Positions 1-64,000 of a DNA stretch of 64,000 bases are shown here, one piece after another. The translations under genes and the position numbers were made by a program. The stretch lies in contig CAIXFN010000028.1 in NCBI GenBank assembly GCA_903918755.1, positions 1 through 64,000 of the forward strand, in the 5' to 3' direction. How positions within the stretch are numbered: position 1 is the stretch's first letter; every line of letters begins with the position of its first letter. The DNA is from an uncultured Pedosphaera sp. Lineage in GTDB: Bacteria; Verrucomicrobiota; Verrucomicrobiia; Limisphaerales; Pedosphaeraceae. The notes beneath the pieces are model-generated. The model saw only the letters and a program-made list of their open reading frames with translations, did not search any database and had not been told where the DNA came from.

Positions 1-162
1 GCTTTTGCAAAACCTCTTTCCGGGTCGTCTGGCTCATCGTTTTATCCATTCCGGCCACGGTAACACCCACTTCTGGCACAACGTATGGTTTCCAGCCACT
101 TTACCCCCCCTTCCCGGTAACAATACTTTTGGCACAATTCGAGGGGGGCCGGGGAGGCAGAA

Positions 163-3156
163 TTGGGCTGGTCCGGGGCGGAAGATTCTGGTGGAATTCC
201 CGCGCGCTTGGACAAATCCCCCACAGCACCACCGGCCGTCCCGGATCATGAATTGCTGCACCCGATCGGGCGCGGCAGTTACGGTGAGGTCTGGCTGGCG
301 CGCAATATTCTGGGAACGTTCCGCGCGGTGAAGATCATCCGACGGGATTCCTTTGCGAATCCCCGGCCGTTTGAACGCGAATTCGCGGGGATCCACTTAA
401 TGGAACCGCTTTCGCGCGGCCATGAGGGACTCGTGGACATCCTCCAGGTGGGGCGGGCGGAGAGCGACGAGTATTTTTATTACGTGATGGAACTCGCCGA
501 CCCGGTGACCGGCGGGGGGGAAACGACGGGCACAATACCAAGGGCGCCCTACTGTCCGCGATCACTCGGTTCCGACCTAGCGAGCCGGGGTCGGCTGTCC
601 GTGGCCGAATGCATCGATCTGTTTCATAGCCTGGCGCTGGCATTGGGTCATCTGCATCGCGCCCGCTTGGTGCACCGGGACATTAAACCCTCGAACATCA
701 TTTTCGTGGGCGGGGTGGCCAAGCTGGCGGACATTGGGCTCGTCGCGGCGGCGGCGGAAGGCGGCAGTTATGTGGGGACGGAAGGCTATATTCCCCCCGA
801 GGGCGCGGGCACGTTTGGGGCGGACATTTACAGTCTCGGGAAGGTGCTCTACGAGGCGGGCACCGGCAAGGATCGCGCCCATTTCCCCGCGCTGCCGGCG
901 GATGCGGCGGATTTGGTCGCGAGCGTCGGTCTCATGGAACTCAACGCCATCTGGTTGAAAGCCTGCGCGACGGCGCCGACCGACCGGTATCGCAACACGG
1001 ACGAACTGGCGGCGGACCTGGCTCTGCTGCGGGCGGGGCGCTCCGTGAAGCGCCTGCGCCTGGTCGAGAGCCGCCTGGGACAGGCCCGCCGATTTGCGGT
1101 GGGACTCGCAGCGCTGGCCGTGGTCATCGCCATCGGTTGGTGGGTGGCGGAACGCCAGACAGAAAGCGAGCGGGCGGCGCGGCTGATCGCGGCCGGCCTG
1201 CAACGGCGCGCGATGCAGGCGGAGGGCGTGGCAAAAACGCGGTTGAGCGAGGCCCGCCTGGCCCAAATCCGGGCGGTGTTGCAGAGCCAGCAGATGGGCC
1301 GGCGCGCGGTGGCCCTGGATCTGCTGACCAACGAGATCAGCCCGCGTGATCGCGTGGCGGCCCGCAGCCTGGCAGCGACCGCTTTGGCCCTGCCGGATTT
1401 GGTCCCGTTACCGGCTATGGCGACGGTTACCCGGCCGAGCAGTCCCGCGGCCCAGCCGCAATCGGATGGGAGCATCTTGACCCGGGAACCGGGGGGGACG
1501 CCGCGGACCATCCCACCTCAGCGGGAACGAGTCCGGGAGATTTTGGAACTGGCGGGATCCGGCCGGTTTCTTTATGCCGGCTACGAACCCAATATTGAAC
1601 GGATTTGGGATTTGACCGACGGCAGGGAGGTCGCCCGGTTGGATACCAATTATTTCCACCTGGATTTTCGCCCCGGGCAGGATGAAGTGGCCGTGGCATA
1701 CGGCAATGGCGAGGTGATCCTCCATCGCCTGCCCGGCTGGGAGACCAATCGGATTTGGGCGAAAACCGCGGGCGAAGTGATCCATTGGAATGCCGAGGGC
1801 AGCCGGTTGCTGGTCATCGGCAGCGATAGCCGGGTGCGCCTGCTGGATCCCGGGACGGGCGGGGTGAGGGCATTGGGAGAAATCAAATCGTCCGTCAGCC
1901 GAGCGCTCTGGCATCCCGATGGTCGCCACCTGGCCATCCTGACCGGGGAGGGGTATATGCGGGTGCAAGACATCGAGTCCTGGCCGGAGTACGCCGTGCT
2001 GACCCGCCATGAATCGCAAATCGTGGCGGCCGCTTTTTTACCCCCTTTTCCCTGGCTGGTGACCTCCAGTTGGGACGGCACGTCGAAACTGTGGGACTGG
2101 CAGGCCGGCCAGGAATTGGGGCGCTTGGAGGCAACCGGTTACGACCTCGCTTTTGACGCGACCAGTCGCATTTTGCACTGGCGGCTCGGAGCGGAAGCGA
2201 CCCCCAGCGCCTGGCGGGTGATGGGGGGCGAGGTCTGGCGCCAGTTTTTCCAAGGCAATCCGCTGGCCCCGGGAGGCCCCTTCATGGCGGGTTTTTCCGG
2301 GGACAGCCAATGGGTAGTGACGCCGGACGACGACGGTGTCCGGGTATGGCACATCGCCAGCGGTAACATGGCCCTGTTTATCCCGGGGGCCGCACAAGCG
2401 GCCTGGATCAATGCGGCCGGCACCGAACTATTGATAAACGCCGGGGGGGCCATCCGCCGGTGGCGACTGACTCCGGGTGCCGACCAGAAACTGGCGGCGG
2501 CGGAAGGCGAGCGACTGGCAACGGCGGGAGTGGTCGACAAACTCGCGGTGAGCGCGGATGGGGCGGTGATCGGCTGGCTCGCGGGACCGGATGTGCGACT
2601 CAGTGATCACGGCGAGCGCAAATCGTGGTCGCACGGGCAGGAGTCGGCCGAAATGATCAGCGTGAGTCCAGACGGCAAGTTAGTGGCGGTGGGGACGCGG
2701 AATCGCACCGGCGCGCGCATTTTTGACACGGCCACCGGACGCCTGCTCTGGCAGACCGATATTGGGAAAGGCACCCATCCAAGTTTCAGCGCCGATAGTC
2801 AATGGCTGGCGTTGGGCACGGACCACGGGTGCCATGTCTTCGCGGCAACATCCGGGAAACTGCGCTGGAGTCGCGCACCCGAGTCAGGGGGGGAAACCGT
2901 TTTTTGGGAAACGGCCTTTTCCCCGGATGGCGCCTTCCTAGCCTGGACGCCGAAGACCTGGCAAGTTCAGATTGTGAATGCCGCCGATGGCAGCGAAGTG
3001 TTGACCCTGGATTATCCCACGCGCCGTTTTATCACCGGCCTGGCGTTCAGTCCCGATGGGCGCTGGCTGGCGGAAACCTCGAGCAAACACGTTTTGCACC
3101 TGTGGGACATCCAGGAACTCCGCCGGCAACTGGAAGGCCTCGGTCTCGGGTGGTAG
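163..3156 (+). CDS. Membrane Ser/Thr protein kinase with C-terminal WD40-like propeller
   Basis: This is a Hanks-type protein kinase that probably signals from the membrane. The glycine-rich loop (GRGSYG, about residues 36-41), the ATP lysine K57, HRDIKPSN (171-178, catalytic D173) and a P-P-E in place of APE (211-213) are all visible. The DFG motif reads DIG (190-192), which keeps the metal-binding Asp. One transmembrane helix follows at about 310-329. The rest (about 430-990) is a run of WD40-like blades with phrases such as 'PDGRHLA' and 'LWDWQAG', expected to form one or two propellers that sense a ligand or bind partners. The start is a TTG with GGGGAGG 5 bases upstream; in-frame stops at 61 and 118 exclude a much longer product. 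No partner phosphatase is adjacent. The family call is firm; the ligand and targets are unknown. Confidence 0.9.
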   Translation: MGWSGAEDSGGIPARLDKSPTAPPAVPDHELLHPIGRGSYGEVWLARNILGTFRAVKIIRRDSFANPRPFEREFAGIHLMEPLSRGHEGLVDILQVGRAESDEYFYYVMELADPVTGGGETTGTIPRAPYCPRSLGSDLASRGRLSVAECIDLFHSLALALGHLHRARLVHRDIKPSNIIFVGGVAKLADIGLVAAAAEGGSYVGTEGYIPPEGAGTFGADIYSLGKVLYEAGTGKDRAHFPALPADAADLVASVGLMELNAIWLKACATAPTDRYRNTDELAADLALLRAGRSVKRLRLVESRLGQARRFAVGLAALAVVIAIGWWVAERQTESERAARLIAAGLQRRAMQAEGVAKTRLSEARLAQIRAVLQSQQMGRRAVALDLLTNEISPRDRVAARSLAATALALPDLVPLPAMATVTRPSSPAAQPQSDGSILTREPGGTPRTIPPQRERVREILELAGSGRFLYAGYEPNIERIWDLTDGREVARLDTNYFHLDFRPGQDEVAVAYGNGEVILHRLPGWETNRIWAKTAGEVIHWNAEGSRLLVIGSDSRVRLLDPGTGGVRALGEIKSSVSRALWHPDGRHLAILTGEGYMRVQDIESWPEYAVLTRHESQIVAAAFLPPFPWLVTSSWDGTSKLWDWQAGQELGRLEATGYDLAFDATSRILHWRLGAEATPSAWRVMGGEVWRQFFQGNPLAPGGPFMAGFSGDSQWVVTPDDDGVRVWHIASGNMALFIPGAAQAAWINAAGTELLINAGGAIRRWRLTPGADQKLAAAEGERLATAGVVDKLAVSADGAVIGWLAGPDVRLSDHGERKSWSHGQESAEMISVSPDGKLVAVGTRNRTGARIFDTATGRLLWQTDIGKGTHPSFSADSQWLALGTDHGCHVFAATSGKLRWSRAPESGGETVFWETAFSPDGAFLAWTPKTWQVQIVNAADGSEVLTLDYPTRRFITGLAFSPDGRWLAETSSKHVLHLWDIQELRRQLEGLGLGW

Positions 3157-3197
3157 CCACGGTCGGGCGGCTCGGGAGCCGGTAGGAATAACGGTAA

Positions 3198-3219
3198 TTT
3201 CCGGCCGGGAAACTTTTTT
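3198..3219 (+). terminator. Weak intrinsic terminator after the kinase gene
   Basis: A short hairpin, TTTCC (3198-3202) pairing with GGAAA (3208-3212), is followed after one base by six Ts. It lies 41 bases past the kinase stop. The stem is only 5 bp, so this is tentative. Confidence 0.35.
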
Positions 3220-3364
3220 GTAAGAAAGGGGGGCGAAGGAGCGAACTCACCGATGATGAACGTTTTTGGCGCAACAATCCTTTCGGCCGACGCGGGGAAC
3301 CCCGAGTCCGGGCAAATCCGGAATGGGTGGGCGCGCCAACAATCTCCGCCGCATCGCTACCAGC

Positions 3365-4354
3365 ATGTTTAACCTGTCATTCCCTCCTTCGCACCCCACC
3401 CGCCTGGTGGTCGGCCTGGCCTTATTTTTGGCGCTGTCCCGGACGGCTCCGGCGCAGGATTTTTTTCTGCAAGCGCAACCCTATTGCCAGGCGGGGCACG
3501 GCGTGGGCCGCGACAGCGGGGTAAACCAGTCCACCAATTTGCTGGCGATCACCGTGGCCGACGAGAATTTGCCAGGACACCCACGCCAAACCGCTAGTAT
3601 TGGGGTGCGCGCCGCTTACGGCCAGTTGGAGGTCACGGCCAGCGCGGCGGCCACCAGCAACGTCGGCGAAGGGGCCGGGGGGCAATTCGGGAGCTATTAT
3701 GGTGGCGCGTCGGCGGTCCTCTTCGGCGATAGCCTCACCATCACCTCCGCTTCCCTAGCCTGGGGGACGCCGGTGGACGTGCAGGTGACCGCCACGTATG
3801 CCGCCGCCCTGAGTGACCAGTTCACGTATTCTGGCCAATTATTTCAGCATTTGGATACGCACCTTAATCTGTCGGTGTTCAGCATCGATGCCACCCGCGC
3901 CTTGGTGGACAATCTCAACACCAACCTGGCCGCCGGCGACTCGGTCGCAACCACCCTCCACGCCACCGTGGGGGGCAGCCCGATCCGCCTCCGGGCCGAA
4001 CTTTTCGCCTTCGGGGATGCGAATGCCAACGTGGGTTTTCAAACCAGCGTGGCGGTGAGCCTGACAGGTACGGCGCGAATCTTCGTAAATGTCCTGACCC
4101 CGGGCGCCGCATACCAGGCCGCCAGCGGCGCGGTCTACTCCGCGCGCCCGATCTTGACGTTGCGAATGGAGGGCAACACGGCCGTCCTGTCCTGGCCCCT
4201 CACTGCAGTCGGCTACACCTTGCAGGAACAATCCGTGGTGGACGCCAACGCCTGGACGGATTGCCCCAATCCCGTCACGCCGGTGGGCCAGAATTTTCAA
4301 GTCACGCTCAGCCCGGGTGATACCAACCACTTTTTCCGGCTGATCCACCGATAA
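3365..4354 (+). CDS. Secreted protein of unknown function with C-terminal Verrucomicrobia-type adhesion/sorting-like domain
   Basis: The protein begins with a clear Sec signal peptide (hydrophobic VVGLALFLALSRTAPAQ, cleavage after AQ). The reading frame is open about 100 bases further upstream, but the ATG at 3365 is directly followed by the signal peptide and is preferred. The body is rich in Ala, Thr, Ser and Asn and lacks catalytic motifs that I recognise. The last 60 residues ('LSWPLTAVGYTLQEQ' to 'FFRLIHR') match a beta-rich tail seen at the C-terminus of many exported Verrucomicrobia proteins. The next gene starts within about 25 bases, so the two may be co-transcribed. No function is assigned. 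Confidence 0.7.
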   Translation: MFNLSFPPSHPTRLVVGLALFLALSRTAPAQDFFLQAQPYCQAGHGVGRDSGVNQSTNLLAITVADENLPGHPRQTASIGVRAAYGQLEVTASAAATSNVGEGAGGQFGSYYGGASAVLFGDSLTITSASLAWGTPVDVQVTATYAAALSDQFTYSGQLFQHLDTHLNLSVFSIDATRALVDNLNTNLAAGDSVATTLHATVGGSPIRLRAELFAFGDANANVGFQTSVAVSLTGTARIFVNVLTPGAAYQAASGAVYSARPILTLRMEGNTAVLSWPLTAVGYTLQEQSVVDANAWTDCPNPVTPVGQNFQVTLSPGDTNHFFRLIHR

Positions 4355-4379
4355 AATGCAATCACTTACCTGGCCAACC

Positions 4380-6281
4380 ATGAGCGACAAAACACAAAAA
4401 TCCTTCGCCTCCCTCAAGGGTTGGTTGCTCGCCGTGGGTGGGGCGCTGCTGGCCACCGGGACGGTTTACGCGGCGGGACCAGACACGTTGACGTACCAGG
4501 GGCGGGTGAACGTGGGCGGCCAGGTCTTCTCGGGCAATGGCCAATTCAAATTCGCGCTGGTCAACAACGGTGCCAATCTGGCCCGACCGGCCACGGCCAC
4601 TGCGGTGATTACCAGCGGCTTTGTCACTTCGATCAACGTGACCGATGGCGGCAACGGCTACACCAGTCCGCCCGCGGTGACGATTACGGGCGGCGGCGGG
4701 ACCGGGGCCACCGCCACCACCACGATCAGTGGGGGAGCCATTGCCGGCATCTCGGTCAAGACACCGGGCAGCGGATACGCCACGGCTCCCGCAGTCACCA
4801 TCGCGCCGCCGACGGCGGCCCTGATATATGTTACTTACTGGAGTCATGACGGCACCAGCAGCGCCGGTGGTCCACCCGTCAGCACGATTACGCTCCCGGT
4901 CGCCAACGGCCTTTTTGTCGCGCCGCTGGGAGACACCAATGTGATGGCGGCCTTGCCGGCGGAGGTGTTCACCAACCCGGCGGTCCGGCTGCGCATCTGG
5001 TTTAATGACGGCACCAACGGCCTGGCGCAGCTCGTGCCGGACCAGACCCTCACCGCCACCCCCTATGCCCTGCTGGCACAAAGCGCGGGCAGCGCGGCCC
5101 AACTCACCGGAGCTTTGCCGGTGGCCCAGTTGAGCGGCACCCTGGCCTCGGCGCAACTTAATGGGACTTACGGGGCGCCGGTGGCATTGAACAACCCCGG
5201 GAATGCCTTTACCGGGAACGGCGCCGGGCTGACCAGCCTGAACGCGGCGCAGCTTACCAGCGGAGGAATAGCCGATGCCCGCCTGTCCGCCAACGTTGCC
5301 TTGCGCAATGGCACCAATGTCTTCAGCGGTTCCAACACCTTTGCGAACGTGGTCGTGGCCACGAACGGCAACAACCTCTGGAGAGGCACGCTGACGGGCA
5401 GCCTGATCGGCCCGGCGAGCAGCGCCGGGAATTTCACCGGAGTTCTGGCCGGGGACGTGACCGGAACACAGGGGGCCACGGTGGTGGCCCTGGTGGGCGG
5501 GCAAACCGCCGCGAATGTGGCGGCGGGGGCCACGGCGGCGAATGGCGCCGCCAGTGCCAACACGCCGAACGGGATCGTGAAGCGGGATGCGGCGGGCGGT
5601 TTCGCCGCGGGCACACTTGCCGGCACGAACTTCATCGGCAATGGCGTCAATCTTACCAATCTCAATGCGGCACAATTGGCGGCGGGAACGCTCCCCGACG
5701 GGCGGCTTTCCCCGAACGTGGCTTTGCTCAACGCGAATCAAAATTTTGGCGGTTCGAACAACTTCACCGGGGTGGTCGGGGCCACTAACGTCAACAATGC
5801 TTTCCGGGGCACCCTGACCGGAAATTTGCTCGGGAATGCCGCCACGGCAACGCTGGCGAACAGTTTCAGCGGTTCACTCGCGGGCGACGTGACCGGAGCA
5901 CAAGGGGCAACAGCGGTCGCCTTGGTGGGGGGCCAAACTGCGGCGACGATTGCGGGCGGGGCGGTATCAGCCAATGCCGCGACCAGTGCGAACACCCCCA
6001 ATGCGATCGTCAAACGGGATGCCGCCGGCGGCATCTCCGCGGGTATCATCGCGGCGACTTTCAGCGGCAATGGGGCGGCGCTCACCAATCTCAACGCAGG
6101 GAATCTGGCGAGCGGCATCCTGCCCGATGCCCGGCACTCACCGAACGTGCCCCTACTCAACGTGTCGAACAATTTTTCGGCCATTCTGAAGGCGGCGGGC
6201 GGACTCATCATCGAAAACCGCACTTCCGACCCGGTGAGTCCAGCCGCAGGACAAATCTGGCTCCGCACTGATCTGCCGTGA
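4380..6281 (+). CDS. Secreted tail-fibre-like repeat protein
   Basis: This exported protein has a hydrophobic leader (GWLLAVGGALLATGTVYAA) and then a domain starting 'TLTYQGRVNVGGQVFSGNG', common at the N-terminus of large verrucomicrobial surface proteins. Two short glycine-rich repeats ending in 'PAVTI' follow (about residues 85-150). The C-terminal half carries a repeat of about 140 residues, with landmark 'GNGxxLTxLNAAQL' near bases 5217, 5636 and 6063 (the third copy truncated) and 'GDVTGxQGAT' between them. Such repeats resemble phage tail-fibre and adhesin shafts. ATG 4380 is preferred over ATG 4356 because the leader then has a short basic n-region. The stop codon overlaps the start of the next gene. 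Likely an extracellular structural or adhesion protein; no enzyme motif is seen. Confidence 0.7.
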   Translation: MSDKTQKSFASLKGWLLAVGGALLATGTVYAAGPDTLTYQGRVNVGGQVFSGNGQFKFALVNNGANLARPATATAVITSGFVTSINVTDGGNGYTSPPAVTITGGGGTGATATTTISGGAIAGISVKTPGSGYATAPAVTIAPPTAALIYVTYWSHDGTSSAGGPPVSTITLPVANGLFVAPLGDTNVMAALPAEVFTNPAVRLRIWFNDGTNGLAQLVPDQTLTATPYALLAQSAGSAAQLTGALPVAQLSGTLASAQLNGTYGAPVALNNPGNAFTGNGAGLTSLNAAQLTSGGIADARLSANVALRNGTNVFSGSNTFANVVVATNGNNLWRGTLTGSLIGPASSAGNFTGVLAGDVTGTQGATVVALVGGQTAANVAAGATAANGAASANTPNGIVKRDAAGGFAAGTLAGTNFIGNGVNLTNLNAAQLAAGTLPDGRLSPNVALLNANQNFGGSNNFTGVVGATNVNNAFRGTLTGNLLGNAATATLANSFSGSLAGDVTGAQGATAVALVGGQTAATIAGGAVSANAATSANTPNAIVKRDAAGGISAGIIAATFSGNGAALTNLNAGNLASGILPDARHSPNVPLLNVSNNFSAILKAAGGLIIENRTSDPVSPAAGQIWLRTDLP

Positions 6282-7897
6282 AAAAGGTCGCCAACGCAAC
6301 GCCCCCAGGCACTCTTGCGGGCAACCCAACCAAGCTCCCCGCCGCGGCCAAGAAGCGATCCTTCCCGCAATGGACCAGCCTGGCATTGAGCCTCCTCATT
6401 ATGATGGCGACGGCGCCAGTGCGCGCCCAGGTGACGAACACGGTGGACACCACGAATGAGGAGGCGTTAAACAAGGCGCTGGAGCGAGCCTCGGTGATCC
6501 TCTTCACGATCAAAGGCCCGAGCACCATCGGCTTCTCGGGAACCAAAGTCATCACTTCAGATATCCTGCTGGATGGGACGGGACATAACGTCACGCTCAG
6601 CGGCAGCAATAATGTGGGCCTGTTTACGGTCAATCCCGGGGGACATCTGACCTTGAAAAATCTAACGCTGGCGGACGGGAGAAGTGATCAGGGCGGCGGC
6701 GTGCTGAACAACGGCGGAGTGGTCACGGTGATCAATTGCGTTTTCAGCAATAATGCCGCGCGGGCCACGGGTTGGGGAGCGACCGGGGCCGGAGGTGGCA
6801 TTTACAATTATAACAATGGCATCACGATTATCACGGGCAGTACCTTTGTGAGCAACAGCGCGGCCGGGGGCACGGGCGTCACCGGCTACACCGGCAGCGG
6901 CAGCACGGGGCAAGCCTCCCCGGGGGGAAACGGCGCGACGGGCGGTCCCGGGGCCGGTGGCGGGGTGAGCACGGACTATGGCACGCTGTGGATCACGAAC
7001 TGCACTTTCTTTGGCAATCGCGCCACCGGGGGCCAGGGTGGCACCGGGGGCCAGGGCGGTCCGGGCTGGAGTTATACCTACACTTGCCCGGCCAATTGCG
7101 GCGGACCATTCCTTCCGCCGTGCCAAACTTGCGTTGACTACGGGCATGGTGGCGCCGGGGGTTTTGGGGGCACGGGCGGCAATGGGTATGGGGGCAATCT
7201 CTATAATTTTGCAGGCAACGTCACACTGGTAAATGTGACGTTCGCTGGTGGCGGCGCGGCCGGCGGCGCGGGCGGTCTGGGCGGCGCGCCCGGGGCCAAT
7301 GGGTCGGGCACTTATGGCGCAGGCACGAGCGGGACGGGGGTAGGCGGCAACCTGGGATTGGGCGGTGGGCAAATGCTCCTGCTGAACACCTTGGTGGCCA
7401 ATCCGACCCAGGGGGGAAACCATACTGGCAGCGCCATTCTGGACGGGGGAAACAATCTCAGTTCGGACGCAACGCTGCCGCTGGGCGCCACCAGCAGTTT
7501 GACGAATACAATTCCCAATCTGGGACCTTTGACCAACAATGGCGGCCCGACTCCCAGTCTGGCATTGTTGTCCGGGAGTCCGGCGATCGACCGGGGGCAA
7601 ACCATCCCCGGGCTGTTCAGCGATCAACGCGGACAATTCCGACCCTCCGGGAAAGCGTTTGACATCGGAGCGTACGAATTTCAGGTGTTGGGGATTGACG
7701 CAGGGCTCCGCGCGTACGACGGAAACGCCGTGATCAAGCTCGCGTGCGAAGGGCCGGGGTCAACGAATTCACCGATCCGCTTCAACAAGAATGGCACGAA
7801 TTACGGCCTTCTACTCACGCTGACCAACGCGCCGAACGCCTCCAAATTCCGGATCAATACGCCGGCGGGAATCCGGGCATGGATGAAACTGCCCTGA
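6278..7897 (+). CDS. Secreted right-handed beta-helix protein with choice-of-anchor Q type tail
   Basis: The GTG start overlaps the TGA of the upstream gene (GTGA), so translation is probably coupled. A signal peptide (LALSLLIMMATAPVRAQ) is followed by a right-handed beta-helix with typical rungs ('NNGGVVTVINCVFSNNAA', 'GSTFVSNSAAGG') and long Gly-rich loops. The C-terminal block 'GSPAIDRG' ... 'QRGQFRPSGKAFDIGAYEF' is the hallmark of the choice-of-anchor Q / polymorphic-outer-membrane-like family. A small Cys cluster lies in the insert around bases 7080-7135. With its two upstream neighbours it forms a set of surface repeat proteins. The ligand is unknown; the fold assignment is firm. Confidence 0.8.
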   Translation: MKKVANATPPGTLAGNPTKLPAAAKKRSFPQWTSLALSLLIMMATAPVRAQVTNTVDTTNEEALNKALERASVILFTIKGPSTIGFSGTKVITSDILLDGTGHNVTLSGSNNVGLFTVNPGGHLTLKNLTLADGRSDQGGGVLNNGGVVTVINCVFSNNAARATGWGATGAGGGIYNYNNGITIITGSTFVSNSAAGGTGVTGYTGSGSTGQASPGGNGATGGPGAGGGVSTDYGTLWITNCTFFGNRATGGQGGTGGQGGPGWSYTYTCPANCGGPFLPPCQTCVDYGHGGAGGFGGTGGNGYGGNLYNFAGNVTLVNVTFAGGGAAGGAGGLGGAPGANGSGTYGAGTSGTGVGGNLGLGGGQMLLLNTLVANPTQGGNHTGSAILDGGNNLSSDATLPLGATSSLTNTIPNLGPLTNNGGPTPSLALLSGSPAIDRGQTIPGLFSDQRGQFRPSGKAFDIGAYEFQVLGIDAGLRAYDGNAVIKLACEGPGSTNSPIRFNKNGTNYGLLLTLTNAPNASKFRINTPAGIRAWMKLP

Positions 7898-8090
7898 GCG
7901 GGCAAAGCGGCGCGGCGACGCCGGCGGGAACAGGAAACGACTTGGGTCGGGAAGGGGGCGACGCAAGCGCTTCACCACCCACCACACCATATTCGGGGTT
8001 GAATATGCCAATTTTTGCAAAGTGGTTCCGGTTGTCGGATCACCGGATGTCTCCTAAAGTAAGAGTGAAATTTGGTGCCAGTGCGAGATT

Positions 8091-9521
8091 ATGAATCCGA
8101 ATGGATCAACCCATGAACGCGCCTATGTCTGGCGGGAACTCGACCGGGTCGAACCGCAGAAGCGCACCCCGGCGGAACGCGCCGGCGATTTCGACGAAAT
8201 CTACTCCCTGCTGGACGAGGCCACCGTCCGCGAGCAGGCCAGCCGCTGCCTGCAATGTCCCGAAGCGAATTGCCGTCAGGGCTGCCCGCTGTCCAATCGG
8301 ATCCCCGAATGGCTGGGGCTGGCGGCGGAAGGCAAGTTTCTGGAAGCGGCGGAAGTTTCCCAGTCCACGAGCAATATGCCCGAGATTTGTTCGCGGGTGT
8401 GTCCGCAGGAAAAACTGTGCGAAGGCTCGTGCATCCTCGTGGGCCATGCGGAGCCGATCTGCATTGGCGCGATCGAAAAGTTCATCAATGAATATTCCTT
8501 CGCGCACGGCGGTGACCTGGTAGTAGTGGCCCCGCCGAACGGATTTCGCGTGGCGGTGGTGGGTTCGGGGCCGGGCAGCCTGGCGTGCGCGGATGAGCTG
8601 GCCAAACTCGGGTATGCGGTCACCGTGTTCGAGGTCCAATCCCAGCCGGGCGGACTGCTGCTGAACGGCATTCCCGGTTTCAAGCTGGAAAAGGACGTGG
8701 TGGAACGGCGCATCAACATCCTGCGCCGGCGGGGCGTGCAGTTTGTCATGAACACGGCCGTGGGGGTGCAAATGCCGTTCGGGGATTTGCGCAAGAATTT
8801 CGACGCGGTCTTCCTGGGCCTCGGCGCGCAGAAAGCAAAGGCGCTCGACATTCCGGGCGCGGAACTCCGGGGAGTGGAGGCAGCGTTGCCGTTCCTGATC
8901 CAACGCAATTCGCCCATGGCCCTGGACCTGCCCTGGATCGAGGTGGAAGGCAAGCGGGTGGCGGTGCTGGGCGGGGGTGACACCGCGATGGATTGCCTGC
9001 GCAGCGCGCTCCGCGGCGGGGCGGCCGAAGCGATTTGTCTGTATCGCCGGGACCTCGCCAACATGCCAGGCAGCCGGAAGGAGTATTACAACGCCATCGA
9101 AGAAGGCGCGCGGTTCCAGTTCCTCACCAACCCGATTGCGCTCGAATCCGACGGCAAGGGCGCCGTGGCGGGGGTCCGCTGCTCGCGGATGGAATTGGGG
9201 GAACCCGACGCCTCCGGGCGGCGCAAACCCCGGATCATCCCGGGTTCAGAATTTACGGTGCCCGCCGATCTGCTGCTGGTGGCCTATGGGTTCGATCCGG
9301 TCCCCCTACCCAAGGATGAAGGCTTCGCGGGACTGGCGATCAACGACTGGGGCGCCATCAAGGTGGACGCGAACCAGATGACCAGTCTGCCCGGGGTTTA
9401 TTCCGGCGGCGATTCGGTTCGCGGAGCCAGCCTGGTGGTGCATGCCGTCCGCGACGGCCGGAAGGCGGCCCGGGGCATCCATGTCCAACTGGGCGGGGCG
9501 ACCCGCGATGGGAAACTTTAG
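8091..9521 (+). CDS. gltD: Glutamate synthase small-subunit family FAD/NAD(P) oxidoreductase
   Basis: The layout is that of GltD/beta-subunit flavoproteins. An N-terminal domain binds two Fe-S clusters with Cys at 53, 56, 61, 65 and 100, 104, 110, 114. An FAD Rossmann motif (GSGPGSLACA, about 158-167) and an NAD(P) motif (LGGGDTAMDC, about 295-304) follow. The C-terminal 'YSGGDSVRGASLVV' is the second FAD contact. At 476 residues it has the usual length. In glutamate synthase this subunit passes NADPH electrons to the large subunit. No gltB lies in the window, so it may serve a remote GltB or another partner of this family, such as a dihydropyrimidine dehydrogenase-like or sulfide dehydrogenase-like enzyme. 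Family certain, partner unknown. Confidence 0.85.
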   Translation: MNPNGSTHERAYVWRELDRVEPQKRTPAERAGDFDEIYSLLDEATVREQASRCLQCPEANCRQGCPLSNRIPEWLGLAAEGKFLEAAEVSQSTSNMPEICSRVCPQEKLCEGSCILVGHAEPICIGAIEKFINEYSFAHGGDLVVVAPPNGFRVAVVGSGPGSLACADELAKLGYAVTVFEVQSQPGGLLLNGIPGFKLEKDVVERRINILRRRGVQFVMNTAVGVQMPFGDLRKNFDAVFLGLGAQKAKALDIPGAELRGVEAALPFLIQRNSPMALDLPWIEVEGKRVAVLGGGDTAMDCLRSALRGGAAEAICLYRRDLANMPGSRKEYYNAIEEGARFQFLTNPIALESDGKGAVAGVRCSRMELGEPDASGRRKPRIIPGSEFTVPADLLLVAYGFDPVPLPKDEGFAGLAINDWGAIKVDANQMTSLPGVYSGGDSVRGASLVVHAVRDGRKAARGIHVQLGGATRDGKL

Positions 9522-9690
9522 CGATCCGCCCGGCCGACGAAGCGGGAAAAAAGCTGCCGGACGCGCTCACCCCCGGATGGAGGACGAATTGTACAACCAT
9601 CCATTGACTCTGGGCCGGGGGCGCGTAGAGTAGCGGGTAGAACCTAGCCGCATTCAGAAGCAAGTCAACCTGATCGACGATCCAAGACCT

Positions 9691-10491
9691 ATGAAACTGA
9701 ATCTTTGCTCTGGCAGAGCTGTGTGGCTGGTGGCTGCCTTGGCGGGCGCCATAATTCCATCCACCGGGCGCGCCCAAGTGGCGGGCGACAACGCCGACAT
9801 CTATCCGGGCAATCCGGATCACGGATGGTCGGCCAACAACGGTGGCCTGGGATATGATCTGTGGACTCCGCTCGGCGACACCGCGGGCGGCGGCACCTAC
9901 ATGGAAGGCGTGGGCGTGAATAACCGCCAAGTCGATGGCAATTATTCGTTTGCGCTGTATGCCGGCGGTGGTGCGTACGATATTTCCCGCCCGATCACCA
10001 GCCCCTACACCCAGGCGGAGTTCACCATCTCGACCCGTTTTGACCTGGCGGGAGCGGGTCCCAACCTCGTGAATCTCCGCAGCGGGAATTCGATCGCTTC
10101 GTTTGGCGCCGGGGAGTTGATTTCGTTTGGGATCGTGAATGACAACCAACTGAGCTACACGGATTTGGCGGGCACGCATGTGTTGGGTTCCGGAGAGGCG
10201 CGCGGGCAGGTTTGGGATTGGACGATTGATTTTAACGCCAACAGCGGAGCCTTCAGCCTGTCGGTCACGAACGCGGGCGGCGGCTTCGCCACCAGCGTAG
10301 CTGGGACGCTCGAAATATCCGGCACCACCGCCGGTTCGTTTGCGGTCATCAATTCCAGCACGGGCGGGAACCAAAACCTGATTTTTGACAGCCCCCAGTT
10401 TCAACCGATTCCGGAACCCACCGCCGTGACGGTGCTGGGTCTCGGCCTGGTTTTGGGCGGAGTTCATTTCATGCGCCGTCGCAAGGCGTAG
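9691..10491 (+). CDS. PEP-CTERM sorted exported protein
   Basis: The product has a Sec signal peptide at residues 1-29 (ending GRAQ) and the tripartite PEP-CTERM tail: PEP at about 241-243, a hydrophobic helix and a basic MRRRKA end. Exosortase systems are known to recognise and cleave such tails. The mature part is rich in Gly, Asn and aromatic residues and resembles lectin-like beta-sandwich exopolymer-associated proteins; no catalytic residues stand out. No exosortase gene is in the window. It is probably an extracellular matrix protein. Confidence 0.85.
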   Translation: MKLNLCSGRAVWLVAALAGAIIPSTGRAQVAGDNADIYPGNPDHGWSANNGGLGYDLWTPLGDTAGGGTYMEGVGVNNRQVDGNYSFALYAGGGAYDISRPITSPYTQAEFTISTRFDLAGAGPNLVNLRSGNSIASFGAGELISFGIVNDNQLSYTDLAGTHVLGSGEARGQVWDWTIDFNANSGAFSLSVTNAGGGFATSVAGTLEISGTTAGSFAVINSSTGGNQNLIFDSPQFQPIPEPTAVTVLGLGLVLGGVHFMRRRKA

Positions 10492-10587
10492 GCTGGAGCG
10501 TCCGGCTTCGCTTTCCGCCGCAGCCAGGGCGGAGCCGGTTTTGCGAACAGACTTGCGCCCGCCCGCGCCCGAGGGGATATTGCGACC

Positions 10588-10956
10588 ATGAAAACGGTCG
10601 CAATTCTGGGCGCGTCGACGGACCGCGCCAAATTTGGCAACAAGGCGGTCCGCGCCTTTGAGCAACAGGGTTACACGGTTTATCCCGTAAACCCGAAGGA
10701 GACGGTCATTGAAGGCGTCCCCGCCTTTAAGAGCATCCTGGACGTGCCGGAGCGGCCGAACCTGATTTCTGTCTACCTCCCCCCGCCGGTGGTGCTCAAG
10801 GTCCTGCCGGACATTGCGACCCGGGGCTGCGACGAGTTATGGCTGAATCCCGGCACGGAATCGGATGAAGTTCTCGCCGCCGCGGAACGTTTGGGGCTCA
10901 ACGTGATCCAAGCCTGCAGCCTGATCGGTGTGGGGGTTTCGCCCGGCCAATTTTAG
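10588..10956 (+). CDS. CoA-binding (YccU-like) Rossmann protein
   Basis: This 122-residue single-domain protein starts with a Rossmann signature (VAILGASTDRAKFGNKAVR) and has 'VYPVNPKE' and 'DELWLNPGTES', matching the CoA_binding_2/YccU family in length and motifs. These proteins bind CoA in vitro; their physiological role is unclear. It ends 22 bases before the convergent Cys-rich protein gene. ATG 10588 is the only sensible start, as the Rossmann strand begins at residue 3. Confidence 0.85.
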   Translation: MKTVAILGASTDRAKFGNKAVRAFEQQGYTVYPVNPKETVIEGVPAFKSILDVPERPNLISVYLPPPVVLKVLPDIATRGCDELWLNPGTESDEVLAAAERLGLNVIQACSLIGVGVSPGQF

Positions 10957-10978
10957 GGGCCCGCGCGCTGCCGGTGGA

Positions 10979-13216
10979 TCAGTTGCATCTACCAGCGTTG
11001 CAGACACCGGAAACGCACTGGGAATTCCCGGTGCAAATCTGGCCATTGGTCAGCAAACAATTGCCGCCGGAGCATTTCTGGGTACTCGTACTGCAAACCC
11101 GGCCACAGGAACCACAGTTATTGTTGTCCGTCTGCGTATTCACGCAAACTCCGGAACAATTCGTCAGCCCGGATTGGCAACTCACCGCACATGTCCCGCC
11201 GCTGCAAACCTGCCCGACTGGGCACGCCCGCCCGCAGGCGCCGCAATTGTTGTCATCCCGGGAGGTGTTCACGCAAACGCCCGAGCAATTCACCAATCCC
11301 GATTGGCAACTGAGGGCACACACCCCGCCGCTGCAGACGTTGCCGGCGGGACAGGCCCGCCCGCACGAACCGCAATTGGCGGGGTCGGTCTGCGTATTCA
11401 CACAAGTCCCCGAGCAGTTCACCAGACCGGACTGGCAGCTCACGGCACACACGCCACCGCTGCAGACCTGGCCCGAGGCACAAACCCGGCCACAGGCGCC
11501 GCAGTTGGCAATGTCACTCTGCGGATTGACGCAATTCCCCGCGCAATTCACCAGACCGGACTGGCAACTGACGACGCACGCGCCACCATTGCAGACCTGG
11601 CCGGAAGCGCAAACGCGGCCACAGGCACCGCAGTTACTGTCATCCCGGGAGGTATTGACGCAAGTGCCGGCACAGGCCGTCTGACCAGGCGGACAATTCA
11701 GCACGCAATTGCCACCGCTGCAGACGTTGCCGAAGGGACAAACCCGACCGCACGAGCCACAATTATTCGAGTCCGTCTGCACATTTACGCAATTCCCCGC
11801 GCAATTCACCAGACCCGACTGGCAACTGACGACGCACGCGCCGCCGCTGCAGACCTGGCCCGAGGCACAAACCCGGCCACAGGCGCCGCAGTTGGCGATG
11901 TCACTCTGCGGATTGACACAAGCGCCGGAACAATTCACCTGGCCCAGCTGGCAATTCAAGACACAGACGCCGGCACTGCAGATCTGGCCGGAAGCGCAGG
12001 CCCGGCCGCACGCGCCGCAGTTGTAATTGTCCGTCTGCTCATTCACACAGGTACCGGCGCAATTCACCAGGCCGGACTGGCAACTCAACGCGCAGTTTCC
12101 ACCGCTGCAAGCCTGCCCCCCGCTACAAGCATTCCCACAGGTGCCGCAATTCAAGGGATCCGTTGCCAGGGTGACACATGCCCCCCCGCAATTCACCTGC
12201 CCCGGCGGACAAACCGGACTGCAAGCCCCATTGACGCAGGCAAGCCCCGTCGGGCACACCCGGCCGCAACCGCCGCAATTCCCGGCGTCCGTCTGAAGAT
12301 TGGCGCATAATCCGCCGCAGACGGTCTGGTTGGCGGCGCAGGCCCCGGAGAAATTGGCCCAACTGTTGCCACTGACAAATCCGTCGCCGGGACTAGTCAG
12401 GATCTGCCCATAATCATTGCCGTGCGCCAGGTCGTAATCCCCCGCCGGATTCTGTTCGGCGCTGTTCCGGATCACCAGGTTTTTGATGCCGGCCACTTGA
12501 ATCCCGAAACCGTTCCCGATGGCATGATTGCCTTCGATGCGGTTTTGCGTGCCTTCCACCCGGAGTCCGGCAAGGGTGACGGCGTTGGAATTGATGACGT
12601 TGTCGCTGACCAGGCAGGCAGAGCCCACGCGAATGCCATAGCTTGAATTGCCATAGGAGAGGGAACCCTTGATCACACAATTGTTGCCCGCCAGGATGCC
12701 CTCGCCGCCATTGGCGCGCGCCAGGCAGTCCTTGATCATGGCTCCGTCCCCGACCCGAAATCCGGCGGAGGTATTGGCGTCCGCCCGCAGGGCTTGCAGG
12801 ATGGCGGCACTGGCGCCTCTTACATTCACGCCATCCGCCGCCCAATTCCGCACGGTGCCATTGAGCACCGTGACATTGGAAACTCCCGCCAAAACGGTGA
12901 TCCCGCTCGCCCCGGAGGCTCCGGGACCCACCAGATCAAAACCGCGCAAATCGAAGGTAACGTCACTGGCGAGAATGGTGATTCCCCCCTGCCCGGCCAG
13001 GCTGGTAAGGCTGGCAGCGAGATAATAAGAGCCGGAATTGGTGATGCGAAAAGGGAGCGAATCAATCAGGGTGCGCGGCTCGATCTGGGCCAGTGTCTTC
13101 ATGACCGGCCCGGGGGGACCGGACGGCGTCAACGCCCCCTGGGGCAAACTGGTGAGCGGCAGGGCCAACGCAACCACCAGGACAAATCGCCAGCAGTGAA
13201 GTATGAGCCGTTGCAT
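10979..13216 (-). CDS. Secreted beta-helix protein with ten 43-residue Cys-rich repeats
   Basis: The open frame extends to 13657, but the signal peptide (MQRLILHCWRFVLVVALALP) begins at ATG 13216, which I take as the start (745 residues). After the signal comes a right-handed beta-helix (about residues 45-285, rungs such as 'GNNCVIKGSLSYGNSSYGIRV'). Then ten tandem repeats of 43 residues (293-723) follow, each with eight Cys at repeat positions 1, 8, 12, 22, 25, 29, 35 and 40 and a 'NCGxCGRxC' core. A short Cys-containing tail 'CNAGRCN' ends the protein. Similar Cys-rich repeats are common in large secreted myxobacterial proteins. The even Cys count suggests four disulfides per repeat. The role may be adhesion or a protease-resistant stalk; no enzyme motif is seen. 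Confidence 0.8.
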   Translation of the reverse strand: MQRLILHCWRFVLVVALALPLTSLPQGALTPSGPPGPVMKTLAQIEPRTLIDSLPFRITNSGSYYLAASLTSLAGQGGITILASDVTFDLRGFDLVGPGASGASGITVLAGVSNVTVLNGTVRNWAADGVNVRGASAAILQALRADANTSAGFRVGDGAMIKDCLARANGGEGILAGNNCVIKGSLSYGNSSYGIRVGSACLVSDNVINSNAVTLAGLRVEGTQNRIEGNHAIGNGFGIQVAGIKNLVIRNSAEQNPAGDYDLAHGNDYGQILTSPGDGFVSGNSWANFSGACAANQTVCGGLCANLQTDAGNCGGCGRVCPTGLACVNGACSPVCPPGQVNCGGACVTLATDPLNCGTCGNACSGGQACSGGNCALSCQSGLVNCAGTCVNEQTDNYNCGACGRACASGQICSAGVCVLNCQLGQVNCSGACVNPQSDIANCGACGRVCASGQVCSGGACVVSCQSGLVNCAGNCVNVQTDSNNCGSCGRVCPFGNVCSGGNCVLNCPPGQTACAGTCVNTSRDDSNCGACGRVCASGQVCNGGACVVSCQSGLVNCAGNCVNPQSDIANCGACGRVCASGQVCSGGVCAVSCQSGLVNCSGTCVNTQTDPANCGSCGRACPAGNVCSGGVCALSCQSGLVNCSGVCVNTSRDDNNCGACGRACPVGQVCSGGTCAVSCQSGLTNCSGVCVNTQTDNNNCGSCGRVCSTSTQKCSGGNCLLTNGQICTGNSQCVSGVCNAGRCN
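11048..12340 (-). repeat. Tandem coding repeat, ten units of about 129 bp
   Basis: These are the DNA units encoding the ten Cys-rich repeats of the beta-helix protein. The spacing is 129 bp (132 in the last unit). Some units, such as those encoding repeats 4 and 7, are nearly identical, which suggests recent unit duplication or gene conversion. The low stop-codon density also leaves long open frames on the opposite strand that are not genes. Confidence 0.9.
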
Positions 13217-13290
13217 CGAAAATGAGTCATACCAAATAATGCCCGGCCAGGCAATCAAACGATTTTGTCCATCCCGGCCGCAAAACCAGG

Positions 13291-14535
13291 CTAAATGCGC
13301 AAAAAGATTTTCCGGCGGTACATCCAATACAGGATGAGCCACAAGACGGAAAAAGTCATGGCCCCGTGAATGCTGGGCGCGTAACCGGCCCCGGCAAATT
13401 GGAAAGCTCCCCGGCCCAGGTGCGTTTGGAGGCTCCGGCTGATGAATCCTTCGAACAAATGGTCCATGCAATACGCCGCGATGGAGTTCATGCCGATCAC
13501 GATCCACGGAAACGCCCACGCCCGCCAGCCCCGCCAATCGATGACCGCGTAAAACCCGGCGAGTAGGAGGAAACACCACCCGCCGCTGAACAGCACCCAC
13601 GAAGGGGTCCAGATTCGCTTCACCACCGGACAGATCCCCGTGGCATTGAGCAGCCAACCGGCGGCGAGCCCTAAGATGCCCGCAATCACCAGCCAGCGCA
13701 GCTTGTCCCCCGGTTTCCGTTCACTCCGCAGCACACCGCCCGCGATCAATCCCAAAATCATGGTGGCCAGGGTGGGGATGAAGCTCAGGGTAGCGTAGCC
13801 GCCGCCGTTGAAAGCGAACACCTTCTCCCGCGGGAAGAGATTCAACCACCAGGTGTCAAAGGCCCAGGCCAGGTTGCTGTTTTTCTGCCAGTGCGCCGCC
13901 AGTCCGCTCAATTCGTGCTGGCGCAACCAGTCGGCGGAAACCCCAACCTGCGCGTAATCAAAACCCGGGGCCGGCAACGGATACAGGACAAACGCAGCCC
14001 AATAACCCAACACCAGCAAGGCAAATGCGCCCCACTGCCAGGCGCGGGATCGGAAGCCCAGCAGGAAGAGAAAGCCATAGCCCAGCCCGATCTGGGACAA
14101 GGTATCCTCGAAGGTCCAGTTCGTGATCGCCTTGTTGGAGGAACGGAGCCAGACGCCCAGCAGGACGAGCAGGAGCGCTCGCCAGAAGGCATGCAAACTC
14201 ATGCGGACCCGGGATTCCCCCCGGGCCAGCCGGCTCGCGAGGCTGAACGGCAATGCCACCCCGACCATGAAGGAAAATGACGGCTGGATCAGGTCATGCA
14301 GCGAGCAACCGATCCACTCCACATGCGACTGGTGCCACGCCAGAAAATGCCACAGTCCGTTTTCCGGGAACGCCCGGGACAGGGCGCCAAAATTGAAGGC
14401 CTCCCCCATCATGAGAAACATCACGAAGCCGCGATAGGCGTCCAGCGAGGCGAGCCGGTTGGAAAGAAGGGAAATGGCGGGACTGGCCGCGCTCGCCGGG
14501 ACGGCGCGGGAAGGCGTGATGGTGTTTGGTTGCAT
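13291..14535 (-). CDS. HGSNAT-like membrane acyltransferase (DUF5009/COG4299 type)
   Basis: This is a multi-pass membrane protein with about ten hydrophobic helices. '[17 protein letters not shown]' and '[22 protein letters not shown]' are the family hallmarks of heparan-alpha-glucosaminide N-acetyltransferase-like proteins, in which the His of the second motif is the proposed acetyl carrier. The protein would move an acyl group across the membrane onto an amino sugar or cell-wall glycan. ATG 14535 is preferred to an upstream TTG because homologues start close to the 'LASLDAYRG' block. The neighbouring GH28-like gene hints at glycan work; that is inference. Confidence 0.8.
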
Positions 14536-14647
14536 GGCGTTCCGCTGGCAGCTCCGGGGGACCGCGGTCCCCCGGAACGGCGGAATTCTTAACCGTTCTC
14601 CAGCCGGGTGCAAGGCCCGCCTGCGGTTCCAGAACTGCGCCGAGCAC

Positions 14648-15997
14648 TTACTTGGCGGCCTGGAAAACGACCGCTGTCTCGACTAATTCACCACCGCCTT
14701 CAGCTTTCATGGCCGGACGGGCATCCGGAGTGCGGGTGGTCAGCGTCACGTGATCCAGAGTCAGGCGTTTCACGCCTCGCAAGTAGAGGCCCCAAGCTGG
14801 AAGTTTACGGGCATCCACACCCGGCGGGCGGACTTCCAGGCCGGCATCGGCCGCCGTGCCACCCCCGGTGAATTCCACCTGAACATGCTGCAACGAGACC
14901 GCATCGAAGGTGGGTTCCCCCCAACTTTCGACCGTGATCGGGGCCCGGTAGGCGCCCGTGGCGGTGACGTTTTGGATACGGATTGTTCCCGCGCTATTAC
15001 CCGCGCGAAGGGCGATGTGAAAAGGCGTCGTGACGTCTTTCAGGGTCAAATCGTGGAGATAGACCTCGTCCATGCGCCCGGGGGTCGGGGTCCAGGCCCC
15101 AGGTTGCAGGCAAATCGCAGCCAGCATGTTGGTGCGGTGGCTGGTGCGGTGTTCCCGCCGGCCGGGACCGGAAAAATCGCTCTGGGCCACAACAAAGTTT
15201 TGCACCGGGCCGATGACCCGAATGCCATTGCAGGAGGAATTGATGGTGCAATCCTCAATCAAGGCATCCTGCTGGTAGTGACCGGCGATGCAGTCGTCGC
15301 CGGTAAAGAACTGGCAATGCGTGATCCGCAGGCCGCGGTTCCAATGCTCCGCGGAGGCCCGGAAGTGCAGGCCGTCCCAGCCGCCGAGAAAGGTGACGTA
15401 ATCCACGGAAACGTTGTCCGTGTGCAGATAGAGAAAAGCGTAATTGGCGGCATCCTGGAGGGTGACTTCGCGCAAGGTCACGTTGGCGCAGTGGCCGAGG
15501 AGCAGCAAGTGCGGTCCGCGCAGGCGCTCCTCGCCGTGGGGATCAAATACGCGGTTACCATCCAGCACGCCCGGGCCGGTGAACGCCACATTGGTGATGC
15601 CCTCTCCGATGAGCAGGCCGCGATGCCAGTTGTCGCGGGGCAAATCGGTGCCCGCGGCGAACTGGTCGTAATGGCTGAGATTGGTGGAACCGAGAATCCG
15701 CGCGTCCGGGAGGAGGTGCCATTCCACATTGCTCCGCAGGTGGATGGTGCCGGTGAGATAAGTGCCCGCGGGGAACATAACCCGCCCACCTCCGGCAGCC
15801 CCGCAGGCATCCACGGCGCGCTGAATCGCCGCGGTGTCCAGCGTCTGGCCATCTCCGACCGCCGCGTATTGCCGGACGTCAAAATCTTCCCGGGCGGCGG
15901 CGGCGGCGCCGGGCAAAAGGCCCACCCCCGCGGCCAGAAGGTAGCAACCCAGGACAGCCCGGTAGACGGCAGGTCGGAGGGAATCCGGAAATTTCAT
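14648..15997 (-). CDS. Exported GH28-like pectin-lyase-fold protein
   Basis: The signal peptide ends near residue 35 ([10 protein letters not shown]). The N-terminus '[27 protein letters not shown]' is the classic opening of polygalacturonase/GH28 beta-helices. Of the GH28 catalytic motifs, the paired aspartates are present (TGDD, D234-D235) and a WDG (207-209) replaces NTD. The GHG histidine motif is not seen where 'SSCNGIRV' stands (255-262), so activity on polygalacturonate is uncertain. The ATG overlaps the stop of cinA (ATGA), indicating translational coupling to an unrelated gene. Length (449) is normal for the family. Confidence 0.75.
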
Positions 15998-17259
15998 TCA
16001 CCCAACAAATTTCGGCGCAACAGTTCCAACGCCTGCTGGCAGGTGACGATTTTAAAGGTCGCCCGGTCATACCGATTGGTCGGATTCATGACCAACGTCT
16101 GCCGCGCGGTGGCCAGGGCGATGAAAACGGTGCCCACCGGTTTCGCCTCGGAGCCCCCGCCCGGACCGGCAATTCCGGTGACGGCCAGGGCATAGTCCGC
16201 CCGGAGACGGGCGCGGGCGCCTTCGGCCATTTGGCGGACGGTGGCTTCGCTCACCGCCCCATGGGCCGCCAGGGTTTCCTCCCGGACCGCGAGCAGGCTT
16301 TGCTTGGCGGCATCACTATAGGTCACGATTCCAGCAAGCAACACGGCCGAGGCACCAGGCACATTGGTGATCTGGTTGGCGATGTACCCCCCCGTGCAGG
16401 ACTCCGCCAGCACCAGGGTCTGACGACGCTCGGTCAGCAGTGCGACTACGGTCCCCGGCAACTCGTCATCCTGGGTGCCGAACACGTGGGCTCCCAATTG
16501 CGATCGAATGATCGCTTCCGCCTCGGCAGCGAGGCTTTCGGCAGCCCTCCCGCGGGTCACGATCCGCACATCCACCGATCCGTAATGCGCGCAATATCCC
16601 AGCTCCAAACCCGACGCCACCAGGGGTTGCAGCGGGCCGCGGATCCGGTCCTCGGCAAAGGACTCGCCAATGCCGGTGGTGCGCAGCGTGCGACAGACAA
16701 AGGGGTCAGCCAACGGAAATTCCCGCTGGAGCATTGGCAACACCTCGGCGAGGAACATCGGCCGCATCTCCCGGGGCGGCCCCGGAAGCATGATCAGGCG
16801 GGAGAGCCGGCCGCCCGGACGAAAGGGATTGGGCGCGACCGTGAGGGCGAGGCCCGGAGCAGTTCCGTTGGGATTCGGGAGCACCTCGGCGCCTTCGGGC
16901 ACCTGCGCCTGCACGAGGGTGGTTTCGGGCATATTGCGGCCGCGCCGAGCAAAAAACGCCCGCAATCCGGCCGCAATCCCCTCGTCCAGACGTAGTTTGC
17001 GACCCAACAATTCCGCAATCAAATCACGGGTCAAATCGTCGGAGGTCGGCCCCAAGCCGCCGGTGACAATAACAAAATCCGCGCGGGCCAAACTTTCCCG
17101 CACGGCGGCCTGGATTGCGAGGCCGGTGTCAGCGATGGCCACCTGCCGGGTGACGGTGTATCCGGCATCCGCCAACTGGCGGCAGAGCCATTGCTGATGG
17201 GTGTTGAGCACGAAACCGAGCATTAGTTCGCTGCCGGTATTAATGATTTCGACGATCAC
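15994..17259 (-). CDS. cinA: CinA family protein, NMN deamidase
   Basis: This is a two-domain CinA. The N-terminal MoCF-like domain has 'NTGSELMLG' near the start and 'VTGGLGPTSDDLTRD' near residue 66. The C-terminal PncC domain has 'VLAESCTGGYIANQIT' and 'VTGIAGPGGGSEAKPVGTVFIA'. The PncC domain converts NMN to NaMN in the pyridine nucleotide salvage cycle; the N-terminal domain of CinA proteins is linked to ADP-ribose pyrophosphatase activity. The start is GTG 17259. Length (421) is typical. It is divergent from the cyclase gene and overlaps the GH28-like gene downstream. Confidence 0.92.
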   Translation of the reverse strand: MIVEIINTGSELMLGFVLNTHQQWLCRQLADAGYTVTRQVAIADTGLAIQAAVRESLARADFVIVTGGLGPTSDDLTRDLIAELLGRKLRLDEGIAAGLRAFFARRGRNMPETTLVQAQVPEGAEVLPNPNGTAPGLALTVAPNPFRPGGRLSRLIMLPGPPREMRPMFLAEVLPMLQREFPLADPFVCRTLRTTGIGESFAEDRIRGPLQPLVASGLELGYCAHYGSVDVRIVTRGRAAESLAAEAEAIIRSQLGAHVFGTQDDELPGTVVALLTERRQTLVLAESCTGGYIANQITNVPGASAVLLAGIVTYSDAAKQSLLAVREETLAAHGAVSEATVRQMAEGARARLRADYALAVTGIAGPGGGSEAKPVGTVFIALATARQTLVMNPTNRYDRATFKIVTCQQALELLRRNLLGE

Positions 17260-17363
17260 ATTCGGAATTTAGGCCGGGTTTAGCGAATGTCAAAGCGGGA
17301 AGCGGGCCGTCGGAAAATTAAATAAATCTCGAATCCCACCGTCCAACGTGGAAGTATTAGATT

Positions 17364-18554
17364 ATGTCCTTGATCCAGCGCACCATCCGGGTGGATTTCG
17401 AGCTGCGGGTGTTTTTCACCCGCGAAGTGTTCGCCCCGGCGAATTCCCTCCTGCGGCAGGTCCTCACCGCGGACGGGGGGGAACGCACCCGCCGCGTCCT
17501 GGTCATTCTGGACGAGTCCCTGGCCATGGGCCGGCCTGAATTGCCGCGTTTGATTGAAGAATATTTCGCCACTGGCACCGACGGCCTGCACTTGGTGTGT
17601 CCGCCCCTGATCATCGAAGGCGGCGAACGGACCAAGAACTCCTATTTCCATGTTTCGGAAATCCACTCCCACATTGACCGCTACCACATCGACCGGCATT
17701 CCTATGTGTTGGCGATCGGGGGCGGCGCCCTGCTGGACATGGTGGGTCTCGCCACCTCGACCGCCCATCGCGGCGTGCGGCACGTGCGCCTGCCTTCCAC
17801 GACTCTGAGTCAGGCCGATTCGGGTGTGGGCGTAAAGAACGGCATCAACGCCTTCGGCAAAAAGAATTTCATTGGTACCTTTACCCCGCCCTACGCCGTG
17901 GTGAACGATTTCGCCCTCCTCGAATCCCTCAGCCCCCGGGACAAACGGGCCGGTTACGTGGAAGCGGTGAAGGTGGCGCTGATTCGTGACCGCGCTTTCT
18001 TTGAGGAAATGGAGCATTCCGCGGACGCCCTGGCGGCGTTCGAACCGGCGGCCATGCAGCGGCTCATCCACCGTTGCGCCGAATTGCATCTCAACCACAT
18101 TGCCACCTCCGGCGACGCCTTCGAATTTGGGTCCGCCCGGCCGCTCGATTTCGGGCACTGGTCCGCGCACAAACTGGAACAACTGTCCGAATACAAAATC
18201 CGGCACGGTGAAGCGGTGGCCATCGGCGTGGCGTTGGATTGCATTTACGCGCGCAAACAGGGATTTCTCAGTGCGGCGGCGGCGGAGCGGGTTTTGCAAC
18301 TGCTGGAAAAAATGGGTTTCGAGCTGTATGCCAACGAACTCCACCACGTGGACTCCGACCACTCGCTGCTCATCCTCAACGGCTTGGAAGAATTCCGCGA
18401 GCACCTCGGCGGCCAACTGGCCATCACCCTGCTGCGGGATCTGGGCGTGGGATTTGAAGTACACGAGATGAGCCTGCCCCGGGTGGTCGAAGCCATCCAC
18501 GAGCTTCATGAGCGGCACACCCGCCGGGCAAAGATTTGCCGGGTGGTGGCGTAA
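17364..18554 (+). CDS. Sugar phosphate cyclase, EboD-like (3-dehydroquinate synthase superfamily)
   Basis: This belongs to the NAD- and metal-dependent DHQS fold. 'GGGALLDMVGLATSTAHRG', 'PSTTLSQADSGVGVKNGIN' and 'FGKKNFIGTF' are the substrate and NAD regions; 'EAVKVALI', 'DFGHWSAHKLE' and 'RHGEAVAIG' supply the metal ligands. At 396 residues it is longer than AroB (about 360). The pattern 'DRHSYVLAIGGGALLDMVG' plus 'RPLDFGHWSAHKLEQL' resembles EboD proteins of the ebo clusters more than housekeeping AroB, from memory of these families. EboD is thought to make a cyclitol-like precursor. No other ebo gene is in the window. It may therefore be wrongly named aroB by homology pipelines. Confidence 0.75.
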   Translation: MSLIQRTIRVDFELRVFFTREVFAPANSLLRQVLTADGGERTRRVLVILDESLAMGRPELPRLIEEYFATGTDGLHLVCPPLIIEGGERTKNSYFHVSEIHSHIDRYHIDRHSYVLAIGGGALLDMVGLATSTAHRGVRHVRLPSTTLSQADSGVGVKNGINAFGKKNFIGTFTPPYAVVNDFALLESLSPRDKRAGYVEAVKVALIRDRAFFEEMEHSADALAAFEPAAMQRLIHRCAELHLNHIATSGDAFEFGSARPLDFGHWSAHKLEQLSEYKIRHGEAVAIGVALDCIYARKQGFLSAAAAERVLQLLEKMGFELYANELHHVDSDHSLLILNGLEEFREHLGGQLAITLLRDLGVGFEVHEMSLPRVVEAIHELHERHTRRAKICRVVA

Positions 18555-18990
18555 GCGAAGCCGGAGGAGGCAAAACGGAAAAACTATCTCGCAGCGGTAG
18601 CCGGTCGTGCCAACTGGTACGTTACCCGCTCTACCGCCCCGAGGCTCGCCAATCGCCATGGGCACGGCTGAATCGATGCTTCTGGAGCCCCATTCGGGGC
18701 GCCATGTCTATAGCCATTGGCCTGTGATAAAAGCAAGCTCCGGAGGAGCGGCATAAAAACCAGCCGACCAAACCAACCACTTTCGCGCCCGAGCAACAGG
18801 CCTTGGAATCGTTTGCTAGCATGGCTTTCGACCCACATGCCGCCCCGCTGGCCCCTCCACCTCTCATCCCGGTGAGCGCCAATTTGCCTCGCGCAAGTCG
18901 GTGAAAGCGGGGTATAAGACGACGCGGGGCACCACCCTTGGGTTGCCCCGCGCCAGTCAATGAATTCGTACCCGATTCGTATTTGATCGT
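18555..18990. repeat. Non-coding region with REP-like palindromes upstream of the IS200-type transposase
   Basis: There is no credible gene here. Palindromes with small loops recur: GCCCC-ATTC-GGGGC (18687-18700) followed by GCCATGTCTATAG (18701-18713), and GCTCC-GGA-GGAGC (18737-18749) followed by GGCATAAA. A degenerate CCCCGCTGGCCCC unit is at 18843-18855, and a long hairpin lies at 18923-18952. The first unit is an inverted copy of the unit at 19511-19536 on the far side of the transposase. This arrangement is typical of REP elements mobilised by Y1/RAYT transposases. Confidence 0.6.
18923..18952 (+). repeat. Hairpin at the left boundary of the transposase gene
   Basis: CGCGGGGCA (18923-18931) pairs with TGCCCCGCG (18944-18952), and the loop contains a further ACCC/GGGT stem with a two-base CC bulge. 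It sits 38 bases before the transposase ATG. It could be the left-end imperfect hairpin recognised by an IS200-type TnpA, or a REP copy. Confidence 0.5.
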
Positions 18991-19452
18991 ATGGCCAATA
19001 CATACACGCAAATTTACATTCAGGTCGTCTTCGCTGTTCAAGGGCGCCAAAACCTCATCGGTCCCGAACGCAAAGAAGAATTGCACAAATACATCAACGG
19101 CATAGTCACGCGTCAGGGACAAAAACTACTGGCCATACATTGCATGCCCGACCACACTCACCTTCTGATCGGAATCAGGCCCAACCTGGCGTTGTCGGAC
19201 CTGGTGGGGGACATCAAGACGGGCTCGAGCAACCACATCAATGAAAACCACTGGGTGGTGGGCCGATTCTCCTGGCAGGAAGGATTCGGCGCTTTTTCGT
19301 ATTCTCATTCGCAACTTAGTGACGTGATTCGCTACATTCAAAATCAGGTGGAGCATCATGCGCGAAAGAGTTTTCGTGAGGAATACATGGAATTTCTGAA
19401 AAAGTTCCAAGTGCCCTACCAGGATCAATATTTATTCGAGCCGGTGGATTAA
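18991..19452 (+). CDS. IS200/IS605-type Y1 transposase (TnpA-like)
   Basis: This is a 153-residue HUH single-strand DNA transposase. The HUH pair is H55 and H57 in 'MPDHTHLLIG', and the likely catalytic tyrosine is Y115 in 'VIRYIQNQVEHH'. Length and motifs fit IS200-like TnpA. There is no TnpB/IscB partner. The flanking REP-like palindromes make it either a solo IS200 element or a chromosomally domesticated, REP-associated transposase (RAYT-like). The RAYT consensus 'YIHxNP' is not present, so I favour IS200-like. The gene is intact. Confidence 0.88.
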   Translation: MANTYTQIYIQVVFAVQGRQNLIGPERKEELHKYINGIVTRQGQKLLAIHCMPDHTHLLIGIRPNLALSDLVGDIKTGSSNHINENHWVVGRFSWQEGFGAFSYSHSQLSDVIRYIQNQVEHHARKSFREEYMEFLKKFQVPYQDQYLFEPVD

Positions 19453-19471
19453 ACTCGAACCTGAAAGTGCC

Positions 19472-19536
19472 GCCCCGCTGGGGCTTGACGTTAATGTTAA
19501 ATGCGGCGAGCTATAAACATGGCGCGCCGCTGGCGC
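19472..19536 (+). repeat. REP-like palindromes downstream of the transposase
   Basis: Two short palindromes share a GCT loop: GCCCC-GCT-GGGGC (19472-19484) and GCGCC-GCT-GGCGC (19524-19536). The second is preceded by CTATAAACATGG (19511-19522), the reverse-oriented counterpart of the upstream copy at 18687-18713. Together they bracket the transposase. Confidence 0.6.
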
Positions 19537-19593
19537 TTTCACCTCTTATCCTGCAAAAAAGCCCTTGCCTAACCAAGGGGCGGAGGTACTTTC

Positions 19594-20655
19594 GTGCCAC
19601 CCATGAAACTCAATCTTGTATTGCTGAGCCTGACCCTGGCTGCCGCTCCCGCCGGGAATTTACTGGCCGCCCCGGTTCCGGCGGCGGAACAAAACGCTCC
19701 TGGCGCAAAAGCCGGAGCCACGGCGGCGATCCTGACCGCCGCAAATGCTTTTCTGGCCACTTTGGATGAAGGCCAGCGGGCCAAAGTGACGTTTGATTTT
19801 GGCGACAAGGAGCAGCGGGTCCGCTGGTCCAACCTGCCCACCACGATGGTGAAACGCCTCGGTTTGCGGATGGGCGATCTCAAGCCGGCGCAGCGGGCGG
19901 CCGTGATGGCGATCCTGCAGGCGGGGTTGAGCCCGGCGGGCTATGAAAAGGTGGAAGGGATCGTTGCGGGCGACGAGGAATTGCGCAAATCCAGCGGAGG
20001 TGGCGGCAGTCCGATGTTCGGGCAGGATGAATTTTACGTTTCCTTTGTCGGGGCGCCGTCGGCCACCAAGCCTTGGATCCTCCAATTCGGCGGCCACCAC
20101 CTGGCGTTGAACCTCACGGTCGTGGGCGAGCAGGACACGCTGACCCCGACGCTTACCGCGGTGCAGCCGGCGGTTTTCACCCTGGCGGGCAAGACGGTTC
20201 GTCCCCTGGGGCGCGAAAATGACAAGGCCTTTGCGTTGATCAATGCCCTGGATGAAGCGCAGCAGAAGCAGGCCATCCTTGGTTTTCGAATGCGCGACCT
20301 GGTGCTCGGGCCGGGACAGGACGGCCGCACCATCGCGCCGGAAGGCATCAAGGCCGCGGCGCTGACGCCGAAACAGCAGGAACAATTGCTGGACCTGGCG
20401 TCCGAGTGGGTGGGCATCATCCACGAAAGCGCCGCCACCGCCAAAATGAGCCAACTCAAGGCGGAACTCGCCGACACCTGGTTCGCGTGGGCGGGCCCCA
20501 CCGCACCCGGCAGTGCGGCGTATTTCCGGATCCAATCACCGAGCGTGTTCATTGAGTATGCCCCGCAACGGCTGGGCGACGATCCGACGAAGCACATTCA
20601 TACGATGTACCGCGACCCGCAGAACGATTACGGCAAGAAATTCCTGGGCCAATGA
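19594..20655 (+). CDS. Exported DUF3500 protein
   Basis: The signal peptide (LVLLSLTLAAAPAGNLLAAP) is followed by a DUF3500 domain. Landmarks are 'RWSNLP', 'GLRMGDLKPAQRAAVMAILQAGLS', 'GQDEFYVSFVGAPS', 'WILQFGGHHLALN' and the C-terminal 'HIHTMYRDPQNDYG'. These proteins are secreted and of unknown function; the His-rich 'GGHH' and 'KHIHT' motifs hint at metal binding. A GGAGG sits 7 bases before GTG 19594 and 16 before ATG 19603, so the GTG is the better-spaced start. The stop overlaps the EF-hand gene (ATGA), indicating a two-gene operon. Confidence 0.85.
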   Translation: MPPMKLNLVLLSLTLAAAPAGNLLAAPVPAAEQNAPGAKAGATAAILTAANAFLATLDEGQRAKVTFDFGDKEQRVRWSNLPTTMVKRLGLRMGDLKPAQRAAVMAILQAGLSPAGYEKVEGIVAGDEELRKSSGGGGSPMFGQDEFYVSFVGAPSATKPWILQFGGHHLALNLTVVGEQDTLTPTLTAVQPAVFTLAGKTVRPLGRENDKAFALINALDEAQQKQAILGFRMRDLVLGPGQDGRTIAPEGIKAAALTPKQQEQLLDLASEWVGIIHESAATAKMSQLKAELADTWFAWAGPTAPGSAAYFRIQSPSVFIEYAPQRLGDDPTKHIHTMYRDPQNDYGKKFLGQ

Positions 20656-21227
20656 AGTGTCGGTGGCTGGTGCTGACGGGTCTCCTGCTGGCGTCGGGGG
20701 CGCCCGCCCACCGGTTGGACGAGTATCTGCAGGCGGCCCGAGTTGATCTGGCCGCCGACCGGATTGATGTGGATCTGGACCTGACACCCGGTGTCGCGGT
20801 GGCCGACCGGGTCTTTAGAATGCTGGATGCCAACGGCGATGGACGCATTTCCAGAGAGGAAGCGCGGGCGTATGCCCGCCGGGTGCTGGCGGAAATCCCG
20901 ATCGAACTCGATCAGCAAGCCCACAAATTGGAGGTCTGGGATATCCATTTGCCGGCCACCAATGAATGGGGTGGCGGTTTGGGAATCATCCGGTTGGCGG
21001 CTGGTAAACGAAATTTGCACCTGGCGCCCGGAACGCATGTCCTCACGCTGACGAATCATCACCTGGCGCCGTTCAGCGCTTACCAAGTGAATGCGCTCAC
21101 CCCGCGCAATCCCGCGCTGCGAATCATCACCCAATCCCGGGACGAGAACCAGCAGGGCTACCGGCTGGAGTTTGAAATTGGGGCGCCAAAACCCGAAGCG
21201 AAAGACAAAGCGCCAACCGGAAAATGA
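20652..21227 (+). CDS. Exported EF-hand protein coupled to DUF3500
   Basis: This 191-residue protein has a signal peptide (WLVLTGLLLASGAPAH). A single canonical EF-hand loop lies at 59-70 (D59, N61, D63, R65, E70), so calcium binding is likely. The region before the loop ('HRLDEYLQAARVDL') resembles the periplasmic part of HupE/UreJ-type proteins, but no membrane domain follows. The ATG overlaps the DUF3500 stop. Co-translation suggests the two products act together in the envelope; the activity is unknown. Confidence 0.7.
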   Translation: MKCRWLVLTGLLLASGAPAHRLDEYLQAARVDLAADRIDVDLDLTPGVAVADRVFRMLDANGDGRISREEARAYARRVLAEIPIELDQQAHKLEVWDIHLPATNEWGGGLGIIRLAAGKRNLHLAPGTHVLTLTNHHLAPFSAYQVNALTPRNPALRIITQSRDENQQGYRLEFEIGAPKPEAKDKAPTGK

Positions 21228-21248
21228 TTTGGTGCGCGGCGCGTGATA

Positions 21249-21977
21249 TTAAGCCCGCCGGGCGGTATAGGCACTGAAAATTCCCAACTCGGTGGTGTGC
21301 CGGACATCGCGGAAGCCGGCATTGCCAATGGCGGCGAGAATGGCGGGCGGTGGGACGCAGGCATCAATGGTTTCCCAATAGTAGGTCATCATCTGGCGGG
21401 CCTCCCGACTGCCGGTGATCAACCAGGATAACGTGGGGAGCAGGTCGCGAAAATACAGGCGGGATAGCACGAGGGCGGTCCGGGTGCGGGGACGGCTGAT
21501 TTCGAGGATCAGGAGGCGCCCCTCGGGCCGGAGCACGCGATGATATTCCGCGAAGGTACGATCCAAATCCGCAACATGCCGCAGGGCATACCCCATGGAA
21601 AGGAAGTCGAAATTCCGATTGGGAAAGGGCAGCGCCTCGGCGTAGCCAACGTGAAATGGCACCGCCAGCGTTTTGCGCGCTTCCGCCAGCATGCTTTCCG
21701 TGGGATCCACCCCGCACACCTGCCCTTTGCCGGCGAGCACTTCCACAATGGCGCGGGTCACGGCCCCCGTCCCACAGGCCACATCCAGCGCGTTCATCCC
21801 GGGCTTCAGGCCCGCCTTTTCCACGGCCCGTTTGCGATGAAAATGGCCGGTGCCGAAAAAGCCGATCCGGCCGATGCGGTCGTAATGCGGCGCCCCCGCC
21901 GTAAATACCTCCCGCACAAATTCGCGTTTGCCGGCCTCATCCGCGTAGCGACCGGGAATGGTTTTGTGGGGGATCAT
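21249..21977 (-). CDS. UbiE/MenG-type class I SAM methyltransferase
   Basis: The SAM motif I 'ALDVACGTGAVTRAI' and 'GVDPTESMLAEAR' are present, and 'YYWETIDACVPPPAIL' with the C-terminal 'FSAYTARR' fits the quinone C-methyltransferase branch. The likely reaction is methylation of a demethylmenaquinone- or ubiquinone-type precursor. No other men/ubi gene is adjacent, so a related small-molecule methyltransferase remains possible. I chose ATG 21977 (MIPHKTIPGRY); a GTG at 22004 would add nine residues. Confidence 0.8.
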   Translation of the reverse strand: MIPHKTIPGRYADEAGKREFVREVFTAGAPHYDRIGRIGFFGTGHFHRKRAVEKAGLKPGMNALDVACGTGAVTRAIVEVLAGKGQVCGVDPTESMLAEARKTLAVPFHVGYAEALPFPNRNFDFLSMGYALRHVADLDRTFAEYHRVLRPEGRLLILEISRPRTRTALVLSRLYFRDLLPTLSWLITGSREARQMMTYYWETIDACVPPPAILAAIGNAGFRDVRHTTELGIFSAYTARRA

Positions 21978-22066
21978 GGGAGGAGGGAGGCGGATGCCAT
22001 TCACCCACCCTACCCCACGTCCACGCGAATGTCACCGGAAAGAAAATTCGCGCCGGCGGGTGCGCG

Positions 22067-22318
22067 TCAACGGGCGGGTTTTTCCCCGAGGGGGACAATC
22101 TCAAAAATGACCAAATCGCCCCAGGCCCGGGTCCAGATCTCGAACAAGGCGGGATCGTGGGTTTCCATCAATTGAAAGCAGCGGTCGCCGTCCTGCTCCA
22201 GCCAACTGTTCAGATAAACCAGTCCCGCGGGCAGCAGGCGGCCTTGCCGGTGGAAACGCTCATAAACCTGCGCCCGGCAGCCGGGGCGGAAGGTTTCGAT
22301 GACCATGTATTGGGGCAT
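22067..22318 (-). CDS. Small DUF3303-like protein
   Basis: This 83-residue soluble protein opens 'MPQYMVIETFRPG', continues with 'ERFHRQGRLLPAGLVYLNSWLE', has 'RCFQLMETHDPALF' and ends 'LVIFEIVPL'. It matches the DUF3303 small ferredoxin-like fold family in length and landmarks. ATG 22318 begins four bases after the stop of the M48 peptidase gene, so the two form an operon. Function unknown. Confidence 0.75.
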   Translation of the reverse strand: MPQYMVIETFRPGCRAQVYERFHRQGRLLPAGLVYLNSWLEQDGDRCFQLMETHDPALFEIWTRAWGDLVIFEIVPLGEKPAR

Positions 22319-22322
22319 GGAA

Positions 22323-23711
22323 TTATTTCCCATTCGGCGCGACCACGGGCGCGGAAACCGGGAATTCCGCCAAATGTTCCGCCTTCCACTTCATGGCCAT
22401 CAGGATGCGGCTCCGTCCGCTGGGATGGTCATAAAAAACGATTTCCTCCCAGGGACCCGGCGACAGTTTACGGTATTCCGCGAGCTTCAGGGCGGTGGAA
22501 GCAAAACCATCCGGCTGCCGCGCGGCGTTCAAGCCGAAGATGTCGGCCTCCGCTTCCGTGGTGCGGATGATGGAGTTGCTGATGGGGGTGGCGCAGAACA
22601 TGAACAGGCTGAGCCCGGCCGTCAAGAGCGGCAGACCGGCGAAATCATCGATGCCGCGCAAACCCCAGCGCCCGCCCCAGCGTCGGCTGGCGGCGCCATA
22701 AAACCAGTTGGCAAAAGCGAGCGCCGCGGCGAGCAGCAGCGACTGGTAAATCACCAATTTGTATACATGGTTGAGGACGTAATGCCCCAGTTCATGGCCC
22801 ATGACGGCCTGAACTTCGGCGGGAGTGCAGCGTTGGATCAGATTGTCGTTCAGGGACACCCGGATGGTGCCCCAGGCGCCGCTGACATTCGCACTGATGC
22901 GTTTCGTCTGCTTCGAGGCGTCGAATTCATAAACATTATCCGCCGGCACCCCGTTGGCCCGGGCCATGGCGAGAATGGGATCCCGGATAGCGGCCGATTC
23001 CAATCCCTTGTAGGTATTAAAAAGGGGAGCCACGAAAACCGGAGCGAGCACCACGACCAAGAAGAGCAAAAATGGCACCACCACCGCGGCCATTTGCCAC
23101 CAGCGCTGCTGGAATTTCCGCAGGGCCAAATAGAGCAGCGAACCGATCAGGCTGCTGAAGATCATGCCCACGAGCAGGCCCTTCACTTGCTCCCCGAACC
23201 ACCCACCCACGGACAAATTGGACAGTCCGAAGCGGTGCTCGCGGACGAAGCCTTCGTAATAATCGGAGGGCAAGTTCAGCACCGTGCTCACCAGGATGAA
23301 CAGGGCGACAAACACCACTCCCTGAACGTATCGGCGACGGCTGAAACGCTCGGCGAGATCGCGCAATTTGACGGTGACCTGAAAGCGCAGCAACGCCCAG
23401 GCGATGCCCAGCGAAAGCACCAGGTTCCAAACCTGCAAAATATAACCGCCCTCGAAATAGGCGTCCGATTTGGCGCGATCCGCGGCCGGCAGCGTGTTGA
23501 GCCAGGTGTCGGTCGCGGCCTGGGGATCGAATGGTTTGTCGGCGGCCGCAGCCATCAGGGTGCCGAACCCTGTCATGAATACCGCCAATACCAGCCAACG
23601 GGACCACCGACTTTGCCCCTCCACCCGGGGCGCCTCGAATCCGGTTGTTCCACACTTATGCGTTTTCACCGCGCGAGGGTAGCAAACCCGGCCCGGGTCG
23701 GGAATACTCAT
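22323..23711 (-). CDS. M48 family (Ste24-like) membrane zinc metallopeptidase
   Basis: The zinc motif HELGH ('AVMGHELGHYVLNH') with the third ligand in 'TEAEADIFGLNAA' identifies an M48A/Ste24 endopeptidase. Several membrane helices surround the catalytic site, as in Ste24/HtpX, and length (about 460) fits. It probably degrades or trims membrane or exported proteins. The start is uncertain: ATG 23711 is used, a GTG at 23669 is close to the first helix, and the frame is open to 23765. DUF3303 follows in the same operon. Confidence 0.88.
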   Translation of the reverse strand: MSIPDPGRVCYPRAVKTHKCGTTGFEAPRVEGQSRWSRWLVLAVFMTGFGTLMAAAADKPFDPQAATDTWLNTLPAADRAKSDAYFEGGYILQVWNLVLSLGIAWALLRFQVTVKLRDLAERFSRRRYVQGVVFVALFILVSTVLNLPSDYYEGFVREHRFGLSNLSVGGWFGEQVKGLLVGMIFSSLIGSLLYLALRKFQQRWWQMAAVVVPFLLFLVVVLAPVFVAPLFNTYKGLESAAIRDPILAMARANGVPADNVYEFDASKQTKRISANVSGAWGTIRVSLNDNLIQRCTPAEVQAVMGHELGHYVLNHVYKLVIYQSLLLAAALAFANWFYGAASRRWGGRWGLRGIDDFAGLPLLTAGLSLFMFCATPISNSIIRTTEAEADIFGLNAARQPDGFASTALKLAEYRKLSPGPWEEIVFYDHPSGRSRILMAMKWKAEHLAEFPVSAPVVAPNGK

Positions 23712-23765
23712 TTGCCAGTTGTTGGGAGGGACGAACCCAGCCGAAGCCGGCGAGGCCAGGTTCAC

Positions 23766-24335
23766 GCTGCCAGGTTGAAATTGGATTAACTGTCCGGAGG
23801 TTGGACTTGGCTAGCGGACGGGCGCATTTGGCGGAAGGTTGCGATGGGCGAGACGGTCAAGTTGGAGCTTCCTTACGTCAGCTGCTACAAAGTGTTGATG
23901 TGGATGCGTGTTGGATTCCTCGGACGGGTAGGCGAATTTGAAACTGGATTAACCTTGTTTAACCTGGACTCCGTCCGAGAGCGGATGGCCGGAATTCTAC
24001 AAACTGCTGCGGGCATCCGCGGAGGCCATACCCGACTATTTCGGTCGGGATTGTTGCCGGAAGGTCGCCGGGATTCCGGCTGGTTTGAGATCAAAAGCGG
24101 CGCAGATGGCGGGGTGCCGCGTGCGCTGCCGATTGCGGCAGCGGCACGCGGCACGCGGCAGGGGTCGCCGTTCGCAACCAATCCGGCGGGCGGGCGCTCC
24201 GCGATTGCCGAGGTCAAATTGAATATGTCAAAGAGCGAGCCGACCGGAGCAAGGACCCGGCTTCGCTGGCAGCTTCCGGCTTGGCCAAGGCTACGCCGGA
24301 CAGGACGCCGGCCGAAGCAGTCGCCGCTTTGATTT
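23766..24335. other. Gene-free stretch with a strong hairpin
   Basis: I see no coding sequence with family features or good composition. Open frames exist but look random. The one clear element is a hairpin: TGCCGCGTGCGCTGCC (24115-24130) pairs with 24137-24153 across a six-base loop with one bulged G, and GCACGCGGCA is repeated once more at 24151-24160. There is no T tract. Confidence 0.5.
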
Positions 24336-24575
24336 TTAGCATTGGATTCGGGGTTTCGTATTCCTATGGGAGGAATTTACCCCGGGATTTTGAACGAATT
24401 TCCCATAGGCCGATGAAGGTAACCAGGATGCTCGTCGGGACGATTCCAACCCTCAGCGTCACAACCCCCTCATCATCACAGGCTTGTGAAAGCCACAAAT
24501 TGCGTTTACCGCACCACCGTTGCTTGGAGCAACCCATTGCGGCAATCAAGAACGAACCATACGCTGGTTTGACCC
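24336..24575. repeat. Diverged direct repeat, copy 1
   Basis: This 240 bp non-coding segment aligns end to end with 25531-25770. Shared blocks include GGAATTT, GGGATTTTGA, CTTGTGAAAGC and CAACCCATTGCGGCAAT. Copy 1 also has an internal inverted CCTATGGG/CCCATAGG pair. Neither copy keeps a common open frame. Confidence 0.7.
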
Positions 24576-24615
24576 GTTCACCCAAGGGGCTTGCGAAGTT
24601 CTTGGCCTGTCACTT

Positions 24616-25083
24616 CTACTGACTCAGGAGACTGACGTATTGCCGCACTTCAGACGAATCTCCCTTCCGAATCAAAGCCCGGAAACGCTCTACCAACTCG
24701 CGTGCTTTGGCCTCGTCTACCTTCTTCAGCTCGACTGTCATCGCAAACATTCTGCTTTGGGCTTCGATTGTGCCTTCCTGATAGTCCACGAACCCAGGAG
24801 GAAACAACTTCCGAAGTCCAATTGATTGACGCGAGGCTAATTTCCATTCAGCGGGCGTTTCCTTGTAACCGAGGTTTTTCAGCAACTTGGAATATTCCGT
24901 ATCCGCCATGGACTGCTGGTAAACGTGCCCAAAGCTGATCCACTCTACTTTTTCCCGACCGTTGTGTGCGTCGAAGTAACCGTAACGAGTGGCGGCAACC
25001 TGTGGAAAGGCAATGACCACCACCCCCGTCCCAAGAACAATGGCAAGGATAACCCCTGCGTTCAATTTCACGCGCTCCTTCAT
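24616..25083 (-). CDS. Small exported or membrane-anchored hypothetical protein
   Basis: This 155-residue protein has one N-terminal hydrophobic helix (AGVILAIVLGTGVVVIAFPQVAA) and a mostly helical, charged C-terminal half ('VELKKVDEAKARELVERFRALI'). No known family is recognised. Its ATG overlaps the stop of a 33-codon ORF that is a copy of the start of the gene at 27482-27808, so translation may be coupled. It lies in the AT-richer island of orphan genes and could be an orphan immunity-type protein, but that is speculative. Confidence 0.55.
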   Translation of the reverse strand: MKERVKLNAGVILAIVLGTGVVVIAFPQVAATRYGYFDAHNGREKVEWISFGHVYQQSMADTEYSKLLKNLGYKETPAEWKLASRQSIGLRKLFPPGFVDYQEGTIEAQSRMFAMTVELKKVDEAKARELVERFRALIRKGDSSEVRQYVSLLSQ

Positions 25084-25181
25084 TTGACCCCCGATTTGCA
25101 GTAGAAATATTGCTCAAGATTGACGGCAATGGAACAGGCGGACAGCCCCAATGCCAACCCGAGCGCCAATTTATATTTCAT
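25080..25181 (-). CDS. 33-codon leader-like ORF, copy of the start of the 27.5 kb gene
   Basis: The ORF reads MKYKLALGLALGLS then ACSIAVNLEQYF and stops after 33 residues, with the TGA overlapping the ATG of the next gene. The first 26 residues are nearly identical to the N-terminus of the 108-residue protein at 27482-27808. It is either a truncated paralogue (pseudogene) or a retained signal-anchor peptide coupled to the downstream gene. Confidence 0.45.
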   Translation of the reverse strand: MKYKLALGLALGLSACSIAVNLEQYFYCKSGVK

Positions 25182-25258
25182 GGAGTTGATGGCGAGGTGG
25201 TTTTGTTATTTGAATGGGAACAACATCGTTTAACACCTGATTGCGTCAAGAATTAATT
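25103..25258. repeat. Duplicated gene start and promoter region, copy 1
   Basis: About 156 bp match 27730-27886 closely, covering the leader codons and about 75 bp upstream (TTTGTTATTTGAAT, CCTGATT, CGTCAA are shared). Conservation of the upstream part suggests that a promoter was copied together with the signal-anchor sequence. Confidence 0.7.
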
Positions 25259-25370
25259 TTCGAATTTCAAATTCTTTTGAACCCTCCAGCATGTTTGGCA
25301 TTTTTTCCAAGGTGCTGCGCGACAAGCAGTGTCGGGCGGTTCGGGCAATTCAGCAATGGCAGGAGGTTGG

Positions 25371-25495
25371 CACAACACCGTTGGGGTTGAGGGAGAGTTT
25401 TATGGTTACCCGGGGTAGGCGCTCCTGCCTCGCGCTTTCGGCGCTTGAGGAATTTTTGAGGGGGTGGTGTCCTGGGGCGGCGCGCAAGCTGTTTC
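25371..25495. repeat. Composite palindromic element, deleted copy
   Basis: This copy of the element at 30472-30745 begins with CAACACC-GTT-GGGGTTG (25373-25389, one mismatch), contains the GGGGTAGGCGCTCCTGCCTC block, then lacks the right arm and closing hairpin. It resumes with TTTTTGAGGGGGTGGTG (compare TTTTTCGGGGGATGGTG at 30699). The surrounding 25182-25828 stretch has no gene. Confidence 0.65.
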
Positions 25496-25530
25496 CTTTC
25501 CAGTCGGGCGCGCCCGCTCCGGTTTGGCTA

Positions 25531-25770
25531 TTAGCATGGGATTCAGCGTTTCGTATTCCCCCGGTAGGAATTTGGCACGGGATTTTGAGCGGATTTCAAA
25601 ATGTCCGAGGAAAGTGGGCAGGAAGCTCGCCGGAACGATCCACATTCACAGTGTCACAACTCATTCGTCATCAGTGACTTGTGAAAGCTGCAAATTAAAC
25701 CCACCACACCATCAATGATTGGAACAACCCATTGCGGCAATGAAATAAAGAACCATGCTTTGGTTGGACC
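25531..25770. repeat. Diverged direct repeat, copy 2
   Basis: Partner of 24336-24575, 1195 bp away, same length and orientation. It directly follows the deleted composite palindromic element. No coding capacity is recognised. Confidence 0.7.
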
Positions 25771-25828
25771 GGTTTTCTGTCGAAACGTCTTCGAGGCTGC
25801 CGCGCTAAAACAAACAGAAATATGATTC

Positions 25829-26752
25829 TCAATTGTGGTCATGTAATAGTTTATAGCAATCTGCATAACCGAAACTCTTTGCAATAATTTCGGCAAGCAA
25901 CACTTCATCACAGAGTTTTGTCCGATCCGCTCCTTTTTTCAAAAGCCAAGTTATTATTTCCAATTGTCCAAATTTGGCGGCTACACATAGTGGCGTCATA
26001 TCAGATGTCATGTATACGTTTACATCCATACCCGTCTCAAACAACACTTGAACCGCATTCAAGCTACCATACTGAATTGCCGACTGAAGTGCGCTGAGGG
26101 ATTCCTTGCGCAATTGGGCCGGGGGAACTTCGCGAATGAGTTTACGGACATCATCTGCTTCATTCAGCATTGAAGCAATAGAAAGGGGCGTTAAGGTTTT
26201 AAAATGTCTATTCTGAGTAATCTTTCGGAGAATCTGGCGATCAGGGGCGGCGTAACGCAGGATTGAATCACCGGTAAGATTGCGAGATTCAATTTCCTCG
26301 GTGGAGACGTCAGGTAGTAATCTATCGATGTTGTCATAATCGCGTTCCAAAACAGCCAAACACAATGGGGTAATGCCTTGGCGATCCGCGCCAGCATTTA
26401 TGAGCAATCGAATAATCTTGGCATGACGTTCAGTTAGGGCAAAAAATAATGGAGTGTCATAAAACGATTTTATACTGTCGCTGCGAATATTTACGTCAGC
26501 TCCAGCATCGATAAGTAATTTCACGATTTCAGCATCGTTCATGTGTAGGGCTTCGAAAATAGGCCGCTCCCATTGTTCGTTGCCCTGTGCATTCGCAGTC
26601 ACGCGATTGGTAATGAGCGAGCGGAGAGACGTCACATCGTGGCTTCTTATCGCCTTTATATAGGGCGGTATTACCGTTGTCTGTGCGGTCAAGGAACGGG
26701 AAGTCAATATGGCGAATAAGATTATAAAGCAAACCAAATTGTTAAGAATCAT
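25829..26752 (-). CDS. Exported ankyrin-repeat protein
   Basis: A signal peptide (LVCFIILFAILTSRSLTAQ) precedes at least six ankyrin repeats across residues 30-300. Clear ones contain 'NDAEIVKLLIDAGADVNIR', 'HAKIIRLLINAGAD', 'GSLNAVQVLFETGMDVNVY' and 'GQLEIITWLLKKGADR'. The protein is expected to be periplasmic or surface-exposed and to bind another protein. Codon use is AT-rich compared with the flanking core genes, consistent with transfer. Ankyrin proteins are often found in toxin-immunity loci, but no toxin domain is visible here. Confidence 0.85.
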   Translation of the reverse strand: MILNNLVCFIILFAILTSRSLTAQTTVIPPYIKAIRSHDVTSLRSLITNRVTANAQGNEQWERPIFEALHMNDAEIVKLLIDAGADVNIRSDSIKSFYDTPLFFALTERHAKIIRLLINAGADRQGITPLCLAVLERDYDNIDRLLPDVSTEEIESRNLTGDSILRYAAPDRQILRKITQNRHFKTLTPLSIASMLNEADDVRKLIREVPPAQLRKESLSALQSAIQYGSLNAVQVLFETGMDVNVYMTSDMTPLCVAAKFGQLEIITWLLKKGADRTKLCDEVLLAEIIAKSFGYADCYKLLHDHN

Positions 26753-26972
26753 TTTCTGTTGCGCTTTCTATTTGAAGGACATTAAGGCTTCTGGTAAATT
26801 GGATATCCCTTAAGACAAACAACCGCGCTCGACCGCTCAAAAAAAGTTTCCCAGGCAACTGCGCGGGCTTGCAGTCTTTGGTCAAGGCAGCGCCGCGGTT
26901 CCAATCGGTTAAACTCAAGTGCATATTCGTGACGGTGATGTCGGGTGCCCAACGAGTGGAAGTTTCTGCCAT

Positions 26973-27428
26973 TCATAGTCCCGGGAGAACTTTTCCGCCA
27001 GTGCCTTCTCCAGCTGCGCAAGACCCCGCACTCGATAGGCGCGACGGGTGGGAGGCGAAAGGATTTGGTTTACCCCATATAGGCATTTTTGGTGTCGTTT
27101 TCCCCACCGTATGTCCGTAACGGTCAAGTGAACACTTGGGCCATTCGCCGACACGCCCAATGGTATAAATGCCACCTTCCGCGCAATTAGTTTTGCTACC
27201 GGAACAAAATGTTTCAATAAACGGCGATAAATCACTCCAAGAAGGAATGTCGTTAGTTGTCTTGTCTTCTTTTAGCATCCACGCCCATTTGCAAATCTGA
27301 AAATCTTGCAGAGTCCATGTGCATTCTCCCAATCGCGAAAGAGCTTTCCGTTTAGCCGGAAACAGGGCGAACACCACGAGAGGTAAAATATCCAGCGCAA
27401 ACAATAGCAAATTCAAGTCTTGGAACAT
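26973..27428 (-). CDS. Pseudopilin-like small protein, probably degenerate
   Basis: The N-terminal hydrophobic helix (LNLLLFALDILPLVVFALF) is followed by 'TTNDIPSWSDLSPFI', 'CAEGGIYTIGRVGEWPKCSL' and 'GHTV'. These resemble the C-terminal region of verrucomicrobial type II secretion-like prepilins (W-xDL-PY, C-GG-YT-G-VG-xPxCS, GH). The canonical type IV prepilin leader is absent. The last 45 residues are GC-rich and look like read-through. It is probably a decayed or truncated pseudopilin gene. Confidence 0.5.
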   Translation of the reverse strand: MFQDLNLLLFALDILPLVVFALFPAKRKALSRLGECTWTLQDFQICKWAWMLKEDKTTNDIPSWSDLSPFIETFCSGSKTNCAEGGIYTIGRVGEWPKCSLDRYGHTVGKTTPKMPIWGKPNPFASHPSRLSSAGSCAAGEGTGGKVLPGL

Positions 27429-27481
27429 CCTGAGTCTTGTGTCTATAGAACAGAAATTTACTTAAATTCAGCAATCATCAA

Positions 27482-27808
27482 TCAGAACTTGGCCCATTTT
27501 TTTGCTGCGCCTGATTTGCGATTAGGAGATTCGTTCGTCGCCCCGCCTATCTTGCTGTCAATTACGTTTGCTGCCTCTTCCATATAATAGGTGAGTGCAC
27601 CAATCAAATTGGTCGGCGCAACCGGAGGTTCCCCCATGGATTCGCGCAAATAGTTTAATTTCTCGACAAATCTCTGGGCGTCATTTTGCTCCCTTTTTCC
27701 AACCACCTCAATGACTCTGGCGCGAAACGAGAAATATTGCTCAAGGTTGAGGGCAATGGAACAGGCGGACAGTCCCAATGCCAACCCGAGCATCAATTTT
27801 GTTTTCAT
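27482..27808 (-). CDS. Small signal-anchored hypothetical protein
   Basis: This 108-residue protein starts MKTKLMLGLALGLSACS with a single hydrophobic segment (possible lipobox at SAC), then a charged helical part with 'QRFVEKLNYLRES'. It belongs to no recognised family. The leader and upstream region were duplicated at 25103-25258. It lies in the row of minus-strand orphan genes. Confidence 0.55.
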   Translation of the reverse strand: MKTKLMLGLALGLSACSIALNLEQYFSFRARVIEVVGKREQNDAQRFVEKLNYLRESMGEPPVAPTNLIGALTYYMEEAANVIDSKIGGATNESPNRKSGAAKKWAKF

Positions 27809-27886
27809 GGAATCGAATGCAGGAAGGATTTGTTATTTGAATTGAAACAAGATTTTTTAAAGCCTGATTACGTCAAAAATTTATTG
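27730..27886. repeat. Duplicated gene start and promoter region, copy 2
   Basis: Partner of 25103-25258. It contains the first 26 codons of the 108-residue protein gene and about 78 bp upstream. Confidence 0.7.
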
Positions 27887-27902
27887 CGGTCGAATACCCC
27901 CC

Positions 27903-28148
27903 TTACTTCTGATCGCCCCGCAGTCTAACTTGCTTAATTAATTGAATGATCAACTCTTCCCTAGCAACGTGTGCCAGGGCTAAATCTGCCCTTGAAAAAA
28001 TATGCTCATCGACGAAAATATCCCGATACGCTGATTGTTCAGGTAATAAAAGCGTCACTTCCATCGGAGTACGTTTACTGGATTCTGGATCTAACGCAAC
28101 CACCACTTTCCATAACGGTGAGTCCGCCATAGCACTTAGCGCCAACAA
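27903..28148 (-). CDS. Small hypothetical protein
   Basis: The 81-residue product has plausible globular composition: 'SPLWKVVVALDPES' and 'MEVTLLLPEQ' strands, then a helix 'ADLALAHVAREELIIQLIKQV'. No signal peptide or known domain is evident. It lies between two exported orphan genes on the same strand. The start is uncertain (ATG 28148 or ATG 28130). Confidence 0.45.
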   Translation of the reverse strand: MLALSAMADSPLWKVVVALDPESSKRTPMEVTLLLPEQSAYRDIFVDEHIFSRADLALAHVAREELIIQLIKQVRLRGDQK

Positions 28149-28175
28149 CTCCAGACTTAATGCTTGAAAATTGGT

Positions 28176-28727
28176 TCATTGACACGCCGCGTGACTCCAT
28201 TTGGTTGATAATCGGACACTCACAATCGGATTGCCCTCGGCAGCCAAATCAAGCCCGATTTTAATGGCATCTCCCGCCAGCAAATTTGTAACAAGTGCCA
28301 GGCGAGCAATCTGGTGAATTTCACTAACAAAATTGCTATATGTCGATTCAGCAGTCTGCGGAATGGAATGCAACCGGGCATACGCCCGGTCACAATTTTC
28401 TGATTCGATCAGCAGCAAATTTGCATTTGCCACTTGCTGTTTGGCAACCTCGATCCCAGGTAGTTGCTCTTTAACAGACTCCAATTCGCTGAGGGCCGCA
28501 TGCGGCAAGGCAAGGCAAGCCAAGGCGCGCCCACGAATACTCTTGCCCAAATTTGACTGCTCACGAGGAGTATACGCGACACAGTCGGCAGCGAGGAGCA
28601 TTACTTCACTGGGTCCTCGTCCAGAGTTTTGGGCCACCTCGCCTGGGGCTCCTTGCGGAATTGCTTGGGACACAGGGGCCAACAAACCAACAATGATGGC
28701 AAGAACTACGTAACGAAAATAATTCAT
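28176..28727 (-). CDS. Exported hypothetical protein
   Basis: The signal peptide (YVVLAIIVGLLAPVSQA) begins at ATG 28727, giving 183 residues; an in-frame Rhs remnant lies upstream and should not be counted as part of this gene. The mature part is helical, with paired Cys residues ('DCVAY', 'LACLALP', 'ENCDRAY'). No family is recognised. The position directly after an Rhs remnant is the place where immunity genes usually sit, but the signal peptide and lack of homology leave this open. Confidence 0.5.
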   Translation of the reverse strand: MNYFRYVVLAIIVGLLAPVSQAIPQGAPGEVAQNSGRGPSEVMLLAADCVAYTPREQSNLGKSIRGRALACLALPHAALSELESVKEQLPGIEVAKQQVANANLLLIESENCDRAYARLHSIPQTAESTYSNFVSEIHQIARLALVTNLLAGDAIKIGLDLAAEGNPIVSVRLSTKWSHAACQ

Positions 28728-28769
28728 AAAAAGCAATCGTTCAAAGCCAGATGGCCGTCGATTCATGAT

Positions 28770-28934
28770 AAAATCGGCCTCAGAATTCCGCGTGAGGCGG
28801 TTCAGGTTGTCGTAGCCGTTGGTTGTCGTGATGCGCACCGTGCCGTCTTTGTCAAAAGCAATCTGCCGCACCAGCGGCGAATGCGCAAGGAAGGAATAGA
28901 TGGGGCAATTCGTCCGCTCGGAAATGATCAGCAA
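28770..28934 (-). pseudogene. Rhs/YD-repeat remnant
   Basis: The translated segment 'SFLAHSPLVRQIAFDKDG' followed by 'TVRITTTNGYDNLNRLTR' has the YD-repeat pattern (YDxLNRLT) of verrucomicrobial Rhs proteins. Only about 40 residues survive. There is no Rhs core, shell or protease motif around it, so a once larger Rhs gene has been deleted or this is a displaced C-terminal cassette. Confidence 0.65.
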
Positions 28935-28951
28935 ACGGGATTCTTGGGGAA

Positions 28952-29137
28952 TCAGCGATCGCGCAGTCCCAGCTGCCTCAAGATGGGCTCGACGGAATCG
29001 TCGCCAAGTTCAACCGTCTTCAAGATGCGGATGACCTCAGCCGTCTTTTTCTCGCTGACGACTTTATCAAACTCAGCCATCAACCCGCTAACATAAATTC
29101 GCTCATTGACGGTCATGCCTGCGTATTTGGATCGCAT
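28952..29137 (-). CDS. 61-residue hypothetical protein, possible immunity-type
   Basis: The protein reads MRSKYAGMTVNERIYVSG then an all-helical remainder ('MAEFDKVVSEKKTAEVIRIL', ending GLRD). Small proteins with this 'KYxGMTVNERLxxSG' opening occur widely in diverse bacteria as hypothetical proteins, from memory. It ends where the Rhs remnant begins. It is probably a real gene. Confidence 0.6.
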   Translation of the reverse strand: MRSKYAGMTVNERIYVSGLMAEFDKVVSEKKTAEVIRILKTVELGDDSVEPILRQLGLRDR

Positions 29138-29241
29138 AGTAAAAGTTTTATGGATAGGCGGCTACGGCCTTTGATTCTCTCAATGAATACGCACAGGGAC
29201 TGAACATTTTTCGCCGATTTGTCCCAAACCTCCAGAATCAA

Positions 29242-29559
29242 CTAGGGTGATCCTTTAACGATTCCCATAATCGTTCCCGCAATCATACCGCCGACTACAA
29301 ACCAGCGGATCCAAACCACTTTCGGAAACAAGCAAAATGGCGGCATCCAAAGCCACAGTATTGATGCGGAACCTCCACGAAGCATCCACAAGGCAAGCAA
29401 CAGGGAGACGAACATTGCGACAGAGTTCATTAAAAAATCATGTGCTTGCAACCAGGGAACGAACGAGTGGGTGGCAAAACATCCCACAATGCTAAAGATC
29501 AGCAGAAAAGACATCACGATAGATATGGCCCAATCCATCGGTCGCATTTTGCTATTCAT
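29242..29559 (-). CDS. Small four-helix membrane protein
   Basis: Starting at ATG 29559 (MNSKMRPMDWAISIV) the product has 105 residues with about four hydrophobic helices and no charged catalytic motif. The start overlaps the stop of the upstream membrane-protein gene by eight bases, so the two are likely co-translated and may form a complex. Unknown family. Confidence 0.55.
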   Translation of the reverse strand: MNSKMRPMDWAISIVMSFLLIFSIVGCFATHSFVPWLQAHDFLMNSVAMFVSLLLALWMLRGGSASILWLWMPPFCLFPKVVWIRWFVVGGMIAGTIMGIVKGSP

Positions 29560-29893
29560 AATAAAACTTAATTTTCTCAAAAAGCTTCCAGAACGCAAGT
29601 CCATACATTAGATTCATTATAAGCCAAAGAGCTGTTTGAGTACAAAGGTGAAACCAAAATTTTTGTGGGGCATCGCTTCTCGCAGTTCCTCCGCCCTGAT
29701 ACATTTGAAAGATTCCTGTTTGGTAAGAGCCCACCAGGGTAAGAATCATAAACTCCAAGACGGAGCCCAGGATCACGAGCGCGATCACATTCCTGGCGAA
29801 GATCGCAATAGTCAGGAGCGTAAGCAAATAGATAGCAGCCATCACCAAACACAATGGGTGCCTGGCGGCGCGCTTAAAAGTCTCTCGAGCCAA
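29552..29893 (-). CDS. Small three-helix membrane protein
   Basis: The product has up to 113 residues with hydrophobic segments 'LCLVMAAIYLLTLLTIAIFA', 'VIALVILGSVLEFMILTLVG' and 'LWLIMNLMYGLAFW'. The start would be TTG 29893; ATG 29842 is an alternative that would shorten the first helix. It overlaps the next membrane gene. Unknown family; a paired membrane module is inferred from the overlap. Confidence 0.5.
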   Translation of the reverse strand: MARETFKRAARHPLCLVMAAIYLLTLLTIAIFARNVIALVILGSVLEFMILTLVGSYQTGIFQMYQGGGTARSDAPQKFWFHLCTQTALWLIMNLMYGLAFWKLFEKIKFYYE

Positions 29894-30008
29894 TTGGTTT
29901 GAGCGTGTTTTGAAAATTGGAATTGTTTATTTTGCAGTTATTGTTCGAGGGTTGCCGCTGCTATGAATGATGATGCTGCAAACGCATCCGACTACCGGCA
30001 CAGGCTTG

Positions 30009-30374
30009 CTATCGCCCTTTTGATTCAGTTCGCAGTCTTGCAGCCTGTTCCTCCAACTTAGTAATGGCATTGGTGCGCGCGCGCTCGACCATTCGGTCGA
30101 GATGAGAGCCTGTCCGCTGCTTGCTGCCCGATGGGTAGTAGATCCTGATCGCTTCAATTCCCGAAGGGATTTCCTCCACGCTCTTTTTCTGGACTGAGCT
30201 CTGCACCACCTCGTCAAAGAACTGAATTTGATCTTCCGCCATGGCCACACGGATGCGGATGTCCAGATTGTCCCACCAGGCGCAGCAGACAACGACCGCC
30301 AGAAAAACAATTATGATTTCCTTCACGCGACGCAAAAGGACTTGGACACAGACTGGCAGGTTGTTGGTGCTCAT
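30009..30374 (-). CDS. Single-helix membrane-anchored hypothetical protein
   Basis: The 121-residue product has a basic N-terminus, one helix (IIIVFLAVVVCCAWW) and a soluble C-terminal domain ending in a charged helix ('LDRMVERARTNAITKLEEQA'). No family is recognised. It is the first gene of the minus-strand orphan row, next to the composite repeats at 30.5-31 kb. Confidence 0.5.
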   Translation of the reverse strand: MSTNNLPVCVQVLLRRVKEIIIVFLAVVVCCAWWDNLDIRIRVAMAEDQIQFFDEVVQSSVQKKSVEEIPSGIEAIRIYYPSGSKQRTGSHLDRMVERARTNAITKLEEQAARLRTESKGR

Positions 30375-30471
30375 GGAGCTGCGAGGATGAGGTTACGCGG
30401 GAAGGGAATGCTCGCAAGCGCAATGTGAACGTGGCGGAGAGGAAGGTGCGGCCGGGTCGGCCATCGTTTCG

Positions 30472-30745
30472 GGGCGCGCCTTTGGCTCGGGGAATTGTGG
30501 AGCGGTGGTTGGGAAGGCAGTGGCGCGGGATTTGGATGGTTTCCGATACATTTGCCAATCGATGGTCGCAGCGAGGTTGACACAACACCGTTGGTGTTGA
30601 GGGAGAGTTTTATGGTTACCCGGGGTAGGCGCTCCTGCCTCGCGCCAACCCCGGGCTGGAGGGCACAACACCGTTGGTGTTGGGGAATGGCGGGGCGGGT
30701 GTTTTTCGGGGGATGGTGTTCTGGGGCGTCGCGAGGGACGCTTTG
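30472..30745. repeat. Composite palindromic element, full copy A
   Basis: A hairpin CAACACC-GTT-GGTGTTG (30583-30599) is followed by a large stem-loop in which CCCGGGGT (30619-30626) pairs with ACCCCGGG (30648-30655) and inner GGCGC pairs with GCGCC. A second identical CAACACC-GTT-GGTGTTG follows (30666-30682). The sequence outside the hairpins is also repeated in copy B exactly 289 bp downstream. Open frames through it are chance. It is probably a mobile, non-autonomous REP/BIME-like family. Confidence 0.75.
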
Positions 30746-30760
30746 CAGCAGGCGACATCG

Positions 30761-30985
30761 GGGTGCGCCTTTGGGTCTGGGAATTTCAGAGTGATGGTTG
30801 GGAAGGCAGTAGCGCGGAATTTGGTTGATTTCGGTCGCATTTGCCAGTCGATGGTCGTCGCGAGGTTGGCACAACACCGTTGGTGTTGAGGGAGCCTCTT
30901 TTGGTTACCCGGGGTAGGCGCTCCTGCCTCGCGCCAACCCCGGGCTGGAGGGCACAACACCGTTGGTGTTGGGGAACGGGGGGCG
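30761..30985. repeat. Composite palindromic element, full copy B
   Basis: This copy has the same architecture as copy A with hairpins at 30872-30888, 30908-30944 and 30955-30971, all offset by 289 bp. About 110 bp of matching left flank (from GCGCCTTTGG) shows that a larger segment was duplicated in tandem. The 30375-31093 stretch holds no gene. Confidence 0.75.
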
Positions 30986-31093
30986 GATTGTGTCGGGTGC
31001 GAAAGGGCAACGGGGTGGATACCACTTTTGCCTTGGCCACAAATAGTGTAAGGTAGCCCCGTCGGTGGCCGACATAATGGCAGACATTGAATT

Positions 31094-31708
31094 ATGAAAA
31101 AATATCTTCTCGGATTGTTGAGTTTGATTGTTGGCGGAATGGGAATCGCGCAGGCCGGCGACAGCAGCTTTTTCACCGTGCCCAAGGTGCCGGAGGGCGC
31201 GGAGGTCATCACGCTGGGGGCGGGCTGTTTCTGGTGCACGGAGGCCATTTTTCAACAGGTTCCCGGGGTTTTGACGGTCACCTCCGGTTATATGGGCGGC
31301 ACGACAAAGCGGCCGACCTACCAGCAGGTTTGCACCGGCTCCACGGGCCATGCGGAGGTGTCGCAGATTGTTTTTGATCCCAAGAAGACAACCCTGGAAA
31401 AGATCCTGGCGGTTTTCTGGCATGCGCATGATCCCACCACCCTGAACCGCCAGGGCTACGACTCGGGCACGCAATATCGCTCGGCGATTTTTTACCAGAA
31501 CGCCGCGCAGAAGGAGATCGCGGTCAAGGCCAAAGCCGAGGCGGGCAAGGAGTTCGTAGACCCCATCGTGACGGAAATCACCGCCGCGGGGGAGTTCTAC
31601 CCGGCGGAGAACTATCACCAGAATTATTACCAATTGAACAAGGACGGGAATCCGTATTGCAACCGGGTGATCGCCCCCAAGCTGAAGAAATTAGGTTTGA
31701 AGAATTGA
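31094..31708 (+). CDS. msrA: Exported peptide methionine-S-sulfoxide reductase MsrA
   Basis: The catalytic GCFWC motif (C45, C48) follows a Sec signal peptide at residues 1-22. 'GYMGG', '[15 protein letters not shown]' and the C-terminal '[23 protein letters not shown]' complete the MsrA signature. The enzyme reduces methionine S-sulfoxide in envelope proteins, using thioredoxin-type electrons. Export is unusual for MsrA but known in other lineages. It is followed after 28 bases by msrB, so the pair covers both sulfoxide epimers. Electrons in the envelope could come from the DsbD/TlpA-type proteins encoded at 60-62 kb. Confidence 0.95.
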
Positions 31709-31736
31709 GTCAACCTCCGCGAATACCAAAAATACC

Positions 31737-32327
31737 ATGACCCTTTATTATCTCATTCTCGGAACACTTTGTGTGGCTGCTTCGATGGCGGCGGTGGCCG
31801 GGGACGCCGGCAAACCTGGAAAACCGGAGGGCACGGAGGCCGCCGCCGGGACCATTCCCGTGCGACTGCTGGACGCCGAGGGAAAACTGGGACCGCGCAC
31901 GAACGTGGCCAAAGTAGTGAAGACCGATCTCGAATGGCGGGCGCAACTCACGCCGGACCAATATCGCATCGCGCGGGCGAAGGGCACCGAACCGGCGTTT
32001 TGCGGGGCGTTTTACGATCAAAAGAAGCCGGGGGTGTACTATTGCATTTGCTGCGATCTGCCGTTGTTCACCTCCGCCACCAAATTTGATTCCGGCACCG
32101 GCTGGCCAAGCTTTTTCGCGCCCATCGCGGCGGAGAACGTCGTGACGCACACGGACCGGAGCTACGGCATGGTGCGGACCGAAATTCTCTGCGCCCGCTG
32201 CGACGGGCATCTGGGCCATGTATTCAACGACGGTCCGCGGCCGACAGGCGAGCGGCATTGCCTGAATTCCGCCTCGCTGGTCTTTCGCGAGAATAAAGCC
32301 TTCAAGGACGCGACCGCCGGTCATTGA
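31737..32327 (+). CDS. msrB: Exported peptide methionine-R-sulfoxide reductase MsrB
   Basis: A signal peptide ([18 protein letters not shown]) precedes the MsrB domain. Zinc ligands are C103/C106 and C152/C155, the catalytic Cys is C175 in '[10 protein letters not shown]', and a probable recycling Cys is C89 in 'GTEPAFCG'. The '[10 protein letters not shown]' block is diagnostic. It reduces methionine R-sulfoxide in the envelope and forms an operon with msrA. Confidence 0.95.
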
Positions 32328-32456
32328 GCCGCGGGCTTTCGGGTTGAACTCGGGGACCAAAACCCCGAGAGTGGCCGCCCAGATGAAACGGCTTGACCAG
32401 CTCCCCACCACGGCGACCGGCGGATTTGTTGTCCGCCGGTTAGCGCCTTAGCCGCC

Positions 32457-33128
32457 ATGGAAACCGGCGACTGGCAACTGGTGTGGTTTACGGTTTGGGT
32501 GGCATTGCTCAGCACGCTGGTGATTCTGCCGTTTGGCCTGGCGGTGAGTTGGTGGCTGGCCCGCCGGGAGTGGCGGGGAAAATCGCTGGTGGAAACCCTG
32601 ATTTCGCTCCCGTTGGTCATGCCCCCGGTGGCGACCGGTTTGATCCTCCTCAAGGTGCTGGGCCGGCGGGGTTCGGTGGGCGGATTTTTGCACGACCATT
32701 TCGCTCTGGACGTGGTCTTCACCTGGCGGGCGGTGCTGCTGGCTTTGTGCGTCATGTCTTTCCCCCTCTTCGTTCGTTCGGCGCGAGTGGCCTTCGAGGG
32801 AGTGAATCCGCGGCTGGAGCAGATCGCGCGCACCCTGGGGGCCGGCGATTTCCGGGTGTTCTGCACGATCACGCTCCCGCTGGCCGCGCGCGGGATCATT
32901 GCCGGGTGTCTGCTGGCCTTCGCCCGGGCGCTCGGGGAATTCGGCGCCACCGTCATGGTCGCCGGCAACATTCCGGGACAGACCACCACCTTATCCCTGG
33001 CGATTTTCAGCTCCGTGCAGCAGGGCGAAGACACCCGGGCTTACCGGCTGCTGGCGATCTCCGTGGTGCTGGCCTTCCTGGCGGTGTGGACCGGTGAATG
33101 GCTCAACCGCCGCCGGCGCGCGCGTTAA
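32457..33128 (+). CDS. modB: Molybdate ABC transporter permease ModB
   Basis: This is a five- to six-helix permease of 223 residues. It has the EAA-type coupling loop 'EQIARTLGAGDFRVFCTITLP' and the ModB landmarks 'LPLVMPPVATGLILL' and 'FARALGEFGATVMVAGNIPG'. It carries molybdate (or tungstate) across the inner membrane with ModC. No ModA binding protein is encoded in the window; the gap upstream of modB (32328-32456) holds none. modC starts two bases after its stop. Confidence 0.9.
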   Translation: METGDWQLVWFTVWVALLSTLVILPFGLAVSWWLARREWRGKSLVETLISLPLVMPPVATGLILLKVLGRRGSVGGFLHDHFALDVVFTWRAVLLALCVMSFPLFVRSARVAFEGVNPRLEQIARTLGAGDFRVFCTITLPLAARGIIAGCLLAFARALGEFGATVMVAGNIPGQTTTLSLAIFSSVQQGEDTRAYRLLAISVVLAFLAVWTGEWLNRRRRAR

Positions 33129-33129
33129 C

Positions 33130-34206
33130 ATGGCTTTACTCCTGCGCCACATCTCCCTGCCCCTGGCCACCTTGACGCTGGCGGTGGAAGCTGAATTGCC
33201 GGGGGGAATCACCATTCTGTTCGGGCCCTCCGGCGCCGGCAAAACCACGCTCCTGGAGGTGATCGCCGGATTGCGTCAGGCGCCGCAGGCCTTCATCCAG
33301 CTAGGGGACGAAGTGCTGACGGACACAGCGCGGGGCATCGCCGTGCCGGCCCGACTGCGCGGGATCGGTTACGTGCCGCAAGATCTCGCGCTATTTCCGC
33401 ACCTTTCCGTCCGGCAAAACCTGAATTATGGACGCAAGACCGGCGCCGCCGCCAACCCACTATTCTCGCCGGAACATGTGGTCCGGGTGCTGGATATGGC
33501 TCCCCTGCTCGCCCGGGGAGTGGCGGAACTTTCCGGTGGGGAACAACAACGGGTGGCGCTGGCGCGGGCTTTGCTGGCCTCGCCTCGACTGCTGTTGCTC
33601 GATGAACCGCTGGCGGGCCTCGATGCCGGCCTGAAAACCCGGATCATTCCCTACCTGGCCCGCATCCGGGAGGAGTTTCAACTCCCCATGATTTACGTCA
33701 CGCATGATCGCCACGAGATGCTTGCCCTGGGGGACATACTGGCCGTGCTGGTGGACGGCCGCGTGGCGCAATGCGGTCCCCTGCGGGAAGTGTTCCACCG
33801 GCCCGCCAACCTGGCGGTCGCCGACCTGGTAGCGGTGGAAACCGTGCAACCAGGGCGGATTCTCAGAATCGCCGGGGGCCTCGCAACGGTGTTGGTGGGC
33901 ACCGCGGAACTCGCGGCCCTGGCGGAGGGACTGCCGGCGGGCACCGAATCGGTTTACGTCTGCATCCGCGCGGAGGACGTCATCCTATTGAAGGAGGGCA
34001 ATGGGCCGAGCAGCGCGCGCAACCGGCTCGCGGCGGTGGTAGAATCCAGCAGCCCCGCCGGCCCGCTCACGCGCGTGGAATTGGATTGCGGTTTTCCCCT
34101 CACGGTTTTGTTGACACGCCAGGCGTGCGCCGAACTTTCGCTGACGCCCGGCGCACGGATCACGGCGCTGGTCAAAGCCCCCAGCATTCACTTGATTGCG
34201 CGGTAA
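33130..34206 (+). CDS. modC: Molybdate ABC transporter ATPase ModC
   Basis: ATG 33130 starts directly after modB (the open frame extends upstream but overlaps modB). Walker A is GPSGAGKTT (32-40), the Q-loop PQD is at 83-85, the ABC signature LSGGEQQ at 134-140, and Walker B LLLLDEP at 154-160. The H-loop is in 'YVTHDRHE'. The C-terminal 70 residues form a TOBE/Mop-like oxyanion-binding domain. Length (358) matches ModC. It powers ModB. Confidence 0.93.
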   Translation: MALLLRHISLPLATLTLAVEAELPGGITILFGPSGAGKTTLLEVIAGLRQAPQAFIQLGDEVLTDTARGIAVPARLRGIGYVPQDLALFPHLSVRQNLNYGRKTGAAANPLFSPEHVVRVLDMAPLLARGVAELSGGEQQRVALARALLASPRLLLLDEPLAGLDAGLKTRIIPYLARIREEFQLPMIYVTHDRHEMLALGDILAVLVDGRVAQCGPLREVFHRPANLAVADLVAVETVQPGRILRIAGGLATVLVGTAELAALAEGLPAGTESVYVCIRAEDVILLKEGNGPSSARNRLAAVVESSSPAGPLTRVELDCGFPLTVLLTRQACAELSLTPGARITALVKAPSIHLIAR

Positions 34207-34342
34207 AGCGGGCAACCGGCCCGCCCAAATACTGTCGCTGGCAGAGCAGGATTCAGCCACCCGGAAGGAGCGCGGAATGGAAAAAACCTTGTTGATCATT
34301 CCGGGGGCAGGTGACAGGATATTTCCAATAAGCCCATTAACC

Positions 34343-35806
34343 ATGAAAAATCAAAATTCTGCCAAATTCTCCAAGACTTACGGCCTTTCGCGCCGTGATT
34401 TCGTCCGGCGCACAGCCCTTGCGGCAGGTGCGGCCAGTTTCGCCTTTCCATATGTTGGCCGCGTGCTGGGTGCCAATGACCGGATTGCGGTCGCCTGCAT
34501 CGGGGTGGGCGGCAAGGGCGACAGCGACAGCAGCGACGCGGAAGCCAGCGGTGGCCAGATGGTCGCCATCTGCGATGTGGACGCCAACAACCTGGCCCGG
34601 AAGGCCAGCCAGTTCAAAGGCAAATTCCCGGACATCAAGCAGTTCAAGGATTACCGGGAAATGCTCGACAAGGTCGGCAAGGACATTGATGCGGTGACGG
34701 TTTCCACGCCGGATCACAATCACGGTGTCGCCGCCATTCGGGCAATGAAAATGGGCAAGCATTGCTTCTGCCAGAAGCCGCTCGTGCAGACGGTTTCGGA
34801 AGCCCGGCTCGTGCGCCAGTTGGCCAAGGAAAAAAATCTCGCCACGCAAATGGGCAACCAGGGCAGCGCGCACGACGGCCTGCGCCGCGCGGTCGAAGTC
34901 ATTCACGCCGGAGTCATTGGCGCGCCGAAGGAATTGCACGTCTGGTCCAACCGCCCGATCTGGCCCCAGGGCCTGGATCGTCCCGCCGGGGTGGATGAAG
35001 TGCCCAAGGATTTGGATTGGGATCTCTGGCTGGGGCCGGCCAAGGTGCGCCCCTTCAAAAAGGGTGTTTACCATTCGTTCAATTGGCGCGGCTGGTATGA
35101 ATTCGGCACCGGCGCCCTCGGCGATATGGCGTGCCATACGGTCAACATGCCGTTCCGCGCGTTGAAGCTGGGTTATCCCAGCGCGGTGGAACTGGAAATC
35201 GCCTCCCGCGTTTATCCCGAGACCTTCCCGATCACCTCGCGCATCCGCTTTGAATTCCCCGAGCGCGAAGGCCTGCCCCCGTTGAAATTCTGGTGGTATG
35301 ACGGCAATCCCACGGCCGATCCGTTGTTCAAGCCCCTCCGCCCGCCGTCGGAAGTCACGCGCGAAATCGTCAACATGCGGGACAAACTCCCGCCCAGCGG
35401 CGCCTTGATCATCGGCGACAAGGGCAAGATCTTCTCGCCGGACGATTACGGCTCGAGCTTCCAGATCCTGCTGAATGGCCAGGACACCTACAAATCCGGC
35501 AATGAAAGCGAAGTCTGCAAAGCCGTGCCCATCACGATCCCCCGCAATATGAAACCGGGCGACGGCAACGACACCCTGCACCACATGCAGGAATGGTTCC
35601 GGATGATGAAGGATCCGAGCAAGCCCGCTTACTCGAACTTCGACATCGCCGCCTACCTGGCCGAAGTCATCCTGCTCGGTTGCGTGGCCCTGCGCACCGG
35701 CGAAGGCAAGCACATGAAGTGGGACGGCCCGAACATGACCTCGCCGAACCTGCCGGAAGCCGCCCAGTTCGTGAAGCGCGAGAACCGCGCCGGCTGGGAA
35801 GCCTAA
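34343..35806 (+). CDS. Tat-exported Gfo/Idh/MocA family oxidoreductase
   Basis: The start at ATG 34343 exposes a Tat signal (SRRDFVRR, residues 16-23, then a weakly hydrophobic Ala-rich stretch). The Rossmann motif GVGGKG (54-59) binds NAD(P). 'CQKPLVQT' stands in for the usual EKP, so the catalytic Lys is kept. 'DWDLWLGPAK' and the C-terminal '(N)MTSPNLPEAAQFV' are typical of the planctomycete/verrucomicrobial secreted branch, whose substrates are mostly sugars or inositols but often unknown. Length 487. A strong terminator follows, so it is probably transcribed alone or with modBC. Confidence 0.9.
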   Translation: MKNQNSAKFSKTYGLSRRDFVRRTALAAGAASFAFPYVGRVLGANDRIAVACIGVGGKGDSDSSDAEASGGQMVAICDVDANNLARKASQFKGKFPDIKQFKDYREMLDKVGKDIDAVTVSTPDHNHGVAAIRAMKMGKHCFCQKPLVQTVSEARLVRQLAKEKNLATQMGNQGSAHDGLRRAVEVIHAGVIGAPKELHVWSNRPIWPQGLDRPAGVDEVPKDLDWDLWLGPAKVRPFKKGVYHSFNWRGWYEFGTGALGDMACHTVNMPFRALKLGYPSAVELEIASRVYPETFPITSRIRFEFPEREGLPPLKFWWYDGNPTADPLFKPLRPPSEVTREIVNMRDKLPPSGALIIGDKGKIFSPDDYGSSFQILLNGQDTYKSGNESEVCKAVPITIPRNMKPGDGNDTLHHMQEWFRMMKDPSKPAYSNFDIAAYLAEVILLGCVALRTGEGKHMKWDGPNMTSPNLPEAAQFVKRENRAGWEA

Positions 35807-35828
35807 GCCGGTCGTTTGGTAATTTCAC

Positions 35829-35862
35829 CCGGCGCTTCGCCTCCGCGAAGCGCCGGTTTTTT
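35829..35862 (+). terminator. Intrinsic terminator
   Basis: A perfect 12-bp stem CCGGCGCTTCGC / GCGAAGCGCCGG with a four-base CTCC loop is followed by six Ts. It lies 22 bases after the oxidoreductase stop and just past the end of the convergent DsrE-type operon. Confidence 0.92.
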
Positions 35863-35886
35863 GTAGTCTGGAGATGGCGCCTCACT

Positions 35887-36066
35887 TCACCAAACCGCCA
35901 CCGAATCCGCCGCGAAAATCTGCTCCAGCAGCCAATCGTAATCGGGGGCGTCCACGGTCAGATCAGCGATCACAACCCGGGTGTCGGGCGACTCCTGCTG
36001 GTGGGAAATGATTTCGCGGGTCAATGGGACTTCCGCGTGGCTCAAAATATGGAGTACCTGGTGCAT
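35887..36066 (-). CDS. 59-residue DsrH/TusB-like small protein
   Basis: The gene starts at ATG 36066 with MHQVLHILSHAEVPLTREI, followed by 'VVIADLTVDAPDYDWLLEQI', and ends AVW. It begins seven bases after the stop of the second DsrE-like gene on the same strand and ends just before the terminator. The 'L-x-I-L' opening and the length are loosely reminiscent of DsrH/TusB. It lacks a conserved Cys, so direct sulfur transfer is unlikely. Spacing strongly supports it as a real third gene of this operon. Confidence 0.6.
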   Translation of the reverse strand: MHQVLHILSHAEVPLTREIISHQQESPDTRVVIADLTVDAPDYDWLLEQIFAADSVAVW

Positions 36067-36073
36067 GCCGGGG

Positions 36074-36433
36074 TCAAAACTGCAGCACGATCTGACTTTC
36101 CGCCGCCATTTCAGCCAACCGGGTGGTCGTCACCGGTAGGAAACGCCAGGATGGAGCGTTACCATCTGAGGGCGGGGCTTGGTCCTCTGCAGGAGCCGTC
36201 AGTAATTCGCCCCCATGCGCCACCAAAACCGGGAGGTATTGCTCAAAAAACTCACCATCGACCAGGTCGCACGCGGCGGCTTCCGGGAGGCCGGCCACGG
36301 GCGCGCCCCAATACAGGCTGACCTGGGCCTTTTGGCCGGCTGCGAGACCGGCGGCAACACGGACCCCCTCGGCAGGACGAGCGCTGCGACGGGGGTCGCT
36401 GGTGATGAGGAAAAGCACGTGAGGTTTGCGCAT
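36074..36433 (-). CDS. DsrE-like protein, second of the small operon
   Basis: The 119-residue alpha/beta protein opens 'MRKPHVLFLITSDPRRSARPAEGVRVAAG', like DsrE/F proteins that begin with a beta strand and an 'A.eglR.A.gL' helix. It has one Cys ('AACDLVDG'). DsrE-fold proteins act in sulfur relay or bind other small ligands. It lies nine bases after the first gene. The fold assignment is by pattern; sulfur function is not shown. Confidence 0.6.
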   Translation of the reverse strand: MRKPHVLFLITSDPRRSARPAEGVRVAAGLAAGQKAQVSLYWGAPVAGLPEAAACDLVDGEFFEQYLPVLVAHGGELLTAPAEDQAPPSDGNAPSWRFLPVTTTRLAEMAAESQIVLQF

Positions 36434-36442
36434 GGCCGGTTC

Positions 36443-36778
36443 CTAATTGAAACTCACAAACCGGTCCGTGGCGGAAATGAGGTCGCTCAACATTCCGAGG
36501 CCCGAATAAAGAGCCGCCCCGGTAAGCGACAAATTGCGGCGCTGGGCGGCATAAGCGCAGGCGAACAACTTCAACCCACGCGCTTGCAGGGCGAGCAAGG
36601 CGGGATCCTCCGCGCCGCGCACGGCTTCATCCAGGCAATAGAGGTAAACATCCACCCCCCGGTTCAAAGCGGTTTCGGCGAGCCGCAGGCCTTGCGCAAA
36701 TCCCGGCTGATCCGGGGCAATCGAAAGGAGGATGCCGAGTTTTCGGCCGCGGAGAGCGGGGGACACGGAAACCGGCAT
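36443..36778 (-). CDS. DsrE family protein, first of the small operon
   Basis: ATG 36778 (MPVSVSPALRGRKLGILL) is preferred over TTG 36799. 'GLRLAETALNRGVDVYLYCLDEAV' and 'LQARGLKLFACAYAAQRR' match the DsrE/DsrF pattern, with a Cys in the position where DsrE-type proteins often carry their active Cys (FACAYAA). 'GLGMLSDLISATDRFVSF' is a typical ending. It is predicted to take part in cytoplasmic sulfur relay or in partner binding in the three-gene unit. Confidence 0.7.
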   Translation of the reverse strand: MPVSVSPALRGRKLGILLSIAPDQPGFAQGLRLAETALNRGVDVYLYCLDEAVRGAEDPALLALQARGLKLFACAYAAQRRNLSLTGAALYSGLGMLSDLISATDRFVSFN

Positions 36779-36799
36779 AGTTTCGGCGCTCGCAGTCAA

Positions 36800-37046
36800 T
36801 CAGAGTTTCCCCATAGGCGTGAAGGGCAGCCCGCACTCACCCTGGTAGAGGGCACGCCAAAGGGTGCCGCCGTCCAGCCGAAAGAAGGGCATATTGAACC
36901 CGGAGTTCGTCGGTGATTTGGCGCAGCAAGTTTGCCCACCCCAAAAAGTTACGATATTCGGGGAGATTCGCAAGACGGCGGATTGCTCCCCCCGCGGCGC
37001 CTGAATACGCCAATGACTGATCAAGTCTATTAGATGGATTGACCAA
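36800..37046 (-). pseudogene. Frameshifted remnant of an unknown protein
   Basis: Two adjacent frames read as one plausible protein end: '...LPEYRNFLGWANLLRQITDE' then 'FRLDGGTLWRALYQGE...LPFTPMGKL' and stop. Removing one T near 36883-36889 (CCCTTCTTT) would join them. No family is recognised. The rest of the 36779-37139 gap has no gene. Confidence 0.4.
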
Positions 37047-37139
37047 AACTTTGCGGACAAATCAGTTGGTAACCATTAAGGTTTTGGGCGGTCGTTAGAT
37101 AATGGAACCTGGGCGCTGAGTCGCCGGAACTTTGAAATT

Positions 37140-39329
37140 ATGAAAACCACGCTTTTAAGGAGTTGGAAGCTGGTCGGAACGTTGGCGGTCGTCTCGCTGT
37201 TGGTGATCTCTTTCCGTGGCCCGGAAAGATCCGCCAGCGCGGCGGAGGAGGATCCGCCCGCAACTACGCCGCCATCCCCGCCGGAATCCATCCCCACGCC
37301 CCCACCGGAACCTCCCGAAGCGGAAGCTCCGCGAGCGGCGGCGGTGCTGGACGCCCCGCTGTCCGCCCCGGCGGCGGAAATCGTCCGCCTGGCCCAGGCC
37401 GGCGTATCGAGCGACGTCATGCTGGCGTTCATCGCCAATTCCACCGCGCTGTTCAATCTGTCCTCCAGCCAGGTCATCTACCTCAATGATTTGGGTCTGT
37501 CCGGCGCGGTGATTGGGGCCATGATCCAACATGATTTGACCCTGAAAGCGGGCCCCGGGACCGGCAATCCAGTGGCGCCGCCGCTACCGGTGGTTCCCCT
37601 GCCAGTGACGGCCCCGGAGACATCCATGGCGCCGCCGCCGCCGCCGCCGACTCCCCTCATTCCAGAAAACGCCATTTATAACCCCAATGATTCCACGACC
37701 ACGGCGGGCTACACCACGGGAGCGGAAGATGGTCCCCTGGTGGAAGACAGTTCCGGCTATTTCCATGATGCGCTTTCGCCCTACGGGAATTGGATGTATG
37801 TGGACGGCTACGGGTGGTGCTGGCAGCCGACCGTGGAAGTGGTGAATCCGGACTGGCAACCGTATGGGGATCGGGGCCGGTGGATTGACAGTGATTGCGG
37901 GTGGTACTGGCATTCCGACTACTCCTGGGGTTGGGCGGCTTTCCATTATGGCCGCTGGTTCTCCCATCCGCGGAGCGGCTGGGTGTGGCGGCCGGATCGG
38001 GTCTGGGGGCCGGCGTGGGTCAGTTGGCGGCGTTCGACCGATTACTGTGGCTGGGCTCCCCTCCCGCCATGGGCCCGGTTCGCGCCGGGAGTGGGCTTCC
38101 GGCACGGCAATCGCGTGGTGGGGGAAGGGTTCGAGTTCGGCCTCTCCGCCCGGCATTACACCTTCATTCCGATTGAGCGGATGACCGATTACACGCCCTA
38201 CCGGTATCGCGCGGCGCCCGGACAAGTCGGGCGGGTTTTCGAGGAATCCGCGGTGATCAATCATTACACGGTGCGGGGTGACCGGGTGATTAATCACGGG
38301 ATCGATCCGGTCCATGTGGCCCAATTGGCGCACATCGAACGCCACCCAGCGGTGGTGCGCGAAACGGCCGGCCCCGGCAAGGGCAATCGTTGGGAGCAAG
38401 TCGAAAAAACCGGCGGCAAGATCATTATCTCCCGGCCCCAACTGCCGGCCACCGGCAACCCGCCGCCCGTGCGCCCGCCGCCGCCGGTGCGCGCCGCGGT
38501 CCCGGCGGCGACCGTGGCGGTCAACTCCAGTCCCCGAACCGAGGTGCATGTCGCGAATGCCCGCCCCGCGCCATTCAGCCCGGCCGTGCCGCGGTTCACC
38601 GCCCCGCCGAGTGGCGAAGTTCGTCCCACCCCACCTCCCATCACGCCAGTCGCCCAAACTTTTCAGACCCCGGCCGCCAGCGAGACGAGAGCAACGACCG
38701 TCGGCAGCAAGCCCGCTTCCCCGCGGACCGGAGGGGTGCCGCCGGCCAACCGGCCCTTCCCCAACATGAATCTGGCCAACCAACCCTCCCGGCCGGCGGG
38801 GGTATCGGAAACGGCCGCGGTGGGGACGAGCACCAAAACTTCCCCGACCGTCCCCCCGCCAACGCGAGGTACCGGCTGGGAGGCTTTTCAGGGCCAACGA
38901 GCTCCTGCTCCCGGGCAAACCGCGACCACGCCCCCGCATGTGGCGGCATTTTCCTACGAAGACCGGCCCGGAACCAGTTTGACCCGCCCCACCACACCGG
39001 TCGCCCCGACGGTCGCTGGCCCGGGAGCCAATCCGGCCCAACCGCAGGGTGGGATTCCGGTTTTCGGCCGCCCCCGCACGCTGGGTGAAGTGGGAGCGAA
39101 TCCGGCGCCGGCAGTTCCCCATTATGGCTCGCCAGTGGCGAACCAGAACCTGCCGGAACGCCATTTTGAGCCGGCAAATCATACCCCCGCTCCGGCGCCG
39201 ACGGCACCGCATTTGCCGCCGCCACCGACCATCGTGCATCAATCGCCACCGCCCGCCAGCCCGCCGGTGCAGCATACTCCGCCGCCGGCTCCGGCTCCCG
39301 CACCGGCAGCCAATAACAAGCCAAAATAA
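37140..39329 (+). CDS. Exported DUF6600 protein with long Pro-rich tail
   Basis: A signal peptide (LVGTLAVVSLLVISF) is followed by a Pro/Glu linker and a small helical domain (about 70-130, 'EIVRLAQAGVSSDVMLAFI'). Then comes a Trp/Tyr-rich DUF6600 domain (about 200-305) with repeating 'W-x-Y-x-GRW' units such as 'WMYVDGYGWCWQP', 'GWAAFHYGRW' and 'GWVWRPDRVWGPAWVSWR'. The last 300 residues are Pro/Ala-rich and disordered. The domain probably folds as WW-like beta repeats that bind glycan or envelope. The high Pro/Gly content leaves the opposite strand open for 800 codons, which is not a gene. Confidence 0.85.
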   Translation: MKTTLLRSWKLVGTLAVVSLLVISFRGPERSASAAEEDPPATTPPSPPESIPTPPPEPPEAEAPRAAAVLDAPLSAPAAEIVRLAQAGVSSDVMLAFIANSTALFNLSSSQVIYLNDLGLSGAVIGAMIQHDLTLKAGPGTGNPVAPPLPVVPLPVTAPETSMAPPPPPPTPLIPENAIYNPNDSTTTAGYTTGAEDGPLVEDSSGYFHDALSPYGNWMYVDGYGWCWQPTVEVVNPDWQPYGDRGRWIDSDCGWYWHSDYSWGWAAFHYGRWFSHPRSGWVWRPDRVWGPAWVSWRRSTDYCGWAPLPPWARFAPGVGFRHGNRVVGEGFEFGLSARHYTFIPIERMTDYTPYRYRAAPGQVGRVFEESAVINHYTVRGDRVINHGIDPVHVAQLAHIERHPAVVRETAGPGKGNRWEQVEKTGGKIIISRPQLPATGNPPPVRPPPPVRAAVPAATVAVNSSPRTEVHVANARPAPFSPAVPRFTAPPSGEVRPTPPPITPVAQTFQTPAASETRATTVGSKPASPRTGGVPPANRPFPNMNLANQPSRPAGVSETAAVGTSTKTSPTVPPPTRGTGWEAFQGQRAPAPGQTATTPPHVAAFSYEDRPGTSLTRPTTPVAPTVAGPGANPAQPQGGIPVFGRPRTLGEVGANPAPAVPHYGSPVANQNLPERHFEPANHTPAPAPTAPHLPPPPTIVHQSPPPASPPVQHTPPPAPAPAPAANNKPK

Positions 39330-39334
39330 CCGCA

Positions 39335-39380
39335 CCGGCTTCCCCCTTCGCGCGAGAGCTATGGGGGAAAGGAAAGCCGG
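39335..39380 (+). other. Hairpin after the DUF6600 gene
   Basis: CCGGCTT (39335-39341) pairs with AAGCCGG (39374-39380), with CCCCC/GGGGG inside. There is no T tract. It may slow transcription or protect RNA ends before ruvC. Confidence 0.3.
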
Positions 39381-39482
39381 GACTCCTAGCCAAGACGCCC
39401 CGCGCTTGCCGCCAATGCTAAACCAAAATGATGCGGCACATTTTTGCTTGGGCAATTCACGGCGAAGACCCACAATTGCGCG

Positions 39483-40091
39483 GTGGGCATCAGCCTTCAA
39501 CAATTTAATCAACTGCAGAACCGGGTAGGCGGCACCGGCCGGAAGGAACGGGCCGACCAGGACCCCGTCAAGCGGCCGGCCAAACCGGTGGCACGGGTGA
39601 TTCTGGGAGTGGATCCCTCGCTGCGTGGCACCGGCTATGGAGTCATCCGGGTGGCCAAGCCTTTTCCGGAAACCCTGGCGCACGGCACCGTCACGTGTCC
39701 GGCGGACTGGGAACATTCCCGCTGCCTGGTCAAAACCACCCAAACGCTGCGCGAGCTCATCCGGGAACATCAGCCGACCATCTGCATCATTGAGGGGTTG
39801 TTCTTTGCGCAAAATTTGAAGACGGCGTTGATCATGGGGGAAGCCCGCGGCGCGGCCCTCGCGGTCATCGCAGAAGCCGGGCTGGAAATTTACGAAGTGG
39901 CGCCGCGCAAGGTCAAGCAGGCCATCGTAGGGTACGGGGCGGCCCAAAAAATCGCCGTGGCCAAGATGGTGCAGCGGATGCTGCAACTCGCTGAATTACC
40001 CGCCCCGGATGCGGCCGACGCCCTCGCCCTCGCCTTGACCCACTCCCTCGAAAACAGCGCCTACGCCTTCAGCGACCCCAAGCGGGTCTGA
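39483..40091 (+). CDS. ruvC: Holliday junction resolvase RuvC
   Basis: The nuclease core begins 'RVILGVDPSLRGTGYGV' (first catalytic Asp). It continues with 'IIEGLFFAQNLKTALIMGEARG' (Glu) and ends 'DAADALALALTH' (last acidic pair). RuvC cuts the Holliday junction made mobile by RuvAB. The N-terminus is about 35 residues longer than usual; GTG 39483 is used and TTG 39444 is possible, but neither has a strong ribosome site. ruvA starts seven bases downstream. No ruvB is in the window. Confidence 0.93.
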   Translation: MGISLQQFNQLQNRVGGTGRKERADQDPVKRPAKPVARVILGVDPSLRGTGYGVIRVAKPFPETLAHGTVTCPADWEHSRCLVKTTQTLRELIREHQPTICIIEGLFFAQNLKTALIMGEARGAALAVIAEAGLEIYEVAPRKVKQAIVGYGAAQKIAVAKMVQRMLQLAELPAPDAADALALALTHSLENSAYAFSDPKRV

Positions 40092-40098
40092 CCACAAC

Positions 40099-40704
40099 AT
40101 GATTCACTATCTGCGCGGAAAACTGGTGGATGCCCTGCCGACCCAAGTAACGGTGGAAGTCCAGGGAGTCGGCTATGAAGTGCTGATCCCGTTATCCTCC
40201 TTCGACAAACTGCCGGCCCCGGGCAGCGAAGTGAAGTTGCTCACCCACCTCGCCATTCGGGAAGATGCCCATGTGCTCTACGGATTTTTGAGCACCCCCG
40301 AACGCGACCTGTTCCGGATGCTGATCCAGAATGTCAGCGGGATCGGCCCCAAAATCGCCCTGAACGTGTTGAGCGGGATGAGCGTCGCCGGGCTCCGGGG
40401 GGCGGTGGCCTCGGGCGATGTCAAAGCACTTTCGCAAATCAACGGCATCGGCAAGAAGACCGCCGAGCGCATCGTGGTGGAATTGAAGGACAAGATCGGG
40501 GCGGCGGGCGCCTGGGAGGCGATGAGTGCCCAACGCGGGTTGTCCGACAGTGACCAGCGCATCAACGACGCCGTCCTCGCGCTGATGGCGTTGGGTTTCA
40601 AACAAATCGAAGCCCATGAAACCGTGCGGGGCGCCCAGGCGGTGCTCGGCACCCAGGCCACCGTGGAGGAGTTGGTCCGCGCGGGACTGAAAAAGGGATC
40701 CTGA
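40099..40704 (+). CDS. ruvA: Holliday junction branch-migration protein RuvA
   Basis: The 201-residue product has the three RuvA domains: an OB fold opening 'MIHYLRGKLVDALPTQVTVEVQGVGYEV', the double HhH with 'GIGPKIALNVLSG' and 'INGIGKKTAERIVVELKDKI', and a C-terminal RuvB-contact domain ('DAVLALMALGFKQIEA'). It follows ruvC and overlaps the next gene by one base. Confidence 0.96.
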   Translation: MIHYLRGKLVDALPTQVTVEVQGVGYEVLIPLSSFDKLPAPGSEVKLLTHLAIREDAHVLYGFLSTPERDLFRMLIQNVSGIGPKIALNVLSGMSVAGLRGAVASGDVKALSQINGIGKKTAERIVVELKDKIGAAGAWEAMSAQRGLSDSDQRINDAVLALMALGFKQIEAHETVRGAQAVLGTQATVEELVRAGLKKGS

Positions 40705-41396
40705 TGGCCACCGCTCCGGCAAGATCCTCCCAGAAGATCGTGCCCCGCGCGACCAGCCGGGGACAACGGGCCGCTGGTTGGGCCGTCTATGCGGCCCTCA
40801 CCACCGTTTCCGCCACGCTCCGCTACCGGTGGACCGATCGCTCCGGCCACTTCGTGGGCGGCAAACCTGGCCCCACGATTTATTGTATCTGGCATAACCG
40901 GCTGGCGCTGTGCATGAAGGCGTACTTCGGTTACGTGAGCAAACAGGGGGATTCCAAGGGATTGGCAGCATTGGTCAGCGCGAGCCGCGATGGCGGTTTT
41001 CTAGCCGGCCTGTTGGAGTGCTTCGGGGTACAACCGGTGCGCGGCTCCTCGAGCCGACGCGGCGCGCAGTCCCTCCTGGAACTCACTTCCTGGGCGGAGC
41101 GCGGTTATGACATTGCCATCACCCCGGACGGCCCGCGTGGTCCGCGTTACCAAGTCCAATCCGGCATCATTTCGCTCGCGCAGGTGACCGGCCGGCCCAT
41201 CGTTCCGGTTTCCTACAATCTCGGGTCCAAGATAACGCTCAAGTCCTGGGACCGTTTTCAAATTCCCCTGCCCTTGAGCCGGTGCGAAATGATTTTTGAG
41301 CAGCCCATCCGGGTCCCCCGCGATGCCGACGAACCGACCCGGGAGTCCCTGCGCCGGCAACTGGAAGAACGCTTGAAGTCAATGGGCGGGGATTAG
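40704..41396 (+). CDS. DUF374 lysophospholipid acyltransferase-like protein
   Basis: The LPLAT-type motif is changed to 'WHNRLALC' (HX4D variant), followed by 'LVSASRDGGFLAGLLECFG', 'RGSSSRRGAQSLLEL' and 'AITPDGPRGPRYQVQSGIISLAQ', all typical of DUF374. These proteins are linked to acylation of lipid A-like or other glycolipids in the inner membrane. ATG 40704 overlaps the ruvA stop (TGATG), an unusual coupling with a repair gene. Length (230) is normal. Confidence 0.85.
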   Translation: MATAPARSSQKIVPRATSRGQRAAGWAVYAALTTVSATLRYRWTDRSGHFVGGKPGPTIYCIWHNRLALCMKAYFGYVSKQGDSKGLAALVSASRDGGFLAGLLECFGVQPVRGSSSRRGAQSLLELTSWAERGYDIAITPDGPRGPRYQVQSGIISLAQVTGRPIVPVSYNLGSKITLKSWDRFQIPLPLSRCEMIFEQPIRVPRDADEPTRESLRRQLEERLKSMGGD

Positions 41397-41558
41397 CCCG
41401 CCAGCCAATTCAGCACTGGTGCCAAATCGCCCCAAGGCCAGGGTGGCCTGCCCGCGGACAAATGCTGACTTCCGCCGTAGCCAACCAGACCGGCTGTTTC
41501 CGAATCCGGGTCCAGTAGGTGTAGTCCACAGCCTCGCCGGGGAGTTTACCGCCCGGGC

Positions 41559-42356
41559 TCAGCCGCGCAGCAAAGCGAGGATGGCCACACCGACGACGAT
41601 GCGATACCAGCCGAAGGCCATGAAGGTGTGCGATTGCACGTAGCGGAGCAACCACTTCACCGCGATGAAGGAAACCACAGCGGCAATGGCGGTGGAAACC
41701 AGGACCATCGTCCAATTCTCCGCGGGGGCGCCGGCAACGGGATGGTGCAGGGCCTTGAAAATCTTTAAACCGCCCGCCGCCATCATGGTGGGGATGCCCA
41801 CGAGGAAGCAAAACTCAGTCGCAGCCGGTCGGCTCAGGCCGAGAGCGAGGGCCAGGAGAATCGTGGTGCCAGAGCGGGAGGAACCGGGAAAAATGGCCGC
41901 CACCAATTGACCGAGCCCCACGGCGACGGCGATGGCCCAGGTAACCTGGTCATTTAGTTTCCGGCCGCGCAACCAGTATTCAATCGCCAGGAACAGGATA
42001 CCGCCGATCAGCAAGGCCAGGGCCACATGGTTGACATTTTCCGTGAGTTTGAACCCTTTCTTTTCCAGCACCAGCCCGCCGACTCCGGTAATTACAAAGG
42101 CCAGCAGCAATTTCAGGACATAGTCGCGCGCGGCCGGATTGGTTGCCGCCTGGGTCAATTGGCGAAGGCGGTTGGGAAACAAGGGTAGCACCGCGATTAC
42201 CGCGCCACATTGGATGACAATGTTGAAGAGGTCGGACTGCTTCCAACCCGGGCCGAAATGCTCGGTGATCAGGAGATGGCCGGTCGAGGAGATCGGCAGG
42301 AACTCGGTGATTCCCTCAACAATTCCGAGGACAATGGCAATAAGCGGATCAAACAT
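41559..42356 (-). CDS. uppP: Undecaprenyl-diphosphatase UppP (BacA)
   Basis: This eight-helix membrane phosphatase has both signature motifs: 'EGITEFLPISSTGHL' (about 14-28) and 'FPGSSRSGTTI' (about 160-170). It recycles undecaprenyl pyrophosphate for cell-wall synthesis. ATG 42356 (MFDPLIAIVLG) is the standard start. mutS lies upstream on the same strand, its stop 63 bases before this ATG. The 41397-41558 gap has no gene. Confidence 0.95.
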   Translation of the reverse strand: MFDPLIAIVLGIVEGITEFLPISSTGHLLITEHFGPGWKQSDLFNIVIQCGAVIAVLPLFPNRLRQLTQAATNPAARDYVLKLLLAFVITGVGGLVLEKKGFKLTENVNHVALALLIGGILFLAIEYWLRGRKLNDQVTWAIAVAVGLGQLVAAIFPGSSRSGTTILLALALGLSRPAATEFCFLVGIPTMMAAGGLKIFKALHHPVAGAPAENWTMVLVSTAIAAVVSFIAVKWLLRYVQSHTFMAFGWYRIVVGVAILALLRG

Positions 42357-42419
42357 CGGGTGTTTTAGAAAGGAAAAGCGGACGGCTGACAAGCACTAAA
42401 AGGCGCCCCGCCAGCGGCC

Positions 42420-45062
42420 TCAAGCCGCCCCGAACAGGTCCAACTGGGGCGGTGGCGCCAACTGTTTGAGTTTGTCGCGCTCGGCGCGCTGCCGGGCGGG
42501 CGGGCGGACATTGCCTTCGGGGGTCAACTCCGAATCCTCCAGATTGCGCAGGATGGCCTTGGCGCGCTCGAGCACGGGTTTCGGGATCCCGGCCAACCGG
42601 GCCACCTGGATGCCGTAACTCTTGTCCGTGCCGCCGGCGACAATTTTGCGGAGGAACACAATCTGGTCGTTCCATTCGCGCACCGCCACATTGAAATTCT
42701 TTACGCGCGGCAGGCGGCCGGCCAGTTCGGTCAATTCATGATAATGAGTGGCAAAGAGCGTCTTGCCTCCGATCTGGTGATGCAGGTGTTCCACGATGGA
42801 CCAGGCCAGGCTCAAACCGTCAAAGGTGCTGGTGCCGCGGCCGATCTCATCCAGGATGATGAGGCTGCGGGGCGTGGCGTGGTTGAGAATGTTTGCCGTC
42901 TCACTCATCTCCACCATGAACGTGGATTGGCCGCGGGCCAGATCGTCGCTGGCCCCGATCCGGGTAAAAATACGATCAATCAAATCAATCCGGGCCGTGG
43001 TGGCGGGGATGAAGGAGCCGGTGTGCGCCAGCAAGGCCAGGAGCGCCACCTGCCGGATGTAGGTGCTCTTGCCGGCCATGTTGGGTCCGGTCACGAGCAT
43101 GATTTGGGGCAGGGCATCCGGGGCGCGACCGGGATCGGCGCCCGCGGTGCCGGGGACGAAACCGAGGCCCACGCCCGCGAGCCCCACATCGTTCGCCACA
43201 AACCGTTCCTCCGCCAGGTTCTGTTCCAGCACGGGATGCCGGCCATCGCGGATGTCGAGCACCCCCGCGGTACCCACGACCGGCCGGCAATAGCCAAACA
43301 AGCGCGCGGTTTCGGCGAGCGCACCCAGAGCGTCCAATTGCGCCAGCGCACCCGCCGTCTGCTGCAATTCCGCCAGCCGCCCGAGGGTGGCTTCGCGCAC
43401 TTTCAGGAACAATTCATATTCCAGCTTCACGCTGCGCTCCTCCGCGCCGAGGATCTTGCCCTCCATCTCCTTGAGTTCGGGAGTGATGAACCGCTCGCCA
43501 TTGGCGATGGTTTGTTTGCGGATGTACTGCGGCGGCACTTTGTCGAGATTGCTGCGGGTGATCTCGATATAATATCCGAACACGGAATTGAACCGCACTT
43601 TCAGCGAAGCGATGCCCGTCCGGGTGATCTCGTCCTGCTGCAATTTGGCGATCCAATCCTTGCCGTCCCGCGCGGCGGAGCGCAATTCATCGAGGGCGGG
43701 GTCGAAGCCATCGCGAATGATGCCGCCTTCCTTCAACGCCAGCGGCGGTTCCTCCACCACGGCGCGGCCGATCAATTCGACGAGGTCGGGCAATTCCACG
43801 ATCTGCGCCGCCAATTCCGACAGGAGCGAACGATCGGCCGGGGGCGGCACGGATTCCGCAAATACGCCGTCATTGAGGGAGCCGGCGTCCGCCGGCACGG
43901 GCACTTGACCCAGCGCGCTGATCTGCGATTTCACAGCCGGCACGGGTTCCAGCGCCTGCCGCAACGCGAGCAAGTCGCGGCCATTCCCGGAGCCGGCGCT
44001 CAGGCGTCCAACCGTCCGCTCCAAATCGCGGACCTGCGCGAGTTGGGCGCGAAAGGCTTCCAAATCCGCGGGGTGATCCCGCCAGGTTTGCACGGCATCC
44101 TGCCGGCGCGCGATCGCGACGGCGTCGGCGAGCGGTTGGGAGAGCCAGTCCCGCAAACGGCGCGCCCCCATCGCCGTGGCGGTCCGGTTCAGGGCGCCGA
44201 ACAAAGTGGCGGCCCGCGGCGCATCCCGGTGGAGCGGTTCAAGGATTTCGAGATGCCGCAACGTGGTGAGATCGAGCTTGAGGAAATCCCCGGTCTGATA
44301 GCAGGAGAGGGAGGTGAGGTTCGCCACTTCCCGGCGCAGATGTTGAGTGAGGTAATGCAGTACGGCCCCCGCGGCACCGATGGCAGCGCCCTGGTTTCGC
44401 AAGCCGAAACCATCGAGCGACGCCACCTTGAAATGCTCGCGCAACGTAAACTGCGCGGTCTCCGGCGCAAACACCCAATCCTCATAGCCGCCGATGGCCG
44501 GGAAACTGCCGCGCAAATGTTCCTGCAGGGCCAGCGCCCCGGCGGGCGCGATGATCTCCGCCGGACGCAAGCGTTCCAACTCGGCCAACAGCGCGTCCTC
44601 GCCTTCCACTTCAGTGCACTTGAACGAACCGGTGGTGAGGTCCACCAGGGCCAGGCCAAAATTGCGCCCCAAGCCGTGGACGGCGGCCAGGAAATTGTTC
44701 CGCTCGGCGGTCAGCATCCGCTCATCGAAATGCGTGCCGGGGCTGAGAATCTGGGTCACCTCGCGTTTGACCAACTGGCCGGGACGCGCCTCTTCGACCT
44801 GATCGCAAATCGCCACCTTGCGCCCGGCCCGCAAGAGGCGGGAGATGTAGCCATTCAGGGCGTGAAAAGGGATCCCGCACATGGGGACGACCCCGCGTTT
44901 GGTCAGGGCCACGTTCAGCAACTGCGCCCCGGCCACGGCATCCTCGAAGAACATTTCGTAAAAGTCCCCGAGCCGGAACAGCAACAGGGAATCCTTCGGC
45001 AGTTCGCCCTTGATCCGGCGATACTGCGCCATCATCGGAGTCAATTGAGTGTCGCTGGTCAT
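42420..45062 (-). CDS. mutS: DNA mismatch repair protein MutS
   Basis: This is a full-length 880-residue MutS. The mismatch-contact motif GDFYEMF is near residue 31. The connector, core and clamp domains follow, with Walker A 'TGPNMAGKSTYIRQVALLAL' near 655-675. The ATPase signature 'DDLARGQSTFMVEM' ... 'SLIILDEIGRGTSTFDG' completes the protein. It recognises mismatches and small loops together with MutL, which is not in the window. ATG 45062 is the natural start. Confidence 0.97.
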   Translation of the reverse strand: MTSDTQLTPMMAQYRRIKGELPKDSLLLFRLGDFYEMFFEDAVAGAQLLNVALTKRGVVPMCGIPFHALNGYISRLLRAGRKVAICDQVEEARPGQLVKREVTQILSPGTHFDERMLTAERNNFLAAVHGLGRNFGLALVDLTTGSFKCTEVEGEDALLAELERLRPAEIIAPAGALALQEHLRGSFPAIGGYEDWVFAPETAQFTLREHFKVASLDGFGLRNQGAAIGAAGAVLHYLTQHLRREVANLTSLSCYQTGDFLKLDLTTLRHLEILEPLHRDAPRAATLFGALNRTATAMGARRLRDWLSQPLADAVAIARRQDAVQTWRDHPADLEAFRAQLAQVRDLERTVGRLSAGSGNGRDLLALRQALEPVPAVKSQISALGQVPVPADAGSLNDGVFAESVPPPADRSLLSELAAQIVELPDLVELIGRAVVEEPPLALKEGGIIRDGFDPALDELRSAARDGKDWIAKLQQDEITRTGIASLKVRFNSVFGYYIEITRSNLDKVPPQYIRKQTIANGERFITPELKEMEGKILGAEERSVKLEYELFLKVREATLGRLAELQQTAGALAQLDALGALAETARLFGYCRPVVGTAGVLDIRDGRHPVLEQNLAEERFVANDVGLAGVGLGFVPGTAGADPGRAPDALPQIMLVTGPNMAGKSTYIRQVALLALLAHTGSFIPATTARIDLIDRIFTRIGASDDLARGQSTFMVEMSETANILNHATPRSLIILDEIGRGTSTFDGLSLAWSIVEHLHHQIGGKTLFATHYHELTELAGRLPRVKNFNVAVREWNDQIVFLRKIVAGGTDKSYGIQVARLAGIPKPVLERAKAILRNLEDSELTPEGNVRPPARQRAERDKLKQLAPPPQLDLFGAA

Positions 45063-45213
45063 CGAGCGCGCACTTTAGTCGGCTTTGCGATGCAGGTCGA
45101 AAGGATTTTCGGCAGGCTGGGCGACGGGAGAAGGGGCCGAAAAATAAAATGAACCTTTTCGGGCCGCCGCGTTACCAACGGGGGAAGATTAACCACCCAG
45201 TGCCCCAAACAAT

Positions 45214-46545
45214 ATGAAACGACTTTATCAAACATTCCTGGCCACCATGACGCTAACGGCCGGGCTCCACGCGGAGGGATTCCGCACCGACATCAACCCC
45301 GCCCTGCTCTACTACCAGGCCTTCATGACGGCGCAGAACGTCAACCAGGCCGACTCGGACTATCTGACCACCAATTCCTGGCGCGGGCAATTCACCCCAG
45401 ACAAGCCTGGCGCAATCGTTCACGTTCTTGATCTCCTTCCCGAAAAAGTGGGCACCAGCTTGAGTGCTTATGATTCCGAGTTCAAACTGTTGCGTCAGGC
45501 CGCGCAATGCCGCGTGCCGGCGGACTGGGGATTGGACATGAGCGCCGGCCCGGAACTGCTGCTGCCGCATTTGTCGCGCGCCAAGCACGCATCGCAAATT
45601 GTGCGCCTGCGCCTGCAATGGGCCCTGCAAAACGGCCACCCGGCGGAGGGGCGGGACGACGTGCTCGCCACCCTGGCCCTGAGCCGGAACCTGGCGCATG
45701 ACGGAGTGCTGATCTCGGCACTCGTCCAGGTGGCCATGGAAAACATCCTGCTGAATGTCCTGGCGGAGAATTACTACCGGATTCCTTCGAAAACCTGGCA
45801 GGATTTGGCCGCCGGTTTTACCGCCGCCCCACCTCGCGGCACCATGGAGGCCGCCATCGCCGGGGGCGAGAAACAGTGCTTTTACGGCTGGTTCGAACGC
45901 AAGATCAAAGCCGCAAAACAGGCCAATGCCGGGAATGAGAAGGCCGCCGTGGCGGCCATTCGCGAGATCTTTATCAATATCGGGGGCGGCGGAGACGCGA
46001 CGAGCGAGACCCCGACCGCGCAAGCGGACCGGATCATCCAGGCCGCGGGCGGCACCAGCGACGGGGTCCTGAGACTCCTCGAACCCATGCCGGCCCTGTA
46101 CGATGAAGCCGCCGCCGTGATGCGGCTTCCGGCCCCGGAGTACGAATCCGCCATGGCGGCCTTCATGAAGAAAATCAAGGAAATGCCCAATCCGTTGGTG
46201 AGCGAATTCTTCCCCGCGCTGGAGAAATGCCGGCGCAAGGAAATTGTGGCGGAGGTGAAGCTGGCCATGTTGCAAGCCGCGGCGGCTTACCGCAGCCAGG
46301 GGGAAGCGGGATTAGCCACGGTGGCTGATCCCGGTGGAAAGGGGCCCTTCCAATTCCAAAAATTTCAATTCGAGGGCCGGGAGCGCGGCTTCCGTTTGAC
46401 CTCCGCCTATCGGCAGTTGGGCACGGATGGAGCCAACGGGTTCGCGATCACGCTGATCTTTGATGAAAAGGGCGGGAATCCGTTCTTCGTGGATGGCCCG
46501 CATGCCGGAGAGGCCGTGATCAAACCGGCCGGGAATTCCCGTTAA
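45214..46545 (+). CDS. Exported hypothetical protein
   Basis: The 443-residue product has a short signal peptide (FLATMTLTAGLHA) and a mainly helical body ('PALLYYQAFMTAQNVNQAD', 'LRLQWALQNGHPAEGRDDVLATLALSRNLAHDGVLISALV'). It has an ordered C-terminal beta part ('GFRLTSAYRQLGTDGANGFAITL'). This pattern occurs in other planctomycete/verrucomicrobial exported proteins of unknown function. It precedes the sigma/anti-sigma pair in the same direction, with a 31-base gap. Confidence 0.7.
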   Translation: MKRLYQTFLATMTLTAGLHAEGFRTDINPALLYYQAFMTAQNVNQADSDYLTTNSWRGQFTPDKPGAIVHVLDLLPEKVGTSLSAYDSEFKLLRQAAQCRVPADWGLDMSAGPELLLPHLSRAKHASQIVRLRLQWALQNGHPAEGRDDVLATLALSRNLAHDGVLISALVQVAMENILLNVLAENYYRIPSKTWQDLAAGFTAAPPRGTMEAAIAGGEKQCFYGWFERKIKAAKQANAGNEKAAVAAIREIFINIGGGGDATSETPTAQADRIIQAAGGTSDGVLRLLEPMPALYDEAAAVMRLPAPEYESAMAAFMKKIKEMPNPLVSEFFPALEKCRRKEIVAEVKLAMLQAAAAYRSQGEAGLATVADPGGKGPFQFQKFQFEGRERGFRLTSAYRQLGTDGANGFAITLIFDEKGGNPFFVDGPHAGEAVIKPAGNSR

Positions 46546-46576
46546 GGCCCCGCCGGAATCGTGTTATCGTATTCTG

Positions 46577-47236
46577 GTGTTCGCCGTGAACCCGATCAAC
46601 ATTGCGAGTGAAACCCCGGAGGCCCGGGACTGGCTGGCGCAAGCCCGCACCGGTGATGCCGAGGCCTTCGGGGAACTTTGCCGGGTGTATGAAAACCGCC
46701 TGGTGAGGCAGGCGTGGGTTTTGTGCGGTAATACCACCCTCGCCGAAGATCTGGCGCAGGATACGTTGGTGGAGGCCTGGAAGCAGGTGCGGCGCTATCG
46801 CGGGGACTGCCGGTTTTTCACCTGGTTATGCGCCATCCTGCTGAACCGTTACCGGAACATGGCCCGCCAGCGCCGCCCCATTCCCTTCTCCGCGCTCGCC
46901 CGCCCCGACGACACGGAGGCGCTGGACCGGATCAACCAGCTCAGCGACGGTGCGGTGTCCCCGGATGAAGCCGCCGGGCGGCGGGAGCAGTCCGCCCTGG
47001 TCCTGGAATGCCTGGAACAACTGCCGCCCAAACTGCAGCAAGTGATCCACCTTCGTTTTTACGTGGATGATTCCCTGGAAGGCATTGCCGCCGCCTTGGA
47101 TTGTCCTTTGGGAACGGTTAAATCCCGCCTGTTTAACGCGCTCGAACAACTCCGCGCCATGGGCCGGCTCAACCGCCCCGTCGATCCGGCCCAACATCCC
47201 GCGCCCGCCGCCCGGCGGGACAGCCCCAAACCATGA
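46577..47236 (+). CDS. ECF-type RNA polymerase sigma factor
   Basis: The sigma-2 region is at about 20-90 ('FGELCRVYENRLVRQAWVLCGNTTLAEDLAQDTLVEAW') and sigma-4 at about 145-200 ('QQVIHLRFYVDDSLEGIAAALDCPLGTVKSRLFNALEQL'), as in ECF sigma factors. The start is GTG 46577 or GTG 46586. The stop overlaps the ATG of the anti-sigma gene, so the two are made together. The stimulus is unknown; the adjacent exported protein could be a target or a sensor. Confidence 0.92.
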   Translation: MFAVNPINIASETPEARDWLAQARTGDAEAFGELCRVYENRLVRQAWVLCGNTTLAEDLAQDTLVEAWKQVRRYRGDCRFFTWLCAILLNRYRNMARQRRPIPFSALARPDDTEALDRINQLSDGAVSPDEAAGRREQSALVLECLEQLPPKLQQVIHLRFYVDDSLEGIAAALDCPLGTVKSRLFNALEQLRAMGRLNRPVDPAQHPAPAARRDSPKP

Positions 47237-47799
47237 AAACGTGCTCTCGTATACAAGCTGACCTCGCCGCCTTCGCCCTCGGAGAACTGGAGCCGGCGGC
47301 AAAGCCCGAGTTGCAAGCTCACCTGGCGGATTGTCCCTGCTGTCGGCAACAACTGGCGGAGTTGCAGGAAGTCACCCGAAACCTGGAAGCGGCTCCGTTC
47401 ATCCCAAAAATCACGGTCAGCCCCGGCTTTCATCAACGCTTGCTGCGCCAACTGGAGAAACCGACCCGACCGGTCAGCGGGTGGGAATATTTCCGCCACC
47501 TCATGGCTGGCTGGCGAACCGTCACCCCAATTCTGGCCACGCTGGGCGTGGTCCTGCTGGTGCAGGCCATCTGGTTTCCGCGACGGCCTCCGACCACACC
47601 GCGAACCGCAATTACCCGGCTGGACACCCATGCTACCTGGGCGTCCGCCGGGTCCGCCCCCACGCTCGGACACTACCACCAGGCGGCCGGCATCTCGTTC
47701 GAAGCCCTGGACACACTGCTGACTCTGGAAGCCACGGCCGGCAACACCACGCACGCTTTTGGCCCTTCGACTCTGGCGCTGGCGCTCGCCACGGAATGA
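47233..47799 (+). CDS. Membrane anti-sigma factor with zinc-binding domain
   Basis: An N-terminal zinc-type anti-sigma motif is visible: H30-x3-C34-x2-C37 ('AHLADCPCC'), with C4 upstream. One membrane helix (TPILATLGVVLLVQAIWF, about 98-115) anchors it, leaving a short periplasmic part. It should hold the upstream ECF sigma inactive until a signal. ATG overlaps the sigma stop by four bases. Confidence 0.88.
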   Translation: MKTCSRIQADLAAFALGELEPAAKPELQAHLADCPCCRQQLAELQEVTRNLEAAPFIPKITVSPGFHQRLLRQLEKPTRPVSGWEYFRHLMAGWRTVTPILATLGVVLLVQAIWFPRRPPTTPRTAITRLDTHATWASAGSAPTLGHYHQAAGISFEALDTLLTLEATAGNTTHAFGPSTLALALATE

Positions 47800-47971
47800 C
47801 CCCGGGAGGGAGGCCCACCCCATCCGTCACAGGAAGTTTACCGAGTTCTTCCTCGACACCGTCCGGCGGTGAATTCACTGTCAGAGCTGCAATTCCACCG
47901 GGCCGACGACGGAGGGTCGCCGGGTCCGGCGCAAAGACAAGCGAACTCAACTGATTGAAAGGCAAGCTATC

Positions 47972-48355
47972 ATGGCCAGAGTCATTCACTTCGAAATCCA
48001 CGCGGACAATCCCGAACGGGCGATCGCGTTCTATACCAAAACCTTCGGCTGGGAATTCAAAAAATGGGACGGCCCCACCGATTATTGGATGATAGCCACC
48101 GGCCCAGCTGGCGAACCCGGCATCAATGGTGGACTGATCCAGCGGCGAGGCCCGGTGGATGGACAGGCGGTGATCGCCTACGTCTGCACCATCGGGGTTA
48201 CCTCCGTGGATGAATCCGTGACCGCGTCACTGGCCAACGGCGGCACCGTGGCCATGCCCAAATTCCCGATTCCGACAATGGGCTGGCTGGCCTATTGCAA
48301 GGATCCCGAGGGGAACATTTTCGGGATGATGGAGAAGGATCCCAACGCCGCGTAA
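47972..48355 (+). CDS. VOC (glyoxalase/bleomycin-resistance) family protein
   Basis: The 127-residue product opens 'VIHFEIHADNPERAIAFYTKTFGWEF' and ends with 'YCKDPEGNIFGMME', the two halves of a single VOC domain carrying the usual metal-site His and Glu. Family members are dioxygenases, isomerases or resistance proteins; the 'NPERAIAFYTKTFGW' subtype is mostly uncharacterised. The gene stands alone between the anti-sigma and galM genes. Confidence 0.88.
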   Translation: MARVIHFEIHADNPERAIAFYTKTFGWEFKKWDGPTDYWMIATGPAGEPGINGGLIQRRGPVDGQAVIAYVCTIGVTSVDESVTASLANGGTVAMPKFPIPTMGWLAYCKDPEGNIFGMMEKDPNAA

Positions 48356-48413
48356 ACATTAACCATATTCCGGGCGAGCCGGCCGGCGAACGGGCCGGCT
48401 GGCCCGGCCGCAA

Positions 48414-49508
48414 TCAGGGCACCAAGAAAGTGAAAATGGTCGTGCTGCGCTGGGTTTGCCCCGGCCGAAGCACGATGCTGGGAAAGGCGGGGTGGTTGAT
48501 GGAATCCGGGTAATGCTGGGTTTCCAAGGCCAGTCCGCCGTGCCGCAGGTGATTGCCTGTGTAAAGTTGCACCGCCGGCTGGGTAGTCCGCACTTCCATG
48601 ACGCGGCCACTGGCAGGGTCGGTCACCCGGGCGGCCAGCACCGGTTGTTTACCATCCCCCGCCAGCAGAAAATTGTGGTCGTAGCCGTTCATCCGCGGCT
48701 TGAGCTGCTCAATGCGCGCCCCGATGCGTTCGCCCTTGGTAAAATCCATCGGAGTGCCCTTGACGGAGGCAAACTCGCCGGTGGGAATCAACTCATCATC
48801 CGCCAACGTATAACGGTCCGCCGCCAGCCAGAGCACATGGTTCAAACAGTCGCCACCGCCCGCCAGATTGAAATAAGTGTGCGTGGTGAGATTGACCGGC
48901 GTGGCTTTGTCCGTGACCGCCTCATAATTCAACCGGAGATCGCCGTGATCGTTCAGGGTATAGATCACTTTGACCGTCAGGTTGCCCGGGTAGCCCTCCT
49001 CGCCGTCCTTGCTGAAATAGGTGAATTCAACCCCGCTTTCGTGCGGTCCCTCGGGCAGGGCGCGGCCGGTCCAATTGACCTGGCCGAAACCGTGGGGCCC
49101 GCCGTGGATGTGATGCCGCCCGTTGTTCGCCGCGAGCTTGTACTCGACACCGTCCAAGGTAAAACGTGCCTGGGAAATCCGGTTGGCCACCCGGCCCATG
49201 ATCGAACCAGCCGCATTGAATCCCCGACGGTAGGCGGCAAAGTCGGACGCGCCCAAAACCACGTTGGTGAAATTCCCCTGCTGGTCCGGCGCCTGCAACT
49301 CGGTGATGGTGGCACCGTAGGTCATGATCTTGGCGGTCATTCCCCCGGCATTGCGCAGAATGAACAACCGCACCACGGCGCCATCAGCGGTTTTGCCGAA
49401 TTCCAATTCCTCCAGGCGTTGCAAAGGACCCGCGCCAGCGGAAAGCAAAAAGGACAGACAAAAGACCAAGGCGATGGTCAGGGCGATCCAACGGTTGGGA
49501 ATAATCAT
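48414..49508 (-). CDS. galM: Exported aldose 1-epimerase
   Basis: A signal peptide (ALTIALVFCLSFLLSAGAG) precedes a GalM domain. Conserved residues lie in 'NGRHHIHGGPHGFG', the catalytic His in 'TTHTYFNLAGGG' and the catalytic Glu in 'LALETQHYPDS'. It interconverts alpha and beta anomers of sugars, here in the periplasm, consistent with polysaccharide use. ATG 49508 is chosen because the signal peptide starts there (MIIPNRWIALTIALV). Confidence 0.93.
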   Translation of the reverse strand: MIIPNRWIALTIALVFCLSFLLSAGAGPLQRLEELEFGKTADGAVVRLFILRNAGGMTAKIMTYGATITELQAPDQQGNFTNVVLGASDFAAYRRGFNAAGSIMGRVANRISQARFTLDGVEYKLAANNGRHHIHGGPHGFGQVNWTGRALPEGPHESGVEFTYFSKDGEEGYPGNLTVKVIYTLNDHGDLRLNYEAVTDKATPVNLTTHTYFNLAGGGDCLNHVLWLAADRYTLADDELIPTGEFASVKGTPMDFTKGERIGARIEQLKPRMNGYDHNFLLAGDGKQPVLAARVTDPASGRVMEVRTTQPAVQLYTGNHLRHGGLALETQHYPDSINHPAFPSIVLRPGQTQRSTTIFTFLVP

Positions 49509-49561
49509 GGCGGGGATTTTTGGATGAAGCGGTCCGGAAGGCAAGCGGAATTGGGAGGCAA

Positions 49562-50560
49562 TTAATGATTTGCCAAAAGCCTGGCTTGTTCCGAAATGAA
49601 CGGGCTGTCAGGAGCCTCCCAGGTGTCATCGGTGACCCGGTAAGTCATGGTCTTGCCCGGCTTCACCGCGGGGGAACGATAATCATCGGCAACCATGATC
49701 GGCGGAACGTCAAAATTCCGAAAACCGGGCGCGAGACTTTCCACCATCAAGTACGTTTTGTGACGGGCGCGGATACCTACTATCTTGGCCCCGGCGCCTT
49801 GGATTGGGCCTTGCTGGTACATCACCGAACGCGAAGGGAAGGAGAGGCCATGAAAATTTGTCATGCTCTCGACTTCATAGACAAACTGAATGAATCCCTG
49901 GTCAAACGGCGCCTCGAGTTTCCACACTTCGCTGGTTGGGGTAATGATTTCGCCTTTGTTGGTAATGATCAAATGCGAAACAAAGGCCTGCTCAGCCCCC
50001 AGGAAATCCAGATGATAGGTGGCTTCGCCGATGGGCGAGTAAAATTGTTTGATGATTTGCCCACTCTGAATCGGCAACTCCGGGCGGGGACAGAGCGCCA
50101 ACCACGGAAGAAACAAAATGTTGTCAAAGTATTCTGGATGGACCAGGGGCGTCGCCCTGGCGTAGGTCAAAATATTGGTATCCGTTTTAGAAACCGAGGT
50201 TAGCCAGGTGGTGCGGGTTCCGCCGGTGATCTTGCGGCTATTTAGGGTCATAACATCGGGCGATTTGGGATTCCTCGCCAGAGCCTCCACCTCCCAAACT
50301 CCATTACTGTAAGCAAAATAGCCTTCACTGCGCATGATAATTTCGGGCGGGATCGCCGGATCGGTTGCCGGGATTTCCGAGCGCATCGTGAATTTTGCGC
50401 TGAAGGGCGGAATCGGCGCCGCTTTAACGGCATCCGCGGCCGGGCTTTTCACAATTCCCAATGTAAACAGGCAAAGGACAATTATGACCCGGAACCAACT
50501 GCCCGGCACGGGTTGGCGGGCAACGGCGCGGACCGCACTATTTTCAGGGTAAGATATCAT
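49562..50560 (-). CDS. Exported hypothetical protein
   Basis: The 332-residue protein has a signal peptide (VIIVLCLFTLGIVKSPAADA). Its body alternates short beta strands ('KFTMRSEI', 'EGYFAYSNGVWEVEAL', 'TWLTSVSKTDTN') and resembles outer-membrane lipoprotein-sorting-like or carrier beta folds. No family is certain. It is next to the exported GalM gene on the same strand. Function unknown. Confidence 0.65.
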   Translation of the reverse strand: MISYPENSAVRAVARQPVPGSWFRVIIVLCLFTLGIVKSPAADAVKAAPIPPFSAKFTMRSEIPATDPAIPPEIIMRSEGYFAYSNGVWEVEALARNPKSPDVMTLNSRKITGGTRTTWLTSVSKTDTNILTYARATPLVHPEYFDNILFLPWLALCPRPELPIQSGQIIKQFYSPIGEATYHLDFLGAEQAFVSHLIITNKGEIITPTSEVWKLEAPFDQGFIQFVYEVESMTNFHGLSFPSRSVMYQQGPIQGAGAKIVGIRARHKTYLMVESLAPGFRNFDVPPIMVADDYRSPAVKPGKTMTYRVTDDTWEAPDSPFISEQARLLANH

Positions 50561-50755
50561 GATAGGTATGGGGGAAAAGTTGGCTCAACAAGAATTGCCG
50601 GAACGACAGACTTGCGTGTTTATTTCAACAGCTGATTTGAACTTCACCATTCGAGCCTTACATTAAATGTGCCGGAGATGCAAGAAGGTTCCCAAATAAA
50701 GGCCATGATCGTTTCGTATGCACATTGCGGGCTCATGCCAGAAAAATGGCGGCTT

Positions 50756-51226
50756 TCACAATTCGCTCATGGGCTTTCCACTACTCCATTGCCAGCAGGC
50801 AGCGAACAGCCTGAGCAACGGTTGGGCGAATTCATTGTCCCGGTGGTAACGATTAAGCCGGACATGAAGGGTGATTTGCTTCTCCCCGCGCGGCCGCGCC
50901 TCAGCGTCGTAAAAGAGCTCCGCTTCGTTTACAGCCCGAACACTCAGGCACAGAAATAGCCGCTCGAACTCACTCACGGAGCGGCACCCCGAAGCCCGGT
51001 AGGCCGGCCAGTCGGTTTTTTTGCTTTCCCGCAGGTTTCGGTCGCAAAACACAAATTGCCGCAAAGCTAACCGCAATGCCCCCGCCAGCGGGGCAGCGTC
51101 CTGCCAACTAGCCACAACGATCGGCTCGGCTTGCTCGTAATGGATTCCGGCAGCGTTGTAGTGCAGGGGTGACACAATGGCCGGTTGGTCATCTTCGGGC
51201 AGGAAAACTCGTGCCTGGCGAATCAC
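50756..51226 (-). CDS. Hypothetical cytoplasmic protein
   Basis: The frame 'VIRQARVFLPEDDQPAIVSPLHY' to 'QWSSGKPMSEL' has ordinary codon use and ends with 'HRDNEFAQPLLRLFAACWQ'. It lies just downstream of the thioesterase gene on the same strand; reading could begin at TTG 51262, GTG 51226 being a choice nearer the first strand. No family is recognised. A frame on the opposite strand is weaker. Confidence 0.55.
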   Translation of the reverse strand: MIRQARVFLPEDDQPAIVSPLHYNAAGIHYEQAEPIVVASWQDAAPLAGALRLALRQFVFCDRNLRESKKTDWPAYRASGCRSVSEFERLFLCLSVRAVNEAELFYDAEARPRGEKQITLHVRLNRYHRDNEFAQPLLRLFAACWQWSSGKPMSEL

Positions 51227-51268
51227 AGTGTCTTGCGGGGTGGCCAAAAGGGTTGGGGGCAATCCGAC

Positions 51269-51751
51269 TCACGCACCCGGACCGAGCGGCGGCGGAGTCA
51301 TCACCGACGTGTCGCCCACAAATTCGTCGAGCATCGCGGCGAGTTCCGTTTCCTTCACGGGGATGTATTTGCCGGTGGCGGAGGCGAGCAATGCCCCGGC
51401 CGCGGAACGCAATTCCGCCTTCGCTTCAAAAATCCGGCCGCGCCGGTCGGCCACCAACTCGGCCGTGGCCACGGTCTCCTCGCCGGGGCGCACGGGACTG
51501 GTGTACCGGACATTCAATTCCGCGCAATAGGCGAAGCGGCCGGTCCGCACCCCGCAGGCCCAGACCATGATCTCATCCAGGATGGTGGCGGTGATCCCGC
51601 CGTGAACGGTGCTTTTGAAACCGATATGCTCGGGCCGGGGCACAAAGCGGGCGCGGACCAGGCCGCCGTCGGTTTCAAACCGCAGGCGCAGGCCGAGCGG
51701 GTTGGATTCGCCACAGACGAAGCAGGAATGGGTATGGGGCAATTCACGCAT
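51269..51751 (-). CDS. PaaI-type hotdog thioesterase
   Basis: The opening 'HTHSCFVCGESNPLGLRLRF' and core 'VHGGITATILDEIMVWAC' are typical of the 4HBT/PaaI hotdog family, with the catalytic acidic residue after HGG. It hydrolyses acyl-CoA or aryl-CoA thioesters in the cytoplasm. The start is ATG 51751 (MRELPHTHSC) or nearby ATG 51760. The Cys-x2-Cys in 'CFVCGE' is a feature of this subfamily. It is divergent from the glycosidase-GT2 gene. Confidence 0.85.
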   Translation of the reverse strand: MRELPHTHSCFVCGESNPLGLRLRFETDGGLVRARFVPRPEHIGFKSTVHGGITATILDEIMVWACGVRTGRFAYCAELNVRYTSPVRPGEETVATAELVADRRGRIFEAKAELRSAAGALLASATGKYIPVKETELAAMLDEFVGDTSVMTPPPLGPGA

Positions 51752-51896
51752 CGGCCCCATTGGCGGCCGGTCCTGCCGGCAAGGCAAGCCAAATTCCGCA
51801 CCCGGCGGCGGCGGGTCACGGCTTGCGTTGCCGCGCGGGTTCTGCTATCCAACCGCCGCAATGACTAAAGGCACCGCCCCGCGCGTCAAAAACTGA

Positions 51897-54509
51897 ATGG
51901 CAACTGCGGCATCTTCCCTGGTTCGCGTAACCGTGGACGGCAAGTGCTTTCGCCTTGGCGAGGGGAAGTTCCCGGTCAAAGGGGTGTCGTATGGTCCCTT
52001 TGAGCCGGATGCGGACGGGGGAGCCTTTGCCAACCCGGACCAAACAGCGCGCGATTTTGCCCAGATTCGCGAACTCGGAGCCAATCTCCTCCGCGTCTAT
52101 CACACGCCTCCGCGCTGGTTGCTGGACCTGGCCGTGGCGCAAGGGTTGCGGGTGTTGGTGGACCTGCCGTGGAACAAGCATCTTTGCTTCCTGGACTCGC
52201 CGGACCGCCGGGCGGAAGCCCGCGCTTTTGTGGCGGCGGCCGTGCGGGCCTGCGCCAAGCATCCCGCCGTTTTTGCCTACAGCGTGGCCAACGAAATTCC
52301 GCCGGACATCGTCCGCTGGAGCGGGGCACGGGAAGTGGCGGCATTTATTGACGAGTTGATCGCCGAGGCGAAGGCGATTGATCCCGACTGCCTGTGCACG
52401 TTCACGAACTTTCCGCCCACGGAATTCCTGCGCCCCCACAGCCTGGATTTCGTGTGTTTCAATGTTTACCTGCACGAGCGCCTGCCGTTCAAAAACTACC
52501 TGGCGCGGCTGCAGATGATCGCGGATGCCAAGCCGCTGATGCTGGGCGAATTCGGCATCGACTCGCGGCGCGAGGGCGAGGCCCGGAAATGCGAAATCCT
52601 GGCCTGGCAGATCGAGACCGCCTTCCGCGCGGGTCTGGCGGGCACGGTGGTCTTTAGCTATACGGATGATTGGTGGCGGGGCGGCCGGCGGGTGGATGAT
52701 TGGGAAATGGGACTCACCACCGTGGAGCGGCAGCCCAAGGAGTCGTTCCTGGTCGTCCAACGCCAGTTCCGCCGGGCCCCGTACTTCCCCCTCGAACGCT
52801 CGCCGCGGGTGTCGATCGTCGTGGCCAGTTACAACGGAGCGCGGACCCTGCGGGCCTGCCTGGAGTCCCTCGCGCGACTGAATTATCCGAATTACGAGGT
52901 CATCCTGGTCGATGACGGCTCGACGGATGACACCGCCCGGATTGCCACGGGGTATCCGATGGTGCGCTTCCTGCCCCATCCGAAGAACCTGGGGCTTTCG
53001 GTGGCCCGGAACACGGGGATTGCGGCTGCCACGGGGGAGATCGTCGCGTTCACGGATTCGGACTGCCGGGCGGACGAGGATTGGTTGTATTACCTGGTGG
53101 GGGATTTGTTGGACGGGGATTTTGCGGGCATCGGGGGCCATAATTTTCTCCCGCCCGAGGATTCCTGCGTGGCGGCGGCGGTGCTCGTCTCGCCCGGGGG
53201 TCCCGCCCACGTGATGTTGACCGACCGGCAGGCGGAGCATATTCCGGGCTGCAACATGGCGTTCTACAAATGGGCGCTGGACGAGATCCACGGTTTTGAT
53301 CCGGTGTTTACCAAGGCGGGCGATGATGTGGATTTGTGCTGGCGGCTGCAGCAACGGGGCCTCCGGATCGGCTTCAGCCCGGCGGGATTTGTCTGGCATT
53401 ACCGGCGATCCACCATCGCGGCCTACCTGCGTCAGCAGAAAGGCTACGGGGAGGCCGAAGCGCTACTGGTCCGCAAGCATCCCGAATATTTCAGCGCGCT
53501 GGGGGGGAGCATTTGGCGGGGTCGGATTTATGGTCCCTCCCGATTTGGGGTGGTCTTCCGCCGGGCGATCATCTACCACGGCACCTTTGCGAGCGGGATG
53601 TTTCAAACCCTGTATGCGGCGCGGCCGGCCGGTCTGCTGTCCTTTTTCAGCAGCCTGGAATATCACATCCTCTTCACGGTGCCTTTGCTGGTGCTGTCCC
53701 CCACTTTTCCCTGGCTGCTCCCCGTGGCGAGCACCAGCCTGCTGATTTCGCTGGGCATTTGCGCCGTGGCGGGCGGCCAGGCGGAACTGCCCCGCCGGCA
53801 GCGGCGCTGGTGGTCGCGGCCGGTCATCGCGCTGCTGTTCCTGCTCCAGCCCATTGTCCGGGGGTGGGCGCGCTACCAGGGTCAGTTGGTCCTGCGTTCG
53901 CCCAGTCCCGCCGCGGTGCACACCCTGGATTCGATGGCGCTGCGCCAAAGCAGCGTGCCGCTGGGGGAGATCCGCTACTGGGCGGATGCCTCGATGGACC
54001 GGATTGCCTTTGTGGGCAGCATTCTCGAGCACCTGGACCGGCAGGGCTGGCCGAACAAGTCCGACCTGGGTTGGACCAATTATGACCTGCAGATTTTTGG
54101 GAGCCGGTGGACGTACCTCCAACTGACCACCGTGGCCGAGGATTACCCGCAACGCCGCCAGATGATCCGGTGCCGGTTGCGGACGGCCTGGTCGCTGCAG
54201 TCCCGGGCGGCTTTTTGGGGGGCCTTCGGCGCCGGTCTGCTCATCGTGGGTCTGCTGGCCCACCGGGCACCGTGGTTGTGGGTGTTGCTGCTGGTCGCGA
54301 TGGGTTTGTTTACGGCCTTCCTGCGCCGCGAGGAACGCAACCTGCAGAGCCTGGTGGTGGTGTTCCTGGATAGCGTGGCCAAGCACTGGGGAATGACCAA
54401 GCTGCCGCTGATCCCATCGGATCCCGAACGGCCGCTGTCCGCTCCGGACCGCCGCCCCGAGGCGGCGCCGGTTATCGTTGCGCAGTCCTCCCCCGATCCC
54501 CTACCCTAG
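51897..54509 (+). CDS. Fusion of glycoside hydrolase-like barrel and GT2 glycosyltransferase
   Basis: Residues 1-295 form a (beta/alpha)8 glycosidase-like domain of the GH2/GH5 clan, with the acid/base Glu in 'VANEIPP' (E133) and the nucleophile Glu in 'LMLGEFGI' (E218). Residues 303-530 are a GT2 domain: 'SIVVASYNG', 'VILVDDGSTDDTA', a DSD metal motif at 387-389, and 'GCNMAFYK'. Several C-terminal hydrophobic segments lie at about 570-680 and 755-805. No signal peptide is seen. The product may synthesise and trim an exopolysaccharide at the inner membrane. It is a natural domain fusion; catalytic residues of both parts are present. Confidence 0.88.
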   Translation: MATAASSLVRVTVDGKCFRLGEGKFPVKGVSYGPFEPDADGGAFANPDQTARDFAQIRELGANLLRVYHTPPRWLLDLAVAQGLRVLVDLPWNKHLCFLDSPDRRAEARAFVAAAVRACAKHPAVFAYSVANEIPPDIVRWSGAREVAAFIDELIAEAKAIDPDCLCTFTNFPPTEFLRPHSLDFVCFNVYLHERLPFKNYLARLQMIADAKPLMLGEFGIDSRREGEARKCEILAWQIETAFRAGLAGTVVFSYTDDWWRGGRRVDDWEMGLTTVERQPKESFLVVQRQFRRAPYFPLERSPRVSIVVASYNGARTLRACLESLARLNYPNYEVILVDDGSTDDTARIATGYPMVRFLPHPKNLGLSVARNTGIAAATGEIVAFTDSDCRADEDWLYYLVGDLLDGDFAGIGGHNFLPPEDSCVAAAVLVSPGGPAHVMLTDRQAEHIPGCNMAFYKWALDEIHGFDPVFTKAGDDVDLCWRLQQRGLRIGFSPAGFVWHYRRSTIAAYLRQQKGYGEAEALLVRKHPEYFSALGGSIWRGRIYGPSRFGVVFRRAIIYHGTFASGMFQTLYAARPAGLLSFFSSLEYHILFTVPLLVLSPTFPWLLPVASTSLLISLGICAVAGGQAELPRRQRRWWSRPVIALLFLLQPIVRGWARYQGQLVLRSPSPAAVHTLDSMALRQSSVPLGEIRYWADASMDRIAFVGSILEHLDRQGWPNKSDLGWTNYDLQIFGSRWTYLQLTTVAEDYPQRRQMIRCRLRTAWSLQSRAAFWGAFGAGLLIVGLLAHRAPWLWVLLLVAMGLFTAFLRREERNLQSLVVVFLDSVAKHWGMTKLPLIPSDPERPLSAPDRRPEAAPVIVAQSSPDPLP

Positions 54510-54584
54510 TCCGGTATCCGGCGCCGGACCCGTCCGGGGCGAAGCGGATGATGTTGGCCCGTCCAACGGGCCGGATTTCCCTTG

Positions 54585-55418
54585 ATGAAACCGTATCTCG
54601 ATCTATTGCAGCAAATCCTGGAAAACGGCGCCTTGCGCGGCGACCGGACCGGCACGGGCACCCGCAGCCTGTTTGGGGCGCAACTGCGCTTTGACCTGGC
54701 CCGCGGCTTTCCGCTGGTGACCACCCGCAAAGTCTTCTTCAAGGGGGTGATCCGGGAATTGCTTTGGTTCCTGGCGGGCGACACGAATCTGAAATACCTC
54801 ACGGATCACAATGTCCACATTTGGGACGCGTGGGCGGATGAGCACGGCAATCTGGGGCCCATCTATGGCGCCCAATGGCGGGCCTGGGAAACCCCGGATG
54901 GCAGGAAAATCGACCAAATCAGCCAGCTCATCCAGCAGATCCGCACCAAACCGGAATCGCGCCGGCACATCGTGAGCGCGTGGAATCCGGCGGTGCTCCC
55001 GGATGAAAGCATCAGCCCTCAGGCCAATGTGCGCGCCGGCCGCGCCGCCCTGCCCGCCTGCCACACCCTGTTTCAATTCCACGTGGCGGACGGACGCCTT
55101 TCCTGCCTGCTTTATCAGCGCTCCGCGGACTGCCCGGTGGGTCTGGTTTTCAACATCGCCCAATACGCGCTGCTCACGACGATGGTGGCGCAGCAATGCG
55201 ACCTTCAACCGGGTGACTTCATCTGGACCGGGGGCGATTGCCATATTTACGTCAACCAGCTGGCGGGCGTGCAGGAGCAATTGCAACGCGCCCCCCGCCC
55301 GTTGCCCCGCCTGATCCTGAAGCGGCGGCCGGCCTCCATCCTGGAATACCAATTTGAAGACTTTGAATTGACGGATTACGATCCGCACCCGCCCATAAAA
55401 TTTCCGGTGGCCGTTTAG
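54585..55418 (+). CDS. thyA: Thymidylate synthase ThyA
   Basis: The product has the ThyA fold landmarks: '[18 protein letters not shown]' near the N-terminus, '[13 protein letters not shown]', the catalytic Cys in '[12 protein letters not shown]', 'FNIAQYALL' and '[12 protein letters not shown]'. It makes dTMP from dUMP and methylene-THF. A TTG three bases upstream is less likely than ATG 54585. Compared with E. coli ThyA there is an insertion of about 12 residues ('[14 protein letters not shown]') just before the catalytic Cys. No dihydrofolate reductase is adjacent. Confidence 0.94.
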
Positions 55419-55454
55419 CCTCCCCGGCGACGGCTTTTCCGCAAGGGCAAACGC

Positions 55455-56444
55455 TCAGGCAACCGGGGCCAGGTCCAGATTGGCGCGCAGGAATTCCTGA
55501 AGGGGCGGCCAAGCCTCCGCGACGGTGATACCCGTGAGGCAATGCGGCGTGGGGAACCGGCAGTAGTCGGAGCACGGTTTGTACGGGCAGGGCTTGCCCT
55601 CCAGCCAGGCGGCGGCGGGATGGAGCGGGGCAAACCAGGTGGGCAACTGGGGGCCAAACAGCGTAAAGGTGGGGATGCCCAGATAAGCCGCGAGATGGCC
55701 CGGCCCGGAATCGTTCCCGACGAAGGCCCCCGCCCCCGACAGGGCCTGCAATAGATCCGTGACGGTCACCGGGGTCAGCACTTCCTTCTCCCCGGACTGC
55801 AACCAACGATCCCGGCAATCAGGATTGCTAATCACCCGCACCTGGTAATGCTCCGCCCGTAACCGCCGGACAATAGCCTGGTAATGTTCCAAAGGCCAGA
55901 CCCGGACCGGCTGGGCCGCCCCGGAATGGACCAGGACAACCTTGCCTCGCGTCGGTGGGGCCAGACGCAATTCCTCGCGTCCCGGCATATCCAGCCCGAG
56001 TTCCCGGCCCAGAAGGCGCCAGTTCTCATAGCGGTGGGCGGCGGGATCGGGCGCCGGCACCGCCTGGGTCAGGAGCCAACCACTCCGCCAGCGGGGGTAG
56101 CCGAGACGCCGCGTTGCGCCCGAAAGGCGCAGCAAACAATGGTCACGGGGATCCCAGCGGGCCGAAACGGCCACATCGAAGCGGGTTCGTCGCAGGGTCT
56201 GAACGAGCGCGGCCAGCCGCCGCCATTCCCAATTGAGCAGGCGATATTTGTGATTGAAAGCGGTCCAGGGGGCCTGGAAGGGGATGACTTTTATGCGGGG
56301 CCAGAAGCGGGTCTGCAAATCCTGGGCGAAGGGCTTGGCCACCAAGGTCACCTCGAACTGTTCGCTCGCGCGCTCCAGGAAGGGCGCGGCAATCACCAAA
56401 TCCCCCACCCCCCAGAGTTCCAAGGCCAGCAGTTTCGGCTTCAC
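55455..56444 (-). CDS. GT9 family glycosyltransferase (heptosyltransferase-like)
   Basis: The 329-residue product opens 'KLLALELWGVGDLVIAAPFLERA' and has the GT9 nucleotide-sugar signature 'VGNDSGPGHLAAYLGIPTFTLFGPQLP'. Four Cys cluster near the C-terminus ('CPYKPCSDYC...PHC'), common in this family. It probably adds heptose or another sugar to lipid A core. The gene is convergent with thyA. Confidence 0.9.
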   Translation of the reverse strand: MKPKLLALELWGVGDLVIAAPFLERASEQFEVTLVAKPFAQDLQTRFWPRIKVIPFQAPWTAFNHKYRLLNWEWRRLAALVQTLRRTRFDVAVSARWDPRDHCLLRLSGATRRLGYPRWRSGWLLTQAVPAPDPAAHRYENWRLLGRELGLDMPGREELRLAPPTRGKVVLVHSGAAQPVRVWPLEHYQAIVRRLRAEHYQVRVISNPDCRDRWLQSGEKEVLTPVTVTDLLQALSGAGAFVGNDSGPGHLAAYLGIPTFTLFGPQLPTWFAPLHPAAAWLEGKPCPYKPCSDYCRFPTPHCLTGITVAEAWPPLQEFLRANLDLAPVA

Positions 56445-56772
56445 GAGCGCGCGCGAGGAAAGATCCCGCCGGGGGGACCGGAGCGGAAGCAGCCGGTGAG
56501 ACCGCCAGCCGGAGCGGGGACGCTCACGCCGGCGGACCGGACCGCCCAGCCAAGGGGTGTCAAAATGTCGATCCCAGCCATGTTGTTTGCTTTTCCGCCT
56601 CCGGCAACCCGATTGACCGGCAACCGCTGGCCGGGCGAATGGGCCGGATTCTAGGCGCAGCCGGTGGCGGTTGTAAAGGGCGGCTTGGAGGTCCTGCGGG
56701 GCGCTTGCCTTGCGGAGCGGCTTGCCTTAGCCTCGGGCCATTGATTCCCGACCGGAGAATTCCGGCGGGAGG

Positions 56773-58044
56773 ATGAAAACCCAATTCAACATCAGAATGT
56801 CCGAATCCTATATTCAGAATTTGTTCGCCGAGCGGATCGGCGGACGGCAATACGGCAAGTCCACCGCCATCTACAAGTTTGAGAAGATCAAACGCGCCAA
56901 GCGGGCCGCGCTCGCCGCCAATCCGGGCGCCGAAATCATCGACATGGGAGTGGGGGAGCCGGACGAAATGGCTTTTCCCGAAATCGTGGCCGAACTGCAC
57001 GCCGAGGCCCGCAAGCCCGAGAACCGGGGTTACGCGGACAACGGCGACGCCGTCTTGAAGGAAGCGGCGGCGCGTTATCTGGCGCGCGTTTGCCAGGTGC
57101 CGGGCATCGACCCGGAAACCGAGGTGATGCACTCCATCGGCAGCAAGGCGGCCCTGTCCATCCTGCCGGCGGCCTTCATCAATCCGGGGGATTATGTTCT
57201 GATGACCACCCCGGGTTATCCCGTGTTTGGCACCCACGCCAAGTATTACGGCGGGCTGGTGCATAATCTGCCCCTGACCGCGGAACGCCAGTTCCTGCCG
57301 GATCTCGGCAGCATCCCGCCGGAAATCCTCGCCCGGGCCAAGGTCCTCGTCCTGAATTATCCGAACAATCCGACCGGAGCCAGCGCCTCCCCGGAATTTT
57401 TTGCCAGCGTGGTGGCTTTCGCCCGGCAGCACAACCTCATTGTAATTCACGACGCGGCCTACGCCGCCCTCGTCTTTGAAGGAAAACCGTTGAGTTTCCT
57501 GGCCACGCCGGGGGCCAAGGAAGTGGGGATCGAACTGCATTCCGCCAGCAAGAGTTTCAACATGACGGGCTGGCGCTGCGGATTTGTGGCGGGCAACCCG
57601 CTGCTGGTGAAGGCTTACGGAGACGTGAAGGACAACACCGATTCCGGACAGTTCCTGGCCATCCAGCATGCGACAGCCTACGGGTTGGACCATCCGGAAA
57701 TCACCGAATGCATCGCGGCAAAATATTCCCGCCGGATGGACGCGCTGGTGGACGCTTTGCGGGCGGCGGGTCTGGAGGCACGGAAGCCCCGCGGATCGTT
57801 CTTCCTGTATGTCAAAGCTCCGCGCGCCGCCACGGGAACCGATGGGAAGCGGCAGGAGTTCGCCAACGCGGAAGCCGTCTCGCAATGGCTGATCACCGAG
57901 AAGCTGATCTCCACGGTGCCCTGGGATGACGCTTGCGCCTACCTGCGATTCAGCGTAACTTTCGCCGCCAAGCATCCGGCGGACGAGCAACGCGTGTTGG
58001 GTGAAGTGGCGCGGCGTCTGACGGGCGCCCGATTCGAATTTTGA
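56773..58044 (+). CDS. dapL: LL-diaminopimelate aminotransferase
   Basis: This is a PLP fold-type I enzyme. The PLP Lys is K260 in 'HSASKSFNMTGWRCGF', the Asn/Pro motif is 'NYPNNPTGA', and 'YADNGDAVLKEA' and 'SKAALSILPAAFINPGDYVL' match DapL. It converts tetrahydrodipicolinate to LL-DAP in one step for lysine and peptidoglycan synthesis, a route found in Verrucomicrobia, Chlamydiae, plants and others. Length 423; ATG 56797 (MSESYIQ) is an alternative start. No other dap gene is close. Confidence 0.92.
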   Translation: MKTQFNIRMSESYIQNLFAERIGGRQYGKSTAIYKFEKIKRAKRAALAANPGAEIIDMGVGEPDEMAFPEIVAELHAEARKPENRGYADNGDAVLKEAAARYLARVCQVPGIDPETEVMHSIGSKAALSILPAAFINPGDYVLMTTPGYPVFGTHAKYYGGLVHNLPLTAERQFLPDLGSIPPEILARAKVLVLNYPNNPTGASASPEFFASVVAFARQHNLIVIHDAAYAALVFEGKPLSFLATPGAKEVGIELHSASKSFNMTGWRCGFVAGNPLLVKAYGDVKDNTDSGQFLAIQHATAYGLDHPEITECIAAKYSRRMDALVDALRAAGLEARKPRGSFFLYVKAPRAATGTDGKRQEFANAEAVSQWLITEKLISTVPWDDACAYLRFSVTFAAKHPADEQRVLGEVARRLTGARFEF

Positions 58045-58133
58045 ATTGAACGAAGCAGCGGTTTAGCCGCTCTATAATGCAACTGGATTGAGTCGGTCCA
58101 GCGCCCCGTAAAACGGCATTTTGCTCACGAGTC

Positions 58134-58760
58134 ATGAGCGGAAAGCATGAACATTGGCTCCCGGTCGAAGCGCGGAATGTCACCGCCAACTCGGCCGGGG
58201 CCTGGGCGGCGGGCACGGGAAGGGCAGAAGCCCCTCCTGGCACCATGCCGGAAGGAAAAGCAGAGGCCGTGAACAAAGCAGTGAACGAAAATAAAGCGCC
58301 ACTCGGATTACGAACTGTGGCGCTCTTCGAGTTTGCCAAAGGCACATTGGTTTTCCTCGTGGGATTGGGAGCGCTTTCGCTCATTCATCACAATGTGGAA
58401 GCTTCCGTGGAGGAAATTCTGCGCACGTTGCATCTGGATCCCGCCTGGCACTATGCGCACATGTTCGTGGAAGCCACGTCCAAGCTGAATGACCACAGCC
58501 TGCGGATGGTGGGGTTCGCCGCCATGGCCTACGCGATCATCCGTTATGTGGAGGCTTACGGGCTGTGGCACAGCCGCGCCTGGGCGGAATGGTTTGCCGT
58601 GGTTTCTGCTTCCCTCTACGTACCGGTGGAAATTTATCACCTGAGCAAAGGCTTGAATTGGGCGCGGGTAGCCGTGTTTGTCGGCAATATCATCATCGTG
58701 CTCTACCTGGCCCATCTGCTCCGCATCAAACACCGGCAAAAGCATCCCAAGCCGGACTAA
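58134..58760 (+). CDS. DUF2127 membrane protein
   Basis: About four hydrophobic helices follow a soluble N-terminus, with landmarks 'LRTVALFEFAKGTLVFLVGLG', 'RMVGFAAMAYAIIRYVEAYGL', 'AEWFAVVSASLYVPVEIYHL' and 'NIIIVLYLAHLLRI' that match DUF2127. Function is unknown. The conserved region begins near residue 55; ATG 58245 would be a shorter start that still keeps it. Confidence 0.8.
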   Translation: MSGKHEHWLPVEARNVTANSAGAWAAGTGRAEAPPGTMPEGKAEAVNKAVNENKAPLGLRTVALFEFAKGTLVFLVGLGALSLIHHNVEASVEEILRTLHLDPAWHYAHMFVEATSKLNDHSLRMVGFAAMAYAIIRYVEAYGLWHSRAWAEWFAVVSASLYVPVEIYHLSKGLNWARVAVFVGNIIIVLYLAHLLRIKHRQKHPKPD

Positions 58761-58809
58761 AATCCGGCCCGGGCGCCCACGATCGCCGGCCCGTCCCGGC
58801 CTCCCCGGT

Positions 58810-60000
58810 TTAGTTGGTTGGCCGGGCAACCCGGTAAAACCGCGTGGCGTTGGTCAGACCGTCCAGCACCGACATATTGGTCGCACTGGCCACGACGTTG
58901 GTGAGCGTGTTCCAAGTGCGCAGGTCGGGCGAAAACTGCACCCGATAATTCGTCCCCATCAGGGCGTTGAAGTTCAGGGCCAAGCCGCCCGCGGCTTGCA
59001 GGATTGGCGAGAGCGTCACCGGCGGCACGGTCACCGTCAGGGTGGCGTTCGAACTGGTGATGCTGCCGAGACTGTTCGTGATGAGCACGGAGTAATTTCC
59101 CGCATTAAACGTCTGCGCCACCGGAATGCTGTAGCCCGCGCCCGTGGCGCCCGCGATATTGTTCCCGTTGAACAGCCATTGATAACTGAGCGGGGCACCG
59201 CCGCCCGCCACGACCGAAAAGGCGGCCGCACCACCGGCAATCAGGGACTGGTTCGTGGGTTGGGCGCTGATGGAAGGGGGGGCATTGATGGTCAGGGTGG
59301 CCACCGCGCTGGTGACGGCGCCGGCGGCGTTCGTCACCACGACCGTGTAAGCCCCGGCATCGCCCAACACGAGATTGGTCCGGGAATAGGAATTGGTGGT
59401 GGCGCCGGAGATATTTACTCCCGCCAGGCGCCACTGGTAGCGAAGGGGCGCACTGCCGGAAGCGCCGACGGCAAAGGAGGCGATGCTGCCCAGATTGTTG
59501 GTCCGGCTGGCGGGTTGGTTGGTGATGACGGGGGCCCCGGAATTGATGGTGAAAGCGAAGACGGAGCTGACCGAATTGCCGGTGTTGCCGGCAAACTCCC
59601 ACGCCGTGATGGTAATATTGGAAACGCCGACAGTCGTGGGAATTCCCCCGATCCGGCCGTTGCTATTCGTAAGCCACAAGCCGGGGACCAGCGGATAAAC
59701 GGCGGAGCCCTTGGGCGCGGTCGAAGCGCTCCAGGAAAACGCGGTCTGCCCGGCGGTGGTCAGGCCGCGGAGATAAACCGCCCCCGTGTTGGTCGTGACC
59801 GCATAGGGGGGATTGATGATGGTGGCGCCCGAAACGGCATGATAACTGGAGAGGTAGGCCACGGCACCGGCCGACAATTGGAGCACGAAAGCCCAGGCGG
59901 AGGAAGTGGCCAGGGCGGTGGCGGGCAGGGCCGGACGCAACAGCGGCAGCAGTTGGAGCACGGAGGCTAATACGAGGGCGAGGAAACGTTTTACTTTCAT
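58810..60000 (-). CDS. Exported protein with two Ig-like domains
   Basis: A signal peptide (MKVKRFLALVLASVLQLLP) is followed by a cadherin/putative-Ig-like stretch (about 50-155). Two Ig-like repeats come next (160-330; 'APLRYQWRLAGVNISGATTN' and 'APLSYQWLFNGNNIAGATGA'). A C-terminal domain has 'NYRVQFSPDLRTWNTL' and ends 'TRFYRVARP', typical of verrucomicrobial exported proteins. It is the last gene of the same-strand row that begins with the DUF3570 gene, 10 bases after the dsbD stop. Likely an adhesive or structural surface protein. Confidence 0.85.
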   Translation of the reverse strand: MKVKRFLALVLASVLQLLPLLRPALPATALATSSAWAFVLQLSAGAVAYLSSYHAVSGATIINPPYAVTTNTGAVYLRGLTTAGQTAFSWSASTAPKGSAVYPLVPGLWLTNSNGRIGGIPTTVGVSNITITAWEFAGNTGNSVSSVFAFTINSGAPVITNQPASRTNNLGSIASFAVGASGSAPLRYQWRLAGVNISGATTNSYSRTNLVLGDAGAYTVVVTNAAGAVTSAVATLTINAPPSISAQPTNQSLIAGGAAAFSVVAGGGAPLSYQWLFNGNNIAGATGAGYSIPVAQTFNAGNYSVLITNSLGSITSSNATLTVTVPPVTLSPILQAAGGLALNFNALMGTNYRVQFSPDLRTWNTLTNVVASATNMSVLDGLTNATRFYRVARPTN

Positions 60001-60010
60001 ACAACGAGGG

Positions 60011-61651
60011 TCATTCTTTTTTGGGCTGAAGCACGACATAAGTGGGCAATCCAATCACACCAAAATAATCGAGGGCCTGCCGGGCGGGCGCCTGATTCGG
60101 CTGCTCGGCCAGATACTGGACGACGATGAAATCCTGCAACCGCTGTTTGACCTCCGCGGTGTTGAAAACCGTCTCATCCATGGCCAGGCAGTTTTTGCAC
60201 CAACTGGCCGCGAAATCCACAAACACCGGGCGGCCTTCCTCCCGGCCCTTCCGCAAGGCCTCCGCCAGGGCGGCGTTGGCAGCGGCGGCCTGGTCACGGT
60301 TGCCCACAAAGGCCGCCGCCACGCCCGCGAGCTGCCGGCGGGCCTGAAACAGGTTCCAGCCCAGGTGTCCGTAATAGGCGGCGAACACCAGAATGAGCAC
60401 ACCGAAAACGTGCTTGATGGATTTCATCCAGCGGCCAGGTTTGGGGAGGAAGCTCAGGCCGGCGCCCGCGAACGGCCAGGGCAACGCCATGCCCACGCCC
60501 AGCAGGAACGGCAGCAACAGCCCGGCCATGATTCCCTGGCTGTACAACTGGGTGGCCAGCAGCAGCACGGAGATAACCACCGGGGCCACACACGCCCCCG
60601 CCAGCAGCGAGGCCACCACCCCGATGGAGAAAGCCAGGACAAACGGACTTTTCGCCTCCGCCCCCGGTTTGCCGCCCCGTTGGAAGCGGGAAAAGTCCAC
60701 ATTCACGAGATCAAACATGGCCAGGCCCATGACCACGAATACCAGGGCGATCACGGCATTGAACCAGACGGAAGAATTGAGGGCGCCGAATTTGGCTCCG
60801 GTCAAAACCACCACCAGGCCGAGCGTGCCGTAGGTGAGGGCCATCCCGGCGCCGTAAATTCCCCCGAGCGTAAAACCGCGACCACGGGACTTGGCCCGCG
60901 CCCCGGCGCCAATGATGGCCAGATTGATCGGAATCAAAGGCAGCACACAAGGCGTGAGATTGAGACCAATTCCTCCCAGCACGATGAAAAAGAGCGTCGC
61001 GGCCAGTCCCAGCCTTTCAAAACGCGCGAGGGGTCCCTCCCCCAACCCATGGCCGGATTTGGCCGCGGACAGAAAAGCCAGAAAATTGTTGGCGGGCATA
61101 TAACCCGTCTCGCGTCCCACCACCCGGTAGGCTTCCGCGTCCGCCTGCCACACCTGGGTAAAGCCCACGGCCGGGCGGGCGGATTCGGTCGCCGGTTCCG
61201 CCGGCGGCGGAGCGGTGGGGGCAATGCTGTTCGTGGTGAGGGTAAAGGCATGCCGCTCGGGAAAATAGCAGGCGGAATTGCTGCAACCCTGAAAACGGAC
61301 GACGAGTTCCGCGGGCAGGACGGCCCCCAATTGCAACTCGGCCGCGAAGGAATGGTTGTAAACACTTTTCTCATGCCCGGTCACGGGATCCGGCAGGACC
61401 TGGGGAGGCGGAATTTTGGTCGGGGTCAGTTCGACGCCGGCATCCGTTTCAAAATGCAATTTGGCCGAATACAAAACATGCTCCGGCGGCACTTTGAAGT
61501 TGAAGCGGACCAGGGCCAATCCGTTCGAGTGATCCAAACTGGCCGTCAGTCCAAAGGGACTGGCGGGCCGTTGGGCGAAAAGCTCCCCGGCCGCCGCGAG
61601 CCAGGTCAACAGCAGGAGCAATCCACGTGAGAATGAACGGGAGGAAACCAT
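60011..61651 (-). CDS. dsbD: Thiol:disulfide interchange protein DsbD
   Basis: This is a complete DsbD: an N-terminal beta domain with Cys pair 'GCSNSACYFP', an eight-helix membrane domain with transfer Cys in 'LNLTPCVLPLIPINLAI' and 'LLAGACVAPVVISVLLL', and a C-terminal thioredoxin domain with 'ASWCKNCLAMDE' (WCKNC). It carries electrons from cytoplasmic thioredoxin to periplasmic partners. ATG 61651 has GAAGG eight bases upstream and begins 11 bases after the DUF4266 stop; TTG 61666 would overlap it. Its product likely recharges the TlpA-like protein encoded upstream. Confidence 0.93.
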   Translation of the reverse strand: MVSSRSFSRGLLLLLTWLAAAGELFAQRPASPFGLTASLDHSNGLALVRFNFKVPPEHVLYSAKLHFETDAGVELTPTKIPPPQVLPDPVTGHEKSVYNHSFAAELQLGAVLPAELVVRFQGCSNSACYFPERHAFTLTTNSIAPTAPPPAEPATESARPAVGFTQVWQADAEAYRVVGRETGYMPANNFLAFLSAAKSGHGLGEGPLARFERLGLAATLFFIVLGGIGLNLTPCVLPLIPINLAIIGAGARAKSRGRGFTLGGIYGAGMALTYGTLGLVVVLTGAKFGALNSSVWFNAVIALVFVVMGLAMFDLVNVDFSRFQRGGKPGAEAKSPFVLAFSIGVVASLLAGACVAPVVISVLLLATQLYSQGIMAGLLLPFLLGVGMALPWPFAGAGLSFLPKPGRWMKSIKHVFGVLILVFAAYYGHLGWNLFQARRQLAGVAAAFVGNRDQAAAANAALAEALRKGREEGRPVFVDFAASWCKNCLAMDETVFNTAEVKQRLQDFIVVQYLAEQPNQAPARQALDYFGVIGLPTYVVLQPKKE

Positions 61652-61662
61652 CGGTACAGCCT

Positions 61663-61884
61663 TCAATTGCAGCCGCAGCCGCCGCCACCCACCCCGCGGC
61701 CACCAGAAGCCGCTTCGCGCGAGAAATAAATATGTTCATCCTGCATGACGAGCACGGGGTCGCGATCCGCCCGCATGATCGGATCCGCCAGGGTGCCGCG
61801 CTGCCAGGGCTTCACTTGCTGGCAACCGGGGGCGGCGGCAAGCAGCGGGAGGACAACGGCGAATAAAGCGATTCGGTTTTTCAT
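61663..61884 (-). CDS. DUF4266 mini-lipoprotein with C-terminal GGGGCGCN
   Basis: The 73-residue product has a signal peptide with a probable lipobox Cys (C21 in 'AAAPGCQQV'). It then has the DUF4266 body 'VKPWQRGTLADPIMRAD' and 'EHIYFSREAASGG', and ends in GVGGGGCGCN (Cys 70 and 72). Such proteins accompany DUF3570 and ApbE genes. The invariant Gly/Cys tail next to redox genes suggests a thiol or metal centre or a modification site; this is inference. Seven bases separate it from tlpA. Confidence 0.85.
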   Translation of the reverse strand: MKNRIALFAVVLPLLAAAPGCQQVKPWQRGTLADPIMRADRDPVLVMQDEHIYFSREAASGGRGVGGGGCGCN

Positions 61885-61891
61885 GATCAGA

Positions 61892-62398
61892 CTATTTCTT
61901 CAGCAGGGATTCGATCTCGGCCTGGTATTTCTTGCGGGTTTCGGCGCCCCGGAAGCCGGTATGGGCGAAGCGCACTTTGCCGCTGCGGTCGATTAAAAAG
62001 GAACTGGGCATGGTCGCCACGCCGACCTTTTCCACCAATTTTTGCTTCGCATCGCGCACCACCACAAACGTGGCCGCGTTTTTCTTCAGAAACTCTTCCA
62101 TGTCCGCTTTGTTCTCATCCACGTTGATCGCGATGATCACAAAGCCCTGTGGTCCGTATTGCTTTTGCAACTCCTCCATGACGGGGAAGGATTCCCGGCA
62201 GGGATCACACCAGGAGGCCCAAAAATCCAGCAGCACCACCTTGTCCTTCAAGGTGTCCGGCAGTTTCCCCTCCAGTTTGAAGGGCGCGAGGTCCGGGGCA
62301 TCGTCGCCGGCCTTGAGGGCCGCGGCCACGGTGAGGGCACTGCAAAGGCCGCCCAGGAGGAGGGCCAGCAGATAATTTCTAAGAGGTCGTGTACGCAT
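61892..62398 (-). CDS. TlpA-like periplasmic thioredoxin
   Basis: The N-terminal hydrophobic helix (LLALLLGGLCSALTVAAAL) anchors or exports the protein. The thioredoxin domain has 'LLDFWASWCDPCRESFPVMEEL' with the WCDPC active site, 'AINVDENKADMEEFL' and the cis-Pro region 'VATMPSSFLID'. The start overlaps the end of apbE by 20 bases. It is expected to be reduced by the DsbD encoded downstream and to act on envelope disulfides, possibly those of the DUF4266 tail. Confidence 0.9.
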   Translation of the reverse strand: MRTRPLRNYLLALLLGGLCSALTVAAALKAGDDAPDLAPFKLEGKLPDTLKDKVVLLDFWASWCDPCRESFPVMEELQKQYGPQGFVIIAINVDENKADMEEFLKKNAATFVVVRDAKQKLVEKVGVATMPSSFLIDRSGKVRFAHTGFRGAETRKKYQAEIESLLKK

Positions 62399-63377
62399 AA
62401 AATCCAGGGGACATGTGGCGCGTGGTTTCCGTGGTCAGGCAGCCCTCCGCGCCCGGGCAGAGCCGCATCATTTGCAAACCTTCCGCCGGTCCCAGCACAA
62501 ACGCCGCGGTGGACAAGATTCCGGCAAAAGTGCAGTTCGGGGCGATGACCGAAACCGCGAGGGTGCCATTGTCCACCGGGTACCCGGTCCGGGGATCCAG
62601 GAGATGGCCATAGCGGCGCCCTTCGCAGACAAAGTTACGCATGTAGTTGCCGGAAGTGGCCACCGCGTGGTTGGTCACCGCCACCCCCGTCCAGCAGCGG
62701 GCGGGATTGACCGGGTCCTGGAGGCCGATGTGCCAGGCGCCCCGTTCCGGGGGTTCGCCGTGCACGCGCACGTCCTGCCCGAAATCCACCAACACGTCCG
62801 GAATACCGCGTTCCAACGCCAGGCCAATTACACGGTCAACGGCGTATTCCTTGCCGATGCCCCCGAAGTCGAGCGCCATGCCCGCCCGCGGGAGAAAGAG
62901 CCCGCCCGGCCGACGCTGCAATTTGCGCCAGCCGACCAACTCCCGCGCCGCCTGGACGGCGGCATCGGAAGGAATTACAGGGGCCTCCGCCTTCCAGTTC
63001 CACAACTGGATCAGCGGCAGGGCGGTGGGATCGAATACGCCCCGGGTAAAAAAGATCATTTCCTGGCAGAGATTTAAAATCCCCTCCGTTTCGGGATCCA
63101 CCTCCACCCAGTGCCGGCCCGCCGCGGCGTTGATCCGGCAGATCAGACTGTCCGGCAGAAAGCGCGAATACCGCGCCTCGAAGGCCGCCACCCACTCCAG
63201 CACCTCCGCCTGGAACGCCCGGGCCAGGGCCGGTTGCGTGGTCCGGAAGTTCACCCGGCAGAGGGTGCTCATGGCCTGGAAGCTCAGCTGGTAAAAGCCC
63301 GCGGTGGCGGTCTGCCGCGCCGACCGACTCACGCGTTCCCGCACCGTGGGATTAGTTTGGGGGAGCGTCAAAACCAT
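62379..63377 (-). CDS. apbE: FAD:protein FMN transferase ApbE
   Basis: The ApbE domain shows 'ARYSRFLPDSLICRINAAAG', 'GMALDFGGIGKEYAVDRV', 'AVATSGNYMRNF' and 'GHLLDPRTGYPV' in the family order. ApbE attaches FMN from FAD to Thr/Ser of exported or membrane flavoproteins. ATG 63377 (MVLTLPQTN) overlaps the DUF3570 stop by 10 bases. No clear signal peptide is seen. The target flavoprotein is not evident in the window. Confidence 0.93.
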   Translation of the reverse strand: MVLTLPQTNPTVRERVSRSARQTATAGFYQLSFQAMSTLCRVNFRTTQPALARAFQAEVLEWVAAFEARYSRFLPDSLICRINAAAGRHWVEVDPETEGILNLCQEMIFFTRGVFDPTALPLIQLWNWKAEAPVIPSDAAVQAARELVGWRKLQRRPGGLFLPRAGMALDFGGIGKEYAVDRVIGLALERGIPDVLVDFGQDVRVHGEPPERGAWHIGLQDPVNPARCWTGVAVTNHAVATSGNYMRNFVCEGRRYGHLLDPRTGYPVDNGTLAVSVIAPNCTFAGILSTAAFVLGPAEGLQMMRLCPGAEGCLTTETTRHMSPGFYAYTTS

Positions 63378-64000
63378 AGGCGCGCGCCGACGGAATAAAC
63401 ACACGCGGCCGGGTAGGCGCTTTGATCGGTCACCCCGTCCAGTCCCCGCATGGTGTAGCGGCGAAAACTCGCATCCAACGTCAGCCAGTCCACCACTCGC
63501 CAGTTCAGATTGACGCCGCCGGTAAACGTTTCCATCGCGGACAACCGGTAATCCGAGGTGAAATAAGGCGGGGGCGTGGCCAAATCATCAAAATGGGTGG
63601 CATAGAAATCCGCGCTGGTCTGCCGGTAATACCGAACCAAGGGAGCCACCACGACGTGCCGGCCCAGTTTTTGGTACCACGCCAATTCCCAGGTGTGCGC
63701 GGTGATGCCGAACGAATCAACGAACAAGCGGTAGGAACCCTCGACACTGGCCTGCAAAGGCGTGACGGCCTGGGTCAGTCCCAGATAAGTGATAAAGCGG
63801 TTGCGATGCCGCGGCAATTGTTCGCCTTTCAAGGCCAGATCACTGGTGGGATCCTGATAGTAAGGCGACCCGTTCAAATTATCAAACAGCACGCCCTTGT
63901 ATTGGTCGTCCAGATAACCGCGGGAATTGCCGTAAGTGAAATTGGCCGTGAACACCGTCTTGGGCCCCAGCAATTGATTCACCCCGATGAGAAAGTCGTC
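63368..64000 (-). CDS. DUF3570 outer-membrane barrel protein, C-terminal part
   Basis: The reading frame is open to the window edge and ends at 63368; only the C-terminal 210 residues are present. Alternating aromatic beta strands ('NRFITYLGLTQAVTPLQASVEGSYRLFVD', 'GGVNLNWRVVDWLTLDASFRRYTM') and the final Phe (GARLWF) fit an outer-membrane beta barrel of the DUF3570 type. It heads the ApbE/TlpA/DUF4266/DsbD operon. Confidence 0.85.
   Translation of the reverse strand, partial: DDFLIGVNQLLGPKTVFTANFTYGNSRGYLDDQYKGVLFDNLNGSPYYQDPTSDLALKGEQLPRHRNRFITYLGLTQAVTPLQASVEGSYRLFVDSFGITAHTWELAWYQKLGRHVVVAPLVRYYRQTSADFYATHFDDLATPPPYFTSDYRLSAMETFTGGVNLNWRVVDWLTLDASFRRYTMRGLDGVTDQSAYPAACVYSVGARLWF

Follow-up and report, generated by a model that had tools for sequence, protein, structure and literature searches.

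The window analysed here, a stretch of 64,000 nucleotides, ends in a run of close-packed genes on one strand, which raises the question of what envelope function they encode and where the operon stops. A first-pass annotation had counted five genes (an outer-membrane barrel, an ApbE flavin transferase, a thioredoxin, a small lipoprotein and DsbD), and the Pfam matches, which exceed the Pfam cut-offs for all five families, and the measured spacing bear this out. That annotation had placed the operon boundary at 60011; the operon in fact runs on through a sixth gene to 58810, followed by a terminator-like hairpin.

The operon and its distribution

On the minus strand, DUF3570, apbE, tlpA, DUF4266 and the DsbD gene are tightly packed and the sixth gene comes next, at 58810-60000. 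The features, by position in the window, are:

58746-58773, minus strand: terminator-like hairpin 3' of the sixth gene, 12-bp stem with 8 G-C (L003 2774-2747; consensus match only)
58810-60000, minus strand: sixth gene, 396 aa, an N-terminal tag of two helices with HAVSGAT at its end, followed by Ig-like domains (Pfam Ig_3/I-set; AlphaFold)
60011-61651, minus strand: DsbD, with an N-terminal alpha domain (DsbD_N, PF11412), DsbD_TM (PF02683) and a C-terminal Thioredoxin_7 domain (PF13899)
61663-61884, minus strand: DUF4266 small lipoprotein, lipobox APGC, C-terminal SREAASGGRGVGGGGCGCN (PF14086, E=3e-23, 83 bits)
61892-62398, minus strand: TlpA/ResA-like exported thioredoxin, active site WCDPC (PF08534/PF13905, Redoxin/Thioredoxin_8)
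62379-63377, minus strand: ApbE FMN transferase of a subfamily that lacks a signal peptide (DFGGIGKEYAVD; AGILST) (PF02424, E=9e-73, 245 bits)
63368-64000, minus strand: DUF3570 outer-membrane barrel, C-terminal 210 aa (PF12094, E=7e-63, 213 bits)

The stop of DUF3570 and the ATG of apbE (63377) overlap by 10 nt, and apbE and tlpA by 20 nt. Gaps of 7 nt lie between tlpA and DUF4266, 11 nt between DUF4266 and the DsbD ATG at 61651 (a TTG start would give a 4-nt overlap instead), and 10 nt between DsbD and the ATG of the sixth gene at 60000, on the same strand. The hairpin, read as 58773-58746, is the strongest terminator-like one of the region; the window gave no Rfam match and no tRNA. At the other end, DUF3570 is incomplete in the stretch first annotated, as the window end cuts the gene; in full (L003:7369-8598, to about contig position 64597) it encodes 409 aa with a signal peptide. 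DUF4266 has 73 aa and a tail, GGGGCGCN, containing a conserved C-terminal CXC that is found in 129 of 131 homologues, and CxxC is found in 103 of 106 TlpA homologues.

The first-pass annotation had suggested surveying genomes for this neighbourhood. Dozens of loci across Verrucomicrobiota and Proteobacteria share the gene order. Of 245 genomes in the taxonomic order, 67 have DUF4266, and every one of these is among the 70 with DUF3570 (p about 4e-57), a co-occurrence far beyond chance. DsbD, which had been counted among the five genes, is present here but is an optional member of the DUF3570 system: it adjoins 33/117 clusters on the Verrucomicrobiota side and 1/14 others, and is absent from most. 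Besides the gene for the tagged protein, the commonest neighbour among about 90 clusters was a two-component system (about 10-14 loci), and no recurrent metal transporter was found beside them.

DUF3570 and its dedicated ApbE

The AlphaFold model of a DUF3570 homologue of 58% identity (pLDDT 97) has 16 strands and, by loop lengths, long loops on one side; 114 of 125 sequences end in F or W. On this model DUF3570 is an outer-membrane beta-barrel, as judged from the even number of antiparallel strands, the aromatic C-terminus and the one-sided long loops, and of the 66 most conserved residues, 45 fall in its upper third or in extracellular loops. A fold search with the model against the PDB returned generic barrels only (best query TM-score <0.6) and no functional lead. 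The DUF3570 of this operon has one SGA[ST] site, HDAISGASPAG, encoded just beyond the window end. It matches the flavinylation motif DxxSGA[ST]; D-x-[ILV]-[ST]-G-A-[ST] is present in nearly all DUF3570s, with G and P invariant, and the model places the site where strand 3 ends on the extracellular side. The first-pass annotation had proposed looking for a flavinylation-motif protein nearby; the target is DUF3570 itself. Flavinylation of DUF3570 by ApbE has been demonstrated for C. luteolum (Meheust et al. 2021, eLife, PMC8238504), and by analogy we infer covalent FMN on DUF3570 in the window organism. Since mature barrels mostly lack Cys (none in 68 of 125, one in 39), flavin, and not a thiol, is the likely redox group of the protein.

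On the prevailing view, exported proteins are flavinylated by ApbE outside the cytosol, which requires FAD export. The first-pass annotation had missed that the linked ApbE is not of the exported kind: the 107 distinct DUF3570-linked ApbEs, which form one clade in the tree (support 0.994), carry neither a recognisable N-terminal signal peptide nor the lipobox of canonical exported ApbEs. A recognisable signal peptide was found in 0/107 of them as against 19/33 other ApbEs of the order, scored by the strict form of a simple in-house rule and not by SignalP; the same rule finds 76/91 TlpAs. DUF3570 therefore probably receives its flavin while still in the cytosol, ahead of export. The canonical Asp-Ser-His triad is altered as well: the Asp is replaced by Gly in 107/107 linked ApbEs and in 0/33 others of the order, a position that we equate with V. 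cholerae Asp285 through alignments to T. maritima and T. pallidum ApbE, whereas TSG[DN] and GHxx, the motifs with the catalytic Ser and His, are kept. Compared with the canonical periplasmic ApbE that flavinylates NqrC/RnfG, the linked enzyme thus shares the fold and these two motifs, but it lacks both export signal and lipobox, reads GKEY where the canonical enzyme has AKGY, and has Gly for the catalytic Asp. The cytosolic ApbE of Klebsiella pneumoniae, which flavinylates a soluble fumarate reductase (PMC12052999), also lacks a signal peptide; its substrate, however, remains in the cytosol, whereas that of the linked ApbE is an outer-membrane barrel.

The tagged Ig-like protein

The product of the sixth gene matches only Ig_3/I-set in Pfam and has no NCBIfam match, but the tag model (A3) recognises it with E=3.5e-22. 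The tag is one conserved short domain carried by proteins of widely differing length. Within the order it was found in 68 of 70 DUF3570 genomes and in 0 of 175 others (p=6e-59), and the single exception at phylum level is a weak partial match (G438, E=5e-4). Because the model was built from cluster-adjacent copies (and only 14-22 candidates were scored per genome), the search favours such copies; despite this lean, 25 of 108 were encoded in trans, away from the cluster, and none in the DUF3570-negative genomes of the order. This co-occurrence marks the Ig-repeat protein with its tag as an obligate partner of the DUF3570 system in this class. No equivalent of the tag was detected in the proteobacterial and other-class clusters, where DUF3570 and DUF4266 are present.

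HAVSGAT resembles the ApbE target DxxSGA[ST], and the protein is probably, from this motif, a second ApbE client, with FMN next to its N-terminal helices. The acceptor Ser/Thr is present in 114/114 tags and the A-[ST] ending in 111/114; strict D-x-x-[ST]-G-A-[ST] occurs in 31/114, or in 70/114 if D or H is allowed first. Asp or His, in similar frequency, occupies the first position in 108/114, and the motif Gly, invariant in DUF3570, is substituted in 26/114. This Gly is lost more often at loci without apbE (p=0.002 with obvious sister loci collapsed, phylogeny being only partly controlled); in the uncollapsed test, which was also significant, locus L047 was mis-scored as lacking apbE, because the gene sits further upstream, as the longer locus L162 shows. 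At L105 and L112, which are related to each other, the gene directly after apbE encodes another kind of exported Ig-like protein, and this has DT[VF]S[GS]AS, possibly by chance.

Proposed electron path, alternatives and known systems

DsbD takes electrons from thioredoxin in the cytosol and carries them through the inner membrane. We believe, with moderate confidence, that the six genes encode a DUF3570/ApbE/TlpA/DUF4266 flavinylation system in which a thiol relay feeds outer-membrane flavins and the tagged Ig protein is a partner. DsbD would pass the electrons through the inner membrane, TlpA and the CXC tail of the DUF4266 lipoprotein would relay them across the periplasm, and they would end on FMN covalently bound to DUF3570 and from there probably reduce a target located extracellularly or at the mouth of the barrel. 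The dedicated ApbE would most likely attach this flavin in the cytosol, to the unfolded DUF3570 precursor. Against this six-gene explanation stand the His-for-Asp and Gly changes of the tag, an S-x-A that also fits a signal peptidase I site, the lack of DsbD in most clusters and the Gly in place of a conserved catalytic Asp in ApbE.

It is quite conceivable, if short of probable, that the tag is an export signal only, namely an unusually long two-part signal peptide that signal peptidase I would cut at S-x-A|[ST], in which case the Ig protein would be an unflavinylated surface partner of the barrel. A small residue at -3, a variable one at -2 (G/A/Q/S/R/K) and Ala at -1 fit the (-3,-1) rule, and AlphaFold puts the motif between helix 2 and the first Ig-like domain, in a flexible linker. 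Cleavage, however, requires neither Ser/Thr at +1, which no tag lacks, nor the near-constant Asp/His, and a plain Sec signal is not expected to be restricted to DUF3570 genomes. An improbable variant, the least likely considered here, makes the tag the recognition signal of a sorting system, DUF3570/DUF4266 exporting or surface-anchoring the tagged proteins and the flavin being structural or regulatory. A short conserved domain on proteins of varied length, encoded partly in trans and in strict co-occurrence, is indeed the pattern of a sorting tag, but the modelled barrel resembles generic barrels only, and since there are clusters with DUF3570 and DUF4266 but no detectable tag, the core function must be something other than exporting tagged proteins. 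A thiol-repair or iron-assimilation module, in which the DUF3570 flavin acts as reductant of a metal or of an oxidised protein in the envelope, is also unlikely: 25 clusters carry a VIT1 iron transporter (PMC8238504), but metal transporters do not recur beside the clusters surveyed here and a two-component system is commoner.

Judged from its gene content, the operon belongs to the published 'DsbD system' (Meheust et al. 2021, eLife, PMC8238504), in which DsbD clusters with DUF3570 and with a DUF4266 bearing a C-terminal CXC; here apbE, DUF3570, a thioredoxin-like gene and DUF4266 are co-encoded with DsbD. The core of the first-pass idea, a redox device in the envelope that depends on reduced thiols and covalent FMN, was largely right but already published, and the idea missed the sixth gene; its further suggestion of metal handling gained no support and was not contradicted. 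Common to the operon and the published system are the full gene set, the DUF4266 CXC and the DUF3570 DxxSGA[ST]. The window operon differs by the added sixth gene (tag plus Ig), by one SGA[ST] site in DUF3570, as against two in the published logo and in most proteobacterial members compared, and by an ApbE without signal peptide and triad Asp, none of which is discussed in the main text of PMC8238504. The sixth gene and its tag, the signal-less Gly-ApbE clade and the 16-strand barrel with an extracellular flavin site appear not to be described in the literature searched.

An ApbE clade dedicated to DUF3570, without recognisable export signal and with an outer-membrane substrate, makes flavinylation before export directly testable. 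As an obligate partner, the sixth gene offers the DUF3570/DUF4266 system a handle for tagging, knockout and FMN analysis, and a place to seek its electron acceptor. More tentatively, and with some doubt, we propose a trans-envelope flavin conduit, in which a cytosolic Gly-for-Asp ApbE would pre-flavinylate the barrel, with FMN near the surface, and class-specific tagged Ig proteins before export; if true, the conduit would be a redox relay at the outer membrane that does without cytochromes. Porin-cytochrome conduits of the MtrAB type, in which haem cofactors and cytochromes are associated with an outer-membrane barrel, are a possible functional analogue: the DUF3570 system would likewise associate redox cofactors with such a barrel, but with flavin for haem and a thiol relay for cytochromes.

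Operon layout and co-occurrence

The first-pass annotation described a five-gene operon. Its genes are indeed packed on the minus strand, but a sixth, Ig-domain gene was left out of its list. The six minus-strand genes lie in 58810-64000, and each junction is an overlap or a gap of at most 11 nt:

From the window end, continuing to about contig 64597, minus: DUF3570, first gene
Second gene, minus: apbE, its ATG within the last codons of DUF3570 (TATGGTTTTGA)
Third gene, minus: tlpA-like gene
Fourth gene, minus: DUF4266 gene
Fifth gene, minus: dsbD
Sixth and last gene, 3' end at 58810, minus: Ig-domain gene
L003:8904-9560 (same contig, past the window end), plus: DFP-domain gene, next upstream of the operon, divergent
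58134-58760, plus: DUF2127 gene, next downstream, convergent
58773-58746: terminator-like hairpin just past the sixth gene

The placement of the apbE ATG inside DUF3570 recurs in many relatives. Among 245 sampled genomes of the window's order, 70 carry DUF3570, and the 67 that carry DUF4266 all belong to these 70 (p about 4e-57, the table cells being genomes and not independent events). Presence of ApbE at genome level is uninformative, since 237/245 genomes have it; only its position in the cluster is informative. DsbD adjoins 33/117 Verrucomicrobiota-side clusters and 1/14 others; it is therefore optional, or supplied in trans. Throughout the analysis, locus collections overlap (distinct sequences were counted, yet related genomes stay in) and some clusters are cut by MAG contig ends. 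The proteobacterial gene order differs (TlpA-DUF4266-DUF3570-ApbE).

Several loci in relatives vary further. Tandem duplicated clusters with at least two DUF3570, DUF4266 and tag genes per locus occur in L041, L154, L207 and L047/L162. Some ten loci have a response regulator/sensor histidine kinase pair ahead of the operon (upstream of DUF3570 in L048, L051, L052, L054, L080, L084 and L073), which suggests that an envelope signal regulates it. Where a cluster has no apbE of its own (L025, L034, L041, L043, L064, L073, L103, L106, L168, L199), SGA[ST] (SGQT in L106) is retained wherever the DUF3570 site was read, so that flavinylation there would need an ApbE encoded elsewhere.

The sixth gene and its tag

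Clustering the neighbours of about 90 loci disclosed a single recurrent extra family, that of the sixth gene. Its members are alike only in the N-terminal 60-80 residues (the tag, LLQ..PL.R ... A..L.W..GA.A.LG..[DH]AVSGA[ST]), followed by Ig_3/I-set/He_PIG or Ig_7 repeats whose number is very different between members; the tag matches no NCBIfam or Pfam model. In 97/109 clusters with enough sequence, the tag gene is immediately 3' of DUF4266 or DsbD. The tag profile (A3) matches 68/245 genomes of the order, all with DUF3570 (p=6e-59, again with genomes and not independent events as table cells), and none of the 175 DUF3570-negative ones; 25 of the 108 matches, from 17 genomes, are on contigs that do not carry the cluster. 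In a phylum sample of 388 genomes, DUF3570 accompanies the tag in 25/26 tag genomes (the remaining one being a weak, partial hit), and the tag occurs in 25/26 DUF3570 genomes within the class and 0/16 outside it. On these counts, the tag is an obligate, class-specific partner of the DUF3570 system.

The tag may itself be an ApbE substrate. The published motif is D-x-x-[ST]-G-A-[ST], seven residues being enough; modification is little affected when Asp is changed to Ala and drops by half when Gly is (PMC12052999). The window's copy reads HAVSGAT. Among 114 distinct tags, the acceptor position is Ser or Thr in all 114, preceded by Ala in 111, while 102 have Ser at the fourth position, 88 keep the Gly, and the motif opens with His in 58 and Asp in 50. 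The consistently Ser/Thr acceptor and the likeness to the DUF3570 DA[IV]SGA[ST] favour flavinylation; the relaxed Gly argues against it, as does the compatibility of S-x-A with signal peptidase I. Loss of the Gly is commoner at loci without apbE (p=0.002, with obvious sister loci collapsed and phylogeny only partly controlled). AlphaFold (pLDDT 85) predicts helices at 2-21 and 35-55 and then an Ig-like sandwich, with the motif in a low-confidence linker between the second helix and the sandwich. Overall, the chance that the tag is flavinylated is put at even or slightly below.

In L105 (Methylococcaceae, 2908-4122) and the related L112 (uncultured proteobacterium, 2933-4645), a different Ig-like exported protein directly 3' of apbE bears DTFSSAS and DTVSGAS, respectively, close to its N-terminus; these are possibly analogous clients, or chance (n=2).

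DUF3570 barrel and linked ApbE

We modelled the 58%-identical L054 homologue (Verrucomicrobiales MAG) from 52 sequences, obtaining a predicted 16-strand barrel (pLDDT 97); the terminal residue is F or W in 114/125 homologues. The modelled loops are 4/28/2/9/31/4/28/11 residues long along one rim of the barrel and 2-7 along the opposite rim; if the usual outer-membrane topology applies, the rim with the long loops is the extracellular one. The SGAS site, where strand 3 stops, is at that rim. Of the 66 most conserved barrel residues, 45 fall in the upper third or the loops of that rim. Most mature barrels contain at most one Cys, so thiol exchange inside them is unlikely and flavin is the plausible redox group. 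Several proteobacterial DUF3570s (L096, L105, L111, L112, L118) carry a second SGA[ST] site, which appears to lie in the same loop; verrucomicrobial ones lack it.

None of the 107 distinct linked ApbEs, those encoded in DUF3570 clusters (Verrucomicrobiota and Proteobacteria), passes the strict form of our own signal-peptide rule, tried from any start codon, against 19/33 other ApbEs of the order; the looser form is passed by 6/107 (mostly within the domain itself) against 26/33. The linked ApbEs form one clade (support 0.994) in which GKE replaces AKG, and Gly replaces the Asp of [AS]-D-A-x-x-T in 107/107, against 0/33 of the others; the Asp of T. maritima and T. pallidum ApbE aligns onto this Gly. 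Conserved catalytic residues in V. cholerae ApbE are Ser241, His257 and Asp285 (PMC12052999); the linked ApbEs retain the Ser and His, and the Glu that GKE introduces may stand in for the lost carboxylate. The filter of Meheust et al. requires only that, of the four target genes in a cluster, one has a signal peptide (PMC8238504), so an unexported ApbE would pass. The window's genome encodes another ApbE (L121, G000:C14:73284-74105), unlinked to DUF3570 and seemingly also without a signal peptide.

Proposed mechanism and the published DsbD system

DsbD reduces TlpA-like proteins; the DUF4266 CXC could then act as last thiol carrier and electrons would be delivered to FMN at the outer face, with flavinylation presumably occurring before export and the tag as a putative second ApbE client. 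Flavinylation of DUF3570 by ApbE comes from earlier work; the gene order, co-occurrence, motif, ApbE clade features and predicted barrel come from this analysis.

DUF3570 is absent from the main text of a later structural survey (PMC11334425) and from that of a 2025 ApbE review (PMC12052999). Meheust et al. 2021 (PMC8238504) describe the window's five-gene set as the 'DsbD system', count 285 DsbD clusters (DUF3570 in 227, DUF4266 in 221) and a further 316 without DsbD, already note the DUF4266 CXC, and show that C. luteolum DUF3570 is flavinylated by ApbE on two SGA[ST] sites. The core inference of the first-pass annotation, an envelope device of DUF3570 and DUF4266 using reduced thiols and possibly covalent FMN, is right and was already in print for the same set (PMC8238504).
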